A stretch of 64,000 nucleotides of DNA from Wenyingzhuangia fucanilytica. GTDB lineage: Bacteria; Bacteroidota; Bacteroidia; Flavobacteriales; Flavobacteriaceae. Made by a program: the position numbers and the translations under genes. Where the stretch lies: positions 1 to 64,000 of the forward strand of contig NZ_CP014224.1 of assembly GCF_001697185.1 (NCBI RefSeq), in the 5' to 3' direction. Below are positions 1 through 64,000 of this stretch, piece by piece (the first letter of the stretch is position 1; each line of letters starts with the position of its first letter). The notes beneath the pieces were generated by a model. The model had not been told where the DNA came from, ran no database searches, and saw only the letters and a list, made by a program, of their open reading frames with translations.

Positions 1-8
1 ACTTTTTG

Positions 9-767
9 ATGACTAAGCATAAAAAAATGCCTTTAGGTAAAAGCCTATTGGCATATCCTTTATCGGTATTATTTTATTTAGTTTACGGACTTTTATTGTG
101 TGTTTTTCATCCAATACAGTGGGTATCACTAAAAGTAGGAGGATACAAGGCGCATAAAAAAACAGTAGATGTTTTAAACGGATTGTTAACTTTATCTTTA
201 TGTGTTTTAGGAACAAGAGTAAAGTTTATCAATAAGTATAAGTTTGATAATTCTGTTCCGCATATTATTGTTTCTAATCATCAAAGTACACACGAAATTT
301 CTCCCTTAGGTTGGTTTTTTAGAAAGTTACATCCTAAATATGTAGCTAAAAAAGAATTAGGAAAAGGATTGCCAAGTGTTTCTTTCAATTTAAAATATGG
401 AGGATCTGCCTTGATTGATAGAAAGGATGCTAGACAAGCTTTGTCTGAAATAGGAAAGTTTGCTAAATATTTAAAGGCAAATAAGCGTTCTGGAATTATT
501 TTTCCAGAAGGGACAAGGAGTAGAGATGGACAACCTAAACGTTTTTCAGAAAATGGTTTAAAGATTTTAACCAAATTTGCTTCCAATGCAGTTGTGATTC
601 CTGTAAGTATTAACAACTCATGGAAACTGTGGGAGTACGGACAATTTCCTATGAATATTGGGGTAAAAATGACCATCGAAACTCACGAGCCAATAGCTGC
701 TGCAGATAAATCTTTTGAGGAATTGTTTGCTGAGGTTGAGCAAAAAGTAAAGAGTAAGATTAATTAA
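9..767 (+). CDS. 1-acyl-sn-glycerol-3-phosphate acyltransferase (PlsC family)
   Basis: Transfers an acyl chain to lysophosphatidic acid in phospholipid synthesis at the inner membrane. A hydrophobic segment lies near residues 12-35. The acyltransferase block NHQSTHEIS follows (around residue 90), in which the usual HX4D aspartate is a glutamate, as in some proteobacterial relatives. The second block FPEGTRSRDG lies near residue 165. An in-frame TTG sits just before the ATG at 9, and the true start could lie outside the window, so the N-terminus is uncertain. It converges with the omega-amidase gene and the two stop codons share the bases TTAA. Confidence 0.85.
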   Translation: MTKHKKMPLGKSLLAYPLSVLFYLVYGLLLCVFHPIQWVSLKVGGYKAHKKTVDVLNGLLTLSLCVLGTRVKFINKYKFDNSVPHIIVSNHQSTHEISPLGWFFRKLHPKYVAKKELGKGLPSVSFNLKYGGSALIDRKDARQALSEIGKFAKYLKANKRSGIIFPEGTRSRDGQPKRFSENGLKILTKFASNAVVIPVSINNSWKLWEYGQFPMNIGVKMTIETHEPIAAADKSFEELFAEVEQKVKSKIN

Positions 768-1537
768 TCTTTAAGTTTAAACTCATCTCTATCTCTTAAA
801 AATCCAAACTTTTCTCTTACTTTATCTAAGTGATTTATTTTTATGTTGATTTGTTTAATGGTTTTAGAATCTTTTAAATCAATTAAAGTTTCTCCTAAAG
901 GATCAATTACTTTAGAATCTCCTTGGTATTTAAGGTCGTTCCCATCTATACCAATTCTATTTACGGCTACTACATAACTCATATTTTCAATAGCTCTAGC
1001 AGTTAATAACTGATTCCAAGGAAAAGATCTTTTGGCTGGCCAATTGGCAACATATAAAGCCAAATCGTAATTATTAGTATTTCTAGACCAAACAGGAAAA
1101 CGTAAGTCGTAGCATACAAAAGGTTTTATTTTCCAACCTTTATAGTTAATAGTGGTAGTTTTTTTTCCAGGAGTATAGGCTTCGTTTTCATTACCATATG
1201 AAAACAAATGTTTTTTATCGTAAGTAGCCTCTATACCGCTTGGGGTAACAAAGAAAAACCTATTGTAGTATTTGTTTTTTTCTTGAATGCTTAAAGAACC
1301 ACAAATAGCACAGTTTAATTTTTTGGCAGTTTTTAACATCCATAACACAGAAAGTCCATCCATGGTTTCTGCTACTTTAGAAGGTTCTAAACAAAAACCA
1401 GTTGAAAACATTTCGGGCAAAACAATTAAATCTGTTTTGATGTCGTTTAACTGTTTGTCTAAGTTTGCAAGGTTTTCTAGGTTGTTCATCCAAATAATAT
1501 CGGTTTGAACAAGGGTGATATTTAATGAATCTGACAT
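764..1537 (-). CDS. omega-amidase / nitrilase-family C-N hydrolase
   Basis: Carbon-nitrogen hydrolase of 257 residues with the nitrilase catalytic triad visible: Glu42 in LPEMFSTGF, Lys108 in YDKKHLF and Cys142 in VCYDLRFP. Family members of this type (YafV/Nit2-like) hydrolyse the omega-amide of alpha-ketoglutaramate or alpha-ketosuccinamate. The start overlaps the 3' end of the aminotransferase gene by 16 bases, so the two are co-transcribed. The partner would generate the alpha-keto-omega-amide when glutamine is the amino donor, and this enzyme would clear it. Assignment to omega-amidase rather than another nitrilase rests on the neighbour and on the CYDLRFP signature. Confidence 0.85.
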   Translation of the reverse strand: MSDSLNITLVQTDIIWMNNLENLANLDKQLNDIKTDLIVLPEMFSTGFCLEPSKVAETMDGLSVLWMLKTAKKLNCAICGSLSIQEKNKYYNRFFFVTPSGIEATYDKKHLFSYGNENEAYTPGKKTTTINYKGWKIKPFVCYDLRFPVWSRNTNNYDLALYVANWPAKRSFPWNQLLTARAIENMSYVVAVNRIGIDGNDLKYQGDSKVIDPLGETLIDLKDSKTIKQINIKINHLDKVREKFGFLRDRDEFKLKD

Positions 1538-2664
1538 AATATTTCTGTAGCTTTTTTTATAGTTTCGTCTGTTTTAGCAAAACAAAAACGCAATACTTTC
1601 TCATCTAACTGATTGGTGTTAAAAACGGAAATAGGAATGGTAGCAATTCTAAATTCTTTTACCAGTCTTTTCGCAAAATCAACATCGTTTTCTTGAGTAA
1701 TAGTATCATATTTTAACAATTGAAAATAAGTTCCTTTAGTAGGAGTAAAGGTAAATTTACTGTTTTTTATTCCATCTAAAAATAAATTTCTCTTGTCTTG
1801 ATAAAATTGATTTAAATAATTGTAGTTATTCTCATCTTGAATATAAGTGGCAAATGCTTTTTGATAAGGGGTATTGATGCTAAAAACATTAAACTCATGA
1901 ACTTTAATAAATTCATCCATTAAATGTTTTGGAGCAGCAGTATAGCCTATTTTCCAACCTGTGTTATGAAAAGTTTTTCCAAATGATGCAATCACAAAAC
2001 TATGCTCTTTTAAGGTTGGGTATTTACAAGCACTTTCGTGAAGTAAACCATCATAGGTCATGTGTTCGTATACCTCATCGCTTAAAACAATAATATTGGT
2101 GTTTTTAATAAGGTTTTGCAAAGCAAGCATGTCGTTATTGGTAAACAAAGTACCCGTTGGGTTTAGTGGAGTGTTTACTATCATCATTTTTGTTTTGGAA
2201 TTTATTTTGCTTGCTACTTCATCCCAATTTATTTTGTAATCTGGGTAGTTAAGCTGAATAAAAACAGGAACGCCTCCATTGAGTTCCACCACAGGTTCAT
2301 AACTATCAAAAGCGGGCTTAAAAATAATTACCTCATCGTTTTGATGAACAAAAGCTGTAATGGCATTAAACAAAGCTTCGGTAGCACCAGCAGTAATGGT
2401 AATTTCGGTTAAAGGATTGTATTGGGTTTGATGGCTTTTGTAAATTTTATGAGCAATCACCTCTCTAAGTTCTAGGTCACCACGCATAGGAGCATATTGG
2501 TTGTGACCATTTTGCATGGCCTCTGTAACCAATTGTTGTAATTTTTCCGAAGTTTTAAAATTTGGAAACCCCTGTGATAAATTAATAGCATCGTATTGAT
2601 TTGCCAAAGCAGACATGGTAGAAAAAATACTTTCGGAAAGCTTAGGTAATTTAGAGATTTGCAT
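1522..2664 (-). CDS. methionine/glutamine-type aminotransferase (PLP, class I/II)
   Basis: 380-residue fold-type I PLP aminotransferase resembling YbdL, kynurenine aminotransferase and glutamine transaminase K. Visible landmarks are SQGFPNF near residue 30, NTPLNPTG near 164-171, SDEVYEH near 195 and the Schiff-base lysine Lys230 in SFGKTFHNTGWKIGY. It is likely to transaminate 2-keto-4-methylthiobutyrate to methionine (methionine salvage) or aromatic keto acids, with glutamine as donor. It is the upstream gene of a two-gene operon with the omega-amidase. It diverges from gpsA across about 118 bases. Confidence 0.87.
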   Translation of the reverse strand: MQISKLPKLSESIFSTMSALANQYDAINLSQGFPNFKTSEKLQQLVTEAMQNGHNQYAPMRGDLELREVIAHKIYKSHQTQYNPLTEITITAGATEALFNAITAFVHQNDEVIIFKPAFDSYEPVVELNGGVPVFIQLNYPDYKINWDEVASKINSKTKMMIVNTPLNPTGTLFTNNDMLALQNLIKNTNIIVLSDEVYEHMTYDGLLHESACKYPTLKEHSFVIASFGKTFHNTGWKIGYTAAPKHLMDEFIKVHEFNVFSINTPYQKAFATYIQDENNYNYLNQFYQDKRNLFLDGIKNSKFTFTPTKGTYFQLLKYDTITQENDVDFAKRLVKEFRIATIPISVFNTNQLDEKVLRFCFAKTDETIKKATEILCQIH

Positions 2665-2750
2665 AGTTATATTTAGTTTTGGATATGATAAAAATAAGGA
2701 TTGATTTGTGATTTATATTCAATAAGCCTTTTAAATCCATAGATAAATCT

Positions 2751-2758
2751 TACTTTTG
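2751..2758 (+). promoter_or_regulatory. possible -7 box TACTTTTG upstream of gpsA
   Basis: The octamer fits the Bacteroidota sigma-A consensus TAnnTTTG and lies 24 bases before the gpsA ATG. No convincing TTG is seen at -33. Confidence 0.3.
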
Positions 2759-2782
2759 GAGGTAGTAAAATGATACGTTTTA

Positions 2783-3778
2783 ATGAAGAAAGATACAAAA
2801 GTTGTAGTTTTAGGAGGTGGTAGTTGGGCAACCGCTATTGTTAAAATGTTGTGCGAAAAGGTAGATCAAATAGGTTGGTATATGCGTAATAATACTGCTA
2901 TTGAGTATATTAAAGAGCATAATCATAACCCCAATTATTTAACTTCGGTAGAATTTAAAGTAGATCAACTTTATTTATCAGATGATATTAATGAGCTAGT
3001 TGACTATGCTGAGATCATTATTTTCGCTATACCATCTGCTTTTTTAAGTGCAGAACTTTCAAAATTAACAGTTTCGTTAAAAGATAAAACGGTATTTTCG
3101 GCAATTAAAGGAATTGTTCCTGAAACAGGCTTAATTGTAGGAGAGCATTTAAATGAAATGTATGAGATTCCTTTTGAAAATATTGGAGTTATCACAGGGC
3201 CTTGTCATGCAGAAGAAGTTGCTTTAGAGCGATTGTCTTATTTAACTATTGCTTGTCAAGATGAGGCTAAAGCAAAATGTTTGGCTGATTGTTTAACCTC
3301 TGATTATATTTTCTGTAAAACTTCTGATGATATTATTGGAACGGAATATGCAGCCATGTTAAAAAATATTTATGCTATTGCAGCAGGAATTGCACATGGT
3401 TTAGGCTATGGTGATAATTACCAAGCGGTGTTGATGTCTAATGCGGTAAGGGAAATGAAGCGATACATTAAAAAGGTTCATAAAATGAAACGTAACATTA
3501 ATGATTCTGCTTATTTAGGAGATTTGTTGGTAACGGGATATTCTACTTTTAGTAGAAACAGAATGTTTGGAACCATGATTGGTAAGGGATATACTGTAAA
3601 ATCTGCCATGATGGAAATGAAAATGGTTGCCGAAGGGTATTATGCTGTAAAATCTGCTTATGAAATTAATCAGGTAAATGGAGCAAGAACACCTATTATT
3701 GATACGGTATATAGTATTGTTTACGAAGGTAAAAGCCCTAGGAAACACTTTAAAATATTGTCTGAGAATTTAGATTAA
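2783..3778 (+). CDS. gpsA: NAD(P)H-dependent glycerol-3-phosphate dehydrogenase
   Basis: Reduces dihydroxyacetone phosphate to sn-glycerol-3-phosphate, the backbone for phospholipids. The N-terminal Rossmann motif reads VVVLGGGSWATAI (residues 7-19). The conserved lysines are visible at Lys110 in FSAIKGIVPE and Lys194 in YAAMLKNIYAIAAGI, and ITGPCHAEEVA lies near residue 137. Length of 331 residues is normal for GpsA. It stands alone, divergent from the aminotransferase operon. It feeds the same pathway as the PlsC-type acyltransferase at the left edge of the window. Confidence 0.95.
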   Translation: MKKDTKVVVLGGGSWATAIVKMLCEKVDQIGWYMRNNTAIEYIKEHNHNPNYLTSVEFKVDQLYLSDDINELVDYAEIIIFAIPSAFLSAELSKLTVSLKDKTVFSAIKGIVPETGLIVGEHLNEMYEIPFENIGVITGPCHAEEVALERLSYLTIACQDEAKAKCLADCLTSDYIFCKTSDDIIGTEYAAMLKNIYAIAAGIAHGLGYGDNYQAVLMSNAVREMKRYIKKVHKMKRNINDSAYLGDLLVTGYSTFSRNRMFGTMIGKGYTVKSAMMEMKMVAEGYYAVKSAYEINQVNGARTPIIDTVYSIVYEGKSPRKHFKILSENLD

Positions 3779-3884
3779 TATTTGAGGTGTTGAATTGCTT
3801 AATTGCTGAAAGGTTTAATCGATTTATAAAAAGGTTGATTGTTTTATCGTTTAAGCGACTTAACGAATTCTACAAATAAACTTT

Positions 3885-4286
3885 TTAACGAGCTATAATC
3901 CCTTCTTTATTTAATTGTTTAATCATTCTTAAAGCACCTTCTTTAATAGTGTTTTTTTCAAACACATATTTTTTATCATACATGGTGTTGCCAATAAAAA
4001 AAGTAGTGTTAAAAAAGTTGGTCAACTTAAATAAATCTGGTTGTACTAGTTCTACTTTAGCAAAAGATTTAGCTGGTAATTTCTGAATGGTTTTACGCAT
4101 TACAGAAGTTTCAATCATTTTGTCCTCATCATATCCCTTAGAAACAATAATAGCCATTTCTACATCTTGACTTCTATCGTTTATTAAATACGCATTCCAA
4201 TCTTCGCATTGAAATTCTTCATTGTATTCCTTTACAATGGCCATAAAAACGTCTTTAACTTCAGGTATTTTAATGTCTTTTTTCAT
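3885..4286 (-). CDS. conserved hypothetical protein
   Basis: 133-residue soluble protein with no signal peptide or membrane segment and no motif I recognise. It is a mix of charged helical and strand-like stretches (for example DVEMAIIVSKGYDEDK and NTTFFIGNTMYDKKYVF). It lies 68 bases upstream of the start of the next convergently placed spacer and downstream of pheS on the same strand, so it is probably read through from the pheS transcript. A link to PheRS is only positional. Confidence 0.7.
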   Translation of the reverse strand: MKKDIKIPEVKDVFMAIVKEYNEEFQCEDWNAYLINDRSQDVEMAIIVSKGYDEDKMIETSVMRKTIQKLPAKSFAKVELVQPDLFKLTNFFNTTFFIGNTMYDKKYVFEKNTIKEGALRMIKQLNKEGIIAR

Positions 4287-4354
4287 GATATAAGAAAAGG
4301 GATAAAGTAAAAAGTTGTAAAGTTTTAGCTTTACAACTTTTTAGAAATCATTTT

Positions 4355-5374
4355 TTAGTTGATAGATTTAAATTGCTCTAAGAAACGAACATCGTTTTCG
4401 TAAAACATTCTAATATCTGGAATTTGATATAACAACATTGCAATACGTTCTATACCCATTCCAAAAGCGTATCCACTATATTTTGTAGGATCAATATTGG
4501 CATTTTTTAATACGTTAGGGTCTACCATTCCGCATCCCATAATTTCTAGCCAACCTGTACCTTTGGTAATTTTATAATCTGTTTCTGTTTCTAGTCCCCA
4601 ATAAATATCAACCTCGGCACTTGGCTCTGTAAATGGGAAGTAAGAAGGGCGTAAACGTATTTTAGATTTTCCAAACATCTCTTGAGTAAAATATAAAAGC
4701 GTTTGTTTTAAATCGGCAAAAGATACGTCTGTATCAATATACAAACCTTCTACTTGATGGAAAATACAGTGAGCACGAGCAGAAATATCTTCGTTTCTAA
4801 AAACCCTACCAGGAGATAAAGTTCTAATAGGTGGCTCATTATTTTCCATATATCTTGTTTGTACAGATGAAGTATGTGTACGTAATAAAATATCTGGATT
4901 TTGCTCAATAAAGAACGTGTCTTGCATATCTCTTGCAGGATGATATTCTGGTAAGTTTAAGGCAGTAAAGTTGTGCCAATCATCTTCAATTTCTGGACCT
5001 TCAGAAACAGTAAAACCGATTCTAGAAAACACATCAATAATCTGATTTTTTACAATAGATATTGGATGACGAGAACCTAGGTTTAAAGGCTCGGCAGGTC
5101 TAGTTAAGTCGTTTAAACTACTTGTATTTAAACTTGCTTCTTCAAGATTTGCTCTTAATTCGTTTACTTTTCCTTCGGCAGCATTTTTAAAAGTATTTAA
5201 TGCTTGTCCAAATTCTTTTTTCTGATCGTTAGCTACATTTTTAAATTCAGCAAAAAGGTCATTTAAAATTCCTTTTTTACCCATGTATTTAATTCTAAAT
5301 GCTTCAAGCTCCTCTTTAGTAGTTGCCTTAAAATCATTTACTTCACCAATCAGTTCTTTAACTTTATCTAACAT
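4355..5374 (-). CDS. pheS: phenylalanyl-tRNA synthetase alpha subunit
   Basis: Catalytic subunit of the alpha2-beta2 PheRS, which charges tRNA-Phe. The first 85 residues form the coiled-coil tRNA-binding arm. The class II core follows: motif 1 region GSRHPISIV, the family segment HPARDMQDTFFI, motif 2 with GRVFRNEDISARAHCIFHQVEG, and motif 3 in YAFGMGIERIAML. The length of 339 residues is normal. The pheT beta subunit is not adjacent in this window. The aminoacylation site Ala/Gly that governs p-chlorophenylalanine sensitivity lies in the YSGYAFGMG segment and looks canonical. Confidence 0.95.
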   Translation of the reverse strand: MLDKVKELIGEVNDFKATTKEELEAFRIKYMGKKGILNDLFAEFKNVANDQKKEFGQALNTFKNAAEGKVNELRANLEEASLNTSSLNDLTRPAEPLNLGSRHPISIVKNQIIDVFSRIGFTVSEGPEIEDDWHNFTALNLPEYHPARDMQDTFFIEQNPDILLRTHTSSVQTRYMENNEPPIRTLSPGRVFRNEDISARAHCIFHQVEGLYIDTDVSFADLKQTLLYFTQEMFGKSKIRLRPSYFPFTEPSAEVDIYWGLETETDYKITKGTGWLEIMGCGMVDPNVLKNANIDPTKYSGYAFGMGIERIAMLLYQIPDIRMFYENDVRFLEQFKSIN

Positions 5375-5398
5375 AATTGTTATTCAGAAATTAGATTG

Positions 5399-5406
5399 CA
5401 AATTTA
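5399..5406 (-). promoter_or_regulatory. probable -7 box (TAAATTTG on the minus strand) of pheS
   Basis: Matches TAnnTTTG exactly and sits 25 bases upstream of the pheS ATG. A clear -33 TTG is missing. Confidence 0.4.
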
Positions 5407-5461
5407 ACAAACTATTTGGAGTATTTCTGTATTTGTAAAGACTTTTACAAAGTTGTAAAAA

Positions 5462-6022
5462 CTATTGTAATTCTTTTAATTCAGCAGTTAAGTTTACGTT
5501 CACTTCTTCGGCAATTTTATAGAACATAATACTGGGGATTTTTATGTCAAAATCCTTGATTTGTAGGTTAAAATTACTTTTTATGTTATAAGTGTTATTT
5601 AGTTTTAGAACTGATATAGGGATGGTTTTTGTTAAACTTACTCCGTGTATTTTAAATTCCCCTTTAAGATTTAAAGTTTGCTCTTTAGAAAAATCAGTAT
5701 TTATAAAGTTGTCTATCTTTCCAGAAAAACTAGCTTTTGGATATTGATCACTCTCAATATAATTTTCATTAAAATGTTCTTGCATTAATTTGTTTGGAAA
5801 TTCAAAATTTGTCATATCCATCAAACAAGCTATTTCACCAGTACTGTCTTTTAAAATTAATTTGGCTTTTATATTTTCGGCTTTAATAGGTTCAATATTT
5901 CCCTTAGCAGCATCAAATTTAATGATGGCGTTTTCGGTTTTATAAATGCCTTGTTGACCATAAAAAGGGATTGTACCAAGTAAAAATATCGATATATATA
6001 AAAGTATTTTTTTCATCATCAT
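5462..6022 (-). CDS. YceI-family periplasmic lipid/isoprenoid-binding-like protein
   Basis: Protein of about 186 residues with an N-terminal signal peptide (KKILLYISIFLLGTIPFYGQ) and a YceI-type beta-barrel core. Features include CLMDMTNFEFPNKLMQEHFNENY, SDQYPKASFSGKI and LKGEFKIHGVSLTKTIPI, which match the family pattern in which small amphiphilic or isoprenoid ligands are bound. The chosen ATG at 6022 overlaps the TGA of the cytochrome gene as ATGA, which points to coupled translation. A longer in-frame ATG at 6046 would put polar residues before the signal. Two further ATG codons follow directly, so the exact start may shift by 1-2 codons. Confidence 0.85.
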   Translation of the reverse strand: MMMKKILLYISIFLLGTIPFYGQQGIYKTENAIIKFDAAKGNIEPIKAENIKAKLILKDSTGEIACLMDMTNFEFPNKLMQEHFNENYIESDQYPKASFSGKIDNFINTDFSKEQTLNLKGEFKIHGVSLTKTIPISVLKLNNTYNIKSNFNLQIKDFDIKIPSIMFYKIAEEVNVNLTAELKELQ

Positions 6023-6420
6023 TCTAATTTTCCATCTGTAATCCATTGATCAAATTTTGCTAAATCACTACTGCTTAATTTTGTACCGCTTTGTGGCATA
6101 AAACCACTAGATCCTTGAGTACGATTAATCCTGTTTTGTATGGTGCTAGCGTTGTTTTTAGCGTTGTTATAAATGGTGTAGTTTGTTTGACCTCCACCAG
6201 AAAGGTGGCAGTTATTACAGTTGTTATTGATTATGGGTAAAATATCACTTGTAAACGTAATTTTATTTTCTCCATCTCCATTGTTCTCACCGTCTCCATT
6301 ATTATCGTTTGGTGTTTCGTTGTTATTTGGTGTTTCGCTAATGTCAGATTCGCTATCGTTAGAACAGCTCATAAATGATAATGCTGAAAAAGTAATGAGT
6401 AATAATAATATTTTTTTCAT
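6019..6420 (-). CDS. lipoprotein with single c-type cytochrome domain
   Basis: 133-residue lipoprotein: the signal sequence ends in LSFMSC with Cys19 as the lipidation site, followed by a flexible Asn/Asp/Glu/Gly-rich linker (residues 24-52). The haem attachment motif CNNCH occupies residues 68-72, and Met108 in SGFMPQSG is a good distal haem ligand. It is similar to the small cytochrome domains often annotated as planctomycete-type cytochrome c in Bacteroidota. It is first in a two-gene unit with the YceI gene and divergent from the DUF5777 barrel. This suggests a periplasmic electron-carrying module. The redox partner is unknown. Confidence 0.85.
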   Translation of the reverse strand: MKKILLLLITFSALSFMSCSNDSESDISETPNNNETPNDNNGDGENNGDGENKITFTSDILPIINNNCNNCHLSGGGQTNYTIYNNAKNNASTIQNRINRTQGSSGFMPQSGTKLSSSDLAKFDQWITDGKLE

Positions 6421-6493
6421 GTTTTAATGGTTTTGAGTTTAAGATTTAGTAGTTTAATACTAGCTTAAATTACAAATAATTAAATTCATAATT

Positions 6494-7369
6494 ATGAATA
6501 AGTTCTTCTTTATATTTTTTTGTGTTTTATTTCAGGTATCATTATTTGCTCAAAACAGCTTGTTAGATCAATTGAGTAGTACTGATAATGCTGAAAAGAC
6601 AAAAGTAACTTCCACTTTTAAAAGTTATAAATTGGTCAATTTTGAGACACCAAAATTGGTTCCAAAACAGCATTTAAATTTTATTGTAGCACATAGATTT
6701 GGAACAATAAAAAATGGAATTGATGATTTGTTTGGTCTAGATATTGCTTCTACTAGGTTGCAATTTGTTTATGGGTTAACAGATAAAATTAATCTAAGCT
6801 TTTCTAGAAGTAAATTTAAAAGAACTTATGATTTTGGATTAAAATACAATATTACCAATCAAGAAAAAGGAGGTTTTCCTTTTACATTAGCGGGGCATCA
6901 TTTATTGGGGATAAATACTTTATATACAAAGGAATTATATCCAAGTTTAGAGTTTTCAAATAGATTAAGAAGTACTCATCAATTAATTGTTGCTACAAAA
7001 ATTAATGACAGACTTTCTCTTGAATTAATTCCAACTATTTTACACGATGGTGTGGTAAGTCAAGACAATCAAGATAACTTGCAATACGCATTAGGTTTTG
7101 GAGGAAGATATTTGTTTACCAAAAGAATGGGGATTATTGCAGATTATGGATTGCATTTAAATAGAGCAGACAATAGTCCGTTTAATAATGTATTTTCTTT
7201 AGGGTTTGAAATTGAAACTGGAGGTCATGTGTTTCAATTGCATTTTAGTAACGCTCAAGCAATGTATGAAAATGCGTTTATTACCGAAGCAACAGGAGAT
7301 TGGTTAAGGAGAGATGTTTTCTTTGGATTTAATATTAACAGGATTTTTGATTTAAAGTCTAAAAAATAG
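6494..7369 (+). CDS. DUF5777-type outer-membrane beta-barrel protein
   Basis: 291 residues with a signal peptide ending in VSLFAQ and alternating beta-strand sequence to the C-terminus. The segments SYKLVNFETPKLVPKQHLNFIVAHRFG and DLFGLDIASTRLQFVYGLTDKINLSFSRSK fit the DUF5777 family of porin-like barrels. It is transcribed divergently from the cytochrome/YceI pair, a neighbourhood often seen in Bacteroidota, so the three may form one envelope module. It runs directly (20-base gap) into gdhA, but a functional link there is not apparent. Confidence 0.8.
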   Translation: MNKFFFIFFCVLFQVSLFAQNSLLDQLSSTDNAEKTKVTSTFKSYKLVNFETPKLVPKQHLNFIVAHRFGTIKNGIDDLFGLDIASTRLQFVYGLTDKINLSFSRSKFKRTYDFGLKYNITNQEKGGFPFTLAGHHLLGINTLYTKELYPSLEFSNRLRSTHQLIVATKINDRLSLELIPTILHDGVVSQDNQDNLQYALGFGGRYLFTKRMGIIADYGLHLNRADNSPFNNVFSLGFEIETGGHVFQLHFSNAQAMYENAFITEATGDWLRRDVFFGFNINRIFDLKSKK

Positions 7370-7389
7370 AAATAACTAGATAAAAAAAT

Positions 7390-8733
7390 ATGGATAAAAG
7401 AGTTAAAGAATTTATGGATCAAGTAAAGATTCGTAATGCACATGAGCCTGAGTTTTTACAAGCAGTACAAGAAGTTGCAGAAACAGTGGTTCCTTATATA
7501 TGTGAAAATGAAATTTATTTTGGGAAAAATATTTTATTAAGAATGGTAGAACCAGAAAGGTTGATTTCTTTTAGGGTTTGTTGGGTAGATGATGATGGAG
7601 AAGTTCAAATAAATAGAGGTTACAGAGTTCAAATGAATTCTGCCATTGGGCCGTATAAAGGAGGGTTGAGGTTTCATCCAACGGTAAATCAAAGTGTGTT
7701 AAAGTTTTTGGCTTTTGAGCAAGTGTTTAAAAACTCGTTAACAACCTTGCCAATGGGCGGAGGTAAAGGAGGTTCTGACTTTGATCCAAAAGGAAAATCA
7801 GATGATGAAATTATGCGTTTTTGCCATGCGTTTATGTCAGAACTTTTTAGACATATTGGTCACGATACAGATGTGCCTGCTGGTGATATAGGAGTTGGCG
7901 CTCGTGAAGTTGGATATTTGTTCGGAATGTACAAAAAACTAAGAAATGAATTTACAGGTGTGTTAACAGGTAAAGGTTTGTCTTGGGGAGGTTCGCAAAT
8001 TAGACCCGAAGCAACAGGGTATGGAGCTGTATATTTTGCAGACTCTATGTTAAAAACAAAAAAAGACAGTATTCAAGGTAAAACTATTTTAATTTCTGGG
8101 TCTGGAAACGTGGCAGAATATGCAGCAGAAAAGTGTATTCAGCTAGGAGGTAAAGTGGTAACCATGTCCGATTCATCTGGATATATTTATGATAAAGATG
8201 GGATTACTCAAGAAAAGTTAAATTATATCAAAGATTTAAAAAATGTAAAGAGAGGGAGGATTTCTGAATATGTAAAAGTATATCCATCTGCAGTATTTCA
8301 TGAAGGAAGAACCCCTTGGGCAGAAAAATGTGATATGGCTTTTCCTTGCGCTACACAAAATGAGTTACATGAAGTAGATGCTAAAATGTTGATTAATAAT
8401 GGATGTATTTGTGTAACAGAAGGAGCAAATATGCCTTCTACCATAGAGGCGATAGAAGTGTTTCATAAAGCAAAAATTTTGTTTGCTCCAGGTAAGGCTT
8501 CTAATGCAGGGGGGGTAGCAACTTCTGGTTTAGAAATGACTCAAAATGCTTTGCGTTACAAATGGACACGTACCGAGGTTGATGAAAAATTGAAAGAAAT
8601 TATGAGAGATATTCATGCTTCTTGTGAACAATATGGGGCTGAATCTGATGGTTTTGTAAATTATGTTAAAGGAGCCAATATTGCTGGTTTTGTAAAAGTG
8701 GCCGATGCCATGCTCGCTCAAGGAGTGATATAA
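7390..8733 (+). CDS. gdhA: NADP-specific glutamate dehydrogenase
   Basis: Hexameric enzyme that aminates 2-oxoglutarate to glutamate in ammonium assimilation. The 447-residue length is that of the bacterial NADP type. The substrate-binding stretch GPYKGGLRFHP (around residue 90), the catalytic lysine region LPMGGGKGGSDFDPKGKSD (around 122-140) and the dinucleotide fold ILISGSGNVAEYAAEK (around 235) are all present. It is followed by a strong hairpin terminator. Confidence 0.96.
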   Translation: MDKRVKEFMDQVKIRNAHEPEFLQAVQEVAETVVPYICENEIYFGKNILLRMVEPERLISFRVCWVDDDGEVQINRGYRVQMNSAIGPYKGGLRFHPTVNQSVLKFLAFEQVFKNSLTTLPMGGGKGGSDFDPKGKSDDEIMRFCHAFMSELFRHIGHDTDVPAGDIGVGAREVGYLFGMYKKLRNEFTGVLTGKGLSWGGSQIRPEATGYGAVYFADSMLKTKKDSIQGKTILISGSGNVAEYAAEKCIQLGGKVVTMSDSSGYIYDKDGITQEKLNYIKDLKNVKRGRISEYVKVYPSAVFHEGRTPWAEKCDMAFPCATQNELHEVDAKMLINNGCICVTEGANMPSTIEAIEVFHKAKILFAPGKASNAGGVATSGLEMTQNALRYKWTRTEVDEKLKEIMRDIHASCEQYGAESDGFVNYVKGANIAGFVKVADAMLAQGVI

Positions 8734-8740
8734 AAATTAA

Positions 8741-8776
8741 AATCCCCTTTGTAAAAATGCAAAGGGGATTTTTTTA
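8741..8776. terminator. bidirectional intrinsic terminator between gdhA and sulfatase gene
   Basis: An 11-bp perfect stem (AATCCCCTTTG / CAAAGGGGATT) with an 8-base loop is followed by seven T on the + strand, and preceded by A/T-rich sequence for the opposite direction. It lies between convergent genes, and its T-run overlaps the sulfatase stop codon. Confidence 0.9.
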
Positions 8777-10246
8777 TTGAATGTTATCAGAAAATTCAGT
8801 TCTTAATATTTGATGTAATTTATCAACAACCGCTTTGTATTCTGGTTCTTCGGAAACATTTACGTTTTCTTCTTTATCTATTTGATGATCGTATAACATT
8901 CGGGTGATTTCTTTACCAGTTTCCAAATTGATAAATTCTGTGTAGGCGTAATCAGGAGTTTTGATGGTGTAACCATTGTGATTTTTCATCATGATAAAAT
9001 CTTTTCCTTTTAAAGATTTGTCCTGTAAAATAGGAACTAAACTTTTTCCTTCTAGTTGGTTGTTAGGAGTTTGTAAATTACACAAATCAGCTAGTGTAGG
9101 ATAAACATCAACCAATTCTATCAAAGCATTTGTAGTTCCTGCTTTTTGATTTGGTACATGAATCATTAAAGGAACTCTTGTTGATGTATCATAACTGGTA
9201 AACTTTGCCCATTGGGTGTGTTCTTCTAAATTATATCCATGGTCTGCAACTAAAATAACTATGGTGTTTTTGTCTAAACCAGTGTTTTTTAATTCTTCTA
9301 AAATTTTACCGATTAAAGCATCTACATAACTAACGGTAGCATAGTATCCATGGATTAACTCTTTGGCTTTTTTACTTGTTACAGGTCCTTTTTTAGGGAT
9401 GTCTGTATAAGCTCTCATTTCTCCCCATTTACTAATAGAGGTTTTAGGAGCGTTTTTAGGAATGTAGTTGTTTTCTGGCTGATGAATATTTTCTGGATTA
9501 TATTTTTCCCATTGCTCTAACGGCGCATTAAAAGGTAAATGATTGCTAATAAAACCTGCCGTTAGGAAAAAGGGTTTGTTGCTATTTTTTAATCTTTTAA
9601 GATCTCTAATAACTTTGTTAGTCATTACCCCATCAATATAAACAGAATCATTTACTGGGGCTTTTTCATATGCAGGACCATTATCAGTTTCTGCATAGGC
9701 TTTTATGTTTTTTGGCAACTTATAATCTTTCCATAATGCTTGCCAATACTTGGTTGGAACTAGACTGGTATCTATATCTTTTTCTGTGTAATTTTTAGCA
9801 AAAGCATAAGGTCTATAAATTTCATCCCAATCATTAGTACGATCATCTACATGATGGTAAATTTTCCCGTTAGAAATGGTGGTATAACCATTTTGTTTAA
9901 AAAGTAATGGTAAGGTTGTGGTGTTTGGTTGTTCTTCTTGAATAAAGGTAAAAGGGTTTTTAAAGTAATTTTTTGCAGGCCTCATTCCTGTCATCATACT
10001 AGCTCTTGATGCTCCACAAACGGCAACATTACAATAAGCATTGTTAAATACTACACTGTTTTTTGCTAAAAGATCTATGTTTGGAGATTGAATTTGATTG
10101 GCACCATAACATCCTAATTCGGGACGTAAGTCATCCATATACAACAAAAGTACGTTGGGTTTTGATTGTTGTTGAGCTTTTTTATTACAAGATGTGTTTA
10201 AGGCAATGATTAAAACAAGAATCGAAAATAATTTTAACATTTTCAT
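8774..10246 (-). CDS. type I sulfatase, lipoprotein (iduronate-2-sulfatase-like)
   Basis: 490 residues. The signal sequence ends in NTSC (Cys20), so it is a lipid-anchored enzyme. The metal-binding N-terminus NVLLLYMDDLRPELGCYG (residues 31-48) and the formylglycine motif C77-G-A-S-R with TG at 86-87 (CGASRASMMTG) identify a cysteine-type sulfatase that needs post-translational oxidation. ADHGYNLEEHTQWAKF is the C-side metal-binding segment. The layout resembles the iduronate-2-sulfatase branch; marine relatives act on sulfated algal polysaccharides. No SusC/D, glycoside hydrolase or sulfatase-maturing enzyme is next to it. The true substrate cannot be read from the sequence. Confidence 0.9.
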   Translation of the reverse strand: MKMLKLFSILVLIIALNTSCNKKAQQQSKPNVLLLYMDDLRPELGCYGANQIQSPNIDLLAKNSVVFNNAYCNVAVCGASRASMMTGMRPAKNYFKNPFTFIQEEQPNTTTLPLLFKQNGYTTISNGKIYHHVDDRTNDWDEIYRPYAFAKNYTEKDIDTSLVPTKYWQALWKDYKLPKNIKAYAETDNGPAYEKAPVNDSVYIDGVMTNKVIRDLKRLKNSNKPFFLTAGFISNHLPFNAPLEQWEKYNPENIHQPENNYIPKNAPKTSISKWGEMRAYTDIPKKGPVTSKKAKELIHGYYATVSYVDALIGKILEELKNTGLDKNTIVILVADHGYNLEEHTQWAKFTSYDTSTRVPLMIHVPNQKAGTTNALIELVDVYPTLADLCNLQTPNNQLEGKSLVPILQDKSLKGKDFIMMKNHNGYTIKTPDYAYTEFINLETGKEITRMLYDHQIDKEENVNVSEEPEYKAVVDKLHQILRTEFSDNIQ

Positions 10247-10327
10247 GGGGTATAAAAATTAAAGTTGGTTATTTTGGGGTGATATGTAAATGTACAATTT
10301 TCTTCAAACTATTTATTTGAATATTAT

Positions 10328-11419
10328 TTGGAAGCCCAAGAAAAAAATAATCGTAAAATTATCCATGTAGATATGGATGCTTTTTTTGCTTCGGTAGCTC
10401 AGTTAGATACTCCTGAATTGCAAGGAAAAGCGATTGCGGTTGGGGGTGATGGTAGACGAGGAGTAATTGCTGCGGCAAGTTATGAGGCTAGAAAATTTGG
10501 TGTAAAATCTGCCATGGCAGGTTCGTTAGCTAAAAAAATGTGTCCGCATTTGATTTTTGTTCGCCCTGATTTTGCTCGTTATAAAGAGGTTTCTAGTCAA
10601 ATAAGAAAAATATTTTATGAGTATACAGATTTGGTTGAGCCCTTGTCTTTAGACGAAGCTTATTTGGATGTAACCATCAACAAAAAAAATATGCAATCGG
10701 CTACAATGATTGCGGAAGAAATTAGACAAGAAATTTTTAAAAGAACGGGTTTGTATGCTTCGGCAGGAATTGCTCCTAATAAATTTGTGGCAAAAATTGC
10801 TTCGGATATTAATAAGCCAAACGGACAAAAAACCATTACACCAAACGAGGTGATTCCTTTTTTAGAAACCTTGCAGATTAGAAAGTTTTATGGAGTAGGA
10901 AAAGTAACTACTCAAAAAATGTATCAATTAGGAATTTTTACTGGAGCCGATTTAAAGAGTAAAAGTTTGGCTTTTTTAGAGCAGCATTTTAAAAGTTCTG
11001 CCCAACATTATTACAATATTGTTAGGGGGATTCACAATAGTCCTGTAAGGCCTTCAAGAACTAGAAAATCGGTTGGAGCAGAACACACTTATTTAGAGAA
11101 CTTAACCTCAGAAGTTTTTATTTTAGAAAAGTTAGAGGTGTTGGCTAATGAAATAGAAAACAGATTGTTAAAAAGTAATGTAAAAGCAAGAACGGTTACT
11201 TTAAAGATAAAATATAGTGATTTTAATCAGACTACTAGAAGCAAAACTTTAGAGGAATTTATCCATTTAAAAACGGATATATTTTCTTTGGTGAAAGAAC
11301 TTTTGTACCAAGATGAATTAAAAGAATCGGTAAGATTGTTAGGGATTTCTATGAGTAATTTAAATAACGAAGAGCCTAAAACAGTTAAACAATACATTCA
11401 ATTAAAATTAGACTTATGA
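10328..11419 (+). CDS. dinB: DNA polymerase IV (Y-family translesion polymerase)
   Basis: 363 residues. The catalytic motif IHVDMDAFFASV lies right at the N-terminus (around residues 12-23), followed by YEARKFGVKSAM and SLDEAYLDVT with the paired acidic residues, then a helix-hairpin-helix region (KFYGVGKVTTQKM) and the little-finger domain. There is no ATG before the catalytic Asp, so a TTG at 10328 is the only credible start. The stop overlaps the start of the next gene (ATGA). It carries no obvious C-terminal beta-clamp box that I can name with certainty. Confidence 0.93.
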   Translation: MEAQEKNNRKIIHVDMDAFFASVAQLDTPELQGKAIAVGGDGRRGVIAAASYEARKFGVKSAMAGSLAKKMCPHLIFVRPDFARYKEVSSQIRKIFYEYTDLVEPLSLDEAYLDVTINKKNMQSATMIAEEIRQEIFKRTGLYASAGIAPNKFVAKIASDINKPNGQKTITPNEVIPFLETLQIRKFYGVGKVTTQKMYQLGIFTGADLKSKSLAFLEQHFKSSAQHYYNIVRGIHNSPVRPSRTRKSVGAEHTYLENLTSEVFILEKLEVLANEIENRLLKSNVKARTVTLKIKYSDFNQTTRSKTLEEFIHLKTDIFSLVKELLYQDELKESVRLLGISMSNLNNEEPKTVKQYIQLKLDL

Positions 11420-11865
11420 AAGTGAATAAAGAGGAATTGTTAACTAAGTGTATTCAGATTATTGATGAAAAACTAGAGAATATTCAGCAAGCTATTAATG
11501 GTTATCAGCAAGATTTAAATTCTGAAACTAAAAGTTCTGCTGGGGATAAACACGAAACAGGAAGGGCGATGTTGCAGTTAGAAATGGAGAAATTAGGACA
11601 ACAATACCAGACTGTATTGTCTCAAAAAGATATTTTAAGAAAAATAGATGTTTCTTATAAAGAAAAAGTACAGTTAGGGAGCTTGGTTTTAGCTAATGGC
11701 TTCTACTATTTTCTTGCATCTAGTGTGGGACAAGTTAAGTTTAATAATAAAATAATTATGGTAGTTTCTGTAAATTCCCCAATTGGTCAAATTCTGTTAG
11801 GAAAACAACAGGAAGATGTTTTTGCATTTAATGGAAAGCAATTTAAAATAGAAGAAATTAAGTAG
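11416..11865 (+). CDS. GreA/GreB C-terminal-domain protein
   Basis: 149 residues. The N-terminal half (1-80) is predicted helical or coiled coil (KLENIQQAINGYQQDLNSETKSSAGDKHETGRAML), and the C-terminal half carries the signature SPIGQILLGKQQEDVFAFNGKQFKIEEI of the Gre/Rnk FKBP-like domain, which docks in the RNA polymerase secondary channel. It is translationally coupled to dinB by a 4-base overlap. It could modulate RNA polymerase at damaged or stalled sites, but that job is inferred only from the domain and the neighbour. Confidence 0.72.
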   Translation: MKVNKEELLTKCIQIIDEKLENIQQAINGYQQDLNSETKSSAGDKHETGRAMLQLEMEKLGQQYQTVLSQKDILRKIDVSYKEKVQLGSLVLANGFYYFLASSVGQVKFNNKIIMVVSVNSPIGQILLGKQQEDVFAFNGKQFKIEEIK

Positions 11866-12065
11866 TGATAACTTCATATCGACTCCGTTCGATGATCACA
11901 TGTTGACTAGGCTTGATAATTGAAACTTAATTTGGTTTCGAGACCTACTTTTTATAAACAGTTAAACGCATCAACAAATAAACTTTGTTAAAATGTAATT
12001 GTTGATTGTAGAATTTCTAAATTCCATTAACCATTAACCATTAACCATTAACCATTAACCATTGC
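11866..12065. other. 200-base convergent spacer with repeat sequence
   Basis: Lies between the Gre-like gene and the helicase gene. It holds no ORF or RNA gene that I can see. It contains ACAAATAAACTTTGTTAA near 11974-11991 (nearly the same as a stretch at 3872-3889) and then a heptamer array. Confidence 0.5.
12024..12063. repeat. tandem heptamer array (CCATTAA)n
   Basis: Five exact copies of CCATTAA plus a partial sixth (CCATT), ending two bases before the helicase stop codon. Such arrays are prone to slippage and copy-number change. Confidence 0.9.
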
Positions 12066-13403
12066 CTACTTCTTAGGTCTTCTACGTTGAGGTTTTTTAT
12101 ATTTTTTGGCAATTTCTCTTCTGTAGCTACCACCAAGATTTACTTTCTTGTTTTTTTCTTTTTTCTCGTGGAAAGCAGGTCCTGGAGCAAAATCTTTAGA
12201 ACCTAATTTTTGATAAGGAGTAATATCTTCAATTTCAACTTCTTCTTCTAGTAGCTTACTTTCAATAAAAATTTCGTCAGGCAATTCGTATTTCGGAATT
12301 TCATAATCCATTAAAGCTTCAATTTCCTCAACTTTTTCATTGTCCTTTTCTGTGATGAATGATAAGGCAAAACCTTCGTTGGCAGCACGTCCTGTTCTTC
12401 CTATACGATGCATGTAAGCCTCTGGCTCTTTTGGTAAATCAAAATTAATTACATGGGTTACATCAGGAATATCCATTCCTCTAGATAAAACATCTGTAGT
12501 AATTAAAACTCTGTGTTTTCCTTCTTTAAAATTTTCAACAGAACGTAAACGATAGTTTTGTGTTTTGTTAGAGTGAATTAAAGCAAAAGAATCTTCTGGG
12601 TATTCTGCCATTCCTTGAATTTCGTTAAAAACCAAGTCGGCTAAATATTTATGTTTGATGAAAACCAACACACGTGTCATGTCTTCATCATCTTGTAATA
12701 AATGGTTTAATAAATTTATTTTGGTATAAAAGTTTGGCACTAGAAAAGCCATCTGTTCTATATTTTCTAAACGAGTTCCAGATGCTGCAGATTCAACATT
12801 TATAGGATTGTTAAAAAACTCTTCAATCAATTCAGATACTTCATCTGTCATGGTTGCAGAAAATAAAATAGCTTGTTTCTTTTTAGGAACCAAATCAATA
12901 ATATCAATTAATTGTAGTCTAAAACCAAGATTAAAAATTTCATCAACTTCATCAATCACAAGTTTTTGAATGAATTTAAGTTTTAAGGCTCCAATCATTC
13001 CTAAGTCAATTACACGTCTAGGTGTAGATACTAAAATATCTAAACCATTGTGAATCATTTCTTTTTGTTTGTTGATGTTGGCTCCACCGTAAATTCCACC
13101 ATAACGAATATTAATATATGGTGTTAATTTGTCTAAAGCTTCTATTACCTGAACTACCAATTCACGAGTAGGCACTACAATTAAAACCCTAGGATGCTTT
13201 TGTTCTGAATACGGTAACATACGCAAAATAGGCATTAGGTAAGCAAAAGTTTTACCTGTTCCTGTTTGTGCAATACCAACAACATCTCTACCAGACATAA
13301 TACAAGGGAAAGCATCCTCTTGAATTTTTGTAGGTTCGGTATATCCTAAATCGCTAATAGCGTTGCGAAGTTGGTTGTTAAGGTTTAAATTTTCAAAAGA
13401 CAT
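12066..13403 (-). CDS. DEAD-box ATP-dependent RNA helicase
   Basis: 445 residues from the ATG at 13403. Motifs in order: Q motif region YTEPTKIQEDAFPCI, motif I AQTGTGKT, motif Ia VPTRELVVQ, motif II as DEVD (not DEAD), motif III SAT, motif IV region VLVFIKHK, motif V region TTDVLSRGMDIPDV and motif VI HRIGRTGRA. A basic tail (RREIAKKYKKPQRRRPKK) probably binds RNA. The upstream ATG at 13436 is rejected because a -7 box (13424-13431) lies downstream of it. It probably acts in ribosome assembly or mRNA turnover. Confidence 0.93.
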   Translation of the reverse strand: MSFENLNLNNQLRNAISDLGYTEPTKIQEDAFPCIMSGRDVVGIAQTGTGKTFAYLMPILRMLPYSEQKHPRVLIVVPTRELVVQVIEALDKLTPYINIRYGGIYGGANINKQKEMIHNGLDILVSTPRRVIDLGMIGALKLKFIQKLVIDEVDEIFNLGFRLQLIDIIDLVPKKKQAILFSATMTDEVSELIEEFFNNPINVESAASGTRLENIEQMAFLVPNFYTKINLLNHLLQDDEDMTRVLVFIKHKYLADLVFNEIQGMAEYPEDSFALIHSNKTQNYRLRSVENFKEGKHRVLITTDVLSRGMDIPDVTHVINFDLPKEPEAYMHRIGRTGRAANEGFALSFITEKDNEKVEEIEALMDYEIPKYELPDEIFIESKLLEEEVEIEDITPYQKLGSKDFAPGPAFHEKKEKNKKVNLGGSYRREIAKKYKKPQRRRPKK

Positions 13404-13423
13404 AATTCCTAGTTTTCTAGCTG

Positions 13424-13431
13424 CAAAGATA
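13424..13431 (-). promoter_or_regulatory. probable -7 box (TATCTTTG) of the DEAD-box helicase gene
   Basis: Exact TAnnTTTG match on the minus strand, 20 bases before the ATG at 13403. It supports the shorter start. No clear -33 TTG. Confidence 0.45.
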
Positions 13432-13469
13432 GGCAAACGAGAATAAGGAAACTGTTTTAAAAGCAGAGG

Positions 13470-14126
13470 TTATTTTTCCTTCTTCCAGTTCTTGTTTAAT
13501 TCGTCTTGTAGCTTACGACTTACTTCTTGAAAACGTTTTAAAGAATTCTTTTTGTGTTTGTCAAACTCAATTTCTAATTCCTCTAAATCTTTAACCGCTT
13601 TGTTGGTAATTCCTAAGTTTTGTTTGTATTTAAAAATAAAGAATCCTAGTAAAACAAATAAGGTAAAATAGGTAACAGCAATTACTGTAGAAAAAACAGA
13701 TTTGCTAGAAGGAACTCCTAAAATAGATCTACTTTCTTTAAGGGAAATAGCTTTCTCTAGTTTTTGTTGTGTATCGGTTAACTTTTCTTGTAGTGATGCT
13801 ATTTGTTGTTTGTCATCACTAATAGAACTGTTTTTTTCTGCAATGATATTTTTTTGAGATTGTATAGAATCTAAAACACTACTTTTTAAAGTGTTGTATA
13901 AAGAAATACTAATCACTTTGTATTCTTGATAAGTAGTAGATTTTTTATATAAATAATCAAATTGATGGTCTATATCTTGTTTTGCCTCAAAAGGATTTTC
14001 AAGTTTATTAGACTTTTGCTGAGGAGGATTTGTTTGTGTGATTTTGTTAATAATCTCACTCTTAAACTCTTTGGCAAAGCTTGTTGTGAATGTAAATAAT
14101 AAAAAAAGTGCTATAATATGTTTCAT
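13470..14126 (-). CDS. secreted/membrane coiled-coil protein of unknown function
   Basis: 218 residues from the ATG at 14126 (another ATG lies five codons upstream). A signal peptide (KHIIALFLLFTFTTSFA) is followed by a mostly helical domain with a coiled coil (around SSISDDKQQIASLQEKLTDTQQKLEKAISLK). A transmembrane segment follows (VIAVTYFTLFVLLGFFIFKY), with a charged helical tail probably in the cytoplasm. It has no catalytic motif that I recognise. Divergent from clpP across about 138 bases. Confidence 0.75.
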   Translation of the reverse strand: MKHIIALFLLFTFTTSFAKEFKSEIINKITQTNPPQQKSNKLENPFEAKQDIDHQFDYLYKKSTTYQEYKVISISLYNTLKSSVLDSIQSQKNIIAEKNSSISDDKQQIASLQEKLTDTQQKLEKAISLKESRSILGVPSSKSVFSTVIAVTYFTLFVLLGFFIFKYKQNLGITNKAVKDLEELEIEFDKHKKNSLKRFQEVSRKLQDELNKNWKKEK

Positions 14127-14235
14127 AAAAAAATTATTCAAATGCTAATGTAACGCTAAAGTACTAAAATCATTGTTTATAATAAATAAGTATGGATTTT
14201 CCCAACTATTTAATTCAACTTTACTTTAGTATATT

Positions 14236-14243
14236 TACCTTTG
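14236..14243 (+). promoter_or_regulatory. probable -7 box TACCTTTG of clpP
   Basis: Exact TAnnTTTG match, 21 bases before the clpP ATG. The -33 element is not clear. Confidence 0.42.
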
Positions 14244-14264
14244 TAACCCTTAAGAAAAGAACAT

Positions 14265-14924
14265 ATGGATTTCGGAAAAGAATTTGAAAAATACGCTACT
14301 AAGCACCACGGTATTAGTAGTACGCATTACGATAAAATAGTGAGTTCAGTAACGCCATATATTATGGAAGAACGTCAGTTAAACATCACACAAATGGATG
14401 TTTTCTCTCGTTTAATGATGGATAGAATTATTTTTTTAGGAACAGGAATTAACGATCAGGTAGCTAATATCATTCAAGCACAATTGTTGTTTTTAGAATC
14501 TGTAGATGCCACAAAAGATATTTCAATTTACATTAACTCTCCAGGAGGAGGTGTTTATGCAGGTTTAGGTATTTATGATACTATGCAATTTATCAAGCCA
14601 GATGTAGCAACTATTTGTACAGGTATGGCTGCAAGTATGGGAGCAGTGTTGATGTGTGCAGGAGCAGAAGGAAAACGTTCTGCATTGCCTCATTCTCGTG
14701 TTATGATTCACCAACCATTAGGAGGTGCGCAAGGACAAGCTACGGATATGGAAATTACTGTAAGAGAAATTAACAAATTAAAGCAAGAGTTATATACTAT
14801 TATTTCTAATCACTCAGGTCAACCTTTTGAAAAAGTTTCTCAAGATTCTGACAGAGATTATTGGATGAAAGCCGAAGAAGCTAAAGCTTACGGTATGGTA
14901 GATGAAATTCTTACAAGAAAATAA
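14265..14924 (+). CDS. clpP: ATP-dependent Clp protease proteolytic subunit
   Basis: 219-residue serine peptidase that forms the tetradecameric chamber of ClpXP. The catalytic triad is visible as Ser124 in TGMAASMGAVLM, His149 in HSRVMIHQPLGG and Asp198 in DSDRDYWM. The oxyanion region INSPGGGVYAG is intact. It sits directly upstream of clpX, as in most bacteria, and both are probably on one transcript that ends at the hairpin at 16281-16313. Confidence 0.97.
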   Translation: MDFGKEFEKYATKHHGISSTHYDKIVSSVTPYIMEERQLNITQMDVFSRLMMDRIIFLGTGINDQVANIIQAQLLFLESVDATKDISIYINSPGGGVYAGLGIYDTMQFIKPDVATICTGMAASMGAVLMCAGAEGKRSALPHSRVMIHQPLGGAQGQATDMEITVREINKLKQELYTIISNHSGQPFEKVSQDSDRDYWMKAEEAKAYGMVDEILTRK

Positions 14925-15015
14925 ATTGGTTATTCGTTTTTAGGAGTTGGTTGTTGGTGAAATAATTAAAACCTATCAACCAAAAACTACAAACCATTAC
15001 CAAAAATTAGGAAAG

Positions 15016-16248
15016 ATGTCAAAAGAAGGAATGGAGTGCTCATTTTGTGGGCGTAAGAAGGAAGAAACAAACTTGTTAATTGCAGGAGTGGATGCACACA
15101 TTTGTGATAGTTGTGTCTCTCAAGCTTATGGAATATTATCAGAAGAAATAGAAGAGGAATCTACTAGTAAAAATTCTGATTTAGTGGTAAAAAAGCCAAG
15201 AGAAATTAAAGAGTTCTTAGATCAATACATTATTGGACAAGATCAAACTAAAAAGACCATGGCAGTGGCGGTTTATAACCACTACAAAAGATTAACACAG
15301 CCAGATACTTCAAGTGAAGAGGTAGAAATAGAAAAAAGTAACATGGTTTTGGTAGGTGATACCGGAACAGGAAAAACATTAATTGCAAAAACCATTGCAA
15401 AAATGTTAAATGTACCTTTTTCTATTGTAGATGCTACAGTGTTAACGCAGGCAGGATATGTAGGGGAAGATGTTGAAAGTATTTTAAGTAGATTGCTACA
15501 AGCTGCAGATTACGATGTAGAAAGTGCAGAACGTGGAATTGTATTTATTGATGAAATTGATAAAATTGCTCGTAAAGGAGATAATCCATCAATTACACGT
15601 GATGTTTCTGGTGAAGGAGTACAGCAAGCCTTGTTAAAATTATTAGAAGGAACAGTGGTAAACGTTGCTCCTAAAGGAGGGCGTAAACATCCAGATCAAA
15701 AATTTATAGAGGTTAACACTAAAAATATTCTATTTATTGCAGGAGGAGCTTTTGCAGGAATCCAACGTAATATTAGTAAACGTTTAAATAGACAAGCTGT
15801 TGGTTTTGGAGCTTCTTTAAGCGAAGATAGAGTGGATGATAAAAACTTATTACAGTACATTATTCCAACGGATTTAAAAAACTTTGGATTGATTCCTGAA
15901 ATCATTGGTCGTTTACCAGTGTTGAGTTATATGAATCCTTTAGATGCTACAGCTTTACGCGCTATTTTAACCGAGCCTAAAAACTCATTAATTAAGCAAT
16001 ACACCAAATTATTCCAAATGGATGGTATTGAGTTTACGGTTGATGAAGAGGCTTTAAACTATATTGTAGAAAAAGCAATTGAGTATAAACTTGGAGCCAG
16101 AGGATTAAGATCTTTATGCGAGGCTATTTTTACAGATGCCATGTTTGATATGCCAAGTACTGATGAAACTTCTTTTGAAGTTACTAGAGCATATGCAGAA
16201 AGTAAATTAAGTAGTACCATGTTAAAGCAATTAAAACAAGCTTCGTAA
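15016..16248 (+). CDS. clpX: ATP-dependent Clp protease ATP-binding subunit ClpX
   Basis: Hexameric AAA+ unfoldase that feeds ClpP. The chosen ATG at 15016 gives a 410-residue protein that begins just before the zinc-binding domain (CSFCG...CDSC, four cysteines intact). An in-frame start at 14947 would add 23 residues with no family counterpart. Walker A is GDTGTGKT, Walker B is [27 protein letters not shown] carries conserved pore and arginine-side residues, and the sensor-2 region reads GARGLRSL. The 91-base gap to clpP suggests one operon. Confidence 0.96.
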
Positions 16249-16280
16249 TTAAAATTATGGAGTGTGAATTTTATAAAAAG

Positions 16281-16313
16281 AGCCTGATAAATATTATTTT
16301 ATCAGGCTTTTTA
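16281..16313. terminator. intrinsic terminator after clpX
   Basis: An 11-bp perfect stem AGCCTGATAAA / TTTATCAGGCT with a 6-base loop (TATTAT), followed by TTTT. It lies between the convergent clpX and VOC-protein genes. Confidence 0.88.
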
Positions 16314-16336
16314 GTTTAATCTTAAAAAGATGAGTG

Positions 16337-16768
16337 TTATTCTTTTAAAGCAAAATTCACCATCCAATTGATTCCAAATTTATCAGTAAACATTCCAAAA
16401 TAATCTCCCCAAAAAGTATCATCCATCGGCATGGTTATTTGTCCTCCAACAGATAGGTTTTTAAATAGTTTGTCTGCTTCTTCTTTACTATCAGTGTGAA
16501 TTGATATAGAAAAATTATTTCCTTGTATAAAAGGAGGAGCCCAATCGCCTTCAATAGTATCACTACCCATTAAAAGGGTGTTTCCAATGGACAAGCCAAT
16601 GTGCATAATTTTGTTTTTGTAAGATTCTGGTACTTCAAATCCACCACCTTCGGGCATTTCGCTAAATCTTCCAACATAGTTGAATTCTCCGCCAAATATG
16701 GATTTGTAAAAATTAAAAGCTTCTTCACAATTTCCGTTAAAATTTAAATACGTGTTTACTGTTGCCAT
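16337..16768 (-). CDS. VOC-superfamily protein (PhnB/YjdN-like)
   Basis: 143 residues with the glyoxalase/bleomycin-resistance fold pattern of the PhnB branch: NTYLNFNGNCEEAFNFYKSIFGGEF at the N-terminus, HIGLSIGNTLLMGSD in the middle and DTFWGDYFGMFTDKFGINWMVNF near the C-terminus. Members of this branch are mostly of unknown substrate. Single gene, converging with clpX. Confidence 0.87.
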   Translation of the reverse strand: MATVNTYLNFNGNCEEAFNFYKSIFGGEFNYVGRFSEMPEGGGFEVPESYKNKIMHIGLSIGNTLLMGSDTIEGDWAPPFIQGNNFSISIHTDSKEEADKLFKNLSVGGQITMPMDDTFWGDYFGMFTDKFGINWMVNFALKE

Positions 16769-16941
16769 TTTATAAGGTTTTAAGTTTATGAAATCTCTCT
16801 ATTATATTTTGTAAGTACTTGACTAAAGAATAAAAATAAGTTTTTTATTGACAAATGCAATTGGTTTTGTGAGGTTTAGTTGATTGATTTTTAGGCTTTT
16901 TAAGCTCGGTAGTAATGCTATCAAATCATCATGTTTTGTTT

Positions 16942-16974
16942 TTTGTGTATGATGGAATTCTATACCTATATTTG
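16942..16974 (+). promoter_or_regulatory. promoter of dnaG (TTTG-N21-TATATTTG)
   Basis: -33 element TTTG at 16942-16945 and -7 element TATATTTG at 16967-16974, both exact consensus, with a 21-base spacer. The expected transcript start is near 16979, 14 bases before the TTG at 16993. The only in-frame ATG (16915) lies upstream of this promoter. Confidence 0.62.
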
Positions 16975-16992
16975 TATAAAAATGAAAGTAAA

Positions 16993-19077
16993 TTGATTTC
17001 AAGAGAAACCATAGATCGTGTTTTTGAAACTGCTCGTGTAGAGGAGGTGATTGGTGAGTTTGTAACCTTAAAAAAATCTGGAAGTAGTTTTAAGGGTTTA
17101 TCTCCCTTTGTAGATGAAAAATCACCGTCTTTTATGGTCTCTCCTGTAAAAGGAATTTGGAAAGATTTTAGTACAGGTAAAGGAGGAAATGCTATTTCTT
17201 TTTTAATGGAACACGAGCATTATTCTTATCCAGAAGCCATTCGTTATTTAGCCAATAAGTACAATATTGTTATAGAAGAAACCGAACAGTCTGACGAGCA
17301 AAAAGAAGCGGCAGATGAACGTGAAAGTATGTACTTGGTTTCTAAATATGCACAAGATTACTTTCATAAAACCATGCTCAATACCCAAAAAGGAAAGGCT
17401 ATTGGGTTAAGTTATTTTAAAGAACGTGGTTTTACCCAAGAAATGATAGAAACTTTTCAGCTTGGGTATTGTTTAGATGAGTGGACAGCTTTTACAGATT
17501 CCGCTTTAAAAGATGGCTACGACCTACAATATTTAGAAAGTACAGGAGTCACCATTGTAAAAGAAGGAGGAAAACAGTTTGATCGTTTTAAAGGTCGTGT
17601 GATGTTTCCAATTCACAGTATGAGTGGTCGTGTGCTAGGTTTTGGAGGTAGAATTTTAACCAACGATAAAAAAGCAGCTAAATATTTAAATTCTCCAGAG
17701 AGTGAAATTTACCATAAGAGTAAAATCTTATATGGAATTTATCAGGCTAAAAAAACAATATCAAAAGAAGATAATTGTTATTTGGTAGAAGGGTATACTG
17801 ATGTAATTTCTATGTATCAAAGTGGAATTACCAATGTGGTTGCCTCGTCTGGAACGGCATTAACTCCAGATCAAATTCGTTTGGTAAAAAGGTTAACCCC
17901 TAATATGACAGTTTTGTTTGATGGGGATGCTGCAGGTTTAAGAGCTTCTGTTCGTGGTATTGATTTAATTCTAGAGCAAGGAATGAATGTAAAGGTGGTT
18001 ACTTTCCCTGATGGAGATGACCCAGATTCTTTTGCCAAGAAAAAAACAACAGCAGAATTAAAAGAATATTTAGAAAGTAATCAGCAAGATTTCATCAGTT
18101 TTAAAGTTTCTTTATTGATGGAAGAAGCTCAGAACGATCCTATTAAAAAAGCAGGATTGATTAGAGATATTGTAATGAGTATTTCTAAAATTCCAGATAG
18201 CATTAAACAAGAAGTTTATATCCAGGAATGTTCCAGAATGATGGATATTTCTGAAACAGTTTTGTTTAATGAACTAGCGCAAATGCTTGATAAAAAAGCT
18301 AGAGAGGTTGAAAGAAAACCTGCTTCTGCTCCAAGAATGAGAGTTGCTTCTTCATCAAACAAAGAAAAAACAGCGCAACAATCTCAATCAGGAAATGATA
18401 TGCCTGATGATGCTGCTTTTAATGAAATGATGATGGCGCAAGAGGGGCAAAAACCTACATCATCAAACAAAAATATAAGCAATCAGCCAGCTACGCCTAA
18501 GGGTATTAATACTTTAGATTTATATGAGCGAGAAATCATTCAGATTTTATTGTTGTATGGAAATCACGAAGTAAATTTTATCGATTGGGTTGAAGATCAT
18601 GATAAGCATGGTAAAGTTATCATGGTTAAAGAAGAATATACCAATACCGTTGCTCATGAATTGTATTTGCAGTTGCAAGATGATGAAATTGAATTTACCA
18701 ATCCTTTGTTTTTAAGAATTTATAAAGAGATTAGTTATCAAATTAATCAAGAAGAAAAATTAGCTGTAGAGCGTTTAACGAGTCATGAAGATTCAGAAAT
18801 TGCCAGTGAGGTTACTAATATTTTAATGGATGATGAGCGATATGTGCTAAGTGATTGGGCATCAAAAGAAATTGAAGTAGCCCAAAAAACAGATGTGTTG
18901 CAAAAATTGGTTCAAGATGCTATTTTAAACTTAAGAAGGGTTTTAATTGAGCTAAAAGTAAAAGAGCTAATGCAAGATGTTGCTGATGAAGAAAATAGAA
19001 TTGAAGCTTTACAGGAAGTAATGAACTACACTCAGTTAAAGGCTTTATTGTTTGATAAATTGCACAGAGTGTTATAG
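16993..19077 (+). CDS. dnaG: DNA primase
   Basis: Makes RNA primers at the replication fork. A TTG start at 16993 gives 694 residues beginning MISRETIDRVFETARVEEVIG, the family's normal N-terminus. The in-frame ATG at 16915 would add 26 unrelated residues and precede the promoter. The CHC2 zinc-binding fold is recognisable but all four ligands are replaced (Ser37, Val40, Asp58, Thr61). The TOPRIM catalytic core is intact: VEGYTDV near residue 265 and FDGDAAG near 309. A linker rich in Ser/Gln/Asn lies near 440-500, then a helical C-terminal helicase-binding region. Loss of zinc ligands appears to be a trait of flavobacterial primases. Confidence 0.95.
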   Translation: MISRETIDRVFETARVEEVIGEFVTLKKSGSSFKGLSPFVDEKSPSFMVSPVKGIWKDFSTGKGGNAISFLMEHEHYSYPEAIRYLANKYNIVIEETEQSDEQKEAADERESMYLVSKYAQDYFHKTMLNTQKGKAIGLSYFKERGFTQEMIETFQLGYCLDEWTAFTDSALKDGYDLQYLESTGVTIVKEGGKQFDRFKGRVMFPIHSMSGRVLGFGGRILTNDKKAAKYLNSPESEIYHKSKILYGIYQAKKTISKEDNCYLVEGYTDVISMYQSGITNVVASSGTALTPDQIRLVKRLTPNMTVLFDGDAAGLRASVRGIDLILEQGMNVKVVTFPDGDDPDSFAKKKTTAELKEYLESNQQDFISFKVSLLMEEAQNDPIKKAGLIRDIVMSISKIPDSIKQEVYIQECSRMMDISETVLFNELAQMLDKKAREVERKPASAPRMRVASSSNKEKTAQQSQSGNDMPDDAAFNEMMMAQEGQKPTSSNKNISNQPATPKGINTLDLYEREIIQILLLYGNHEVNFIDWVEDHDKHGKVIMVKEEYTNTVAHELYLQLQDDEIEFTNPLFLRIYKEISYQINQEEKLAVERLTSHEDSEIASEVTNILMDDERYVLSDWASKEIEVAQKTDVLQKLVQDAILNLRRVLIELKVKELMQDVADEENRIEALQEVMNYTQLKALLFDKLHRVL

Positions 19078-19147
19078 TTTTCTACAAATGTAGATTATGA
19101 ATCTTTCTTTTTTGATATATCTTTATACTTGTAAAAAAAATTAAATA

Positions 19148-19660
19148 ATGAATCCTCAATTTATATTTAAAGAAGAGATATTATTAAGTATTGTAGCCAT
19201 TGTTTTAATGATGGTTGTTATCTTTTTTGTTAAAAATGCTATAAAAAAATTCAGCTTTGTAAAAGCGATAGATGCCAATAGACGAAAAATTATTATTGTT
19301 TTAAGTTTTACGGTTATTTATATTGTTTTTGGCGCTATTTTAGCCGCAGTTTGGGGAGTAGATTTTAACAAACTTTCTATATTTATTTCATCTATATTAG
19401 CTGTTTTAGGAGTTGCTTTTGTTGCCCAATGGTCATTATTATCTAACTTAACAGCTAGTGTTATTTTGTTTTTTAATCATCCCGTAAGAATAGGGAGTAG
19501 AATTAGAATTTTAGATAAAGATTTTGACTTAACAGGTGAAGTAAAAGATATTACAGGGTTTTATTTTTTTATTGAAACCGATAAAGGTGAAATGATTACA
19601 TTTCCCAATTCTTTAATTATGCAAAAAGGCATTGAAATTTTAGGAAATAAAAAGGAATAG
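19148..19660 (+). CDS. small MscS-family mechanosensitive channel protein
   Basis: 170 residues with three hydrophobic segments: residues 12-28, around 48-67 and a pore-like helix around 78-104 (SIFISSILAVLGVAFVAQWSLLSNLTASVILFF). The beta-domain segment NHPVRIGSRIRILDKDFDLTGEVKDITGFYFFIETDKGEMITFPNSLIMQKGI follows, typical of MscS proteins. It lacks the large C-terminal cage domain of E. coli MscS, so it is a minimal form. It lies 60 bases before the glycosyltransferase operon. Confidence 0.82.
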   Translation: MNPQFIFKEEILLSIVAIVLMMVVIFFVKNAIKKFSFVKAIDANRRKIIIVLSFTVIYIVFGAILAAVWGVDFNKLSIFISSILAVLGVAFVAQWSLLSNLTASVILFFNHPVRIGSRIRILDKDFDLTGEVKDITGFYFFIETDKGEMITFPNSLIMQKGIEILGNKKE

Positions 19661-19719
19661 CTTTGGGCTTTAAAACAAGTGCTTGTCTATTTTTTAGTAT
19701 ATTTCGCTAAAATATTTTC

Positions 19720-20823
19720 TTGAAAACAATAGTTGTTTCTGTTACCAATGATTTAGTGATTGATCAACGTGTACATAAAGTTTGTACTACGTTGAAAGAG
19801 ATGGGTTTTAATATTCATTTAATAGGTAGAAAATTAAAAAATAGTTTGCCTATTCATAGAGATTATAAAACCACTAGAATTAAACTTTTATTTAACAAAG
19901 GTCCTTTGTTTTATGCAGAGTACAATTTTAGATTATTTTGGTTATTGCTCTTTACTAAAAAAGATGTCTTTTTATCTAATGATTTAGATACTTTATTGTC
20001 TAATTTTTTAGCCTCTAAAATTTGCAACAAACCTATTGTTTATGATAGCCATGAATTATATACAGAGGTACCAGAATTAATTCATAGACCAACAGTTCAA
20101 AAAATTTGGTTAGGCATAGAATCCTTTATTTTTCCTAAGTTAAAAGATGTTTTTGTCGTAAGTAATTCAATTGCTAATTACTATGCTAAAAAATACAATA
20201 TAAAAGTAAATGTTCTTAAGAATGTTCCTTGTTTAGGAGTTGAAAATATTGAGAAACCACCTAATGATATTTTAAGATTTGTTAAAGGAAAACAAGCTGT
20301 TATTTATCAAGGAGCTGTTAATATTGGTAGAGGAATTAACTTGATGATTGATGCTGTTTTGTTATTAGAAAACACAGTATTGTGTATTGTCGGAGATGGA
20401 GATATTTCCGATGAAATTATTAATAGAGTAGAAAGAGAGGGGCTAAAAGATAAAATTTTTTTTTATGGAAAGGTTCCGTCTGAAATCTTAAAAAAAATAA
20501 CACCTGTTTTTAATTTAGGGTTTTCCTTGGAAGAGGATCTTGGGTTAAATTATAGATATGCGTTGCCAAATAAAATTTTTGATTATGTTAATGCAGAGAT
20601 TCCATGTTTAGTATCTAATTTGCCTGAAATGAAATGGGTTGTAGAAGAGTATAAAATAGGTGAAGTAATAAATGATAGAAGTGCAGATAAAATAGCTATA
20701 ATTATTAAAGAAATTTTAAATAAAAAAGAGAGTTACTTGTTGTCTATAAAAAAAGCTAAAATTGATTTAAATTGGGAAAAAGAGTCAGAAGTTATCAAAC
20801 AGGTTTATAGCAAGTTTTTATGA
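19720..20823 (+). CDS. glycosyltransferase, GT4-like (GT-B fold)
   Basis: 367 residues. The N-terminal domain begins with VVSVTNDLVIDQRVHKVCTTL, a pattern common in flavobacterial GT4 enzymes, then YDSHELYTEVPEL. The C-terminal nucleotide-sugar half carries VIYQGAVNIGRGINLMIDA, LCIVGDGD and ALPNKIFDYVNAEIPCLVSNLPEM, where the E-type ligand region is. The start is a TTG at 19720; no ATG is available near the N-terminus. The stop overlaps the next gene (ATGA). First of a three-gene surface-polysaccharide operon; donor and acceptor are unknown. Confidence 0.87.
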   Translation: MKTIVVSVTNDLVIDQRVHKVCTTLKEMGFNIHLIGRKLKNSLPIHRDYKTTRIKLLFNKGPLFYAEYNFRLFWLLLFTKKDVFLSNDLDTLLSNFLASKICNKPIVYDSHELYTEVPELIHRPTVQKIWLGIESFIFPKLKDVFVVSNSIANYYAKKYNIKVNVLKNVPCLGVENIEKPPNDILRFVKGKQAVIYQGAVNIGRGINLMIDAVLLLENTVLCIVGDGDISDEIINRVEREGLKDKIFFYGKVPSEILKKITPVFNLGFSLEEDLGLNYRYALPNKIFDYVNAEIPCLVSNLPEMKWVVEEYKIGEVINDRSADKIAIIIKEILNKKESYLLSIKKAKIDLNWEKESEVIKQVYSKFL

Positions 20824-22118
20824 TTATCATTTATTCAGACATTCTTTCATATAGGCTAGTATACACTTTAAATGTAATGTTTAAATATGTGTGTGGAATA
20901 GATTATCAACTGACAAATAATCTTGAAGATTTTAAAAAATCCATCAACCCAAAAATAAATTACTCAACTCAAAGCTGCGATGATTCTTTGCAGATTATTC
21001 CCTCAAACTTATTGTTTGAAAAAGAAATTAAAGAACAAGAGATCCAAGTAGATTGGATTGATGAAATTCCTTTTTTCTTTAAAACCAATGGAGATTTATC
21101 ACATGATATTTTTGCTGCTACTTTTTATATGGTGTCTAGGTACGAAGAGTATTTATCTTTTAAGCCAGATATTCACGAACGTTTTCCTGCGGAAAATAGC
21201 TTAGCATTTAAAAACGATTTTTTAAAAAAGCCAGTGGTTAATTTGTGGGTCATAGTATTGCAAAATAAACTGACCAAGTTGTTTCCAAAAATTGTTTTCC
21301 CTGTAAAAAACACAAACTTTATCAATACATTAGATATTGATGTAGCTTACTCCTATAAATCAAAAGGATTGGTTAGGTTTTGGGGAGGTTTTGCCAAAGC
21401 CATTTTTAGTAGAAATAAAGAAGAAATAAAACAGAGAAAGACTTTTTTAATGTCCCAAAAAGATCCTTTTGATGCTTATGATTTTATTTCGGATTGTTCT
21501 AAGAATATTAAAACCCATTACTTCTTTTTATTAGGGAATAGAGGAGCATATGACACCAATATTCATCATGCTAAAAAGGGATTAAAAAAATTGATCTTAA
21601 GATTGGCTAGAGAGCACGAAGTAGGAATACATCCCTCTTATCAGTCAAATAAAAATTCTGACTTACTCCCAGTTGAAATAAAAAGATTAGAGAAAGTTTT
21701 AGAAAAAAAAGTAACAATAAGCAGACAGCATTTTTTAAAAATGAGTTTTCCATCTACTTATGAGTCTTTAATCAATCAAGGAATTACTAATGATTATACC
21801 TTGGGGTTTGCTTCTCAAGTTGGGTTTAGGGCTGGTATTTGCAATGTGTATCCGTTTTATAATTTACATAGAGAGCAGCAAAGACCACTTTGGCTAGTGC
21901 CCTTTCAGGTAATGGATGGAACCTTAAATCAGTACTTAGAACTTGAACCGGAGCAAGCAATTAAAGAGGTAAAAGATTTAATTGTTGAGGTAAAAAAAGT
22001 AAATGGTTTGTTTGTTTCTCTTTGGCATAATTCTTCACTATCCGAAACAGGAATATGGAAAAACTGGCAAAAGGTTTACAAAGAAGTAGTAGGTTTGATG
22101 AAAAATTCTGAGCTTTAA
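20820..22118 (+). CDS. polysaccharide deacetylase-family protein (DUF7033-type)
   Basis: 432 residues. The middle carries the carbohydrate esterase-4-like start NFINTLDIDVAYSYKSKG, then HYFFLLGNRGAYDTNIHH, HEVGIHPSYQSN and VSLWHNSSLSE, which read as the metal/catalytic blocks of NodB-like barrels (Asp-Asp pair and His). The N-terminal 150 residues correspond to the DUF7033-type domain seen on such proteins in Bacteroidota. No signal peptide is visible, so it probably acts on a cytoplasmic or membrane-face intermediate of the glycan built by the flanking glycosyltransferases. Confidence 0.8.
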   Translation: MIIIYSDILSYRLVYTLNVMFKYVCGIDYQLTNNLEDFKKSINPKINYSTQSCDDSLQIIPSNLLFEKEIKEQEIQVDWIDEIPFFFKTNGDLSHDIFAATFYMVSRYEEYLSFKPDIHERFPAENSLAFKNDFLKKPVVNLWVIVLQNKLTKLFPKIVFPVKNTNFINTLDIDVAYSYKSKGLVRFWGGFAKAIFSRNKEEIKQRKTFLMSQKDPFDAYDFISDCSKNIKTHYFFLLGNRGAYDTNIHHAKKGLKKLILRLAREHEVGIHPSYQSNKNSDLLPVEIKRLEKVLEKKVTISRQHFLKMSFPSTYESLINQGITNDYTLGFASQVGFRAGICNVYPFYNLHREQQRPLWLVPFQVMDGTLNQYLELEPEQAIKEVKDLIVEVKKVNGLFVSLWHNSSLSETGIWKNWQKVYKEVVGLMKNSEL

Positions 22119-22122
22119 GATT

Positions 22123-23232
22123 ATGAGTAAAAGAATTCATATAGTTTCCTTTGATGTTCCTTATCCACCAAATTATGGTGGGGTTGTAGATGTTTTTTAT
22201 AAGTTAAAAGCTCTAAAAGAATTAGGGGTGAAAATTGTTTTACACACGTTTGAATATGGAAGAGGGGAGCAAAAAGAGTTAAATAAATACTGTGATGAGG
22301 TTTACTACTATAAAAGAAAAGTTTCTTTTAAATTACAGTTTTCAATACTTCCTTTTATTGTAAAAACTAGAGAAAATGCACTTTTAAAAAAACGTTTATT
22401 GGCAGCTAATTCTGCCATACTCTTTGAGGGGTTACACACCACGTTTTTATTAAAAGACAAAGCTTTTAAGAACCTGAAAAAAATAGTTAGACTTCATAAT
22501 ATTGAACATCATTATTATAATGGTTTGGCTAAAAGTGAAACCAAATTATGGAAGAAATTATTTTTTAAAATAGAAGCTTTAAGACTAAGAAAATATCAAG
22601 CTGTTTTAAAAAATGCAGAACATTTGTTTAGTATTTCTTTAGCAGAACAAAAATACTTTTCGAATGTTTTTAGGACTAAATCTACTTATCTTCCTGTTTT
22701 TTCAGATTTAAATTTTAAGGATTTACTTCCGCAAGAAAACTATGTTTTATGGCATGGTGATTTAAGGGTGAGCGATAACATAAAATCTGCTTTGTTTGCA
22801 ATAGATGTTGTAAAAAATACTCAATATAAACTTATTATAGCAAGTAGTTTTTTGCCAGAAATTATAAAACAGCAATGTAAAGATCATCACAATATAGTGA
22901 TAGATACTTTAGAGAAAGAGAATGTTTTAGAGGAGTTGCTGCTTAAGGCAAAAGTAAATTTATTGTTTACTTATCAGGCCACAGGAATCAAGCTTAAATT
23001 ACTAAATGCACTGGCTAAAAGTAGATTTGTAATAGTTAATGATTTAATGATTGATGGATCTGGTTTGTCTGATTTATGTGTAGTAGCAAATTCAAAACAA
23101 GAAGTTTTACATCAAATCAATCAACTGATGAATCTTTCGTTTACAGAAAATGATAGAGAAATGAGAAAAGAATTAATGCAACCTTTTGATGTAAAAGTCA
23201 ATGCCCAAAAAATAGTAGATTTATTGGATTAA
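22123..23232 (+). CDS. glycosyltransferase (GT4-like)
   Basis: 369 residues. The N-terminal half opens with IHIVSFDVPYPPNYGGVVDVFYKLKALKELG, a typical GT4 acceptor-domain start with a Gly-rich loop. RLHNIEHHYYNGLA lies in the middle, and the C-terminal domain contains VLWHGDLRVSDN and a TGIKLKLLNALAKSRFVIVND nucleotide-binding region. It starts four bases after the deacetylase stop and is the last gene of the operon. It converges with ftsE, with one base between the stops. Confidence 0.85.
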   Translation: MSKRIHIVSFDVPYPPNYGGVVDVFYKLKALKELGVKIVLHTFEYGRGEQKELNKYCDEVYYYKRKVSFKLQFSILPFIVKTRENALLKKRLLAANSAILFEGLHTTFLLKDKAFKNLKKIVRLHNIEHHYYNGLAKSETKLWKKLFFKIEALRLRKYQAVLKNAEHLFSISLAEQKYFSNVFRTKSTYLPVFSDLNFKDLLPQENYVLWHGDLRVSDNIKSALFAIDVVKNTQYKLIIASSFLPEIIKQQCKDHHNIVIDTLEKENVLEELLLKAKVNLLFTYQATGIKLKLLNALAKSRFVIVNDLMIDGSGLSDLCVVANSKQEVLHQINQLMNLSFTENDREMRKELMQPFDVKVNAQKIVDLLD

Positions 23233-23233
23233 T

Positions 23234-23914
23234 CTACTGTTGATGCACAACCTCAAAAACTTCTCCATTTTCCACTTTAAAAGTACGTTGTGGGTACTTT
23301 AAAATTAAAGAATAATCATGAGTGGCCATTAAAATAGTTTTTCCGCTTTTATGAATTTCGTTTAATAAAGCCATCACTTCCATAGAAGTTTTAGGGTCTA
23401 AATTTCCTGTAGGTTCATCGGCAATAATTAATTCAGGATCATTTAGCAATGCTCTGGCAATGGCAATTCTTTGCTGTTCTCCACCAGAAAGTTGAAAAGG
23501 CATTTTGTAACCTTTGTCTTGTAAACCTACTTTGGTTAAAACTTCGTTTATTTTGCTTTGCATTTCATCTTTGTTTTTCCAACCAGTGGCTTTTAAAACA
23601 AATAATAAATTTTCGTTAATGGTTCTATCGTTAAGCAATTTAAAATCTTGAAAAACAATTCCAATCTTACGTCTTAAAAACGGAATTTGTTTTTCTTTTA
23701 AACTAGGTAAATCATAATCTACAACTTCACCAACACCATCAATAAGAGGTAAATCACCATAAAGTATTTTTAACAAACTACTTTTTCCGCTTCCTGTTTT
23801 TCCAATCAAGTAAAAGAATTCTCCTTTGTTAATTTCAAAGTCTAAATTCTTAAGAATTAAAATATTGTCTTGAAAAATATTGGCGTTTTTTAAATATAAA
23901 ACAGGTTGAGACAT
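23234..23914 (-). CDS. ftsE: FtsE-type ABC transporter ATP-binding protein
   Basis: 226 residues. Walker A is GKTGSGKSSLLK, the Q-loop region VFQDFKLLNDRTINEN, the ABC signature LSGGEQQR, Walker B LIIADEPTGNLDP and the H-loop ATHDY. LNDRT and the overall length fit FtsE, which pairs with FtsX to control cell-wall hydrolases at the septum. FtsX is not adjacent, so assignment to FtsE over another LolD-like ATPase rests on sequence pattern only. Confidence 0.85.
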   Translation of the reverse strand: MSQPVLYLKNANIFQDNILILKNLDFEINKGEFFYLIGKTGSGKSSLLKILYGDLPLIDGVGEVVDYDLPSLKEKQIPFLRRKIGIVFQDFKLLNDRTINENLLFVLKATGWKNKDEMQSKINEVLTKVGLQDKGYKMPFQLSGGEQQRIAIARALLNDPELIIADEPTGNLDPKTSMEVMALLNEIHKSGKTILMATHDYSLILKYPQRTFKVENGEVFEVVHQQ

Positions 23915-23931
23915 GTGATGATTGTTTTATA

Positions 23932-23939
23932 CAAACATA
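23932..23939 (-). promoter_or_regulatory. possible -7 box (TATGTTTG) of ftsE
   Basis: Exact TAnnTTTG match on the minus strand, 18 bases before the ftsE ATG. A TTG at the right -33 distance is not clear. Confidence 0.35.
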
Positions 23940-24084
23940 TTTAAAAATTGGGGAATCTTAAAATAAACAAGCTTTTAACAAGGTCTTAATTTAGTTTTGC
24001 GGTTTTTCAAATAAATACGGTTCTATAACGTTAATTAAGAGGTAGATTATTTATTTTTAATCTTTGAATAAATAGAGAAAATTT

Positions 24085-27000
24085 ATGAAGAAACAATTTG
24101 TGAGAATCCTTAGTGTAGTGCTGTTTAGTTCGGGTGCATTAATGGCTCAAAATAGTTATAAAGAAAACCCATCAATAAAGTGGTATTCTAAAGCAATCTT
24201 GGCTTTTGATAAAGAAGAATACTCTTTGGCCAAAGAATATTTACAAAAGGTAGTGTTAGAAGATTATAAAGAATCTTCGGTTCAAATATATCAAATGCTA
24301 ACCAACTTGGCGTTGAATGAACCTAATGCAGGAGTGGAAACAGAAAAATATCTGAATTCAAATCCTTTTACAAGTCAAAAAACAGATTTGATTTTAGCTT
24401 TGTCTAATTATTATTTTCAAAAAAATGATCATAAAAAAGCTTTGGATTGGTTTCAGCAATTAGATGTTAAATTGTTGACAGACGAGCAAGAGAATAACTA
24501 TAATTATAAGTTGGCCTTTGCCAATTACACTCAAAAAAATTATACAAAAGCAAAGCAATATTTGTTGCCTATTTCTAAAAGTGGTGCTTATCAAAAAGAA
24601 GCACACTATTATTTAGGAAACATTGCCATGGAAAATAAAGATTATGATACTGCTTTGTATCATTTTAATCTTATTGAAGGTGAGGCTAAATATCACAAAG
24701 AAATTACTTATCAAAAATTGGTGATTTTATATCATCAAAAACAATATCATCAAGTAGTAAGTTTAGGAGAGGCTTATTATCCTAAAGTAAATGGCTTGTT
24801 AGAGCAGTCAGAAATCTCTAAAATTATTGGGGAAAGTTATTTTTATTTAAAGAATTATAAAGAAGCAATTCCTTATTTGGTAAAGTATAGAGGTAGGCAT
24901 AAAAAATTATCTGAAGCAGATTATTACTTTTTAGGATACGCTTATTATCAATTAAAAGATTACAAGCAAGCTATTGAAAACTTTAACAAAATTACGGATG
25001 AAAAAAATACAGTTTCTCAAAATGCACATTATCATTTAGGAGATTGTTATTTAAAATTAAATCAAAAAACTCAAGCTTTAAATGCATTTAAGAATGCGTC
25101 AGAAATGACTTTTAATGCAGAAATTCAACAAGATGCCTTTTTAAATTATGCCAAGTTGAGTTATGAAATTGGAAACCCATATGAAAGTAGTTCAGAGGTT
25201 TTACAAGCTTTTGTTGATGATTATCCAAACGCTCCATCGGCAGCATTAATAGAAGGGTTAATTGTAAGTGCTTATTTACAATTTAAAGATTACGAGGGAG
25301 CTCTTGATTATTATGATACTCAAAAGTTGGTGAAAGATGAGCAATATCAACAAATCTTATTACAGAGAGGTTTTGAGTTGTTTACAGCTCATCAATACAA
25401 AGAGGCTCTGTTTGTTTTTGGCAAAGCAGCAAACATGTATAACAACAAACAAACCAAGCAAAGAGCTTTATTTTGGATGGCAGAAAGTTTGTCTGAAATG
25501 TACAATTTTAAAGATGCTGCTTATGAATATGAAATGTTTGTAAAAAACCCAGTGTCAGAATCTGTTAGTGAATATCCTGATGGTTTATATGGTTTGGCTT
25601 ACAGTTTGTTCCAACAAAAAAAGTATAAAAACGCTTTAACATATTTTCAAAAATATCTTGATGTAGCCAATGATGATGCTAAAAAAAGAAACGCAGAATT
25701 GCGTATTGCAGATTGTCATTTTGTAAACAAAACGTATTGGAGTGCTTTAGAAAATTATAATAAAATCATCAAAGAAAATAAAAATCAGGTAGACTACGCT
25801 ATGTATCAAAAAGCATTGTCTTATGGATTTTTAGGTAAAGATGATCAGAAAAAAGAAACGTTAAAAACTTTACAAAGTCAGTTTAAAACTTCGCCTTATT
25901 TAGATAAATCGTATTACGAACTTGGAAATTTATATGCGAATAAAAGTCAAAATAAAGAGGCTTTAGCAGCTTATGATGATTTAATTTATAAGTTTCCTAA
26001 AAGTCCGTTGGTATCTAAAGCCAAATTAAAAACGGGAATTATTTTATTTAATTCTAATAATAACCAAGGTGCTGTAAAAGTTTTTAAACAATTGGTTGCC
26101 GATTATCCTGGAACTGCTGAAGCTGTACAAGCAGTAAAAATGGCTGAGCAAGTTTATAAAGATATGGACCAGGTAGATGTATATGCAAAATGGGCAACTC
26201 AGTTGGAGTTTATGAATATTTCTGATGCCGATATTGATAAATCTATGTTTGAGGTTGCCGAGAATAAATATTTTGCAAATGAATTAAAAGAGGCTATTTC
26301 TAGTTGTAAAAAATATTTAATCAATTTCCCAAATGGAATTCATGCTTTAACGGCTCATTTTTATTTAGCACAGTCGTATTTTAATACCGATGCCAAAGAA
26401 AATGCAGTGCCAGAATATCAAGAAGTATTAAAAGTAAATACGAATGAATATACAGAGGTGGCACTAAACAAATTGTCTCAAATTTATTTAGAAAACGAAA
26501 ATTGGGACGCTGCTAGTGAGTTGTTGTTAAGAATAGAAAATGAGGCTACTAACGCACAAAGTAAAGTATATGCACAAAGTAATTTGATGAAATATTATTA
26601 TCAAAAACAAAATTACAAGCAAGCTTTAGCATACACTAATTTGGTTCTAAAAAATAATAAAAGCTCCGAAGATGCCGTAGCCGATGCTTATGTATACGGA
26701 GCAAGAAGTTCGGTTGCGTTAAAAGAATTTGCTACTGCAAAAACCTATTATCAAAAATTAGAAACCATTGGTAAAGGAAACGTAAAAGCCGAAGCAAATT
26801 ATTATAAAGCTTTGTGGTTACATCAAGATAAAGCCTATGAAAAATCTAACGAACAAGTACAATTGTTGGCTAGTAAATTCCAAGGATATAAATATTGGGG
26901 AGTAAAAGGATTGTTGTTAATGGCTAAAAACTTTCATGCTTTAAACGATGATTTTCAGGCAAACTTTATTTTAAATAACGTTCTTAAAAACGCGGGTGAA

Positions 27001-27144
27001 TTTAAAGATGTAATGGAAGAGGCTAATATTTTGTTAAAAGAATACAAAGGAAAAGAAGCCCAAGAAAAAGTAACAACAAATACAGTTGAAGGTAAGAGTG
27101 TAAAAGAAGACGAACTGATTTTAGAAGCTGTAAATGAAATGTAA
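24085..27144 (+). CDS. large tetratricopeptide-repeat protein, exported
   Basis: 1019 residues with a signal peptide ending in GALMAQ, then TPR-like helical repeats almost to the end (for example AHYYLGNIAMENKDYDTALYHFNLIEG, ADYYFLGYAYYQLKDYKQAIENFNKI, AHYHLGDCYLKLNQKTQALNAFKNA). The acidic C-terminus ends in LILEAVNEM. The stop is separated by one base from the start of the barrel protein. Such long TPR proteins are periplasmic scaffolds in Bacteroidota; its partner is most probably the barrel encoded next. No enzymatic motif is present. Confidence 0.85.
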   Translation: MKKQFVRILSVVLFSSGALMAQNSYKENPSIKWYSKAILAFDKEEYSLAKEYLQKVVLEDYKESSVQIYQMLTNLALNEPNAGVETEKYLNSNPFTSQKTDLILALSNYYFQKNDHKKALDWFQQLDVKLLTDEQENNYNYKLAFANYTQKNYTKAKQYLLPISKSGAYQKEAHYYLGNIAMENKDYDTALYHFNLIEGEAKYHKEITYQKLVILYHQKQYHQVVSLGEAYYPKVNGLLEQSEISKIIGESYFYLKNYKEAIPYLVKYRGRHKKLSEADYYFLGYAYYQLKDYKQAIENFNKITDEKNTVSQNAHYHLGDCYLKLNQKTQALNAFKNASEMTFNAEIQQDAFLNYAKLSYEIGNPYESSSEVLQAFVDDYPNAPSAALIEGLIVSAYLQFKDYEGALDYYDTQKLVKDEQYQQILLQRGFELFTAHQYKEALFVFGKAANMYNNKQTKQRALFWMAESLSEMYNFKDAAYEYEMFVKNPVSESVSEYPDGLYGLAYSLFQQKKYKNALTYFQKYLDVANDDAKKRNAELRIADCHFVNKTYWSALENYNKIIKENKNQVDYAMYQKALSYGFLGKDDQKKETLKTLQSQFKTSPYLDKSYYELGNLYANKSQNKEALAAYDDLIYKFPKSPLVSKAKLKTGIILFNSNNNQGAVKVFKQLVADYPGTAEAVQAVKMAEQVYKDMDQVDVYAKWATQLEFMNISDADIDKSMFEVAENKYFANELKEAISSCKKYLINFPNGIHALTAHFYLAQSYFNTDAKENAVPEYQEVLKVNTNEYTEVALNKLSQIYLENENWDAASELLLRIENEATNAQSKVYAQSNLMKYYYQKQNYKQALAYTNLVLKNNKSSEDAVADAYVYGARSSVALKEFATAKTYYQKLETIGKGNVKAEANYYKALWLHQDKAYEKSNEQVQLLASKFQGYKYWGVKGLLLMAKNFHALNDDFQANFILNNVLKNAGEFKDVMEEANILLKEYKGKEAQEKVTTNTVEGKSVKEDELILEAVNEM

Positions 27145-27145
27145 G

Positions 27146-28828
27146 ATGAAGAAACAATTAATAATACTTAGCTTGTTTGCAACTGCGTTTACTACTTACG
27201 CACAAAAAGAACAAGAAGACATAAAAAAAGAAGATGTAGTGGTGGAGTTTTCTTTTAACCCAACACTTTCCGATGTTTTTAAACTTAAAACTTCTCCAAA
27301 TGAGGCAGAGAGTTTTCCTAAAAAACAATTAACCTATCAAATTAATTCTAAAGGAGTTCCTTCGGATTTTGTGCCTATTGCAAAAAAAGTAGTGTACGTA
27401 AATATTGATGAGCCTAAACCGGTAAACTATTACAACTACATTTATGGAGCAGCTGGTTTTTATGGAAATGGAGAGTTTGAGTTGTTGTTACAGCCTCAAA
27501 AAACCAAAAAAGATTATGAGTATGGCTTAAGTTTAACTAGTTATAACTCACAAAACGGAATTGACAATAAAAAAGTTGATAACGGACAGTGGAAAATAGA
27601 TTTAGGTTTGTTCTTAACCAAAAAAGGAAAAAATTTAGATTGGAGAGCCGATGTAGATTATCAAAATCACATGGTGCATTGGTATGGGTTAGATGCAAAT
27701 ATTCCATCAGCAACTTATCAAGATCAAAATGTGCAACAATCTTATAAGGATTTAAAGTTTTCTGGAACCATAGATTATAAAAATTCTTTTGTAAAAACCT
27801 TAACACCTTCTCTTCAGTTTTTTTCTGATGATTATAGTAGCTCAGAAGTTAACATCAATTTTGGAACAGAATTAAGTCCAAGTTTGTTAGGAGATATTAT
27901 CAAAGCAAAGATTGATTTTCAGTATTTAAACGGAAGTTTTAACCAGAGTTATGAAAGTATAGATAATATAAACTACAGTTTTTTAAATATAGGAGTAACA
28001 CCATCTTATACTTATAAAACCGATGTTTTTAGGTTAACCACAGCTTTAGGATTGTTTGTAAATAATAATAAAGAAGCTTCTAGTGCAAAGTTTTTAGCCT
28101 TACCAAAAGTACAAGCAGATGTTATTTTGGTGCAAGATATTATGAATTTACATGGAGGGATTAGAAGTAAAATGACTCAAAATTCTTATGCTAGTTTGGC
28201 TGCAGAAAATCCATTTGTATCGCCAACATTAAATGTAGAAACTAGTTATACTCCTGTAGATTTATTTTTAGGATTAGATGGTGCTTTGTCTAAAAGTATT
28301 AGATATGGTTTAGAGGGAAGTTATCAGACAATTAAAAATCAGGCTTTATACCTTCATAATGCTCAACCTGCTGTGTTAGATCAAGCTTTTACCATGGGGA
28401 ATAGTTTTAAAGTAGTGTACGATGATTTAAATATTTTATCGGTAAAAGCCAATGTAGAAGTTGATTTTTCTAAATATGTTAAAGCAGGTGGAAATGTAGT
28501 GTTTAATACCTTTGATCCTAAAAATCAAGAAAAAGCATGGAATATGTCTGGTATAGAAATGGAAACCTATTTAAACTATCATCAAGATAAATTCTTTTCT
28601 CAATTTGGAATTAATATTGTAGATGGTAGGTATTCAATGACTACTACAAATGAAGCAAAAAAGCTAGATGGATTTTTAGATATGAACCTAAAATTAGGTT
28701 ATAAAATCAATCAAAAATTAAATGCGCATGTAAATTTATATAACATGTTAAGCAACAAATATCAATTATATAGAAACTACGGAGTTCAAGGCGTACAAGC
28801 AGTTGTAGGGCTTTCGTATAAATTTTAA
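27146..28828 (+). CDS. outer-membrane beta-barrel protein (TonB-receptor-like barrel)
   Basis: 560 residues from the ATG at 27146, with a signal peptide ending in TTYAQ. The region after residue 75 (YNYIYGAAGFYGNGEFELLLQ) is a run of amphipathic strands, and the end NAHVNLYNMLSNKYQLYRNYGVQGVQAVVGLSYKF closes with a C-terminal Phe typical of barrels assembled by BamA. There is no plug domain or TonB box that I can see, so it is not a full TonB-dependent receptor. It is tightly linked to the TPR gene upstream and, two bases on, to dgt. Confidence 0.8.
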   Translation: MKKQLIILSLFATAFTTYAQKEQEDIKKEDVVVEFSFNPTLSDVFKLKTSPNEAESFPKKQLTYQINSKGVPSDFVPIAKKVVYVNIDEPKPVNYYNYIYGAAGFYGNGEFELLLQPQKTKKDYEYGLSLTSYNSQNGIDNKKVDNGQWKIDLGLFLTKKGKNLDWRADVDYQNHMVHWYGLDANIPSATYQDQNVQQSYKDLKFSGTIDYKNSFVKTLTPSLQFFSDDYSSSEVNINFGTELSPSLLGDIIKAKIDFQYLNGSFNQSYESIDNINYSFLNIGVTPSYTYKTDVFRLTTALGLFVNNNKEASSAKFLALPKVQADVILVQDIMNLHGGIRSKMTQNSYASLAAENPFVSPTLNVETSYTPVDLFLGLDGALSKSIRYGLEGSYQTIKNQALYLHNAQPAVLDQAFTMGNSFKVVYDDLNILSVKANVEVDFSKYVKAGGNVVFNTFDPKNQEKAWNMSGIEMETYLNYHQDKFFSQFGINIVDGRYSMTTTNEAKKLDGFLDMNLKLGYKINQKLNAHVNLYNMLSNKYQLYRNYGVQGVQAVVGLSYKF

Positions 28829-28830
28829 AT

Positions 28831-30174
28831 ATGCACTGGGAACAATTATTATCTCTTAAAAGAGCAGGCGATAAAGATGGACGTTTTAGAAAAGATCAAG
28901 ATGAAACCAGATTAGGTTTTGAAGTAGATTTTGATAGAATTGTATTCTCATCAGCATTTAGAAGTTTACAAGATAAAACACAAGTAATTCCACTTTCCGA
29001 TACCGATTTTGTACACACAAGGTTAACGCATAGTATGGAAGTTTCTGTAGTTGGGCGTTCTTTAGGTAGAATTGTAGGAAAACAATTGTTAGAAAAACAT
29101 CCTTATTTAAAAGAATTAGGATATACTTTTAATGATTTTGGTGCAATTGTAGCAGCAGCAGCATTGTCTCATGATATTGGAAATCCTCCTTTTGGACATA
29201 GTGGTGAAAAATCTATTGGAGAATATTTTAATTCGGGAAATGGTCAAGCATTTAAGGCTGAATTAAGCGAAAAAGAATGGCAAGATTTAATTGATTTTGA
29301 AGGAAATGCCAACGGATTTAAAATTTTAACTCAAGATGGTTTAGGGGTAAAAGATGGTCTAAGGTTGTCTTATGCAACTTTAGGAGCTTTTATGAAATAT
29401 CCAAAAGAATCCTTACCAAAAAAGGCTACTAAGCATATTGTAGATAAAAAGTTTGGTTTCTTTCAATCCGAAAAAGAAAAGTTTGTTGATGTTGCCGAAA
29501 CATTGGGTTTAAAAGCCATGAGAACTGGAGATGATGTTACTTATTACAGACATCCTTTGGCTTATTTAGTAGAGGCTGCTGATGATATTTGTTATACCAT
29601 TATTGATTTTGAAGATGGAATTAATCTTGGTTTGGTAGATGAAGAATTTGCTTTAGAATACATGATTAAGTTGGTTCAAGATAAAATTGATATCAATAAA
29701 TATCATTCTTTAAAGCTTAAAAAAGACAGGGTGAGTTATTTACGTGCCTTAGCAATTAGTGCTTTAATTAATGAGGCGGTTAGAATTTTTATAGAAAATG
29801 AAGAAAGTATTTTAGAAGGTACTTTTGAAAAATCTTTATTAGATAGATGTAAATACGAAGCTCAAATAAATGATATCATTAAGTTAAGTGTTGATAAAAT
29901 TTATCATAGTAGAAGTGTAATAGAAAAAGAAGTTGCAGGGTATAAAATCATCTCAGATTTGTTAGATGTTTTCATCAATGCTGTTAACAATTCTTATTTG
30001 GGTAAAGCTTCTAATTACGATAAACTAACCTTAATGATGTTGCCTCAGGAGTTTAAAAATCAATCAGATAGTTTGTATACAAGAATCATGAGTGTGTGTT
30101 CTTATGTTGCAGGAATGTCAGATAGTTATGCCATTTTAGTCCATAAAAAAATTAGTGGAGTAATGATGTCATAA
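28831..30174 (+). CDS. dgt: deoxyguanosinetriphosphate triphosphohydrolase
   Basis: 447 residues. An HD-domain dNTPase that releases triphosphate from dGTP. The metal and substrate residues are visible: RLTHSMEVSVVGRSLGR (first His), ALSHDIGNPPFGHSGEKSI (HD pair and second His) and YLVEAADDICYTIIDFEDG (last Asp). AFRSLQDKTQVIPL at the N-terminus is characteristic of Dgt. It starts two bases after the barrel gene, although no link in function is apparent. Confidence 0.95.
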   Translation: MHWEQLLSLKRAGDKDGRFRKDQDETRLGFEVDFDRIVFSSAFRSLQDKTQVIPLSDTDFVHTRLTHSMEVSVVGRSLGRIVGKQLLEKHPYLKELGYTFNDFGAIVAAAALSHDIGNPPFGHSGEKSIGEYFNSGNGQAFKAELSEKEWQDLIDFEGNANGFKILTQDGLGVKDGLRLSYATLGAFMKYPKESLPKKATKHIVDKKFGFFQSEKEKFVDVAETLGLKAMRTGDDVTYYRHPLAYLVEAADDICYTIIDFEDGINLGLVDEEFALEYMIKLVQDKIDINKYHSLKLKKDRVSYLRALAISALINEAVRIFIENEESILEGTFEKSLLDRCKYEAQINDIIKLSVDKIYHSRSVIEKEVAGYKIISDLLDVFINAVNNSYLGKASNYDKLTLMMLPQEFKNQSDSLYTRIMSVCSYVAGMSDSYAILVHKKISGVMMS

Positions 30175-30209
30175 AAAAAATGTTTATCTTCCTGTAAATT
30201 TTATGAATC

Positions 30210-32936
30210 ATGAGGAAAAGAGCCTTCTATTTATTTTTATCAGTTATTGTTTTTGCAGGAATTACAGTGTTAGTATATGATTATAACCATGTTAGTCGTG
30301 CTGAATATGCTAAAATGATAGCAGAATATTCTAATAATAAAGAAGCAGATGGCTTATTTAATCGTGATGGTGAGGCAGAGGGTGAAGGAGAATTGCCACC
30401 AGATAAATATTTTAAAAGACAATATTTATTGGAGATGAACCCTAGAACAGGTAAAACACATCCAGAAAATATTGAGAAGCTAAAAAAACAACAAAAATCT
30501 CAAGTAAAGTTCTTTAAGGTGCCTGGAGAAAGCAACGAAATGGCTTGGTTAGAAAGAGGGCCTGATAATATTGGAGGAAGAACCAGAGTTTTATTTTTTG
30601 ATCCTAATGATGTAACAGCTAAAAGAGTTTTTGCAGGGGGAGTTTCTGGTGGATTATGGGTAAATAATGATATTACTGATGAAAATTCACTTTGGACTCA
30701 GGTTGGAATTGACGAAAACTTATCGGTTTCTTGTTATGCTATAGACCCTAACAATTCAAATATTTGGTATGTGGGTACCGGTGAAAGTTACACTTCTAAT
30801 ACTGGTACTGGTAACGGATTGTGGAGAACAACCAATGGAGGGGCTACATGGAATCAGTTAACTTCTGTAGACTTTAATCAAGATGAAACAGGAAGACATT
30901 ATTTTATTAATAAAATTATTGCAAGAAATAATCAAGGAACTACCGAGCTATATATAGCAATGGATGGAGCATATGATTATGATTTTGTAGGTCATGGATT
31001 ATCTGGTTGGTGGAAATATACGAATGATGTGCTTAATCAAGTTATATTTAATACATCTAATAACACTCCTTATGTTTTTAGTGATGTTGAAATTGCTGCT
31101 GACAATTCAATGTGGTTCGCCACCAAAAATAATGTTTACGGGCATGGTGGTGGAAAAATATTTAGAAGCGTTGATGGATCTAATTTTGTTGAAAAATACT
31201 CTTTTAATACTGGAGATAGGGTAGAGTTATCGGTATCTAAACAAGATGCCAATGTGGTTTATGCGTTAGCAGAAGTAGCGGGAGGTGTAGAATTAGTAAA
31301 AACCGTAAATGCTTCAAATTTTGTAGCCATTGCAAAACCAAATGACGCAGATACTGATATTGATGCTAATGATTTTACTAGAGGTCAAGCTTTTTATGAT
31401 TTAGTAATAGAGGTAGATCCGAATGATGATGATATTGTGTATGCAGGAGGTATAAATTTGTTTAGATCGTCTAATGCAGGTGCAAGTTGGACTCAAATTT
31501 CTAAGTGGTCTAATAACAATAATTTAAGTAATCTTAATGTTTCTAAAGTACACGCAGATCAACATGTAATGAGTTATAGCCCTTTAAGTAGTAATGTGGC
31601 TGTGTTTGGAAATGATGGAGGTGTATACTACGGTACTAATTTAAGTGGTTCAGGGAACAGTACTATTGCCATAGCAGGTAGAAATAAAAATTACAATGTA
31701 ACTCAGTTTTATTCTGCTGCCATTGGTCAAGATAAAAATAACGAAACCTTTTTAGGAGGAGCTCAAGATAATGGGTCGTTATTTGTTTCAGGAGCTGGTA
31801 TGGGGATCAATTCTTTTAGTGATTTGTACGGAGGGGATGGGGCTCAAGCTTTTATTGATAAAGATGGAGATTATGCAGTTATCTCTTATGTACATAATAC
31901 CTATGCGACTCAACCATTGCCATTTGTAAGTCTTAGTCAACAAATAGAAATTGAAAATGACCAACATAGTGGTGCTTTTATCAATATTGCTGATTTAGAT
32001 CACAATTTAGATATTCTTTTTACTGATGGAACTACAGGTTATGGAACTAATAATGTTACAGAGAAAATATCACGATTTAAAAATTTAACAACAGTACCTG
32101 TAAGACAGAATTTTACTAATCCATTGCTTTTTGAACCTCCAACAGCAATTAAAGTATCTCCATTTACCACATCGTCATCAACAGTTTTTATTGGAACAGA
32201 AACTGGAACAATGTTAAAAGTAACCGCTTTTAATACCGATAATCCAGTGTGGACTAAGATTGATGTTTCTAATGAGATAAATACAGGAGCTGTTTCTGAT
32301 ATTTCTTTTGGGAGTAATGAAAACGAAATTGTGGTTACATTACATAATTATGGAGTTAACAACATATATTACACTGTAGATGGAGGTGCAAATTGGAGTG
32401 TAAAAGATGGTGATTTACCAGATATTCCAACCAAAACAATTTTAATCAATCCCTTGGATAAAGATGAAGTAATAGTAGGAACCAATTTTGGAGTTTGGAA
32501 AACAGCAAACTTTACTAGCGAGAATCCTAATTGGGTTCAATCTCAAAATGGGATGTCTAGTGTTAAAGTAACTCAATTAGAGTTAAGAACAGCTGATAAT
32601 ACAGTAATCGCTTCTACTTACGGAAGAGGATTTTTTACAGGTAAGTTTGTTAGTAATGAATTAAGTACTCCAAAAAATACTGTAACGACAAGGGACTTTG
32701 AAATTAATGCTGTAGTAGACAATAAAACTATTGAGATTAAAAAACTATCTAGTGTAAATGAGACAGTAAATGTTTCTGTATATAACGCAAGTGGTGTTTT
32801 AATGCTAGCCAAAGCTTTAGACTTTAGGTTAGAAAATAGTCATAGTTTAGACGTTTCATTACAGCCTGGAGTTTATATTGTGAACTTAACTTACGGAAAC
32901 AAACGTATGACTAAAAAAGTAATTGTAGTCAATTAA
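30210..32936 (+). CDS. secreted beta-propeller (BNR/sortilin-like) protein with T9SS type A sorting domain
   Basis: 908 residues. An N-terminal hydrophobic signal/anchor (residues 6-26) is followed by an acidic pro-region and then by propeller-like repeats of the BNR/sortilin kind (GLWRTTNGGATWNQL, VYALAEVAGGVELVKT, FRSSNAGASWTQISKW, IYYTVDGGANWSVKDG). The last 70 residues (VNVSVYNASGVLMLAKAL...SLQPGVYIVNLTYGNKRMTKKVIVV) are a Por secretion-system C-terminal sorting domain. It should therefore be exported by T9SS and attached to or released from the surface. The stop codon overlaps that of the opposite gene (TTAA). Confidence 0.88.
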   Translation: MRKRAFYLFLSVIVFAGITVLVYDYNHVSRAEYAKMIAEYSNNKEADGLFNRDGEAEGEGELPPDKYFKRQYLLEMNPRTGKTHPENIEKLKKQQKSQVKFFKVPGESNEMAWLERGPDNIGGRTRVLFFDPNDVTAKRVFAGGVSGGLWVNNDITDENSLWTQVGIDENLSVSCYAIDPNNSNIWYVGTGESYTSNTGTGNGLWRTTNGGATWNQLTSVDFNQDETGRHYFINKIIARNNQGTTELYIAMDGAYDYDFVGHGLSGWWKYTNDVLNQVIFNTSNNTPYVFSDVEIAADNSMWFATKNNVYGHGGGKIFRSVDGSNFVEKYSFNTGDRVELSVSKQDANVVYALAEVAGGVELVKTVNASNFVAIAKPNDADTDIDANDFTRGQAFYDLVIEVDPNDDDIVYAGGINLFRSSNAGASWTQISKWSNNNNLSNLNVSKVHADQHVMSYSPLSSNVAVFGNDGGVYYGTNLSGSGNSTIAIAGRNKNYNVTQFYSAAIGQDKNNETFLGGAQDNGSLFVSGAGMGINSFSDLYGGDGAQAFIDKDGDYAVISYVHNTYATQPLPFVSLSQQIEIENDQHSGAFINIADLDHNLDILFTDGTTGYGTNNVTEKISRFKNLTTVPVRQNFTNPLLFEPPTAIKVSPFTTSSSTVFIGTETGTMLKVTAFNTDNPVWTKIDVSNEINTGAVSDISFGSNENEIVVTLHNYGVNNIYYTVDGGANWSVKDGDLPDIPTKTILINPLDKDEVIVGTNFGVWKTANFTSENPNWVQSQNGMSSVKVTQLELRTADNTVIASTYGRGFFTGKFVSNELSTPKNTVTTRDFEINAVVDNKTIEIKKLSSVNETVNVSVYNASGVLMLAKALDFRLENSHSLDVSLQPGVYIVNLTYGNKRMTKKVIVVN

Positions 32937-34042
32937 AAAATATAAGTAACACCAACACCTAATATTTGTTTTAACTGTACTTTAGGACCTACTTGTGTTC
33001 CATCTGATTCTAATATTTTAGAGTCATCATCATATAAAAGGTGTGAGCCAATTTTTGCTTGAATGTATTGATTTACCTTCATGTCTACGTTTAATTCAAT
33101 TTCTGTATCCACATTTCCAAACTTATCTATATAATCTGAATAGAATGAGCTTTTAAGGTTAAAATTGATGTTTTCCATAATGGTAGTTTTGTATTCTATA
33201 CGAACCAAAGCACCAAGTTCAGAATATATGTTTTCTCCTTTTTTAATAATATTTCCATTCTCGTCTTTAACAGCAGGAGTAACTCCAAACGCACCTTTAT
33301 TGGCTAGGGTTTGATTCATTACAAAAGTTACCTGATTGGTTAATGGAGAAATATGTAGCTTAAAAAAATTGTCATTATCAGTATAAAGTCCCCCAACCCC
33401 TAAACGCATACGGGCAGGTGCAAAAAAGTTAGAAATAACGGTTTCTCTATCATTTCCTTTATAACCTTCAAAAAACTGAGTAGTTAGGTTAAATTCTCCT
33501 GAATAATACCATTTAGATTCAATACTAGACTTATAACTTACGGATGACTTTATATCTATAACATCATCGGTTTTTTTAGCGTGTTCAGCTCCGTTTTCTT
33601 TACTTAAACCATATTTTAAGTTCAGGTCATTGGTCCAAAAAAACCTTCCTTTTTTATAATCATAATCACCTCTAAAAGAGGTAATTCCTGCAATACTATT
33701 GTTTCCTCCTTTAGTCCAGTTTACAAAAGATGTTTGTGTTAATAAGATCCCCGGTTTATTGGTAATAGTCCAATATTGTGGTTTTGAGCTTTCTTTTAAA
33801 ATATCATTAATACTATCTTTTTTAGGTGAAGCATTTTTGTTAGCTATGGTATCTTTATTTGATTTGTGAAATACTTTATTGATTTTGTTTTTAAGTTTGG
33901 CAATACTTTCGGGTGTAGGTATAGTGTCCATGCGAGTTATAGAAGCATGGCTGTAATTGCTATAAATACAGAAGATTAGAATCATTAATAAACGACCCAT
34001 AAGTTTTTTTTTATCATAAGAATGTGTCAAAAAATATGCCAT
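32933..34042 (-). CDS. DUF3078 outer-membrane protein
   Basis: 369 residues with a signal-like segment (RLLMILIFCIYSNYSHA) after a 14-residue N-terminal stretch; an internal ATG at 34000 gives a more usual signal peptide. The DUF3078 pattern is visible in QYWTITNKPGILLTQTSFVNWTKGGNNSIAGITSFRGDYDYKKGRFFWTNDLNLKYGL, followed by strand-rich sequence ending in GVGVTYIF. The first ATG overlaps the dxs stop as TAATG, so translation may be coupled to dxs, but a shared function is not known. Confidence 0.85.
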   Translation of the reverse strand: MAYFLTHSYDKKKLMGRLLMILIFCIYSNYSHASITRMDTIPTPESIAKLKNKINKVFHKSNKDTIANKNASPKKDSINDILKESSKPQYWTITNKPGILLTQTSFVNWTKGGNNSIAGITSFRGDYDYKKGRFFWTNDLNLKYGLSKENGAEHAKKTDDVIDIKSSVSYKSSIESKWYYSGEFNLTTQFFEGYKGNDRETVISNFFAPARMRLGVGGLYTDNDNFFKLHISPLTNQVTFVMNQTLANKGAFGVTPAVKDENGNIIKKGENIYSELGALVRIEYKTTIMENINFNLKSSFYSDYIDKFGNVDTEIELNVDMKVNQYIQAKIGSHLLYDDDSKILESDGTQVGPKVQLKQILGVGVTYIF

Positions 34043-35820
34043 TATAATGTTGATAAAATTGTATCATATATCGAGTCTTGATCAATATTTACAATTGCTT
34101 TTAACTCCTGTGTTTTTCCATGCTCAATAAAATCATCAGGTATTCCCTTAATTATTATTTTTAAATGGTAATCATGTTGGGCTGCAAATTCTAAAATTGC
34201 AGAACCAAAACCTCCATGAATACTTCCGTCTTCATAAGTGATAATGGTATTGTATGTTGAAAAAACTACATGTAACAGTTTTTGATCTAACGGTTTAATA
34301 AACTGCATATTGTAATGCCCAACATTGTCTTTTTCTTTTTGTGGCAATTGATCAATGGCAAAGTTAACAATATTACCGATGGTACCAATACTCAAAATAG
34401 CAGTCTTATCACCTTCCTTTAATACACGTCCTTTACCTATTTCTATATCTTTAAAAGGTTGTTTCCAATTTACATTTTCGCTTAATCCTCTTGGATAGCG
34501 AATAGCAATAGGATTGTTTAGTCCCTTTTGAGCAGTATACATAATGTTCCTTAAATCTACTTCGTTCATAGGAGCGTAAAGGATGATGTTTGGAATACAT
34601 CGTAAAAAAGCAATATCATATACGCCATGATGTGTAGCTCCATCATTCCCTACCAATCCAGCTCTGTCTAAACAAAAAATAACTGGAAGTTTTTGAATGG
34701 CCACATCGTGAATAACTTGGTCGTATGCTCTTTGTAAAAATGTTGAATAAATATTACAAAAAGGAACCAATCCTTGTTTTGCCATACCAGCAGCTAAAGT
34801 AACTGCATGTTGTTCTGCAATTCCTACATCAAAAGCTCTATCGGGCATTTGGGCAATCATGTATTTTAGCGAACTTCCTGTGGGCATTGCTGGAGTAATT
34901 CCTACAATTTTAGGGTTTTGTTCTGCTAATTCTATAATGGTGTGTCCAAATACATCTTGATATTTAGGAGGGGTAATGTTATCTTTTGATGTAATTCTAT
35001 CTCCAGTTTGAGCATTAAATTTTCCTGGAGCATGATAAGTAATCTGATCTTCTTCTGCTTTTTTTAACCCTTTTCCTTTGGTGGTGACAATATGTAAAAA
35101 TTTAGGGCCTTCTACATTTTTTAATCTTTCTAATTCATGAATCAAATTAGGTAAATCGTGTCCGTCAATGGGACCAGAATAATCAAAATTTAAAGCTTCA
35201 AAAATATTGTCTCGTTCAGGTTTATGGTCAAGTTTGGTTTGGGTTAAATAATCTTTTAAAGCACCTATGCTTGGGTCAATTCCAATAGCATTATCGTTTA
35301 AAATAACTAAAAGATTGGCATTGGTAACGCCAGCATGGTTTAAGGCTTCAAAAGCCATTCCAGAAGCTATAGAAGCATCGCCAATTACAGCAATATGTTG
35401 TTGTTTTTTGTCTCCTTGAATTTGTGCTGCCATGGCCATTCCCAAAGCTGCTGATATTGAAGTTGAAGAATGTCCTGTACCAAAAGCATCATATTCGCTT
35501 TCAAAAATATTTGGGAAACCAGAAATTCCGTTTAATCTTCTATTCGTGTCAAAAACATCTCTTCTGCCAGTTAATATTTTATGTCCGTATGCTTGGTGAC
35601 CAACATCCCAAATCAATTTGTCTTTAGGCGTGTTAAATATATAGTGAATGGCAATGGTTAACTCTACTACACCAAGACTCGCCCCTAAGTGGCCTTCTTT
35701 GGTAGCTACTATATTAATGATAAATGCCCTTAATTCATGAGCTAGTTGTTCTAGTTCAGGAATAGAAAGATTTTTTAGGTCTTTAGAGGAATTTATATGC
35801 TTTAATATATCTCTTTTCAC
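34042..35820 (-). CDS. dxs: 1-deoxy-D-xylulose-5-phosphate synthase
   Basis: First enzyme of the MEP isoprenoid pathway: a ThDP-dependent condensation of pyruvate and glyceraldehyde-3-phosphate. Motifs include GHLGASLGVVELTIAIHY, WDVGHQAYGHKILTGRRD, GDASIASGMAFEALNHAG...ILNDN (ThDP/Mg) and IAEQHAVTLAAGMA. A GTG at 35820 is preferred as start: it gives MKRDILKHINSSKDL, the family's usual beginning, and the promoter box TACTTTTG (minus strand 35832-35825) lies just before it. The in-frame ATG at 35835 precedes that box. The resulting protein has 592 residues. Confidence 0.94.
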   Translation of the reverse strand: MKRDILKHINSSKDLKNLSIPELEQLAHELRAFIINIVATKEGHLGASLGVVELTIAIHYIFNTPKDKLIWDVGHQAYGHKILTGRRDVFDTNRRLNGISGFPNIFESEYDAFGTGHSSTSISAALGMAMAAQIQGDKKQQHIAVIGDASIASGMAFEALNHAGVTNANLLVILNDNAIGIDPSIGALKDYLTQTKLDHKPERDNIFEALNFDYSGPIDGHDLPNLIHELERLKNVEGPKFLHIVTTKGKGLKKAEEDQITYHAPGKFNAQTGDRITSKDNITPPKYQDVFGHTIIELAEQNPKIVGITPAMPTGSSLKYMIAQMPDRAFDVGIAEQHAVTLAAGMAKQGLVPFCNIYSTFLQRAYDQVIHDVAIQKLPVIFCLDRAGLVGNDGATHHGVYDIAFLRCIPNIILYAPMNEVDLRNIMYTAQKGLNNPIAIRYPRGLSENVNWKQPFKDIEIGKGRVLKEGDKTAILSIGTIGNIVNFAIDQLPQKEKDNVGHYNMQFIKPLDQKLLHVVFSTYNTIITYEDGSIHGGFGSAILEFAAQHDYHLKIIIKGIPDDFIEHGKTQELKAIVNIDQDSIYDTILSTL

Positions 35821-35824
35821 TAAG

Positions 35825-35853
35825 CAAAAGTACATATTTTATTGCTCTTCCAA
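35825..35853 (-). promoter_or_regulatory. promoter of dxs (TTG-N18-TACTTTTG), leaderless
   Basis: On the minus strand TTG at 35853-35851 and the -7 box TACTTTTG at 35832-35825 are spaced by 18 bases. The box ends four bases before the GTG at 35820, where transcription is expected to begin, so the mRNA may be leaderless. Confidence 0.55.
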
Positions 35854-35932
35854 TTAAGAAACTATCTCCAATTATGCTTGTTTAGAGTATGTATTTAAGA
35901 TTGTGATACTTTTAAGTTTTAGTAGTTTTTTT

Positions 35933-35940
35933 TATTTTTG
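35933..35940 (+). promoter_or_regulatory. possible -7 box TATTTTTG upstream of the lipocalin-like lipoprotein gene
   Basis: Exact TAnnTTTG match, 27 bases before the ATG at 35968. No TTG at a good -33 distance. Confidence 0.35.
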
Positions 35941-35967
35941 TAATTATTAATTAAAAAAAATGCAATT

Positions 35968-36480
35968 ATGAAAAAAGAAATGAAATTATTAAAAATTTTT
36001 ATTGTTGTTTTTGCTATTATAACTTCAGTAGCATGTAATAACAGCGATGATGACAATGAAAATGACATCAGTAATTTTCCTAGTGAAACTGAAATTCCAT
36101 CAGATGTAGATGACATTAATCCAGATACTGACGAAAAAGAAGATGTTCCAGAAGGAGGGTTTTCTCTTGTGGGTTATTGGACTCAAACAAGTGAGATTAA
36201 CAATGGAAATGAAAATAGTAATTTAGAGTGTCCTATGGAGTTAAAATTTGATAATAAAAAAGTAGTGTCTATAGAATATGACTATGATGGGAATGCTCAA
36301 GACTGTGTTGTAGATGAAGAAAGTTTGGGAGCTTATAAAAGAGTTGGTAATAAGTTATACTTAATATTTTCTGGAGGAGAAACAGATGAAGTAACTGTTG
36401 AAGTTACTGCAAACGAACTGCGCGTTTCTGGAACTGATGAACATGGTACTTGGACTGATGTTTTTACAAGAAATCAATGA
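35968..36480 (+). CDS. lipocalin-like-domain lipoprotein
   Basis: 170 residues with a lipoprotein signal ending in TSVAC (Cys23) followed by an acidic Asp/Glu/Asn-rich linker to about residue 60. The rest resembles the small lipocalin-like domains of Bacteroidota (GYWTQTSEINNG, CPMELKFDNKKVVSIEYDYDGNAQDCVVDEESLGAYKRVGNKLYLIF). Its role is unknown. It is followed by an intrinsic terminator and so is a single-gene unit. Confidence 0.7.
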   Translation: MKKEMKLLKIFIVVFAIITSVACNNSDDDNENDISNFPSETEIPSDVDDINPDTDEKEDVPEGGFSLVGYWTQTSEINNGNENSNLECPMELKFDNKKVVSIEYDYDGNAQDCVVDEESLGAYKRVGNKLYLIFSGGETDEVTVEVTANELRVSGTDEHGTWTDVFTRNQ

Positions 36481-36508
36481 TAGTTATTATCTAAAATAAT
36501 TTATATTT

Positions 36509-36538
36509 AGGCTTACAATTTTGTAAGCCTTTTTTTTA
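36509..36538 (+). terminator. intrinsic terminator after the lipocalin-like gene
   Basis: A 9-bp perfect stem AGGCTTACA / TGTAAGCCT with a 4-base loop and eight T. Confidence 0.88.
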
Positions 36539-36557
36539 ATTGTATTAATGATATTTT

Positions 36558-37007
36558 ATGATAGATCCTTTTGACGATGATTATTACATGAAAAAAGCTT
36601 TAGATGAAGCTTATGAAGCTTATGATAAAGGAGAGGTTCCTGTTGGGGCTGTGATTGTAATGAATAATCAAATTATTGCTAGGGGACATAATTTAACAGA
36701 GCAATTAAATGATGTTACGGCTCATGCCGAAATGCAAGCTTTTACTGCCGCAGCTAATTTTTTAGGAGGAAAATATTTACAAGATTGTACTTTATATGTA
36801 ACCTTAGAGCCTTGTCAAATGTGTGCTGGTGCTAGTTATTGGACACAAATAGGCAAAATTGTTTACGGTGCTTCTGATGTACAAAGAGGTTACTCAAAAT
36901 TAAATACTTTGCTACATCCTAAAACAAAAGTAGTTTCTGGAATTAGAGAAGAAGAGTGTAGTAAGTTGTTAAAAGATTTCTTTTTGTCTAGAAGAGACTT
37001 AAATTAA
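36558..37007 (+). CDS. tadA: tRNA-specific adenosine deaminase
   Basis: 149 residues. Deaminates the wobble adenosine of tRNA-Arg(ACG) to inosine. The zinc site and catalytic residues are visible: His56 and Glu58 in TAHAEMQAF, and Cys86 and Cys89 in EPCQMCAGA. The N-terminus (DDYYMKKALDEAYEAYDKGEVPVGAVIV) is typical. The stop codon shares TTAA with the opposite gene. Confidence 0.94.
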   Translation: MIDPFDDDYYMKKALDEAYEAYDKGEVPVGAVIVMNNQIIARGHNLTEQLNDVTAHAEMQAFTAAANFLGGKYLQDCTLYVTLEPCQMCAGASYWTQIGKIVYGASDVQRGYSKLNTLLHPKTKVVSGIREEECSKLLKDFFLSRRDLN

Positions 37008-37240
37008 TCTTCAATTTTACTAGCATCAGGATCATTGTGTTTTAAAGAATACTTGGTTAAATCTTTGTCTTTATATCTGTGGTAAATAAATAAGGGCATC
37101 AATACAAAGGTTAAAGTAATTACGCCAAAACCAATAAACTTTGCGCTTTTATCATCGTTCAAGGTGTAAAAGTACGCTCCAATAGCCCATAGAATTAAGA
37201 CCAGTAACAATAGAATTTTTAATAATATCTTCATATTCAT
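37004..37240 (-). CDS. small two-helix membrane protein
   Basis: 78 residues with two hydrophobic segments (KILLKILLLLVLILWAIGAYFY and KFIGFGVITLTFVLMPLFIYH) and a charged C-terminal tail. No known motif. It overlaps the tadA stop by four bases in the convergent direction. Confidence 0.65.
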   Translation of the reverse strand: MNMKILLKILLLLVLILWAIGAYFYTLNDDKSAKFIGFGVITLTFVLMPLFIYHRYKDKDLTKYSLKHNDPDASKIED

Positions 37241-37298
37241 TTTTTAATGAGTCTATCAAAATTAGCTAATTTGGATGTAAAATCTAAGCATAGTTAGC

Positions 37299-38303
37299 AT
37301 GAAGTTTAATATTAGGATTCCAATTGTTTTTTTTGTTCTTTTATCTTTAATGATGTCTTGTCAATCTAAACCTAAAGATTTAAATATGTTGATTATTGCT
37401 CACAGAGGTGCCTCGGGGTATTTACCAGAACATACTTTGCCTGCCAAAGCTTTGGCTTATGGTATGCATCCTGATTTTTTAGAGCAAGATGTAGTGTTAA
37501 CAAAAGATGATGTTCCTATAGTAATTCATGATATTCATTTAGAAACGACCACTAACGTTTCCGAGGTTTTCCCTAATAGAAATAGGGAAGATGAAAAGTT
37601 TTATGTAATTGATTTTACTTGGGAAGAATTACAACTTTTAAACGTTACAGAAAGGTTTGATGATAAAACCAAGCAAACAGTTTATCCAAATAGATTTCCT
37701 GCTAATAAATCAATTTTTAAGTTGCATACTTTGGCACAAGAAATAGAAATGATTCAAGGTTTAAATATTTCTATGAAACAAAACATGGGGATTTATGTAG
37801 AAATTAAAGAACCTCAATTTCATAGAAATCACGGAAAAGATATTTCTAAAATTGTTTTAAAAGTTCTTTCGGATTATGGGTACAAAACGCTTGAAGATAA
37901 TTGTATTTTACAGTGTTTTGATGCTGTGGAACTCAAAAAAATTAGACAGGAATATCACTCTAAATTATTTTTGGTTCAGTTGTTAGAAATAGGTTATGCT
38001 GATGAGGTTTTTAAAGAGATGACTGTAGCGCAAATAGTTGATGAAATTGCCTTGTATGCTAATGGAATTGGTCCTTGGTATAAACAAATTATTGCAGGAA
38101 ATGAACATGTTAAGGGTTTTGAAAATCTTGTGTCATTAGCACATCAAAAAGATTTAAAAGTACATGCTTTTACATATCGTGCAGATGATTTAGGAGATTT
38201 TAAAACTTTTAAAGAATTGTTACTTAATGCAAAAACAAAGTTAAATTTTGATGGAATTTTTACCGATTTTCCTGATCAAGCAGTTGCTTGTTTTAAGCAA
38301 TAG
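37299..38303 (+). CDS. glpQ: glycerophosphodiester phosphodiesterase, lipoprotein
   Basis: 334 residues. Signal sequence ending in LSLMMSC (Cys21) indicates a lipid-anchored enzyme. Motifs include AHRGASGYLPEHTLPAKALA (residues 34-53, catalytic His and Glu), EQDVVLTKDDVPIVIHD (second metal/catalytic block) and LKVHAFTYRADD. It hydrolyses glycerophosphodiesters to sn-glycerol-3-phosphate and an alcohol at the envelope. It overlaps the ClC gene by 11 bases tail to tail. Confidence 0.93.
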   Translation: MKFNIRIPIVFFVLLSLMMSCQSKPKDLNMLIIAHRGASGYLPEHTLPAKALAYGMHPDFLEQDVVLTKDDVPIVIHDIHLETTTNVSEVFPNRNREDEKFYVIDFTWEELQLLNVTERFDDKTKQTVYPNRFPANKSIFKLHTLAQEIEMIQGLNISMKQNMGIYVEIKEPQFHRNHGKDISKIVLKVLSDYGYKTLEDNCILQCFDAVELKKIRQEYHSKLFLVQLLEIGYADEVFKEMTVAQIVDEIALYANGIGPWYKQIIAGNEHVKGFENLVSLAHQKDLKVHAFTYRADDLGDFKTFKELLLNAKTKLNFDGIFTDFPDQAVACFKQ

Positions 38304-40092
38304 AATCACTTGCTTGAATTAACTTTCTTCTATAAGCGTTTAGCAATCTTGATTTAGAAATAAAACCATAATATTTACCATCTCTAATTACAGGTAAATT
38401 CCAAGCACCAGTTATCTTAAATTTTTCCATAATAACTTCCATAGAATCATTTACGTAATCAATTACGTCTTCGGGAGCAATCATTAAATCTCTTACAAAA
38501 GTGGTATCGTGTAAATCGGTATTAAACATAATAGATCTAATATCATCCATATGAAGTAAACCTATTAATTCTCTGTCTTTATTTACTACAGGAAAGTTAT
38601 TTCTCTTAGACTTTACAATAACATTATGAGCCAATTCACCAAGTGTCATTCCAGGTTTGATGACTATAAAATCTTTTTCTATAACCTTGTTAATGTTCAT
38701 CAACATTAAAACACTTTTGTCTTTATCATGTGTTAATAGCTGACCTTTTTTGGCTAAAGCTGCTGTGTAGATATTGTGAGGAATAAATCTTTTAGTGATT
38801 AAAAAAGAGATAGAGGCAACGGTCATTAGTGGTAAAAATAATTCGTATCCTCCAGTAATTTCGGCAATTAAAAAGATAGCTGTTAAAGGGGCTTGTAGCA
38901 CTCCAGCTAACAAACCTGCCATTCCAACCATGGCAAAATTACTTAAAGAAAGATTAGTAGATGCAAGTTTCAAATGGTTTACAACTGTTGCTACAACATA
39001 TCCGGATACACTTCCTATAAATAAGGATGGTGCAAATACACCTCCAATACCTCCGGCACCAAAAGTAAGTGCCATCGCAATCACTTTAAAAACAATAAGC
39101 CCTAGTAAAAGCCCAACAATCATCCAAATATTTTCGGCTTCTGAATTAAAAATATTGTTTTCTAATATAGAAGAAGCATCTCCCATTAAAACACTGTTCA
39201 TGGTATCAAAACCTTCTCCAAAAAGAGGTGGAATAAAATAAACAATAATTCCAATTAAAGTTCCTCCTAATAATAATCTGTAGATTTGATTGTCTATTTT
39301 TTTGAAAAAATCTTGCATCCAAAAATAAACCTTGGTAAAATAGATGGATACAAAAGAACATCCTATTCCTAATATGATATAAAATGTAATGTCAGAAAGT
39401 TCAAACCTATCTTTAATTTCAAAGTGTAACAACACTTCATCACCTAAAAAGAAATATGATGTTAATACCGCAGAGATAGAAGCTAATAATAACGGAATCA
39501 TAGAAATCATGGTTAGTTCTAAACTAAAAATTTCTACGGCAAATACTATAGCGGTAATTGGTGCTTTAAAAATACAAGATACTGCTCCTGCAGCTGCACA
39601 AGCAACCAATACAGTTCTAGATCTTTGGTCTAAGTGGAAAAGTCTTGATACGTTTGATCCAATTGCTGCACCAGTGGTTACCGTTGGTCCTTCTAGTCCT
39701 ACAGATCCTCCAAAACCTACCGTTAGGGGAGAAGTGATTAAAGAAGCCCACATTTGATATCTATCAATAATGGCTTCTCTTTTAGAAATGGAATGTAAAA
39801 CAGAAGGGATTCCGTGGCTCATTTTTTTTCTGACCACGAATTTAATTACCAATAGGGTTAAACCTATACCAATGATTGGGAATATAAAGTAAAAACCTTT
39901 GTGTACATCTTTGATAAACCCTGTTTCAAGAGCAACAAAAATATAATGAGTTAAGTTTTTTAGAGTTACTGCGGATATACCAGCCAATAAACCTATTAGC
40001 ACACTTAAAATGTAAAGAAAATTTTCTGCAGAAATATGTTTGTATTTCCAGATCAAAAATTGATTTAATAAACTCCTTTTTCTCTGAGGCAT
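38293..40092 (-). CDS. ClC-family chloride channel/transporter with CBS domains
   Basis: 599 residues. The membrane core has the ClC signatures GSVGLEGPTV, with the gating glutamate of exchange-type members, and GAGGIGGVFAPSLFIG. Ten or more hydrophobic segments span roughly residues 20-440. The C-terminal 150 residues hold a pair of CBS domains (VIVKSKRNNFPVVNKDRELIGLLHMDD and MEVIMEKFKITGAWNLPVIRDGKYYGFISKSRLL). The presence of the gating Glu suggests a Cl-/H+ exchanger rather than a pure channel, but this is inference. Confidence 0.92.
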   Translation of the reverse strand: MPQRKRSLLNQFLIWKYKHISAENFLYILSVLIGLLAGISAVTLKNLTHYIFVALETGFIKDVHKGFYFIFPIIGIGLTLLVIKFVVRKKMSHGIPSVLHSISKREAIIDRYQMWASLITSPLTVGFGGSVGLEGPTVTTGAAIGSNVSRLFHLDQRSRTVLVACAAAGAVSCIFKAPITAIVFAVEIFSLELTMISMIPLLLASISAVLTSYFFLGDEVLLHFEIKDRFELSDITFYIILGIGCSFVSIYFTKVYFWMQDFFKKIDNQIYRLLLGGTLIGIIVYFIPPLFGEGFDTMNSVLMGDASSILENNIFNSEAENIWMIVGLLLGLIVFKVIAMALTFGAGGIGGVFAPSLFIGSVSGYVVATVVNHLKLASTNLSLSNFAMVGMAGLLAGVLQAPLTAIFLIAEITGGYELFLPLMTVASISFLITKRFIPHNIYTAALAKKGQLLTHDKDKSVLMLMNINKVIEKDFIVIKPGMTLGELAHNVIVKSKRNNFPVVNKDRELIGLLHMDDIRSIMFNTDLHDTTFVRDLMIAPEDVIDYVNDSMEVIMEKFKITGAWNLPVIRDGKYYGFISKSRLLNAYRRKLIQASDSIA

Positions 40093-40152
40093 GCCTATGA
40101 CTTTTTCGGATGGCTAAGATAGTGTTTATTGAAAGAATATGTTTAAACTACT

Positions 40153-40305
40153 TTAGGCTTGCACAGGGCATTTTTTACAATGATCTTTACCTTTCTTTTT
40201 GTACTTTTTACAACACTTCTTTTTCTTGTCTTTTGCTAAATATGCAAAGCAACACCCTGTATATTCAGGAGTAACAATCTCTTCAACTATTCTTTCTAAC
40301 ATCAT
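40153..40305 (-). CDS. small Cys/Lys-rich protein downstream of ferritin
   Basis: A 50-residue reading frame, MMLERIVEEIVTPEYTGCCF at its start, then a lysine-rich stretch with CCKKYKKKGK and a C-terminal HCKKCP. Six cysteines in the pattern CC...CC...C..C plus one His make it a candidate metal-binding or redox peptide. It starts about 67 bases downstream of the ferritin stop on the same strand, with no visible terminator between, so it is probably co-transcribed with ferritin. Positions 40305 and 40302 are both ATG. Confidence 0.68.
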   Translation of the reverse strand: MMLERIVEEIVTPEYTGCCFAYLAKDKKKKCCKKYKKKGKDHCKKCPVQA

Positions 40306-40371
40306 TTGCACTGATTAAGTATCTAAAAATCAGTGCAAATATAATACTTATTTTAAATAAATCTAAATTAA

Positions 40372-40890
40372 CTACTCGTTTTTAGCATTAATTTCTGTTT
40401 GGGCAACAATTCCTTCGATGTCTTTATCAAATAAATAAGTACCACTCTTATCGTTTCCAATAATTTTTAATTTATCTAAAATAGTTCTTGCTAAAGATTC
40501 TTCTTCTGCTTGTTCAGCAACATACCATTGTAAAAAGTTATGTACTGTGTAGTTTTTTTCTTCTAAGGTTTGAAAAACTAAGTGATTGATGCTTTCTGTT
40601 ACTTGCTCTTCACTTTCTAAAAACACAGTAAAAAGTTCGTGTAAATCTTTAAAAGTATCTTTAGGAGCATCTAGGCTTGGTATGCTAGCTTTTCCTCCGC
40701 GTTCGTTTACAAACTTTACTAATTTAAGCATGTGTACTCTTTCTTCTTCGGATTGGTTGTAAAAGAATCCTGCAACACCGTTGTAACCGATAACTTCTGC
40801 CCAAGTAGCCATTGCTAAATATTTCATAGAAGCATTAGCTTCTAAGTGTATTTGAGTGTTTAGTGCTTTTTCTATTGTTTCTGATAACAT
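40372..40890 (-). CDS. ferritin (non-haem iron storage)
   Basis: 172 residues from the ATG at 40890 (an upstream ATG at 40932 would add 14 residues of poor family fit). The ferroxidase site is visible: Glu in QIHLEANASMKYLAM, and the E-E-x-x-H type segment NQSEEERVHMLKL, then ESEEQVTESINHL and AEQAEEESLARTIL. This is the non-haem bacterial ferritin (FtnA) type with the C-terminal FDKDIEGIV. It oxidises Fe(II) and stores it as a mineral core. The Cys/Lys-rich small gene follows. Confidence 0.94.
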   Translation of the reverse strand: MLSETIEKALNTQIHLEANASMKYLAMATWAEVIGYNGVAGFFYNQSEEERVHMLKLVKFVNERGGKASIPSLDAPKDTFKDLHELFTVFLESEEQVTESINHLVFQTLEEKNYTVHNFLQWYVAEQAEEESLARTILDKLKIIGNDKSGTYLFDKDIEGIVAQTEINAKNE

Positions 40891-41018
40891 ATTTTGTTGT
40901 TTTTTAGTGATAAAAAAACTCTTTAAAAACAATTAAGAAATCATATTTAAGTAAATAAGATGTCATTTGTTTTTAAAGAGCTATGGTAAATTTAATGAAC
41001 TCAAAGTCTTATTACAAC

Positions 41019-42776
41019 TTATTCTGTAGGAAGTGTAATATTTATATTTAATTCAGATAAAACTTCTTGAGAAACAGCTGCAGGAGCGTTAATCATTACG
41101 TCTCTACCTGAATTGTTTTTAGGGAAGGCAATAAAATCTCTAATAGTTTCTTGTCCTCCTAAAATAGCAACCAATCTGTCTAAACCAAAAGCCAAACCTC
41201 CGTGTGGTGGAGCTCCGTATTCAAAAGCATTCATTAAAAATCCGAATTGCTCTTTGGCTTCTTCAGGAGTAAATCCTAAATGTTTAAACATTAATTCTTG
41301 AGTAGCTTTGTCGTAAATTCTAATAGAACCTCCACCAATTTCGTTTCCGTTTAAAACCAAATCGTAAGCATTGGCTCTTACTTTACCAGGATCTGTATCT
41401 AACAATTCCATATCCTCTTTTTTAGGACTGGTAAAAGGGTGGTGCATTGCGTGGTATCTTTCAGTTTCCTCATCCCATTCTAATAAAGGGAAGTCAACTA
41501 CCCATAATGGAGCAAATTCGTTAGATTTTCTTAAACCTAAACGCTCAGCTAATTCCATACGTAAAGCAGAAAGTTGAGCTCTTGTTTTGTTTGCAGGTCC
41601 AGATAATACACAAATTAAATCTCCAGCTTTAGCTCCAGTTGCTTTTGCCCAAGCAGCTAAATCTTCTTGGTCATAAAATTTATCTACAGATGATTTAAAA
41701 GTACCATCTTCGTTACATTTTACATAGACCATTCCTAAAGCTCCTACTTGAGGACGCTTAACCCATTCTATTAATTTATCGATTTCTTTACGAGTATAGC
41801 TTCCACCATTTGGCACAGCAATACCCACTACCAATTCGGCATCGTTAAATACCTTAAAATCTTTGTGTTGAGCAACGGTGTTTAACTCTCCAAACTCCAT
41901 TCCAAAACGGATGTCTGGTTTGTCGTTACCATAAGTTTTCATGGCGTGCTCAAAAGTCATTCTTGGGAAATCTCCAATTTCTACATTGTTCACTTTTTTA
42001 AGTAAGTGACGAGTCATTCCTTCAAAAATGTTTAAAATATCTTCTTGTTCCACAAACGCTAATTCACAGTCAATTTGTGTGAATTCTGGTTGTCTATCGG
42101 CGCGTAAATCTTCATCACGGAAACATTTTACAATCTGAAAATATTTATCCATTCCACCTACCATTAGCAATTGCTTAAATGTTTGTGGAGATTGTGGTAA
42201 GGCGTAAAACTCACCTTCGTTCATTCTAGAAGGAACAATAAAATCACGAGCTCCTTCTGGCGTAGATTTTATCAAATAAGGAGTTTCAACTTCTATAAAG
42301 TCTTGATTAGATAAGTAGTTACGAACTTCTTGTGCTACTTTACTTCTAAATATCAAGTTGTTTTTTACTGGGTTTCTACGGATGTCTAAATATCTGTATT
42401 TCATACGGATATCTTCACCACCATCTGTATTGTCTTCAATAGTAAAAGGAGGAAGTTTTGCTTCGTTTAAAATGGTTAGTTCTTTTACTAAAACTTCAAT
42501 TTCTCCGGTAGCAATATTTTTGTTTTTGGCCTCACGCTCAATAACAGTTCCTTTTACTTGAATCACAAATTCTCTACCTAAAGTTTTGGCTTTGTCTAGA
42601 ATTTCTTTTGGAGTTCTGTCTTCATCAAAAATAAGTTGAGTAATTCCGTATCTATCACGTAAATCCACCCATACCATAAATCCTTTATCTCTAGATTTTT
42701 GAACCCATCCTGATAAAGTAACCTCTTGGTTTGCATTTTCAATTCTTAATTCTCCGTTAGTGTGACTTCTGTACAT
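41019..42776 (-). CDS. aspS: aspartyl-tRNA synthetase
   Basis: 585 residues, the bacterial-type length. N-terminal OB-fold ([33 protein letters not shown]), motif 1 region [17 protein letters not shown], motif 2 [18 protein letters not shown] and motif 3 [14 protein letters not shown], with the bacterial GAD insertion domain in the middle. Charges tRNA-Asp; whether it discriminates against tRNA-Asn cannot be told from this window. Confidence 0.96.
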
Positions 42777-42801
42777 GTTATTGTGCTTGAATTTAAAGGG
42801 G

Positions 42802-42809
42802 CAAAGTTA
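42802..42809 (-). promoter_or_regulatory. possible -7 box (TAACTTTG) of aspS
   Basis: Exact TAnnTTTG match on the minus strand, 26 bases before the aspS ATG. No -33 TTG at a good distance. Confidence 0.35.
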
Positions 42810-42865
42810 CTTTTTTAATTCGATGTCTGAAAGCTAATTTTAGCTTTGTACGTACTTCATTAAAT

Positions 42866-42902
42866 CATAAAATCCACCTAGACTTTTTAGGTGGATTTTA
42901 TG
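42866..42902. terminator. intrinsic terminator downstream of mscL
   Basis: A 14-bp perfect stem (CATAAAATCCACCT / AGGTGGATTTTATG) with a 9-base loop, between mscL and aspS, both on the minus strand. Confidence 0.75.
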
Positions 42903-42921
42903 GTTTTGATTTAAATGAAAA

Positions 42922-43356
42922 TTATTTTTTAGCTAATAAATCTCTAATTTCTGTAAGCAACTCTTCTTGAGAAGGTTTTTTAACTTTTGGCGCTTCTTTT
43001 TTCTTGGTTTTTTCATATGCTTTTATAAAAATAAAAATGACAAAACCAATAATAACAAAGTCTATAATGGCTTGTAAAAAGTTTCCATAAGTAAGTACTG
43101 CTGCATCGGCTTGTTTTGCTTGAGCTAAGGTGTCGTATTTTCCTTCGCCTAAAACGATAAATAAATTGGCAACGTTTTTATTTCCTAAAAAAAGTCCTAC
43201 TATGGGCATTAAAATATCGGCAGCTAAAGAGCTTACAATGGTTTTAAAAGCTCCACCAATAATTACAGCTGTTGCTAAACTTACAATATCGCCTTTCATT
43301 AAAAAGGCTTTAAAGTTTTTAAAAAAGGTAAATGTTTTGGTTTTTAGTTGATCCAT
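42922..43356 (-). CDS. mscL: large-conductance mechanosensitive channel
   Basis: 144 residues. N-terminal helix and TM1 region [41 protein letters not shown], a periplasmic loop, TM2 ([23 protein letters not shown]) and a charged cytoplasmic helix [23 protein letters not shown]. Pentameric emergency valve that opens upon hypo-osmotic shock. First of three same-strand genes in order alr, mscL. Confidence 0.94.
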
Positions 43357-43367
43357 AAAAAATAGTT

Positions 43368-44474
43368 TTAATCAATAAAAGTCCTTTTGATTCTTTGTGC
43401 CATAGCCGTTAGAATTTCATAAGAAATAGTATTGCATATTTTGGCAAACTCTTCAACAGTTTTTTGATTGTTAAAAATAATAACTTCATCACCTTCTTTG
43501 CAGTCTATATTGGTTACGTTTACTAAAATCATATCCATACAAACATTTCCAGAAGTGTAAGCTTTTTGTCCGTTGATGGTAACATATCCGTTTCCACAAC
43601 CTAAAGGTCTAGAAAATCCATCGGCATGACCAATAGGAATAATGGCAATTTTCTCATCTTTTTGAGCTGTAAATGCCATGTTATAACTAATGCTATCTCC
43701 CTTTTTTACTGTTCTAATTTGTGAGATAATAGATTTTAAAGTGGCAACATTTTTTAATTGGGCAGTTTCTTTTTCATCATTTCCAAATCCGTACAAACCA
43801 ATTCCCATTCTTACCATATTAAAATGTGCATTAGAATAGTTGATAATTCCGGATGTATTACTCATATGAACCGTAAAGTGGTCTGTTAATTTTGACTGTA
43901 ATTGCGCAATAATATTGTTAAAAGTTGTGATTTGTTTTTCCGTAAATTCTTTTTCATTTAAATCTTCACTTGCGGCAATATGAGAAAATGCAGAAGCCAC
44001 TTTAATGTGTTTGTTATTTTCTATCAACGAAAGTAGTTCATCAACTTCATCAGTATTAAATCCTAATCTGTTTAGGCCAGAATTGAATTTTAAATGAATA
44101 GGATATGCTTCTAAATGATTCTTTTTAGCAAAAGCAATAAATTGTTTTAAAGTGTAAAGAGAATAAATATTAGGCTCTAAGTGATGTTGAATGATTAACT
44201 CATAATTTGCTACTTGAGCGTGTAAAACCAAGATTGGAGTTTTAATTCCGTTTTCTCTAAGTTTTATTCCTTCATCGGCATAAGCAACACCAAAATAATC
44301 AACTTTTTCTTCTTCAAGACTTTTAGCAATATTAACAGGTTCTAAACCATAAGCAAAAGCTTTAACAACCGCTAAAGTTTGGGTGTTAGGCTTGGTTTTG
44401 CTTTTAAGATAATTAAAGTTGTGCTTTAAAGCAGATAAGCTGATTTCTAGCTTTGTAACATGATGGTTTTGCAT
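43368..44474 (-). CDS. alr: alanine racemase
   Basis: 368 residues. PLP-binding Lys38 in [11 protein letters not shown]; the usual Asn after Lys-Ala is Phe here. [13 protein letters not shown] carries the barrel residues, [10 protein letters not shown] lies in the middle, and the C-terminal domain contains the catalytic Tyr segment [14 protein letters not shown] and the [11 protein letters not shown] block. Makes D-alanine for peptidoglycan. Only one base separates it from the tdk stop, so the pair is one operon. Confidence 0.92.
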
Positions 44475-44475
44475 G

Positions 44476-45060
44476 CTAATTGTTTTTGTTGTTTGCTTTG
44501 TAAAAAGCAGCTCTACTTAGCGGTTCGTAGTTTTCATTTTCTCCTAACATCACTAATTTTTCACTGTCATTTTTTCGGTGACTGTAATGGGCTAAGTTTC
44601 CTGTTTTGGTGCAAATAGCGTGGACTTTGGTTACGTACTCTGCGGTAGCCATTAAATTTGGCATAGATCCAAAAGGTTTTCCTTTAAAATCCATATCTAA
44701 CCCAGCAACAATAACCCTTATACCTTTGTTTGCTAAATCGTTACAAACGCTAACAATTTCATCATCAAAAAACTGTGCTTCATCAATTCCTACCACATCT
44801 ACATAGTTAGCTAATAATCGAATATTAGCTGCTGCAGGAACAGGTGTGGAACGAATATATTTTTCATCGTGAGAAACAACATTTTCCTCATCATAACGAG
44901 TGTCTACAGAAGGTTTAAAGATTTCTATACGTTGTTTAGCAATTTGAGCACGTCTTAATCTACGAATTAATTCTTCGGTTTTACCCGAAAACATAGATCC
45001 GCAGATGACTTCAATCCATCCAAATTGTTCTTTATGGTTTACAGTGTTTTCAAGAAACAT
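44476..45060 (-). CDS. tdk: thymidine kinase
   Basis: 194 residues, type II TK. P-loop [11 protein letters not shown] near residue 21, the Walker-B-like [11 protein letters not shown] (91-100), and the substrate lasso region. The structural zinc site of this family normally uses four cysteines (CxxC and CxxC/H). Here only Cys150 remains (CTKTG, with Thr153 in place of the second Cys), while Ser182 and Ala185 replace the other pair in YEPLSRAAF. The active-site part is intact. Phosphorylates thymidine for nucleotide salvage; one operon with alr. Confidence 0.94.
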
Positions 45061-45121
45061 TTTGTATTTTTATCGATGTTAGTATATCTAAAATTGCTAA
45101 TGCTAGCAAAAGATAAGTGTA

Positions 45122-45129
45122 CAAATTTA
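45122..45129 (-). promoter_or_regulatory. possible -7 box (TAAATTTG) of tdk-alr
   Basis: Exact TAnnTTTG match on the minus strand, 61 bases upstream of tdk. Weak because no -33 element is seen. Confidence 0.3.
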
Positions 45130-45173
45130 TCAAATAAAGTCTTACGCTCTAACCTAAATTTATCAAAGTATTT

Positions 45174-45914
45174 ATGCAAAAAAAATTAGAGGCAGAATTG
45201 ATGAGCATTGCTCACAGTATTTTGCAAATGAAAAATAGAGATGATTTAAAAGCTTTGAAACAAAAAGCTTATGAAACGTATGAAAAACTTGCAGTGCTAT
45301 CTTATATAGAAGACTTTGTTAAAGAAACACCTCAAAATACTAAAACTGTAGAGGAGTTGGTTAAAGAAACTTTTGACGAGCCTATAAGTGAGGTTGAAAA
45401 AGTAGAAGCGCCTGAGCCAGTAAAGGTTGAGTTGGTAGAAGAAATTAAGGAGGTAGTTACCGAGGAAGTTGTAGAGATTGAAGAAGAACCTAAAGAAGAT
45501 GTTTCTTTGGATTTGTTTACAAAAGTAGAAGAGAGCAAAGTGGAAGAAAAAACTGAAAGTGCTTCTAACCTACAATCCTCATTAGAAAAAGAATTTGGAA
45601 ATACAGTTTCTTTAGATATAGCTACGGATTTATTTGAAAATGCTACTCGTGTAGCTCCTAAAAAATCTTTGAATGATGTTGCTATGCAGCAAAAGAATTT
45701 ACAAATAGATTTAAATGATAGAATTGCTTTTGTAAAACATTTATTTGATGATAGTCAAGAAGATTTTAATAGAGTAGTATCTCAGTTAAACACCATGTCT
45801 TCGGAAAAAGAAGCCACATCGTTCTTAAAAATGGTAAAAAAGGAGTATAATTGGAGCGGAAAAGAAATCTATGAAGATAGATTGATTTTGTTAATAGAAC
45901 GAAAATTTAATTAA
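45174..45914 (+). CDS. conserved flavobacterial protein with acidic linker
   Basis: 246 residues. A helical N-terminal domain (residues 1-50) and a C-terminal domain (LQIDLNDRIAFVKHLFDDSQEDFNRVVSQLNTMSSEKEATSFLKMVKKEYNWSGKEIYEDRLILLIERKFN) flank a Glu/Val-rich low-complexity stretch (about 60-130). No signal peptide. The C-terminal half is the kind seen in many flavobacterial genomes, but its function is not known to me. It is followed by the DUF4254 gene after 9 bases, so the two are co-transcribed. Confidence 0.75.
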   Translation: MQKKLEAELMSIAHSILQMKNRDDLKALKQKAYETYEKLAVLSYIEDFVKETPQNTKTVEELVKETFDEPISEVEKVEAPEPVKVELVEEIKEVVTEEVVEIEEEPKEDVSLDLFTKVEESKVEEKTESASNLQSSLEKEFGNTVSLDIATDLFENATRVAPKKSLNDVAMQQKNLQIDLNDRIAFVKHLFDDSQEDFNRVVSQLNTMSSEKEATSFLKMVKKEYNWSGKEIYEDRLILLIERKFN

Positions 45915-45923
45915 AAGAGAAGA

Positions 45924-46532
45924 ATGAGTTTAAAAGCAGAAGATTTTAACAAAATATTTGATGCTGTGATAGCAAAATATCACGTGATTGATGATGTAGA
46001 TCAGCCTTTTACTAATGTATATGATGCTAGTACTTTAGAGCATTTGTTATATAGAAAATGTTGGATAGATACTGTACAGTGGCATTACGAAGACATTATT
46101 CGTTTACCAGATATTGACCCTACTGAGGCTTTGGCTTTAAAGAGAAAGATTGATGCTTCTAATCAAGATAGAACTGATATGGTAGAATATGTAGATAGTT
46201 ATTTTTTACAAAAGTATATAGATGTAAAACCTAAATCTACTGCAAAAATTAACTCTGAAAGTCCAGCTTGGGCGATTGATAGATTGTCTATTTTGGCTTT
46301 AAAAATCTATCATATGCAAGAAGAAGTTACTCGTGAGTCTGCTTCTGCCAGTCATAAAGAAGCTTGTCAGAAAAAATTAGATATTTTATTAGAGCAAAGA
46401 GTAGATTTGTCTACTGCTATTAATGATTTGATTGCTGATATTGAAAGCGGTGATAAATACATGAAAGTGTACAAGCAAATGAAAATGTATAACGATGATG
46501 AATTAAATCCGATGTTGTACAAGAAAAAATAA
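45924..46532 (+). CDS. DUF4254 protein
   Basis: 202 residues matching the DUF4254 pattern: TLEHLLYRKCWIDTVQWHYEDIIRLPDIDPTEALALKRKIDASNQDRTDMVEYVD and SPAWAIDRLSILALKIYHM, with a His/Glu/Asp-rich helical core. The family is widespread in Bacteroidota and of unknown function. The genes around glycan assembly sometimes carry it, but here the partner is the acidic-linker protein just upstream. Followed by a strong terminator. Confidence 0.82.
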   Translation: MSLKAEDFNKIFDAVIAKYHVIDDVDQPFTNVYDASTLEHLLYRKCWIDTVQWHYEDIIRLPDIDPTEALALKRKIDASNQDRTDMVEYVDSYFLQKYIDVKPKSTAKINSESPAWAIDRLSILALKIYHMQEEVTRESASASHKEACQKKLDILLEQRVDLSTAINDLIADIESGDKYMKVYKQMKMYNDDELNPMLYKKK

Positions 46533-46540
46533 AGCATAAA

Positions 46541-46571
46541 AAAAACCGAGACATCTGTCTCGGTTTTTTTA
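46541..46571. terminator. intrinsic terminator after the DUF4254 gene
   Basis: Stem AAAAACCGAGACA / TGTCTCGGTTTTT around a very short loop, followed by T-run. Lies between convergent genes and touches the stop of the ArsC-like gene. Confidence 0.88.
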
Positions 46572-46916
46572 TTGTGTTTTGCTAACCAATGCTTCAACAG
46601 TTTTTTTACTGTTTCCAACAAAAATTTCATTATCAATTATAGCTACAGGTCTTTTTAAGAAAGTATATTCTTTTAAAATGTAGTTTTTATAATCCTCTAC
46701 ACTTAAATTTTTGTCTTTTAATCCTTGTTCTTTATAAAGTCTTGCTCTTTTGTTAAACAGTTCCTCGTAAGAATTTGTTAAGACGTACATTTCTTGTAGT
46801 TGTTCAGCGTTTACAGGGTTGCTTTTTATTTCTTGAATTTCAAAACCGTCAAGATTTAATTGGTTTAAAATTCTTTTACAGGTATCACAAGTTTTTAAAT
46901 GGTATATTTTTTTCAT
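46569..46916 (-). CDS. ArsC/Spx-fold thioredoxin-like protein
   Basis: 115 residues from the ATG at 46916. Begins KKIYHLKTCDTCKRILNQL, with CxxC in the position of the ArsC/YffB redox cysteine(s), then KRPVAIIDNEIFVGNSKKTVEAL. This is the ArsC/Spx family fold; true arsenate reductases keep one Cys and an Arg triad, and the CxxC here makes a redox or unknown role equally likely. It is not part of the arsenic operon at 53-56 kb. An in-frame ATG at 46988 would overlap the divergent gene and precede a -7 box, so it is rejected. Confidence 0.78.
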   Translation of the reverse strand: MKKIYHLKTCDTCKRILNQLNLDGFEIQEIKSNPVNAEQLQEMYVLTNSYEELFNKRARLYKEQGLKDKNLSVEDYKNYILKEYTFLKRPVAIIDNEIFVGNSKKTVEALVSKTQ

Positions 46917-46948
46917 AAGTCTTAAGTCTCTTCTATCTTTACAACTAC

Positions 46949-46956
46949 CAAAAGTA
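46949..46956 (-). promoter_or_regulatory. possible -7 box (TACTTTTG) of the ArsC-like gene
   Basis: Exact TAnnTTTG match on the minus strand, 32 bases before the ATG at 46916. Supports the shorter start. Confidence 0.35.
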
Positions 46957-46970
46957 TAAAAATAGAAAGT

Positions 46971-47435
46971 ATGGATATTACAAAACAAGTAGATATTTTA
47001 TCTAAAGGAAGAACCTTGATGTTAAAGTTAATTGGTGATTTTTCTTTAGAACAAATCAATAAAATTCCAGAAGGATTTAGTAACAATATTGGATGGAATG
47101 TAGCTCATTTAGTAGTTACACAACAGTTATTATGTTATAAATTTTCAGGTTTAAAAACTGCTTTGTCAGATGAAATGATTGGTAGATACGTAAAAGGAAC
47201 GGCTCCAAATGGGCATATAATCAACCAAGAAGAGTGGGAGTTGATTAAAAAACTTTTTGTGGAGTTACCAGAGAAATTGTTGGTAGACTATAATGATAAG
47301 ATATTTAAAACATATAGTGAGTACACCACAAGTGTAAATGTAACCTTAGATTCTGTTGAAAAAGCAATTGACTTTAACAATTTTCACGAAGGAATACATT
47401 TAGGGGTAATTTTAGGATTAAGAAAGTTGGTGTAA
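46971..47435 (+). CDS. DinB-family (DinB_2) four-helix metalloprotein
   Basis: 154 residues, four-helix-bundle family. Two of the metal histidine positions are visible: NVAHLVVTQQ near residue 44 and FHEGIHLGVI (HxxxH) near the C-terminus. Family members include thiol-dependent S-transferases, but the substrate is unknown. It has no relation to the translesion polymerase dinB. Divergent from the ArsC-like gene over 54 bases; its 3' end contains a terminator hairpin. Confidence 0.82.
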   Translation: MDITKQVDILSKGRTLMLKLIGDFSLEQINKIPEGFSNNIGWNVAHLVVTQQLLCYKFSGLKTALSDEMIGRYVKGTAPNGHIINQEEWELIKKLFVELPEKLLVDYNDKIFKTYSEYTTSVNVTLDSVEKAIDFNNFHEGIHLGVILGLRKLV

Positions 47436-47453
47436 TATACCAGCTTTCTTTTT
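47420..47453 (+). terminator. intrinsic terminator overlapping the end of the DinB_2 gene
   Basis: AAGAAAGTTGGT / ACCAGCTTTCTT, twelve pairs with one G-T, loop GTAATAT, then TTT. The 5' arm lies in the coding end and the loop contains the stop region. Confidence 0.6.
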
Positions 47454-48309
47454 AAAACATGTGGTAAATAAAACCTACGCTAATAACTGTGTTAAAATCG
47501 TTGGAACTATTGTTGCTTAAATCAGGATTAACTCCGTCTATCCAATCAGACATATAGTATTTAAAGTTGATTTGTGAAACAAGGTCGTAATAAGGACTGG
47601 CTTTATATCTTGCTCCTAATGCAAAGTTTCCAGATAAAGTAACAGTGTTGGTTTTAGCGATAAAGCTTGATTTATAGTTGTCTGGATATCCAGGGTCACC
47701 AGTTCCATTACTAGCTCCTGGACTTTGGTTCCAACCAGCTTCCCTATCAATAGCTTCTTGATCATATGAAGGAGTAGTATTTACGTAGTGAATACCAAAA
47801 CCAATAGCTATATAAGGGTCTACTTTACTTTTGTTTCTGTATCTATTGTATTTGTGTAAAAACCTAACAATATCTCTGTAGTGAAATTGTAATTCGTTAT
47901 CTAAACTTATAATTGTAGTTTTTGAACTTAACCTTGCAAGTAATATGTTGTTTGGAGTGTTTTCAATAGTGTATTTAGGTGGGTCTTCAAGAGGTTTTGT
48001 ACCTGTTCCAAAGGATTTATTATCAAAACTAGTAAGGTTGATACCTAGAGTCGTTTTTAGTATTGTATGACGGTATAAAGGGTTAGATCCATATCTTCTA
48101 GGTAAGATGTGTAGATAATGTGTAGCGTTTACAGAAAAACCATTAATGGTTGCTTTACCATCAAAAGGTCCTTTTGCTATAAAATCAGCCTGGAAGTTAG
48201 AGATACCAGCCTCAGCACCTACTTCGTGTTGAAAAATAAAGCGTCGTTGAGCGTTACTTTTGGTGTTAAGTAACAAGGTAAATATTATAAGTAAGAGTAA
48301 CTTTTTCAA
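47452..48309 (-). CDS. outer-membrane beta-barrel protein, flavobacterial
   Basis: 285 residues from a TTG at 48309, which places a signal peptide (KKLLLLIIFTLLLNTKSNAQ) at the very N-terminus. The in-frame ATG at 48363 would add 18 residues and precede the -7 box at 48346-48339. The mature part is strand-rich with many aromatic residues (HEVGAEAGISNFQADFIAKG, LGARYKASPYYDLVSQINFKYYMSDWIDGV) and ends in SVGFIYHMF, which suits a barrel. Function unknown. Confidence 0.75.
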   Translation of the reverse strand: MKKLLLLIIFTLLLNTKSNAQRRFIFQHEVGAEAGISNFQADFIAKGPFDGKATINGFSVNATHYLHILPRRYGSNPLYRHTILKTTLGINLTSFDNKSFGTGTKPLEDPPKYTIENTPNNILLARLSSKTTIISLDNELQFHYRDIVRFLHKYNRYRNKSKVDPYIAIGFGIHYVNTTPSYDQEAIDREAGWNQSPGASNGTGDPGYPDNYKSSFIAKTNTVTLSGNFALGARYKASPYYDLVSQINFKYYMSDWIDGVNPDLSNNSSNDFNTVISVGFIYHMF

Positions 48310-48338
48310 TTTGATTGCTTTGTTAAAAAGTTGAGAGT

Positions 48339-48346
48339 CAAAAGTA
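48339..48346 (-). promoter_or_regulatory. probable -7 box (TACTTTTG) of the barrel gene
   Basis: Exact TAnnTTTG match on the minus strand. It lies inside the frame between the ATG at 48363 and the TTG at 48309, so it supports the TTG start. Confidence 0.42.
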
Positions 48347-48366
48347 TGAAAAAAACCTAACATTTG

Positions 48367-49947
48367 TTATTCAATTGTGATGGTTTCATTCATTTCAGAA
48401 TTGGCTCTAAGGGTTATTTTTTTATTAAAATTATATACAGGCTCTGGTTGAAGTCTTAGTTTAAAATTACCATTGTCAAATTTATTGTTTTTGTTAAGAT
48501 CTTGGATGATTCTAATTTGATATTTTCCAGGAGGTAATTGCCTATATGCAACTTCTTGTGAACTATTAATAATTTGTGTTGTTTTGGTTTTAAAACTATC
48601 GTTAGAAATTTCTATAATTAATTGAGTATTGTTAGGGTTTTTAATGGTTAAAACAATTTCACCATACTCTTCGGAATCTAACGTTTTTAGCTTAATGGTT
48701 TGTTTTCCTGTCGTTTTATTCAAGAAATCTTTAAAGGCTAATTCTTTTAATATTAAGGAGTAAGTTTTGTTAGTTTCTCTTTTAAAATCAACGAATATTT
48801 TGTGTGTGTTAGGATTATTAATTAGTGTGTATTCAATAGGGATTGAATCTTGTTCTAGTAACAAAATACTGTCGTTGTTTATGTAATTTACAGGAATGTT
48901 ACTAGAAAGAATTAAAGAGTCGTTAGGGTGTAAAGCTCCTTTGGTATTACTAGAAAGAATTAAAGAGTCAATTTTTAAATCTCTAGGTGTAAGACTAAAA
49001 TTTTGGTGTAAAGTATCTTGTTTAATACTTAAGTAAAGTGTGTCTTTAGGCATTTCTTTAAACCAAAAATAAAGAGAATCTTTGCTAGACGGTTTGCTAA
49101 TGAAATAATCGTTTTGATTTATTCCAGTAGCAGAAACTTTTGGGATATCTTTTCCTTGATACCCAAGAATAATTACATGACCACTAGTTTGTGTTGGTCT
49201 CATAATTTTATTGTCTTTAGGCTCTTTAAAAAGAATAAAATCATCAATAGTATCTGCTGATTTTAATTGAATAGCTTCATTTAAAAAACCTATTCTTTCT
49301 AAACCTTTATCATATTTATAGTTATTGTTTTTATCTTCTAAAGCAATCAGTTTATAATTGGCTTCGGATAAGTTTTCTAAACTATAATTTGTACTGTCTA
49401 AAGTGTTTGATAAATAATTTGGAGTATAATACCCAACTAAAGTATCATTGGCATTTTTATAAGCCATCACACTAATATTTTCAAGCTTTTTATCAGCAAG
49501 TGGATCTGTAATGTTTCCAGTAATACTTAAAGAATCTAAATCAGGGCCTGTACTAAAAACATATGAGAATCTTCCTAGTTTATTTCCTTCATTATTGTCT
49601 ATAATACTATTTCCAAAATTAATGGTGTATGTTGTATTAGGACTTAAGGATTCTAAAAATTCAATACTAATTTTTTTAGAAACCCCAACTTCAGGTTTTA
49701 TGATTGGTTTTTTCTCCATGGGAGGAGATATAATTAATTGAGTATTTAACTTTTCAAATTTAATATACTCATCAAAAACAATTACGACCTTCTCCGCATC
49801 AAAAGAAGTGGTTTTGTTTGCTGGTTTAGCAATAGCCATAATTGGGGGAATACTATCTTTAGGTCCTCCAGTAGGACTACCCATTCTAGCACAACTTACT
49901 TGAAAAAGTGCTATGATTACGATAAAAATTGCAATTGTATTCTTCAT
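48367..49947 (-). CDS. Ig-like (Big_5) domain lipoprotein
   Basis: 526 residues from the ATG at 49947 (a frame-extending ATG at 50025 would add 26 residues ahead of the signal). Lipoprotein signal ending in LFQVSC, then ARMGSPTGGPKDSIPPIM. An Ig-like Big_5 domain (KPANKTTSFDAEKVVIVFDEYIKFEKLNTQLIISPP...LSPNTTYTINFGNSIIDNNEGN) is followed by repeats of small beta domains and a C-terminal segment PPGKYQIRIIQDLNKNNKFDNGNF typical of carboxypeptidase-regulatory-like folds. Probably surface or periplasmic; no enzymatic signature. Confidence 0.83.
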   Translation of the reverse strand: MKNTIAIFIVIIALFQVSCARMGSPTGGPKDSIPPIMAIAKPANKTTSFDAEKVVIVFDEYIKFEKLNTQLIISPPMEKKPIIKPEVGVSKKISIEFLESLSPNTTYTINFGNSIIDNNEGNKLGRFSYVFSTGPDLDSLSITGNITDPLADKKLENISVMAYKNANDTLVGYYTPNYLSNTLDSTNYSLENLSEANYKLIALEDKNNNYKYDKGLERIGFLNEAIQLKSADTIDDFILFKEPKDNKIMRPTQTSGHVIILGYQGKDIPKVSATGINQNDYFISKPSSKDSLYFWFKEMPKDTLYLSIKQDTLHQNFSLTPRDLKIDSLILSSNTKGALHPNDSLILSSNIPVNYINNDSILLLEQDSIPIEYTLINNPNTHKIFVDFKRETNKTYSLILKELAFKDFLNKTTGKQTIKLKTLDSEEYGEIVLTIKNPNNTQLIIEISNDSFKTKTTQIINSSQEVAYRQLPPGKYQIRIIQDLNKNNKFDNGNFKLRLQPEPVYNFNKKITLRANSEMNETITIE

Positions 49948-49984
49948 AAACTTATGTTGCAAAGAAACTGAATTTTTGTGATAA

Positions 49985-50671
49985 CTAAACCACGCATGCA
50001 ATGGTAATAATATAGATATTAACATTGTTTAACTTTTTAAGTGCTTTGGTGCAGGAAATTAAGGTGGCGCCAGTGGTTAATACATCATCAATTAGTAAAA
50101 CATTTTTTTGATTAAAGAGGTAATTGGTATTTACTTTAAAGGAATTTTGTACACTTTTATGTCGTTCTTCTTTATTTTGTTTGGTTTGAGATTTGTTGTT
50201 TTCTGTTTTTATTAAGCCATCTTTAATATAATCTGCATGCAAATTTTTAGCAATTATTTTAGCAAATTCATCTACTTGATTGTAACCTCTACTTTTTTCT
50301 TTTTTAGGATGTAAAGGTATGGGAATTACAATATCAATATTTTTAAATCTAGTGGTCGTTTTTAATTCGTTACTAATTGCTTTGGCAGCATAAGCTCCAA
50401 AAGTTTCTAGTCCTTGATATTTTAAAGCTTTTAAAAGCGTTTGTATTGGGCTGTTTTTTTGATAGAAATAAAGCGATCCTGCTTCAATAACATCTGTTTT
50501 TCCTAAGAATAATTTTTCTAGAGGATTGTTAGCATAGCCTATAAAACCTGTAAATTCTAATTGATGATGACAATCTATACACAAAAAAGAAATGTTTTGT
50601 GGAATAATAGCTTTACAGTGTAAACATCTATTAGGGGCAAATAGATCTCTTAAATCTTTCAGAAGATTCAT
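49985..50671 (-). CDS. ComF-family phosphoribosyltransferase-like protein
   Basis: 228 residues from the ATG at 50671 (an ATG at 50695 adds eight residues). An N-terminal zinc ribbon CLHC...CIDC (intact, unlike other zinc sites in this window) precedes a type I PRTase domain whose PRPP loop reads VLLIDDVLTTGATL. Related proteins serve DNA uptake in competent bacteria; in Bacteroidota the role is usually unproven. It is upstream of the Ig-like lipoprotein on the same strand. Confidence 0.88.
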   Translation of the reverse strand: MNLLKDLRDLFAPNRCLHCKAIIPQNISFLCIDCHHQLEFTGFIGYANNPLEKLFLGKTDVIEAGSLYFYQKNSPIQTLLKALKYQGLETFGAYAAKAISNELKTTTRFKNIDIVIPIPLHPKKEKSRGYNQVDEFAKIIAKNLHADYIKDGLIKTENNKSQTKQNKEERHKSVQNSFKVNTNYLFNQKNVLLIDDVLTTGATLISCTKALKKLNNVNIYIITIACVV

Positions 50672-50736
50672 AGCTTTTATGTTAAAAATAAACAATAATT
50701 TTAGATAAGTTTCCAGTCAATAAAAAAATATGATTT

Positions 50737-51648
50737 ATGAAAAACACTAAAGATGTATTAATCGCAATATTGGTGCTAATAATTATTGGATTTGTGATTT
50801 ATAATTACAAAATTACCAATGAAAACAATGCTTATAAAGAAGCTATTCAAGAAGAAAAACAAGCTTTGGCTAAAGAGTTAGATATAACTTTACAAGATTT
50901 AAGCGTAAATCAAGAACAAAACATTGCTATTACAAAAGATTTTAATGAAGCCAATGAAAAATTAAAAGGAATTAGAGTTCAACTAAACAAGTCTAAAGAA
51001 CAAGTAGAGCAACTAAAAATTAAATTGAGTAATTCAGAAAAAAATAGTTTTAAAGCCTTGCAAACACTTAGAGCTTCTTTAGAGGGAGTTAAAATAAATA
51101 ATCAGTTTTTGTTTAAAAGTTTAGATTCTATTAGAACAGTAAATGATAGTTTGATGGTGACTATTGCTGTAACTAAATCTGAATTAAATGCCGAAAAATT
51201 GCAAAGTAAAGAGTTGTCTTTAAAATTATCAGAAGCTACTAAGGTTCAGATTTCAAATGTTGAGGTTTATGCAATTGAAGAAAAAAAATCAGGAGAAATT
51301 AAAGAAACAAATCGTTATAAAAACGTAAACGGAATACAGGTAAAGTATAATGTTTTAAACAATAAGGCTTTAACCAATACCGAATGTGATATATTTTACG
51401 TAATAAAAGACAAAGACGGAATGATAGTTTCTTCTGATGGTGAATTTTTACACAAAGGAGTGCTAAAGAAATTTACGGATGCTACACGTTTAATTTTAAA
51501 TGGAGAAACCATGCCAGTAAATGATATTATTTCTTTGCAAAATATTGAATTAAACAAAGGAACTTACACGATAGATTTTTATAGCTTAGATGGCTTATTG
51601 GCTAGTCAATCATTTGTGTTAAAAAGTAGCTTTTTAGGTGTTTTTTAA
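50737..51648 (+). CDS. membrane-anchored coiled-coil protein of unknown function
   Basis: 303 residues. An N-terminal transmembrane segment (DVLIAILVLIIIGFVIYNY) is followed by a long coiled coil to about residue 160 (EKLKGIRVQLNKSKEQVEQLKIKLSNSEKNSFKALQ) and a C-terminal beta-rich domain (GIQVKYNVLNNKALTNTECDIFYVIKDKDGMIVSSDGEFLHKG). The C-terminal domain would be periplasmic. No family that I can name. Confidence 0.72.
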   Translation: MKNTKDVLIAILVLIIIGFVIYNYKITNENNAYKEAIQEEKQALAKELDITLQDLSVNQEQNIAITKDFNEANEKLKGIRVQLNKSKEQVEQLKIKLSNSEKNSFKALQTLRASLEGVKINNQFLFKSLDSIRTVNDSLMVTIAVTKSELNAEKLQSKELSLKLSEATKVQISNVEVYAIEEKKSGEIKETNRYKNVNGIQVKYNVLNNKALTNTECDIFYVIKDKDGMIVSSDGEFLHKGVLKKFTDATRLILNGETMPVNDIISLQNIELNKGTYTIDFYSLDGLLASQSFVLKSSFLGVF

Positions 51649-51699
51649 ATAAATGATATAGTTTTTAAAATAGTATAAACGAATTAAAAAAAGCTTTTA

Positions 51700-51707
51700 T
51701 ATTTTTG
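51700..51707 (+). promoter_or_regulatory. possible -7 box TATTTTTG directly before glyS
   Basis: Exact TAnnTTTG match ending four bases before the glyS ATG, so the transcript would begin at or within the start codon. The -33 TTG is missing. Confidence 0.4.
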
Positions 51708-51711
51708 CGGC

Positions 51712-53256
51712 ATGGCAAAACAAGAAGATCAATTTAAGAAGGTAATTTCTCACGCCAAAGAATACGGATATGTATTCCAATCTAGTGAGATTTACGATGG
51801 TTTAAGTGCAGTATATGACTACGCACAAAACGGAGTAGAGTTAAAGAAAAATTTACGTGAGTACTGGTGGAAAGCCATGGTACAAATGCATGATAATATT
51901 GTTGGTTTAGATGCTGCAATTTTTATGCATCCTACTACTTGGAAAGCTTCGGGCCATGTAGATGCTTTTAACGATCCATTGATTGATAATAAAGATTCTA
52001 AAAAAAGATACAGAGCAGACGTTTTAATAGAAGATTATGTTGCCAAGTATGATGATAAAATAGAAAAAGAAGTTAAAAAAGCAGAAAAACGTTTTGGAGA
52101 CTCTTTTGATAAAGAACAATTTTTAGCTACAAATCCTCGTGTTTTAGAATACAAAGAAAAAGGAGCTGCTATTTTAGCAAGAATGGGAAAATCTTTAGAA
52201 AATGAAGATTTAGCCGATGTAAAAGCTTTGATAGAAGAATTAGGAATTTCTTGTCCTTTGTCTGGTTCTAAAAGTTGGACAGACGTAAAGCAATTTAACT
52301 TAATGTTTGGAACAAAATTAGGAGCTTCTGCAGAGCACGCTACTGATTTGTATTTACGTCCAGAAACAGCGCAAGGTATTTTTGTGAACTTTTTAAATGT
52401 GCAAAAAACAGGAAGAATGAAAATTCCTTTCGGTATTGCACAAACAGGAAAAGCGTTCCGTAACGAAATTGTAGCTCGTCAGTTTATTTTCCGTCAACGT
52501 GAGTTTGAACAAATGGAAATGCAATTTTTTGTACGCCCTGGAACTCAAAAAGAATGGTATGAGACTTGGAAAGAATCTCGTTTAAAATGGCATTTGTCTT
52601 TAGGTTTAGGAATGGATAATTACCGTTTCCACGATCATGATAAATTGGCTCATTATGCCGATGCTGCTGCGGATATTGAATTTAAATTCCCTTTTGGATT
52701 TAAAGAATTAGAAGGAATTCATTCAAGAACAGATTTTGATTTAAAAGCACATCAAGAATTTTCTGGAAAGAAAATTCAATATTTTGATAATGAAATCAAC
52801 GAAAACTACATTCCTTATGTAGTAGAAACTTCTGTTGGTTTAGATAGATTATTTTTAGCGGTTTTCTCTAATTCTTTACAAGAAGAAGAGTTAGAAGATG
52901 GAAGCTCAAGAACAGTTTTAAAATTACCAGCAGTGGTAGCTCCAAACAAAGCGGCTATTTTACCATTGGTTAAAAAAGATGGATTGCCAGAGATTGCTAA
53001 AGATATTTTTGATCAATTAAAATTTGATTTCAACGTTACTTACGATGAAAAAGATGCTATTGGTCGTAGATATCGTCGTCAAGATGCAAATGGAACTCCA
53101 TTTTGTATTGCTGTAGATTACGAAACTAAAGATGATAATATGGTTACGATTCGTCATAGAGATACTATGGAACAAAAACGTGTTGCCATAGCTGATTTAA
53201 AATCTATTATAGATGCAGAAGTAAACATGGGAGTTTGGTTAAACAAAGCCAAATAA
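51712..53256 (+). CDS. glyS: glycyl-tRNA synthetase (dimeric GlyQS type)
   Basis: 514 residues, class II. Motifs include YLRPETAQGIFVNFLNVQKTGRMKIPFGIAQTGKAFRNEI, FIFRQREFEQMEMQFFV (motif 2) and VVETSVGLDRLFLAVFS (motif 3), with a C-terminal anticodon-binding domain (LPAVVAPNKAAILPLVKKDGLPEIA). The alpha2 form of GlyRS found in Bacteroidota, distinct from the alpha2beta2 form. Charges tRNA-Gly; followed by a strong terminator. Confidence 0.95.
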   Translation: MAKQEDQFKKVISHAKEYGYVFQSSEIYDGLSAVYDYAQNGVELKKNLREYWWKAMVQMHDNIVGLDAAIFMHPTTWKASGHVDAFNDPLIDNKDSKKRYRADVLIEDYVAKYDDKIEKEVKKAEKRFGDSFDKEQFLATNPRVLEYKEKGAAILARMGKSLENEDLADVKALIEELGISCPLSGSKSWTDVKQFNLMFGTKLGASAEHATDLYLRPETAQGIFVNFLNVQKTGRMKIPFGIAQTGKAFRNEIVARQFIFRQREFEQMEMQFFVRPGTQKEWYETWKESRLKWHLSLGLGMDNYRFHDHDKLAHYADAAADIEFKFPFGFKELEGIHSRTDFDLKAHQEFSGKKIQYFDNEINENYIPYVVETSVGLDRLFLAVFSNSLQEEELEDGSSRTVLKLPAVVAPNKAAILPLVKKDGLPEIAKDIFDQLKFDFNVTYDEKDAIGRRYRRQDANGTPFCIAVDYETKDDNMVTIRHRDTMEQKRVAIADLKSIIDAEVNMGVWLNKAK

Positions 53257-53274
53257 TCTTAATGATGATATATA

Positions 53275-53304
53275 AAAAAAGGTGAGCATTTGCTCACCTT
53301 TTTT
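53275..53304. terminator. intrinsic terminator between glyS and acr3
   Basis: Perfect stem AAAAAAGGTGAGCA / TGCTCACCTTTTTT with a 2-base apex, for both directions. Confidence 0.9.
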
Positions 53305-53329
53305 ATTTTCTCTTCTTTTTCATATTAGT

Positions 53330-54370
53330 TTAGTTTGTGATTTTTGGAAAATATTTTTTTCTTAACCAAAAAGACACTTTAACTAATAATATCAATGCAG
53401 GTACTTCTACTAAAGGACCTATAACTCCTGCAAAAGCCTGTCCTGAATTCAGTCCAAAAACGGCAATAGCTACTGCAATAGCCAATTCAAAATTATTTCC
53501 GGCTGCTGTAAATGCTACTGATGCTGTTTTATCATATTCTGCTCCAGTTGCTTTGGTAAAAAAGAAACCAATGATAAACATTAAAGTAAAATATAATAAT
53601 AATGGAATTGCAATAATTAGTACATCCATAGGAATTTGTACAATTAATTCTCCTTTTAAAGAGAACATTACTACAATGGTAAATAACAATGCAATTAAGG
53701 TTAATGGAGAGATTGTTGGAATGTATTTGGTGTTATACCATTCCTCACCTTTTAACTTTACTAAGAACACTCTACTTAATATTCCTAATAAGAAAGGAAT
53801 TCCTAAATAAATGGCCACACTCTCTGCAATAGTTGCTACAGAAATGTCTACAATAGCTCCTTCAAAACCAAAATATGGAGGTAAAACAGTAATAAATAGC
53901 CAAGCATAAAAACTATAAGCAAATACTTGGAAAACACTATTTAAAGCTACCAATCCAGCTCCGTATTCACTACTTCCTTCGGCAAGGTCGTTCCATACCA
54001 AAACCATGGCAATACAACGTGCTAAACCAATTAAAATTAACCCAACCATGTATTCTGGATATTCTCTTAAAAAAGTGATGGCCAATACAAACATCAATAC
54101 AGGTCCAATAATCCAATTAAGGATTAAAGAAATAGAAAGTATTTTGGTGTTTCTAAATACCTTTGGCAATAGCGAATAATTCACTTTAGCCAAAGGAGGG
54201 TACATCATTAAAATTAATCCAATAGCAATGGGGATATTTGTAGTACCGCTGCTCATCGAATTTATTAGATCTGGAAAAGTTGGTACAAAATATCCGATAC
54301 CAACACCAATAATCATGGCTGTAAAAATCCACAATGTTAGATTTCTATCTAAAAAGCCTAGTTTTTTCAT
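53330..54370 (-). CDS. acr3: ACR3-family arsenite efflux permease
   Basis: 346 residues with about ten transmembrane segments. The functional Cys119 in [16 protein letters not shown] matches the conserved TM4 cysteine of ACR3 proteins, and [15 protein letters not shown] near the C-terminus carries the conserved glutamate of TM9. It pumps As(III) out of the cell using the membrane potential. Last gene of the arsR-DUF6428-phosphatase-acr3 operon. Confidence 0.94.
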
Positions 54371-54382
54371 GATGAATAATTT

Positions 54383-55015
54383 TTAAGATTTTACTTGAGA
54401 AAAAACATAGAACATTTCTGTTGCTATTTGTAAACTTCTCTCATTGTATTTCTCAGCTTGTTGAGGAGTATTGTCAAACGCCTTTGGGTCTTCAAAAGTA
54501 ATAGGAATACGTTTTTCTGCTCCTGCAATAAAAGGACATCCACCATCTGCTTGAGAACAAGTCATTATTGCAGCAAATTCTCCTTCAGGATTAAAAGTAT
54601 CATCTAATTTTTTAGAAAAACCAATAATAGGATGAGCATTTTGTGTGTATTTAATACTATATACTGGATTGTCTGTTTCAGAAAGTTTTTGAATTTGAAA
54701 TCCATTATTTTCTAATGTTTCTGCCACTTTAGGAAAAAGTGCTGTTGCTTCTGTTCCTCCAGAGTAACAAGAAACGTTTTTAATTCCAAAATAGGATGCC
54801 ATTGCTTGTGCCCAAACTTGAGACAAGTGACTTCTTCTTGAATTGTGTGTACAAATAAAATTGATGCGGATGTCTTGTTTGTTTTCTACTTTAGATTGAA
54901 TAAAATCAACTAAAGGTTGTAGTGTTTCTTTACGTTCCTTAGAAATACTTTCTGGTTGTAAAGTTTCAATGGTTTGTTGTATTTTATCAAATACATTTGT
55001 TTTAGTAGTAATCAT
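54383..55015 (-). CDS. low-molecular-weight phosphatase-fold arsenate reductase-like protein
   Basis: 210 residues, larger than most ArsC. The LMW-PTPase loop is C55-T-H-N-S-R-R61 (CX5R) followed by SHLSQVWAQAM. A second block FAAIMTCSQADGGCPF contributes further cysteines, and FEDPKAFDNTP carries the DP-type general acid. Proteins of this shape accompany ACR3 pumps and DUF6428 in Bacteroidota and presumably reduce As(V) to As(III) or act on a related phosphate analogue. It lies 12 bases before acr3 and 22 after DUF6428. Confidence 0.85.
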   Translation of the reverse strand: MITTKTNVFDKIQQTIETLQPESISKERKETLQPLVDFIQSKVENKQDIRINFICTHNSRRSHLSQVWAQAMASYFGIKNVSCYSGGTEATALFPKVAETLENNGFQIQKLSETDNPVYSIKYTQNAHPIIGFSKKLDDTFNPEGEFAAIMTCSQADGGCPFIAGAEKRIPITFEDPKAFDNTPQQAEKYNERSLQIATEMFYVFSQVKS

Positions 55016-55037
55016 TATATATGTTTTAGTTTATTAG

Positions 55038-55502
55038 TTAACAACATCCTCCTCCTGGAGTACAACTAGAATTGTTGTTTGTTACAGGAATGGTTTTTAG
55101 TGCTGGTTCTGGAATTCCACAATTGTCTTTTGCCAAACAATCTGTTTGTTTACTAGTTAAAAGAAAATTAGTTCCGTTAAAGTCTAAACCAAATTTACCT
55201 ATGGTCTCTGCTTGGTATTCTACTTCAATTTCTAAATCTTCTATACCCAGCGTTTTTTCTGATAATTCAATGATGTTTAATAATTTTTCTGGGTGTAATC
55301 TGTGGTCATAATCATCTGCATTCCATAGTTGAAAGTTTACCACTTCTTCCTTGCGAACAGTTCCTCCGCAGTCTATAAAATGTTTGGTTATTTTTCCTAC
55401 TTCTGTTACGTGGAAATGATTAGGCACCAAAGTATTGTCCGGCAATTGAAATGCAATGGTGTTTAATTCTTTTAATACTGATTTTACTTCTGAAATTTTC
55501 AT
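55038..55502 (-). CDS. DUF6428 protein with C-terminal Cys motif
   Basis: 154 residues. The start (MKISEVKSVLKELNTIAFQLPDNTLVPNHFHVTEVGKITKHFIDCGGTVR) matches DUF6428, a family linked to arsenic operons. The C-terminal tail CTPGGGCC, together with DCLAKDNC, gives it a likely metal(loid)-binding surface. A 21-bp operator-like element lies directly before its ATG. The role is inferred from context only; a metalloid chaperone or sensor is possible. Confidence 0.82.
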   Translation of the reverse strand: MKISEVKSVLKELNTIAFQLPDNTLVPNHFHVTEVGKITKHFIDCGGTVRKEEVVNFQLWNADDYDHRLHPEKLLNIIELSEKTLGIEDLEIEVEYQAETIGKFGLDFNGTNFLLTSKQTDCLAKDNCGIPEPALKTIPVTNNNSSCTPGGGCC

Positions 55503-55510
55503 ATCTGTTT

Positions 55511-55531
55511 ATTGCGATTTTACGATTAATA
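55511..55531. promoter_or_regulatory. operator-like element, internal copy
   Basis: Differs at only two positions from the element at 55890-55910 (19 of 21 bases shared). It lies nine bases before the DUF6428 ATG. Probable second ArsR site. Confidence 0.6.
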
Positions 55532-55544
55532 GATGCAAATTTTT

Positions 55545-55874
55545 TTAACAACAAGTTTTTTGAGAAAGATCTTGATCTAAGAATACAGCCATTACTTGTT
55601 TCATTTTAGACCAATTTTCACTGTCTATACAATAACAAACGCTTGTTCCTTCTATGCTTCCTTTTATTAGGCCTAAGTTTTTTAATTCTTTAAGATGCTG
55701 AGAAATGGTAGGTTGCGCTAAGCCTATTTCGTTTACCAAATCACCACACACACAAGAGTTTATTTTGTACAAGTATTGTAATATGGCAACTCTAGCAGGA
55801 TGAGCAAAAGCTTTTGCAAAACGAGCAATCTCATTTTGTTTGTCTGTAAATATTTCTGTTTTTACTAATCCCAT
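55545..55874 (-). CDS. arsR: ArsR/SmtB-family arsenic-responsive repressor
   Basis: 109 residues. A winged helix-turn-helix region (NSCVCGDLVNEIGLAQPTISQHLKELKNLGLIKG) carries the metalloid-binding CxC of the alpha-3 type (CVC) directly in the DNA-binding segment. The C-terminus ends in KTCC, a second thiol pair. First gene of the operon; it should repress its own transcript and let go upon binding As(III). Two near-identical 21-bp elements, one in front of arsR and one before DUF6428, are the likely targets. Confidence 0.92.
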   Translation of the reverse strand: MGLVKTEIFTDKQNEIARFAKAFAHPARVAILQYLYKINSCVCGDLVNEIGLAQPTISQHLKELKNLGLIKGSIEGTSVCYCIDSENWSKMKQVMAVFLDQDLSQKTCC

Positions 55875-55889
55875 CTCGTTGTTTTCTAT

Positions 55890-55910
55890 ATTGCAATATT
55901 ACGATTAATA
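55890..55910. promoter_or_regulatory. operator-like element upstream of arsR
   Basis: 21-bp element with the perfect 12-bp palindrome ATATTGCAATAT overlapping its left side (55888-55899). It covers the probable -7 element (TAATATTG on the minus strand) of arsR, with a TTTG 18 bases upstream. Its copy lies at 55511-55531. Confidence 0.65.
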
Positions 55911-55998
55911 TTTGTTTCTCAAAATAATTAATTAAAATAAATTTTATTTAAGAATATCTTAGTTTGTAGTTTAAGAAAATAATACAGTTTAAAAAGTA

Positions 55999-56595
55999 TT
56001 ATTTTTTAGGAAAAACAGTTTTACTAAAAAACAATAAAATCATTACTCCAATGGTAATAGCACTATCGGCAACGTTAAAAATGGCATTAAAAAAAGTAAA
56101 GTAATTTCCGCCCACACCAGGAATCCATTCAGGAAGATTTCCTTGCCAAATAGGGAAATACAGCATATCAACCACTTTTCCATGAAATAAATCACCATAG
56201 GCATTCGCTGTATCTAAAGTAGCCAATTGTCCGTAAGAATCGGTAAATAATACTCCGTAGAATACAGAGTCTATAATATTCCCTAAGGCTCCACAAAAAA
56301 TTAATGAAACCGAAATAATTAATAAGTCGTGTGCTTTTTCTTTAATACTTTTTCTTAACCAATATCCAATACCTACAATAGCACAAAGACGGAATAAGGT
56401 TAAAACAAGTTTTCCTGTTCTTCCTCCTAATTCAGTTCCCCAAGCAGCTCCATTGTTTTCTATAAAGTGAATTCTAAACCAATCAAAAACATAAATTTCT
56501 TCTCCTAGTTGAAAATTTGTTTTGATGTAAATTTTACTGATTTGGTCAATCAATAGAACGATAACAATAAGTAAAATAGATTTTTTTGTATTCAT
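55999..56595 (-). CDS. lspA: lipoprotein signal peptidase (signal peptidase II)
   Basis: 198 residues from the ATG at 56595 (an upstream ATG at 56622 would add nine residues). Four transmembrane segments. The catalytic aspartates lie in GALGNIIDSVFYG and FNVADSAITIG, and the conserved NNGAAWG is present. It cleaves the signal peptide of prolipoproteins, of which this window encodes at least six. It follows the DksA-like gene and ileS on the same strand. Confidence 0.95.
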   Translation of the reverse strand: MNTKKSILLIVIVLLIDQISKIYIKTNFQLGEEIYVFDWFRIHFIENNGAAWGTELGGRTGKLVLTLFRLCAIVGIGYWLRKSIKEKAHDLLIISVSLIFCGALGNIIDSVFYGVLFTDSYGQLATLDTANAYGDLFHGKVVDMLYFPIWQGNLPEWIPGVGGNYFTFFNAIFNVADSAITIGVMILLFFSKTVFPKK

Positions 56596-56671
56596 GTTAT
56601 TTGTAAAAAGAAAAGTTTGCAACCGAAATTACAAACTTTTTATATGGCAATTTTAAAAGGAATTCCTTTTA

Positions 56672-57061
56672 TTATTTATTTTCTGCATTTTTGGCGTCAA
56701 TACTTAGGGTAGCATGTGGCACCAATTTTAAGCGCTCTTTTCTGATTAATTTACCTGTAGCACGACAAACTCCATAAGTTTTGTTCTCTATACGTAACAA
56801 AGCGTTTTTTAAATCGCGAATAAATTTTTCTTGACGAATAGCCAACTGTACGTTTGCTTCTTTAGACATGGTCTCAGAACCTTCTTCAAAAGCTTTAAAC
56901 TGTGGAGAGGTATCGTCTGTGTTGTTAGAGCTACCGTTTTTATATGAACTTTGTAGAATTTCTAAATCTTTTTTAGCTCTTTCAATTTTCTTTAAAATGA
57001 TTTCTTTAAACTCAGCTAAATCTTTATCGCTGTATACTACTTTTTCATCTGCCGTTGCCAT
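56672..57061 (-). CDS. TraR/DksA-family protein with degenerate zinc finger
   Basis: 129 residues. A helical hairpin region (residues 12-90) is followed by the DksA-type C-terminal motif TYGVCRATGKLIRKERLKLVPHATLSI. In classical members four cysteines bind zinc (CxxC...CxxC), but here only Cys99 is left; the second position is Thr102 and the last pair is Ser120 and Asp122-like residues. The fold may be kept without zinc. Five bases after ileS and 76 before lspA, so the three form one operon. Confidence 0.88.
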   Translation of the reverse strand: MATADEKVVYSDKDLAEFKEIILKKIERAKKDLEILQSSYKNGSSNNTDDTSPQFKAFEEGSETMSKEANVQLAIRQEKFIRDLKNALLRIENKTYGVCRATGKLIRKERLKLVPHATLSIDAKNAENK

Positions 57062-57066
57062 AACTT

Positions 57067-60000
57067 TTAGATTTTATGAATGAATATTTTACTTTTTACA
57101 TCGTCGAATTCAATATCCAAACCATCATTTAGTTCGTTTACAAATTCTAGTTGATTAGTCAAGGTTTCACTCTTAATATAATCTTGGTTGGTATTTACTG
57201 CTTGTTCTAGTACTTCGTTAACAACAATAGATAATTTAATCTTATCGGTAACTTCTAAACCTGAATCTTTTCTTAGGTTTTGTACTCTATTTACCAGTTC
57301 TCTTGCAACACCTTCGTTTTTCAAATCATCAGAAATGGTAACATCTAAGGCAACTGTCAATCCTCCTTGGTTTACAACTAACCAACCTTCAATATCTTGA
57401 GAGCTAATCTCAACTTCTTCCTGTGTTAAATCTACTAAATTTTCTTCAATCTTGATAGAAATTTTACCTTCACGCTCTAATTTAGCAATGTCATCTTGCG
57501 TAAATTTTTGAATTTCAGCACCTACCAATTTCATGTTCTTTCCAAAACGAGGTCCTAAAACTTTAAAATTAGGCTTAATGTTCTTTACTAATACTCCAGA
57601 AGCGTCGTCTAATAAATCAATTTCTTTAACGTTTACTTCTGATAATATTAAATCCTGAACAGCTAAAATATCTTCTCTTTGTTGGCTGTCTAATACAGGA
57701 ATCATAATTTTTTGTAACGGTTGACGTACCTTAATCATTTCCTTTTTACGTAAAGACAATACCATTGATGATATTTGTTGAGCCTTTTGCATTTTACGCT
57801 CTAAGTTCTCATCTATAGCAGAAACATCTGCTTTTGGGAACTCGGCCAAATGTACTGACTCATGGTTTTCTAAATGTGTTGCAGATGTTAAATCTTTGTA
57901 AAGATTATCCATAAAAAATGGCGCAACAGGAGCACTTAATTTAGCTACAGTTAACATACAAGTATAAAGTGTTTGGTATGCTGATATTTTATCAGTACCA
58001 TAGTCTCCTTTCCAGAAACGTCTTCTGCTTAAACGTACAAACCAATTTGATAGATTCTCAGTAACAAAGTTCTGAATTTCACGAGTGGCTTTTGTAGCCT
58101 CGTATTCATTGTAAAACTTATCAGTCTTTAAAATCAACGTATTTAACTCTGATAAAATCCAACGATCTATTTCTGGTCTATCCTCTAATTTGATGTCTGC
58201 TTCAGCGTACTTAAATCCATCAATATTAGCATATAAAGTAAAGAAAGAATACGTGTTGTATAATGTTCCAAAGAATTTACGTCTTACTTCATCTACTCCT
58301 TCTAAGTCAAATTTTAAGTTATCCCAAGGGTTTGCATTAGAAATCATGTACCAACGTGTTGCATCAGGTCCATACTGATCCATCGTTGTAAACGGGTCAA
58401 TACCATTTCCTAAACGCTTAGACATTTTTTTACCGTGTTTGTCTAAAACCAATCCGTTTGATACTACATTTTTATAAGCAACATTGTCAAAAACCATGGT
58501 GCTAATGGCGTGTAAAGTATAGAACCAACCACGAGTTTGGTCTACTCCTTCTGCAATAAAATCAGCAGGATAGAATTCTCTGTTGTCTATCAACTCTTTG
58601 TTTTCAAAAGGATAATGTTGTTGTGCATATGGCATAGCACCAGAGTCAAACCAAACATCAATAAGGTCTGCTTCACGTTTCATTGGTTGTCCTTTTGGAG
58701 AAACTAAGGTAATAGCATCTACTACATTTTTATGTAAGTCTATGTTGTCGTAGTTCTCATCAGACATGTTTCCAACTTCAAAAGCATCAAAACTTGTAGG
58801 GTTTTCAATTCCAGCAGCTTTGGCTTTTTCTATTTCAGTTTTTAATTCTTCAACAGAACTAATCAATATTTCTTCTGTACCATCTTCGGTTCTCCAAATA
58901 GGTAATGGAATTCCCCAATAACGAGAACGAGATAAGTTCCAGTCATTTGCATTTTTTAACCAGTTTCCAAAACGACCGGTTCCGGTAGATTCAGGTTTCC
59001 AGTTAATAGTCTCGTTTAATTCGTGCATACGGTCTTTAACCTCCGTAACTTTTATAAACCAAGAATCTAATGGGTAGTATAAAATAGGCTTGTCAGTTCT
59101 CCAACAATGTGGGTAACTGTGCTTGTATTTTTCTACATTAAAAGCTTTGTTTTCTTCTTTTAGTTGAATGGCAATTTCTACATCTACAGATTTTTCTGGA
59201 GCTTCGCCATCATTGTAATATTCATTTTTTACGTATTTCCCTGCATGAGGTCCTACTTGTGATCTGAATCTCCCTTGTAAATCTACTAAAGGAACTGGAT
59301 TTTCATTCTCATCTAAAACCAACATTGGTGGTATTTCTGGAGTAGCATTTTTAGCTACAAAAGCATCATCTGCACCAAAAGTAGGAGCAGTGTGTACAAT
59401 ACCTGTTCCGTCTTCGGTAGTAACAAAATCTCCAGTAATTACTCTAAAAGCATTTTCAGGATTTTCATATGGCAATGCCCAAGGCAATAATTGTTCATAT
59501 TTAATTCCTTCTAAGTCTTTACCTAAAAATGTTTCTCCAACTAAAAATGGTATTTTTTTATCTCCTTGCTTATAAGCTTGTAGATCTTCCTCAGTTGATA
59601 CAGTAGCAAACTTTTTTCCAAATTGTTTTCCAACTAAGTTTTTAGCCAAGATAACGTTGATAGGTTCAAAAGTATATTGATTGTATGATTTTACTAAAAC
59701 ATACTCGATTTTTGGCCCTACGGTTAAGGCTGTGTTACTTGGTAAAGTCCATGGAGTAGTTGTCCATGCTAATAAATGTACTTCGGCTAAGTTTTGTAAA
59801 CTAGCAGGAAGTGTTTCTTTAATAGCTTTAAACTGAGCAACAATAGTAGTATCTGTAACATCTTGATACGCTCCAGGTTGATTAATTTCGTGAGAACTTA
59901 ATCCTGTTCCAGCTTTAGGAGAATATGGTTGAATGGTATATCCTTTATAAATCAAATTCTTTTTATAAATCTGACCTAATAACCACCATACAGACTCCAT

Positions 60001-60471
60001 GTATTTTGGCTTGTAGGTTACATATGGATTTTCCATATCTACCCAATATCCAATACGCTCGGTTAAATTGTTCCAAATATCTGTGTATTTCATCACTGCT
60101 TTTTTACAAGCAATGTTGTATTCTTCAATAGATATTTTTGTACCAATATCTTCTTTGGTAATTCCCAATTCTTTTTCAACTCCCAATTCTACAGGCAAAC
60201 CATGCGTATCCCAACCAGCTTTACGCTGAACTTTAAACCCTTTCATGGTTTTAAAACGAGGGTAAACATCTTTAATAGTTCTTCCTAAAACGTGATGAAT
60301 TCCTGGCAATCCGTTTGCAGATGGAGGTCCTTCAAAAAACACATATGGTTCTTTTCCTTCTCTAGCATCAATACTTTTTTGAAAGATGTTGTTTTCTTGC
60401 CAAAACTTAAGTGTTTCAGATGCAATATTGGTTAAACTTAATCCTTTGTGTTCTTTGAAATTTGCACTCAT
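57067..60471 (-). CDS. ileS: isoleucyl-tRNA synthetase, type 2, with altered HIGH motif
   Basis: 1134 residues, the length and pattern of the eukaryote-like IleRS2 (GLPxxxHxxG...TIKDVYPRF, WDTHGLPVELGVEKELGI). The class I signature, normally HxGH, reads GIHH at residues 57-60 (PGIHHVLGR). The KMSKR loop is intact (KKMSKR, Met683). The editing domain region has TTPWTLPSNTAL and the C-terminus lacks the zinc-finger of type 1 enzymes. IleRS2 is intrinsically tolerant to mupirocin, and GxHH variants have been reported to be hyper-resistant. First gene of the ileS-dksA-like-lspA group. Confidence 0.96.
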   Translation of the reverse strand: MSANFKEHKGLSLTNIASETLKFWQENNIFQKSIDAREGKEPYVFFEGPPSANGLPGIHHVLGRTIKDVYPRFKTMKGFKVQRKAGWDTHGLPVELGVEKELGITKEDIGTKISIEEYNIACKKAVMKYTDIWNNLTERIGYWVDMENPYVTYKPKYMESVWWLLGQIYKKNLIYKGYTIQPYSPKAGTGLSSHEINQPGAYQDVTDTTIVAQFKAIKETLPASLQNLAEVHLLAWTTTPWTLPSNTALTVGPKIEYVLVKSYNQYTFEPINVILAKNLVGKQFGKKFATVSTEEDLQAYKQGDKKIPFLVGETFLGKDLEGIKYEQLLPWALPYENPENAFRVITGDFVTTEDGTGIVHTAPTFGADDAFVAKNATPEIPPMLVLDENENPVPLVDLQGRFRSQVGPHAGKYVKNEYYNDGEAPEKSVDVEIAIQLKEENKAFNVEKYKHSYPHCWRTDKPILYYPLDSWFIKVTEVKDRMHELNETINWKPESTGTGRFGNWLKNANDWNLSRSRYWGIPLPIWRTEDGTEEILISSVEELKTEIEKAKAAGIENPTSFDAFEVGNMSDENYDNIDLHKNVVDAITLVSPKGQPMKREADLIDVWFDSGAMPYAQQHYPFENKELIDNREFYPADFIAEGVDQTRGWFYTLHAISTMVFDNVAYKNVVSNGLVLDKHGKKMSKRLGNGIDPFTTMDQYGPDATRWYMISNANPWDNLKFDLEGVDEVRRKFFGTLYNTYSFFTLYANIDGFKYAEADIKLEDRPEIDRWILSELNTLILKTDKFYNEYEATKATREIQNFVTENLSNWFVRLSRRRFWKGDYGTDKISAYQTLYTCMLTVAKLSAPVAPFFMDNLYKDLTSATHLENHESVHLAEFPKADVSAIDENLERKMQKAQQISSMVLSLRKKEMIKVRQPLQKIMIPVLDSQQREDILAVQDLILSEVNVKEIDLLDDASGVLVKNIKPNFKVLGPRFGKNMKLVGAEIQKFTQDDIAKLEREGKISIKIEENLVDLTQEEVEISSQDIEGWLVVNQGGLTVALDVTISDDLKNEGVARELVNRVQNLRKDSGLEVTDKIKLSIVVNEVLEQAVNTNQDYIKSETLTNQLEFVNELNDGLDIEFDDVKSKIFIHKI

Positions 60472-60496
60472 TTTATTGGGTATTCAATTTGGACTG

Positions 60497-60527
60497 CAAA
60501 AATACTGTTTTAATTGATGATTAACAA
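60497..60527 (-). promoter_or_regulatory. promoter of ileS (TTG-N20-TATTTTTG)
   Basis: Minus strand: TTG at 60527-60525 and the -7 box TATTTTTG at 60504-60497 with a 20-base spacer. Transcript start expected about 20 bases before the ATG. Confidence 0.55.
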
Positions 60528-60574
60528 TAGGATAGTCTAAAATGAATGCTGAGATAAATAAGATAAAATATTTG

Positions 60575-60582
60575 TATTTTTG
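60575..60582 (+). promoter_or_regulatory. possible -7 box TATTTTTG of the small secreted protein gene
   Basis: Exact TAnnTTTG match, 23 bases before the ATG at 60606. No -33 element at the right distance. Confidence 0.35.
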
Positions 60583-60605
60583 GCGCAAATATTACTATTG
60601 TAAAT

Positions 60606-61169
60606 ATGTATCAAAAAATATTAATTGTATTATTATTAGTAGCGTTTCAAAACAATTTGTCTGCTCAGGATTTTTTGAAATCAAAATGGGGAGATTCTAA
60701 AAGTGAAGTGATATCTACGATTACTGATAAATATATTCTAGAAGATTCTAAAATATATGTAATAAATTCTACGATAGCAGATTTAGCAATTGATGTGGTT
60801 TATCATTTTGAAAATGATAAATTGGTTCATGGAGTACTATCTTTAAAGGAAAAGTTGTTAAACGAAGAGAAGTATAAAAATAGTTACAGAGCTTTAAAAG
60901 AAGTGTTAATTAAAAAATATGGCGAGCCGATAACAGATAGGTCGGTGGTGATTGATGAACTTTATAATTACAGCGATTTAGGTAAGCATCATGAAATTCA
61001 ACGAGGAGATTTAAAATATTATACCGAATGGGAACACCAAAAAACAGAAATTAAAATGTTTCTTGGTGGTGTGAATAATCAGATATCAATGACTTTAAAT
61101 TATAAAGTTATTGGAGGGTATGAAGCTTTAGATGAAGAAAAGAAAATTGATATTTGGGATAAGTTGTAA
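60606..61169 (+). CDS. small secreted protein of unknown function
   Basis: 187 residues with a signal peptide (KILIVLLLVAFQNNLSAQ). The mature part begins DFLKSKWGDSKSEVISTI and is mixed alpha/beta (VVYHFENDKLVHGVLSLKEKLL, EVLIKKYGEP), reminiscent of small periplasmic domains that start with a WG(D/M)S motif. No catalytic residues recognised. Divergent from ileS and convergent with the DnaJ-type gene. Confidence 0.7.
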   Translation: MYQKILIVLLLVAFQNNLSAQDFLKSKWGDSKSEVISTITDKYILEDSKIYVINSTIADLAIDVVYHFENDKLVHGVLSLKEKLLNEEKYKNSYRALKEVLIKKYGEPITDRSVVIDELYNYSDLGKHHEIQRGDLKYYTEWEHQKTEIKMFLGGVNNQISMTLNYKVIGGYEALDEEKKIDIWDKL

Positions 61170-61173
61170 AATT

Positions 61174-61914
61174 TTAAATGCCTCTTTCTTTTTTAATGGT
61201 TTCGTAAGCTTCTTGTATTTTCTGAAATTTTTCTTGAGCTCCTTTTAAATGTTCCTCTCCCAAATGTGCTAATTTGTCTGGGTGATGTTCTTTAACTAAT
61301 CTTCTATAAGCTTTTTTAATAGTATCATTATCATCAGTTTTAGAAACTTCTAAAATTTGATATGCAGATTCTGAATTATCATAAAACATAGCTTTTATAG
61401 AGTTAAAACTAGCTTGGTTGATATACAGATAATTTGCAATGGTTTGAATGGCTTGTACTTCGGAGTCGGCAACATGACCATCAGATTTTGCTATGGCAAA
61501 TAAAAAATGAATTAGTTGTGCTCTAGACTCAGGTGTCATATGGTTTCTTATTTGCGTACAAACTTCTTGAGTAGATAAAGAAGTGTCGTTAATAATTCCC
61601 TTAAACAACTTAAAAGCATTGTTGGCTCTGTCTTTACCGTACATCTGAACAAAATAATTACGAACATAGTCTAGTTCTTTTTGTAATATTTTTCCGTCAG
61701 CTTTAATAACAACTGCCGATAAAAAAAGTAGGCTAATTTCAAAATCTCCAGCTTGTGTGGTTCTACTAGTGTAAGTATTGTTTTTTTGAAATTCTGAATA
61801 GTCAGAGGTAGCGCCTTTAAGTGCAGATCCTATTAAATATCCTAAAGCAGCTCCAATAGGTCCTCCTGCAGCCCATCCTATTCCGGCACCAATCCAACTT
61901 GCAAATTTTTTCAT
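61174..61914 (-). CDS. TerB-like / J-domain co-chaperone (DjlA-like)
   Basis: 246 residues. A glycine-rich membrane-associating segment (IGAGIGWAAGGPIGAALGYLIGSAL) at the N-terminus is followed by a TerB-like helical domain (about 55-170) and a C-terminal J domain with the HPD motif (YRRLVKEHHPDKLAHLGEEHLKGAQEKFQKIQEAYETIKKERG). The architecture equals that of DjlA, which stimulates DnaK at the inner membrane. Confidence 0.88.
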   Translation of the reverse strand: MKKFASWIGAGIGWAAGGPIGAALGYLIGSALKGATSDYSEFQKNNTYTSRTTQAGDFEISLLFLSAVVIKADGKILQKELDYVRNYFVQMYGKDRANNAFKLFKGIINDTSLSTQEVCTQIRNHMTPESRAQLIHFLFAIAKSDGHVADSEVQAIQTIANYLYINQASFNSIKAMFYDNSESAYQILEVSKTDDNDTIKKAYRRLVKEHHPDKLAHLGEEHLKGAQEKFQKIQEAYETIKKERGI

Positions 61915-62096
61915 TTAAATATATTTTTAAGAATGCTTAAAAAATAGCATCCTGATTGTTGTAGGTCTATAAAGAAACAAGAATCTTGCCTTAATTTGAT
62001 TCGGAAAAAATGTCAGTATAATGTTCATAAATCAACAAGGTTTTGTTTCTATGTCGATAAAATGTCACACTGTAAGGTTTTGGAATATTTATTGTC

Positions 62097-62104
62097 TAAA
62101 TTTG
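62097..62104 (+). promoter_or_regulatory. probable -7 box TAAATTTG of the bacilliredoxin gene
   Basis: Exact TAnnTTTG match; transcription is expected to start near 62109. A TTTG at 62079-62082 is 14 bases upstream, shorter than usual. Confidence 0.45.
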
Positions 62105-62110
62105 CATAAC

Positions 62111-62130
62111 GATTCAAAGATCTTTGAATC
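62111..62130. promoter_or_regulatory. perfect 20-bp palindrome at the predicted transcript start
   Basis: GATTCAAAGATCTTTGAATC reads the same on both strands. It begins seven bases after the -7 box and would form either a dimeric-regulator operator or a 5' hairpin of the mRNA. Confidence 0.7.
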
Positions 62131-62161
62131 ATTAATTTATTGAAATTTAAAGTATATACAT

Positions 62162-62575
62162 ATGTATCCACAAGAATTAACGGCTCCAATGGAGGCACAA
62201 TTAGTACAAGCAGGAGTAACAGCATTAAAATCTCCAGCAGATGTTGAATCATTTATCGCAAAAGAAGGAACTGCATTAGTAGTAGTGAATTCAGTTTGTG
62301 GTTGTGCGGCAGGAACAGCAAGACCAGGAGTGATTGCTTCTTTACAAAATTCAAAATTACCTACTAGTTTAGGGACTGTTTTTGCAGGAGTTGATGGACC
62401 AGCGGTTCAAAAAGCACGTGAATTTATGATTCCTTTTCCTCCATCATCACCAGCAGTTGCTTTGTTTAAGGATGGACAATTAGTACACATGTTAGAGCGT
62501 CATCACATTGAAGGGCATTCTGCAGAAGCTATTGCAGCAAACTTGTCTGGAGCTTACGATGAGTATTGTAAATAA
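62162..62575 (+). CDS. bacilliredoxin (BrxA/BrxB family)
   Basis: 137 residues of the YphP/YqiW type. The redox motif is Cys46-Gly-Cys48 in [17 protein letters not shown], with a thioredoxin-like rest. Bacillus members remove bacillithiol from proteins; in Bacteroidota it is a thiol oxidoreductase of likely similar duty. The gene starts with ATG at 62162, follows a palindrome in its leader, and ends in a strong terminator. Confidence 0.9.
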
Positions 62576-62594
62576 GAAATTGTAAAAGCAAATA

Positions 62595-62632
62595 AAAAAG
62601 CCCCTTTAAATTAATTTAAAGGGGCTTTTTTA
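62595..62632. terminator. intrinsic terminator after the bacilliredoxin gene
   Basis: 18-base self-complementary arms AAAAAGCCCCTTTAAATT / AATTTAAAGGGGCTTTTT, with a T-run for both directions. Between convergent genes. Confidence 0.9.
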
Positions 62633-62653
62633 TTAAAGATAATAGTCAGTATT

Positions 62654-64000
62654 TTATAACCCAGGACTATTAGAAGTGGTAGGAATTGTACCATATGCAT
62701 TACTTGTACAGGCGGTTGGGGTGTTGTAAAGAATGTTTCTCACAGTTGAAAACCTAGTAGTTGTTCCATTTACATTGATGATGTAGTTTCCATTAGAGTT
62801 GGTACCATTTGTGTTGTCAAATCTTTCTCCTAAAGAAGGTCCATAGTATTCAAAACCATTCCCCATTCCTGTGTCAGTAGGATTTTTAATCTTGCTAGTC
62901 CAATCATTACAAGGGATAAATGGTAAAAAGGATTGTTTTAATTTGGCGTTTGTAGGTTTGTAAATTGTTGTTACATTTTCTATGGTTGTGCTTTCAAAAC
63001 TACCATTTTTTAAATATCCAATTTGATTAGTGATGTATGGATCTAGAGAGCCGTTTATAGAAGCGTCAGATAATCTAATAGCCCACTGTGTGCCATTAGC
63101 TCTCTTGTATTGGTTGCCTATGAATTTAGAAGAGTTTCCAGTTCCTGATATTTTACCAGCAATAAAGTTTTTAAATTGGTTTCCTCCAGATGAGGTTAAA
63201 GCATAAGTTTTATTAGTGTCAAAAACTTCAATAAACCCGTGTTCAACTCTTACAGCAAAAGCACATCCAGTTGCGGTAATATTTCTTGCTGTAATTTTTC
63301 CGTTTTCAGTAAAGTGAGGAGAAAACATGATAGGGCAAAGTCCACTAGTACATTTTATCATATCTGCGTAAATATTTCTCAATCCAAATAACTTACCACC
63401 ATTTTTAACAGCATCTTTCATGGTTTTGTCATCAGTTTCTAGTCTAAGAGTTACTCCACCTTTACAATATAGATTTTTAAATAATACATTTGATGCAGAA
63501 TACGCTTGGATTAACCCATAACCTGTGTGTGAAATTCCTGTTTGGTTAATTTTTTCGATGACACCATTTTTAGGATAAGGTTCATTGTCAGAGTTTGATG
63601 GGATGTAATTTAGTAAGATTGATGCTAGTGAAGTTCTTCTGTCTTTAATAATAAAATTAGAGATTTTAAAATTAGATACTCTTCCCATTTTTATCACTGC
63701 CATGTTTTGGTTTAGGTTAGCGGTGGCAGATAGGTCTATTGTAAATTTTCCGCCTACACCTATAATACTAACATCAGTAACTCTAGTACCATTACCAGAA
63801 CTACCAATACTGAAAATGCGTTTAATATTATTGTTAGATGGTTTAATAATAGTTCCACTTTCTATTTCTAATTGTATTTTGGATTTTAATTTGATTTCTC
63901 CCCAGTTATACGTTTTTTTAGGGATTTTAATAATGGCTCCAGTGCTGCTATTATTAATAAGTGTTTGAAGTTGTGTACTTGTACTTCCAGTGAAATTTTT
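62654..64000 (-). CDS. iota-carrageenase-like right-handed beta-helix enzyme (GH82), 5' truncated
   Basis: Open on the minus strand from the stop at 62654 to the window edge (448 codons visible, no stop codon in frame), so the start and signal peptide lie outside. An ATG at 63703 is internal. The visible N-part (STQLQTLINNSSTGAIIKIPKKTYNWGEIKLKSKIQLEIESGTIIKPS) is a pectate-lyase-like beta-helix start. The block GYGLIQAYSASNVLFKNL...GGVTLRLETDDKTM...MFSPHFTENG matches the GH82 iota-carrageenase core as I recall it: Gln66, Glu89 and Asp91 (numbered from the internal ATG) keep the 23- and 2-residue spacings of Gln222, Glu245 and Asp247 of the Alteromonas enzyme, and His130 stands for His281. 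The end GFEYYGPSLGERFDNT fits the family. No T9SS sorting domain is seen at the C-terminus. Confidence 0.75.
   Translation of the reverse strand, partial: KNFTGSTSTQLQTLINNSSTGAIIKIPKKTYNWGEIKLKSKIQLEIESGTIIKPSNNNIKRIFSIGSSGNGTRVTDVSIIGVGGKFTIDLSATANLNQNMAVIKMGRVSNFKISNFIIKDRRTSLASILLNYIPSNSDNEPYPKNGVIEKINQTGISHTGYGLIQAYSASNVLFKNLYCKGGVTLRLETDDKTMKDAVKNGGKLFGLRNIYADMIKCTSGLCPIMFSPHFTENGKITARNITATGCAFAVRVEHGFIEVFDTNKTYALTSSGGNQFKNFIAGKISGTGNSSKFIGNQYKRANGTQWAIRLSDASINGSLDPYITNQIGYLKNGSFESTTIENVTTIYKPTNAKLKQSFLPFIPCNDWTSKIKNPTDTGMGNGFEYYGPSLGERFDNTNGTNSNGNYIINVNGTTTRFSTVRNILYNTPTACTSNAYGTIPTTSNSPGL

Follow-up and report, generated by a model that had tools for sequence, protein, structure and literature searches.

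A probable housekeeping type 2 isoleucyl-tRNA synthetase of Wenyingzhuangia fucanilytica carries the published GXHH signature, apparently standard in Bacteroidota

The ileS gene of Wenyingzhuangia fucanilytica (Flavobacteriaceae) very probably encodes a housekeeping type 2 isoleucyl-tRNA synthetase (IleRS2), the only IleRS that we found in the organism, which uses the published GXHH signature and is predicted to be a highly mupirocin-insensitive target. The gene lies at 57067..60471 on the minus strand of the window, the whole stretch of 64,000 nucleotides analyzed here, and specifies an intact protein of 1134 amino acids. The TIGR00392 (ileS) model scored this protein at 1001 bits against a cut-off of 621.4, which assigns it to the IleRS family. 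The Pfam matches were PF00133, Anticodon_1, and a C-terminal PF19302 (DUF5915).

The codons GGAATTCATCAC at 60303-60292 of the minus strand were read as Gly-Ile-His-His (GIHH), corresponding to residues 57-60. GIHH (60292..60303) thus replaces HXGH, as the original prediction had claimed, and with Gly in the first and His in the third position the enzyme falls within the G/AXHH subgroup. The claim that the rest of the enzyme is intact also held, with an unbroken open reading frame and the KMSKR loop (KMSKS motif) at residues 682-686 (58414..58428, minus strand). We located the segments WTTTPWT (residues 236-242; 59746..59766, minus strand) and GTGIVHTAP (residues 355-363; 59383..59409, minus strand), which we take to belong to the CP1 editing domain of IleRS, the former being its Thr-rich segment. 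The accompanying remark that HxGH is nearly invariant is valid for class I synthetases generally, but not for IleRS2, as the IleRS2 tree of a 2023 survey holds 86 G/AXHH sequences out of 163 versus 77 with HXGH (PMC10485003).

Structure-match scores and C-terminal domain content place the protein in type 2, in agreement with the earlier assignment. The closest solved structures were four entries of Priestia megaterium IleRS2 (8C8U, 8C8V, 8C8W, and 8C9D), aligned over almost the full length, and the best of these, 8c8w, scored 780.7 bits. The entry 1ile, presumably the Thermus enzyme, followed with 680.9 bits. The IleRS1 structures scored lower, with 302.8 and 310.9 bits for 8c9e and 8c9f (P. 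megaterium IleRS1) and 299.4 bits for 1ffy, presumably the S. aureus enzyme. PF06827, the IleRS1-type C-terminal zinc finger that we take as a marker of IleRS1, was not among the Pfam hits of the window protein. In the alignments, the GVHH of 8c8w_A, a mutant of P. megaterium IleRS2, occupies the same column as the window GIHH, and the natural enzyme (8c8u) has HVGH in this column. The P. megaterium IleRS2, which naturally bears HVGH and coexists with an IleRS1, therefore differs from the window enzyme, whose GIHH is natural and beside which no other ileS was found.

The genome consists of one contig of 3,427,057 bases (3.43 Mb) and is rated 100% complete. With three candidates scored, TIGR00392 gave a single match in it at E <= 1e-130. 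PF00133 matched six places, including the window ileS; the motifs at the others are HMGH, HVGH (two places within one 964-aa frame), HIGH, and HLGN, the last below the cut-off. Judging from motif and length, the HMGH gene is probably ValS-like, the 964-aa HVGH frame LeuS-like, and the HIGH gene MetG-like. A second canonical ileS elsewhere, named with the original prediction as grounds for refuting it, was found by neither profile search of the whole genome.

A sequencing or assembly error at 60292-60303 masking a real HIGH, a concern raised together with the original prediction, has practically no chance of being correct. GIHH is encoded in all six other same-genus genomes searched (L008-L013). 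Where the window reads GGA ATT CAT CAC at 60303-60292, the His codons are synonymous but different in five of these genomes and identical in one (L008). All other readable relatives have GXHH, and by the genetic code a conversion of His-x-Gly-His to Gly-x-His-His takes at least four base changes. The independent same-genus genomes, with GIHH in all and other His codons in five, refute the error reading. The window IleRS is shared at 89-95% identity by the same-genus genomes (G001-G006), and the dN/dS values of the window ileS against the six were 0.046-0.058 (NG86 method), indicating that purifying selection acts on the gene (dN/dS of about 0.05). Pseudogene status was rejected on the basis of these values and the retention of GIHH in all six.

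The original prediction treated the motif as peculiar to this organism. This claim was not sustained, as GXHH was present in every readable sequence of both the close relatives and the phylum sample. The close-relative set comprised 30 loci and the best 80 of a longer list, with at least four genomes present in both, and alignment-based reading revealed GXHH in 110/110 loci, as GIHH in 102 and GVHH in 8. In the same 110 loci, the loop reads KMSKR in 105 and KMSKS in 5. We also observed Flavobacteriaceae-like ileS genes on two MAG contigs titled Bifidobacterium breve (L113; 74% identity to the window's) and Robiginitomaculum sp. (L055; 77%), which are probably mis-binned.

To cover the phylum Bacteroidota, as delimited by the genome collection used, 296 genomes were searched with TIGR00392 at E <= 1e-130, with three candidates scored per genome. 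One match each was obtained in 294 genomes, and G205 and G319 had none at this threshold. A second search covered 30 of the surveyed genomes at E <= 1e-60 and again gave no match in G205, which is rated 100% complete and probably has an assembly gap here. In the remaining genomes the extra matches fell under the family cut-off, save for one gene in two pieces (G218). The ileS of G308 is divided between two contigs. The motif was then read in 140 loci, namely 30 from the first survey, 30 from the second search (picked mainly from lower-scoring families), and 80 further stretches. GXHH was found in 138 of them (124 GIHH, 11 GVHH, 2 GLHH, and 1 GMHH). The other two have no readable motif, since L174 begins past it and the L235 stretch does not cover it; L176, the other piece of the genome containing L174, has GVHH. 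The 138 readable loci correspond to 137 distinct genomes (G262 was read twice), a non-random sample of the 294 with an ileS match, and no exception to GXHH occurred among these 137.

GXHH is thus apparently fixed phylum-wide and, from the sequences read, would be the standard form in every readable relative. We infer an early fixation of the motif in the phylum, followed by inheritance. The swap itself is already published and looks ordinary for the phylum of this organism. The phylum-wide pattern is not put forward as new; its apparent fixation is a mild addition to the published work. Because G/AXHH has been published and GXHH was found in all readable loci of the phylum sample, we regard the window ileS as encoding a known IleRS2 variant with a housekeeping role.

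The statement that altered-HIGH IleRS2 enzymes have been described as mupirocin hyper-resistant agrees with the work of Brkic et al. 2023 (PMC10485003), which reports G/AXHH in IleRS2 and links it to hyper-resistance by kinetics and structures. According to this source, a shifted signature helix lets IleRS2 tolerate G/AXHH, and the third His sits at a position equivalent to the catalytic first His, with a modelled clash with mupirocin. The mupirocin Ki of DrIleRS2 (ALHH) is given as 6600 uM and that of its canonical mutant as 8.1 uM, while 35 and 460 uM are given for the GVHH mutants of the IleRS2 enzymes from T. thermophilus and P. megaterium, respectively (PMC10485003). The latter values are not in the mM range, and therefore the motif alone does not guarantee a Ki of that order. 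The G/AXHH enzymes of Deinococcus radiodurans and Streptomyces griseus resemble the window enzyme in being type 2 with the first and third signature residues swapped. However, they come from other phyla, DrIleRS2 has Ala in the first position, and the window enzyme is known from its sequence. The strings 'Bacteroid' and 'Flavobacter' are absent from the main text of PMC10485003, the tree of which may well include such species.

By analogy with these enzymes, the window IleRS2 would charge tRNA-Ile using GXHH, a published non-canonical variant of the class I signature. The third-position His would take over the usual role of the first His in amino-acid activation, as suggested by the solved P. 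megaterium mutant, and the type 2 active-site geometry would leave space for it. This bulky residue would clash with bound mupirocin, and the target is thus predicted to be highly insensitive. Our best prediction is mupirocin tolerance at the target level, which would be a phylum trait rather than an acquired resistance of the strain. The MIC of whole cells depends on uptake and efflux as well. The mupirocin MICs of IleRS2-dependent species cover a wide range (PMC4861432). Mupirocin in media is predicted to raise the diversity of Bacteroidaceae isolates (PMC13085705), which is compatible with tolerance but no proof of it. For Wenyingzhuangia, no measurement of Ki or MIC with mupirocin came to our notice in a literature search that had most subscription journals outside its reach.

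Recent acquisition of a MupA/MupB-like resistance enzyme, selected by mupirocin exposure in the strain, is a highly improbable origin for this ileS. The NCBIfam MupA and MupB models do match the window IleRS, as expected for related IleRS, but the scores of 733.5 and 741 bits are far under the curated cut-offs of 1900, which places the protein outside both exception models. Acquisition is further opposed by the finding of no other ileS in the genome, by the presence of the same enzyme in close relatives and of a GXHH IleRS throughout the readable phylum sample, and by the setting of the gene, which is chromosomal and conserved in order. Directly downstream lies a gene for a dksA/traR-type zinc-finger protein (56672..57061, minus strand; PF01258), followed by lspA, encoding signal peptidase II (55999..56622, minus strand; PF01252). 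Among the best 80 relatives of a longer list, 71 loci extend at least 1500 bases past ileS. In all 71 the dksA-like gene lies downstream in the same orientation as ileS, at a median distance of 20 bases, and in 63 of them lspA comes after it. No lspA was detected by tblastn (E <= 1e-5) after ileS and the dksA-like gene in eight loci, seven from Tenacibaculum and one from Spongiivirga (L045, L047, L050, L054, L060, L061, L068, and L110), each with at least 1500 bases available downstream. The order ileS, dksA-like gene, lspA looks like a conserved housekeeping arrangement rather than a mobile resistance context.

A second alternative differs from the housekeeping explanation in cause alone, not in gene identity. 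The motif swap could be an alternative that arose long ago within IleRS2, neutral or catalytic in nature, with tolerance as a by-product and never the selective cause; we rate this as a serious contender with somewhat less than an even chance. It is favored by the 137 phylum genomes read without exception and by the D. radiodurans IleRS2, which bears ALHH naturally and has a catalytic efficiency like that of canonical IleRS2 (PMC10485003). Conversely, the same authors presume natural mupirocin as the selecting agent, and GVHH introduced into canonical enzymes impairs kcat and KM by as much as 10-fold, indicating that the swap is not free everywhere (PMC10485003). Distribution alone cannot separate a by-product origin from selection of GXHH by mupirocin. 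On balance, we lean towards GXHH being ancestral and essentially exceptionless in the sole IleRS of Bacteroidota, and target-level tolerance being a phylum trait that predates, and was not necessarily selected by, the antibiotic.

What seemed a peculiarity of one genome becomes an apparent general rule, in which a large bacterial phylum appears to depend on a swapped-motif enzyme. Resistance-gene screens that flag ileS in Bacteroidota would pick up an inherited housekeeping trait. One such resistance listing of an ileS in Flavobacteriaceae is that of Candidatus Ornithobacterium hominis, for which isoleucyl-tRNA synthetase is entered against mupirocin (PMC10835994).

Elsewhere in the window, an Rfam scan gave 0 matches at gathering thresholds. 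At 54383-55874 (minus strand), an ArsR-family regulator, a DUF6428 protein, and a low-molecular-weight phosphatase-like protein, the match of which falls just under the Pfam cut-off, are encoded in a row and could represent an arsenic-response cluster. At 61174-61914 (minus strand), a single protein combines a TerB domain with a C-terminal DnaJ domain.
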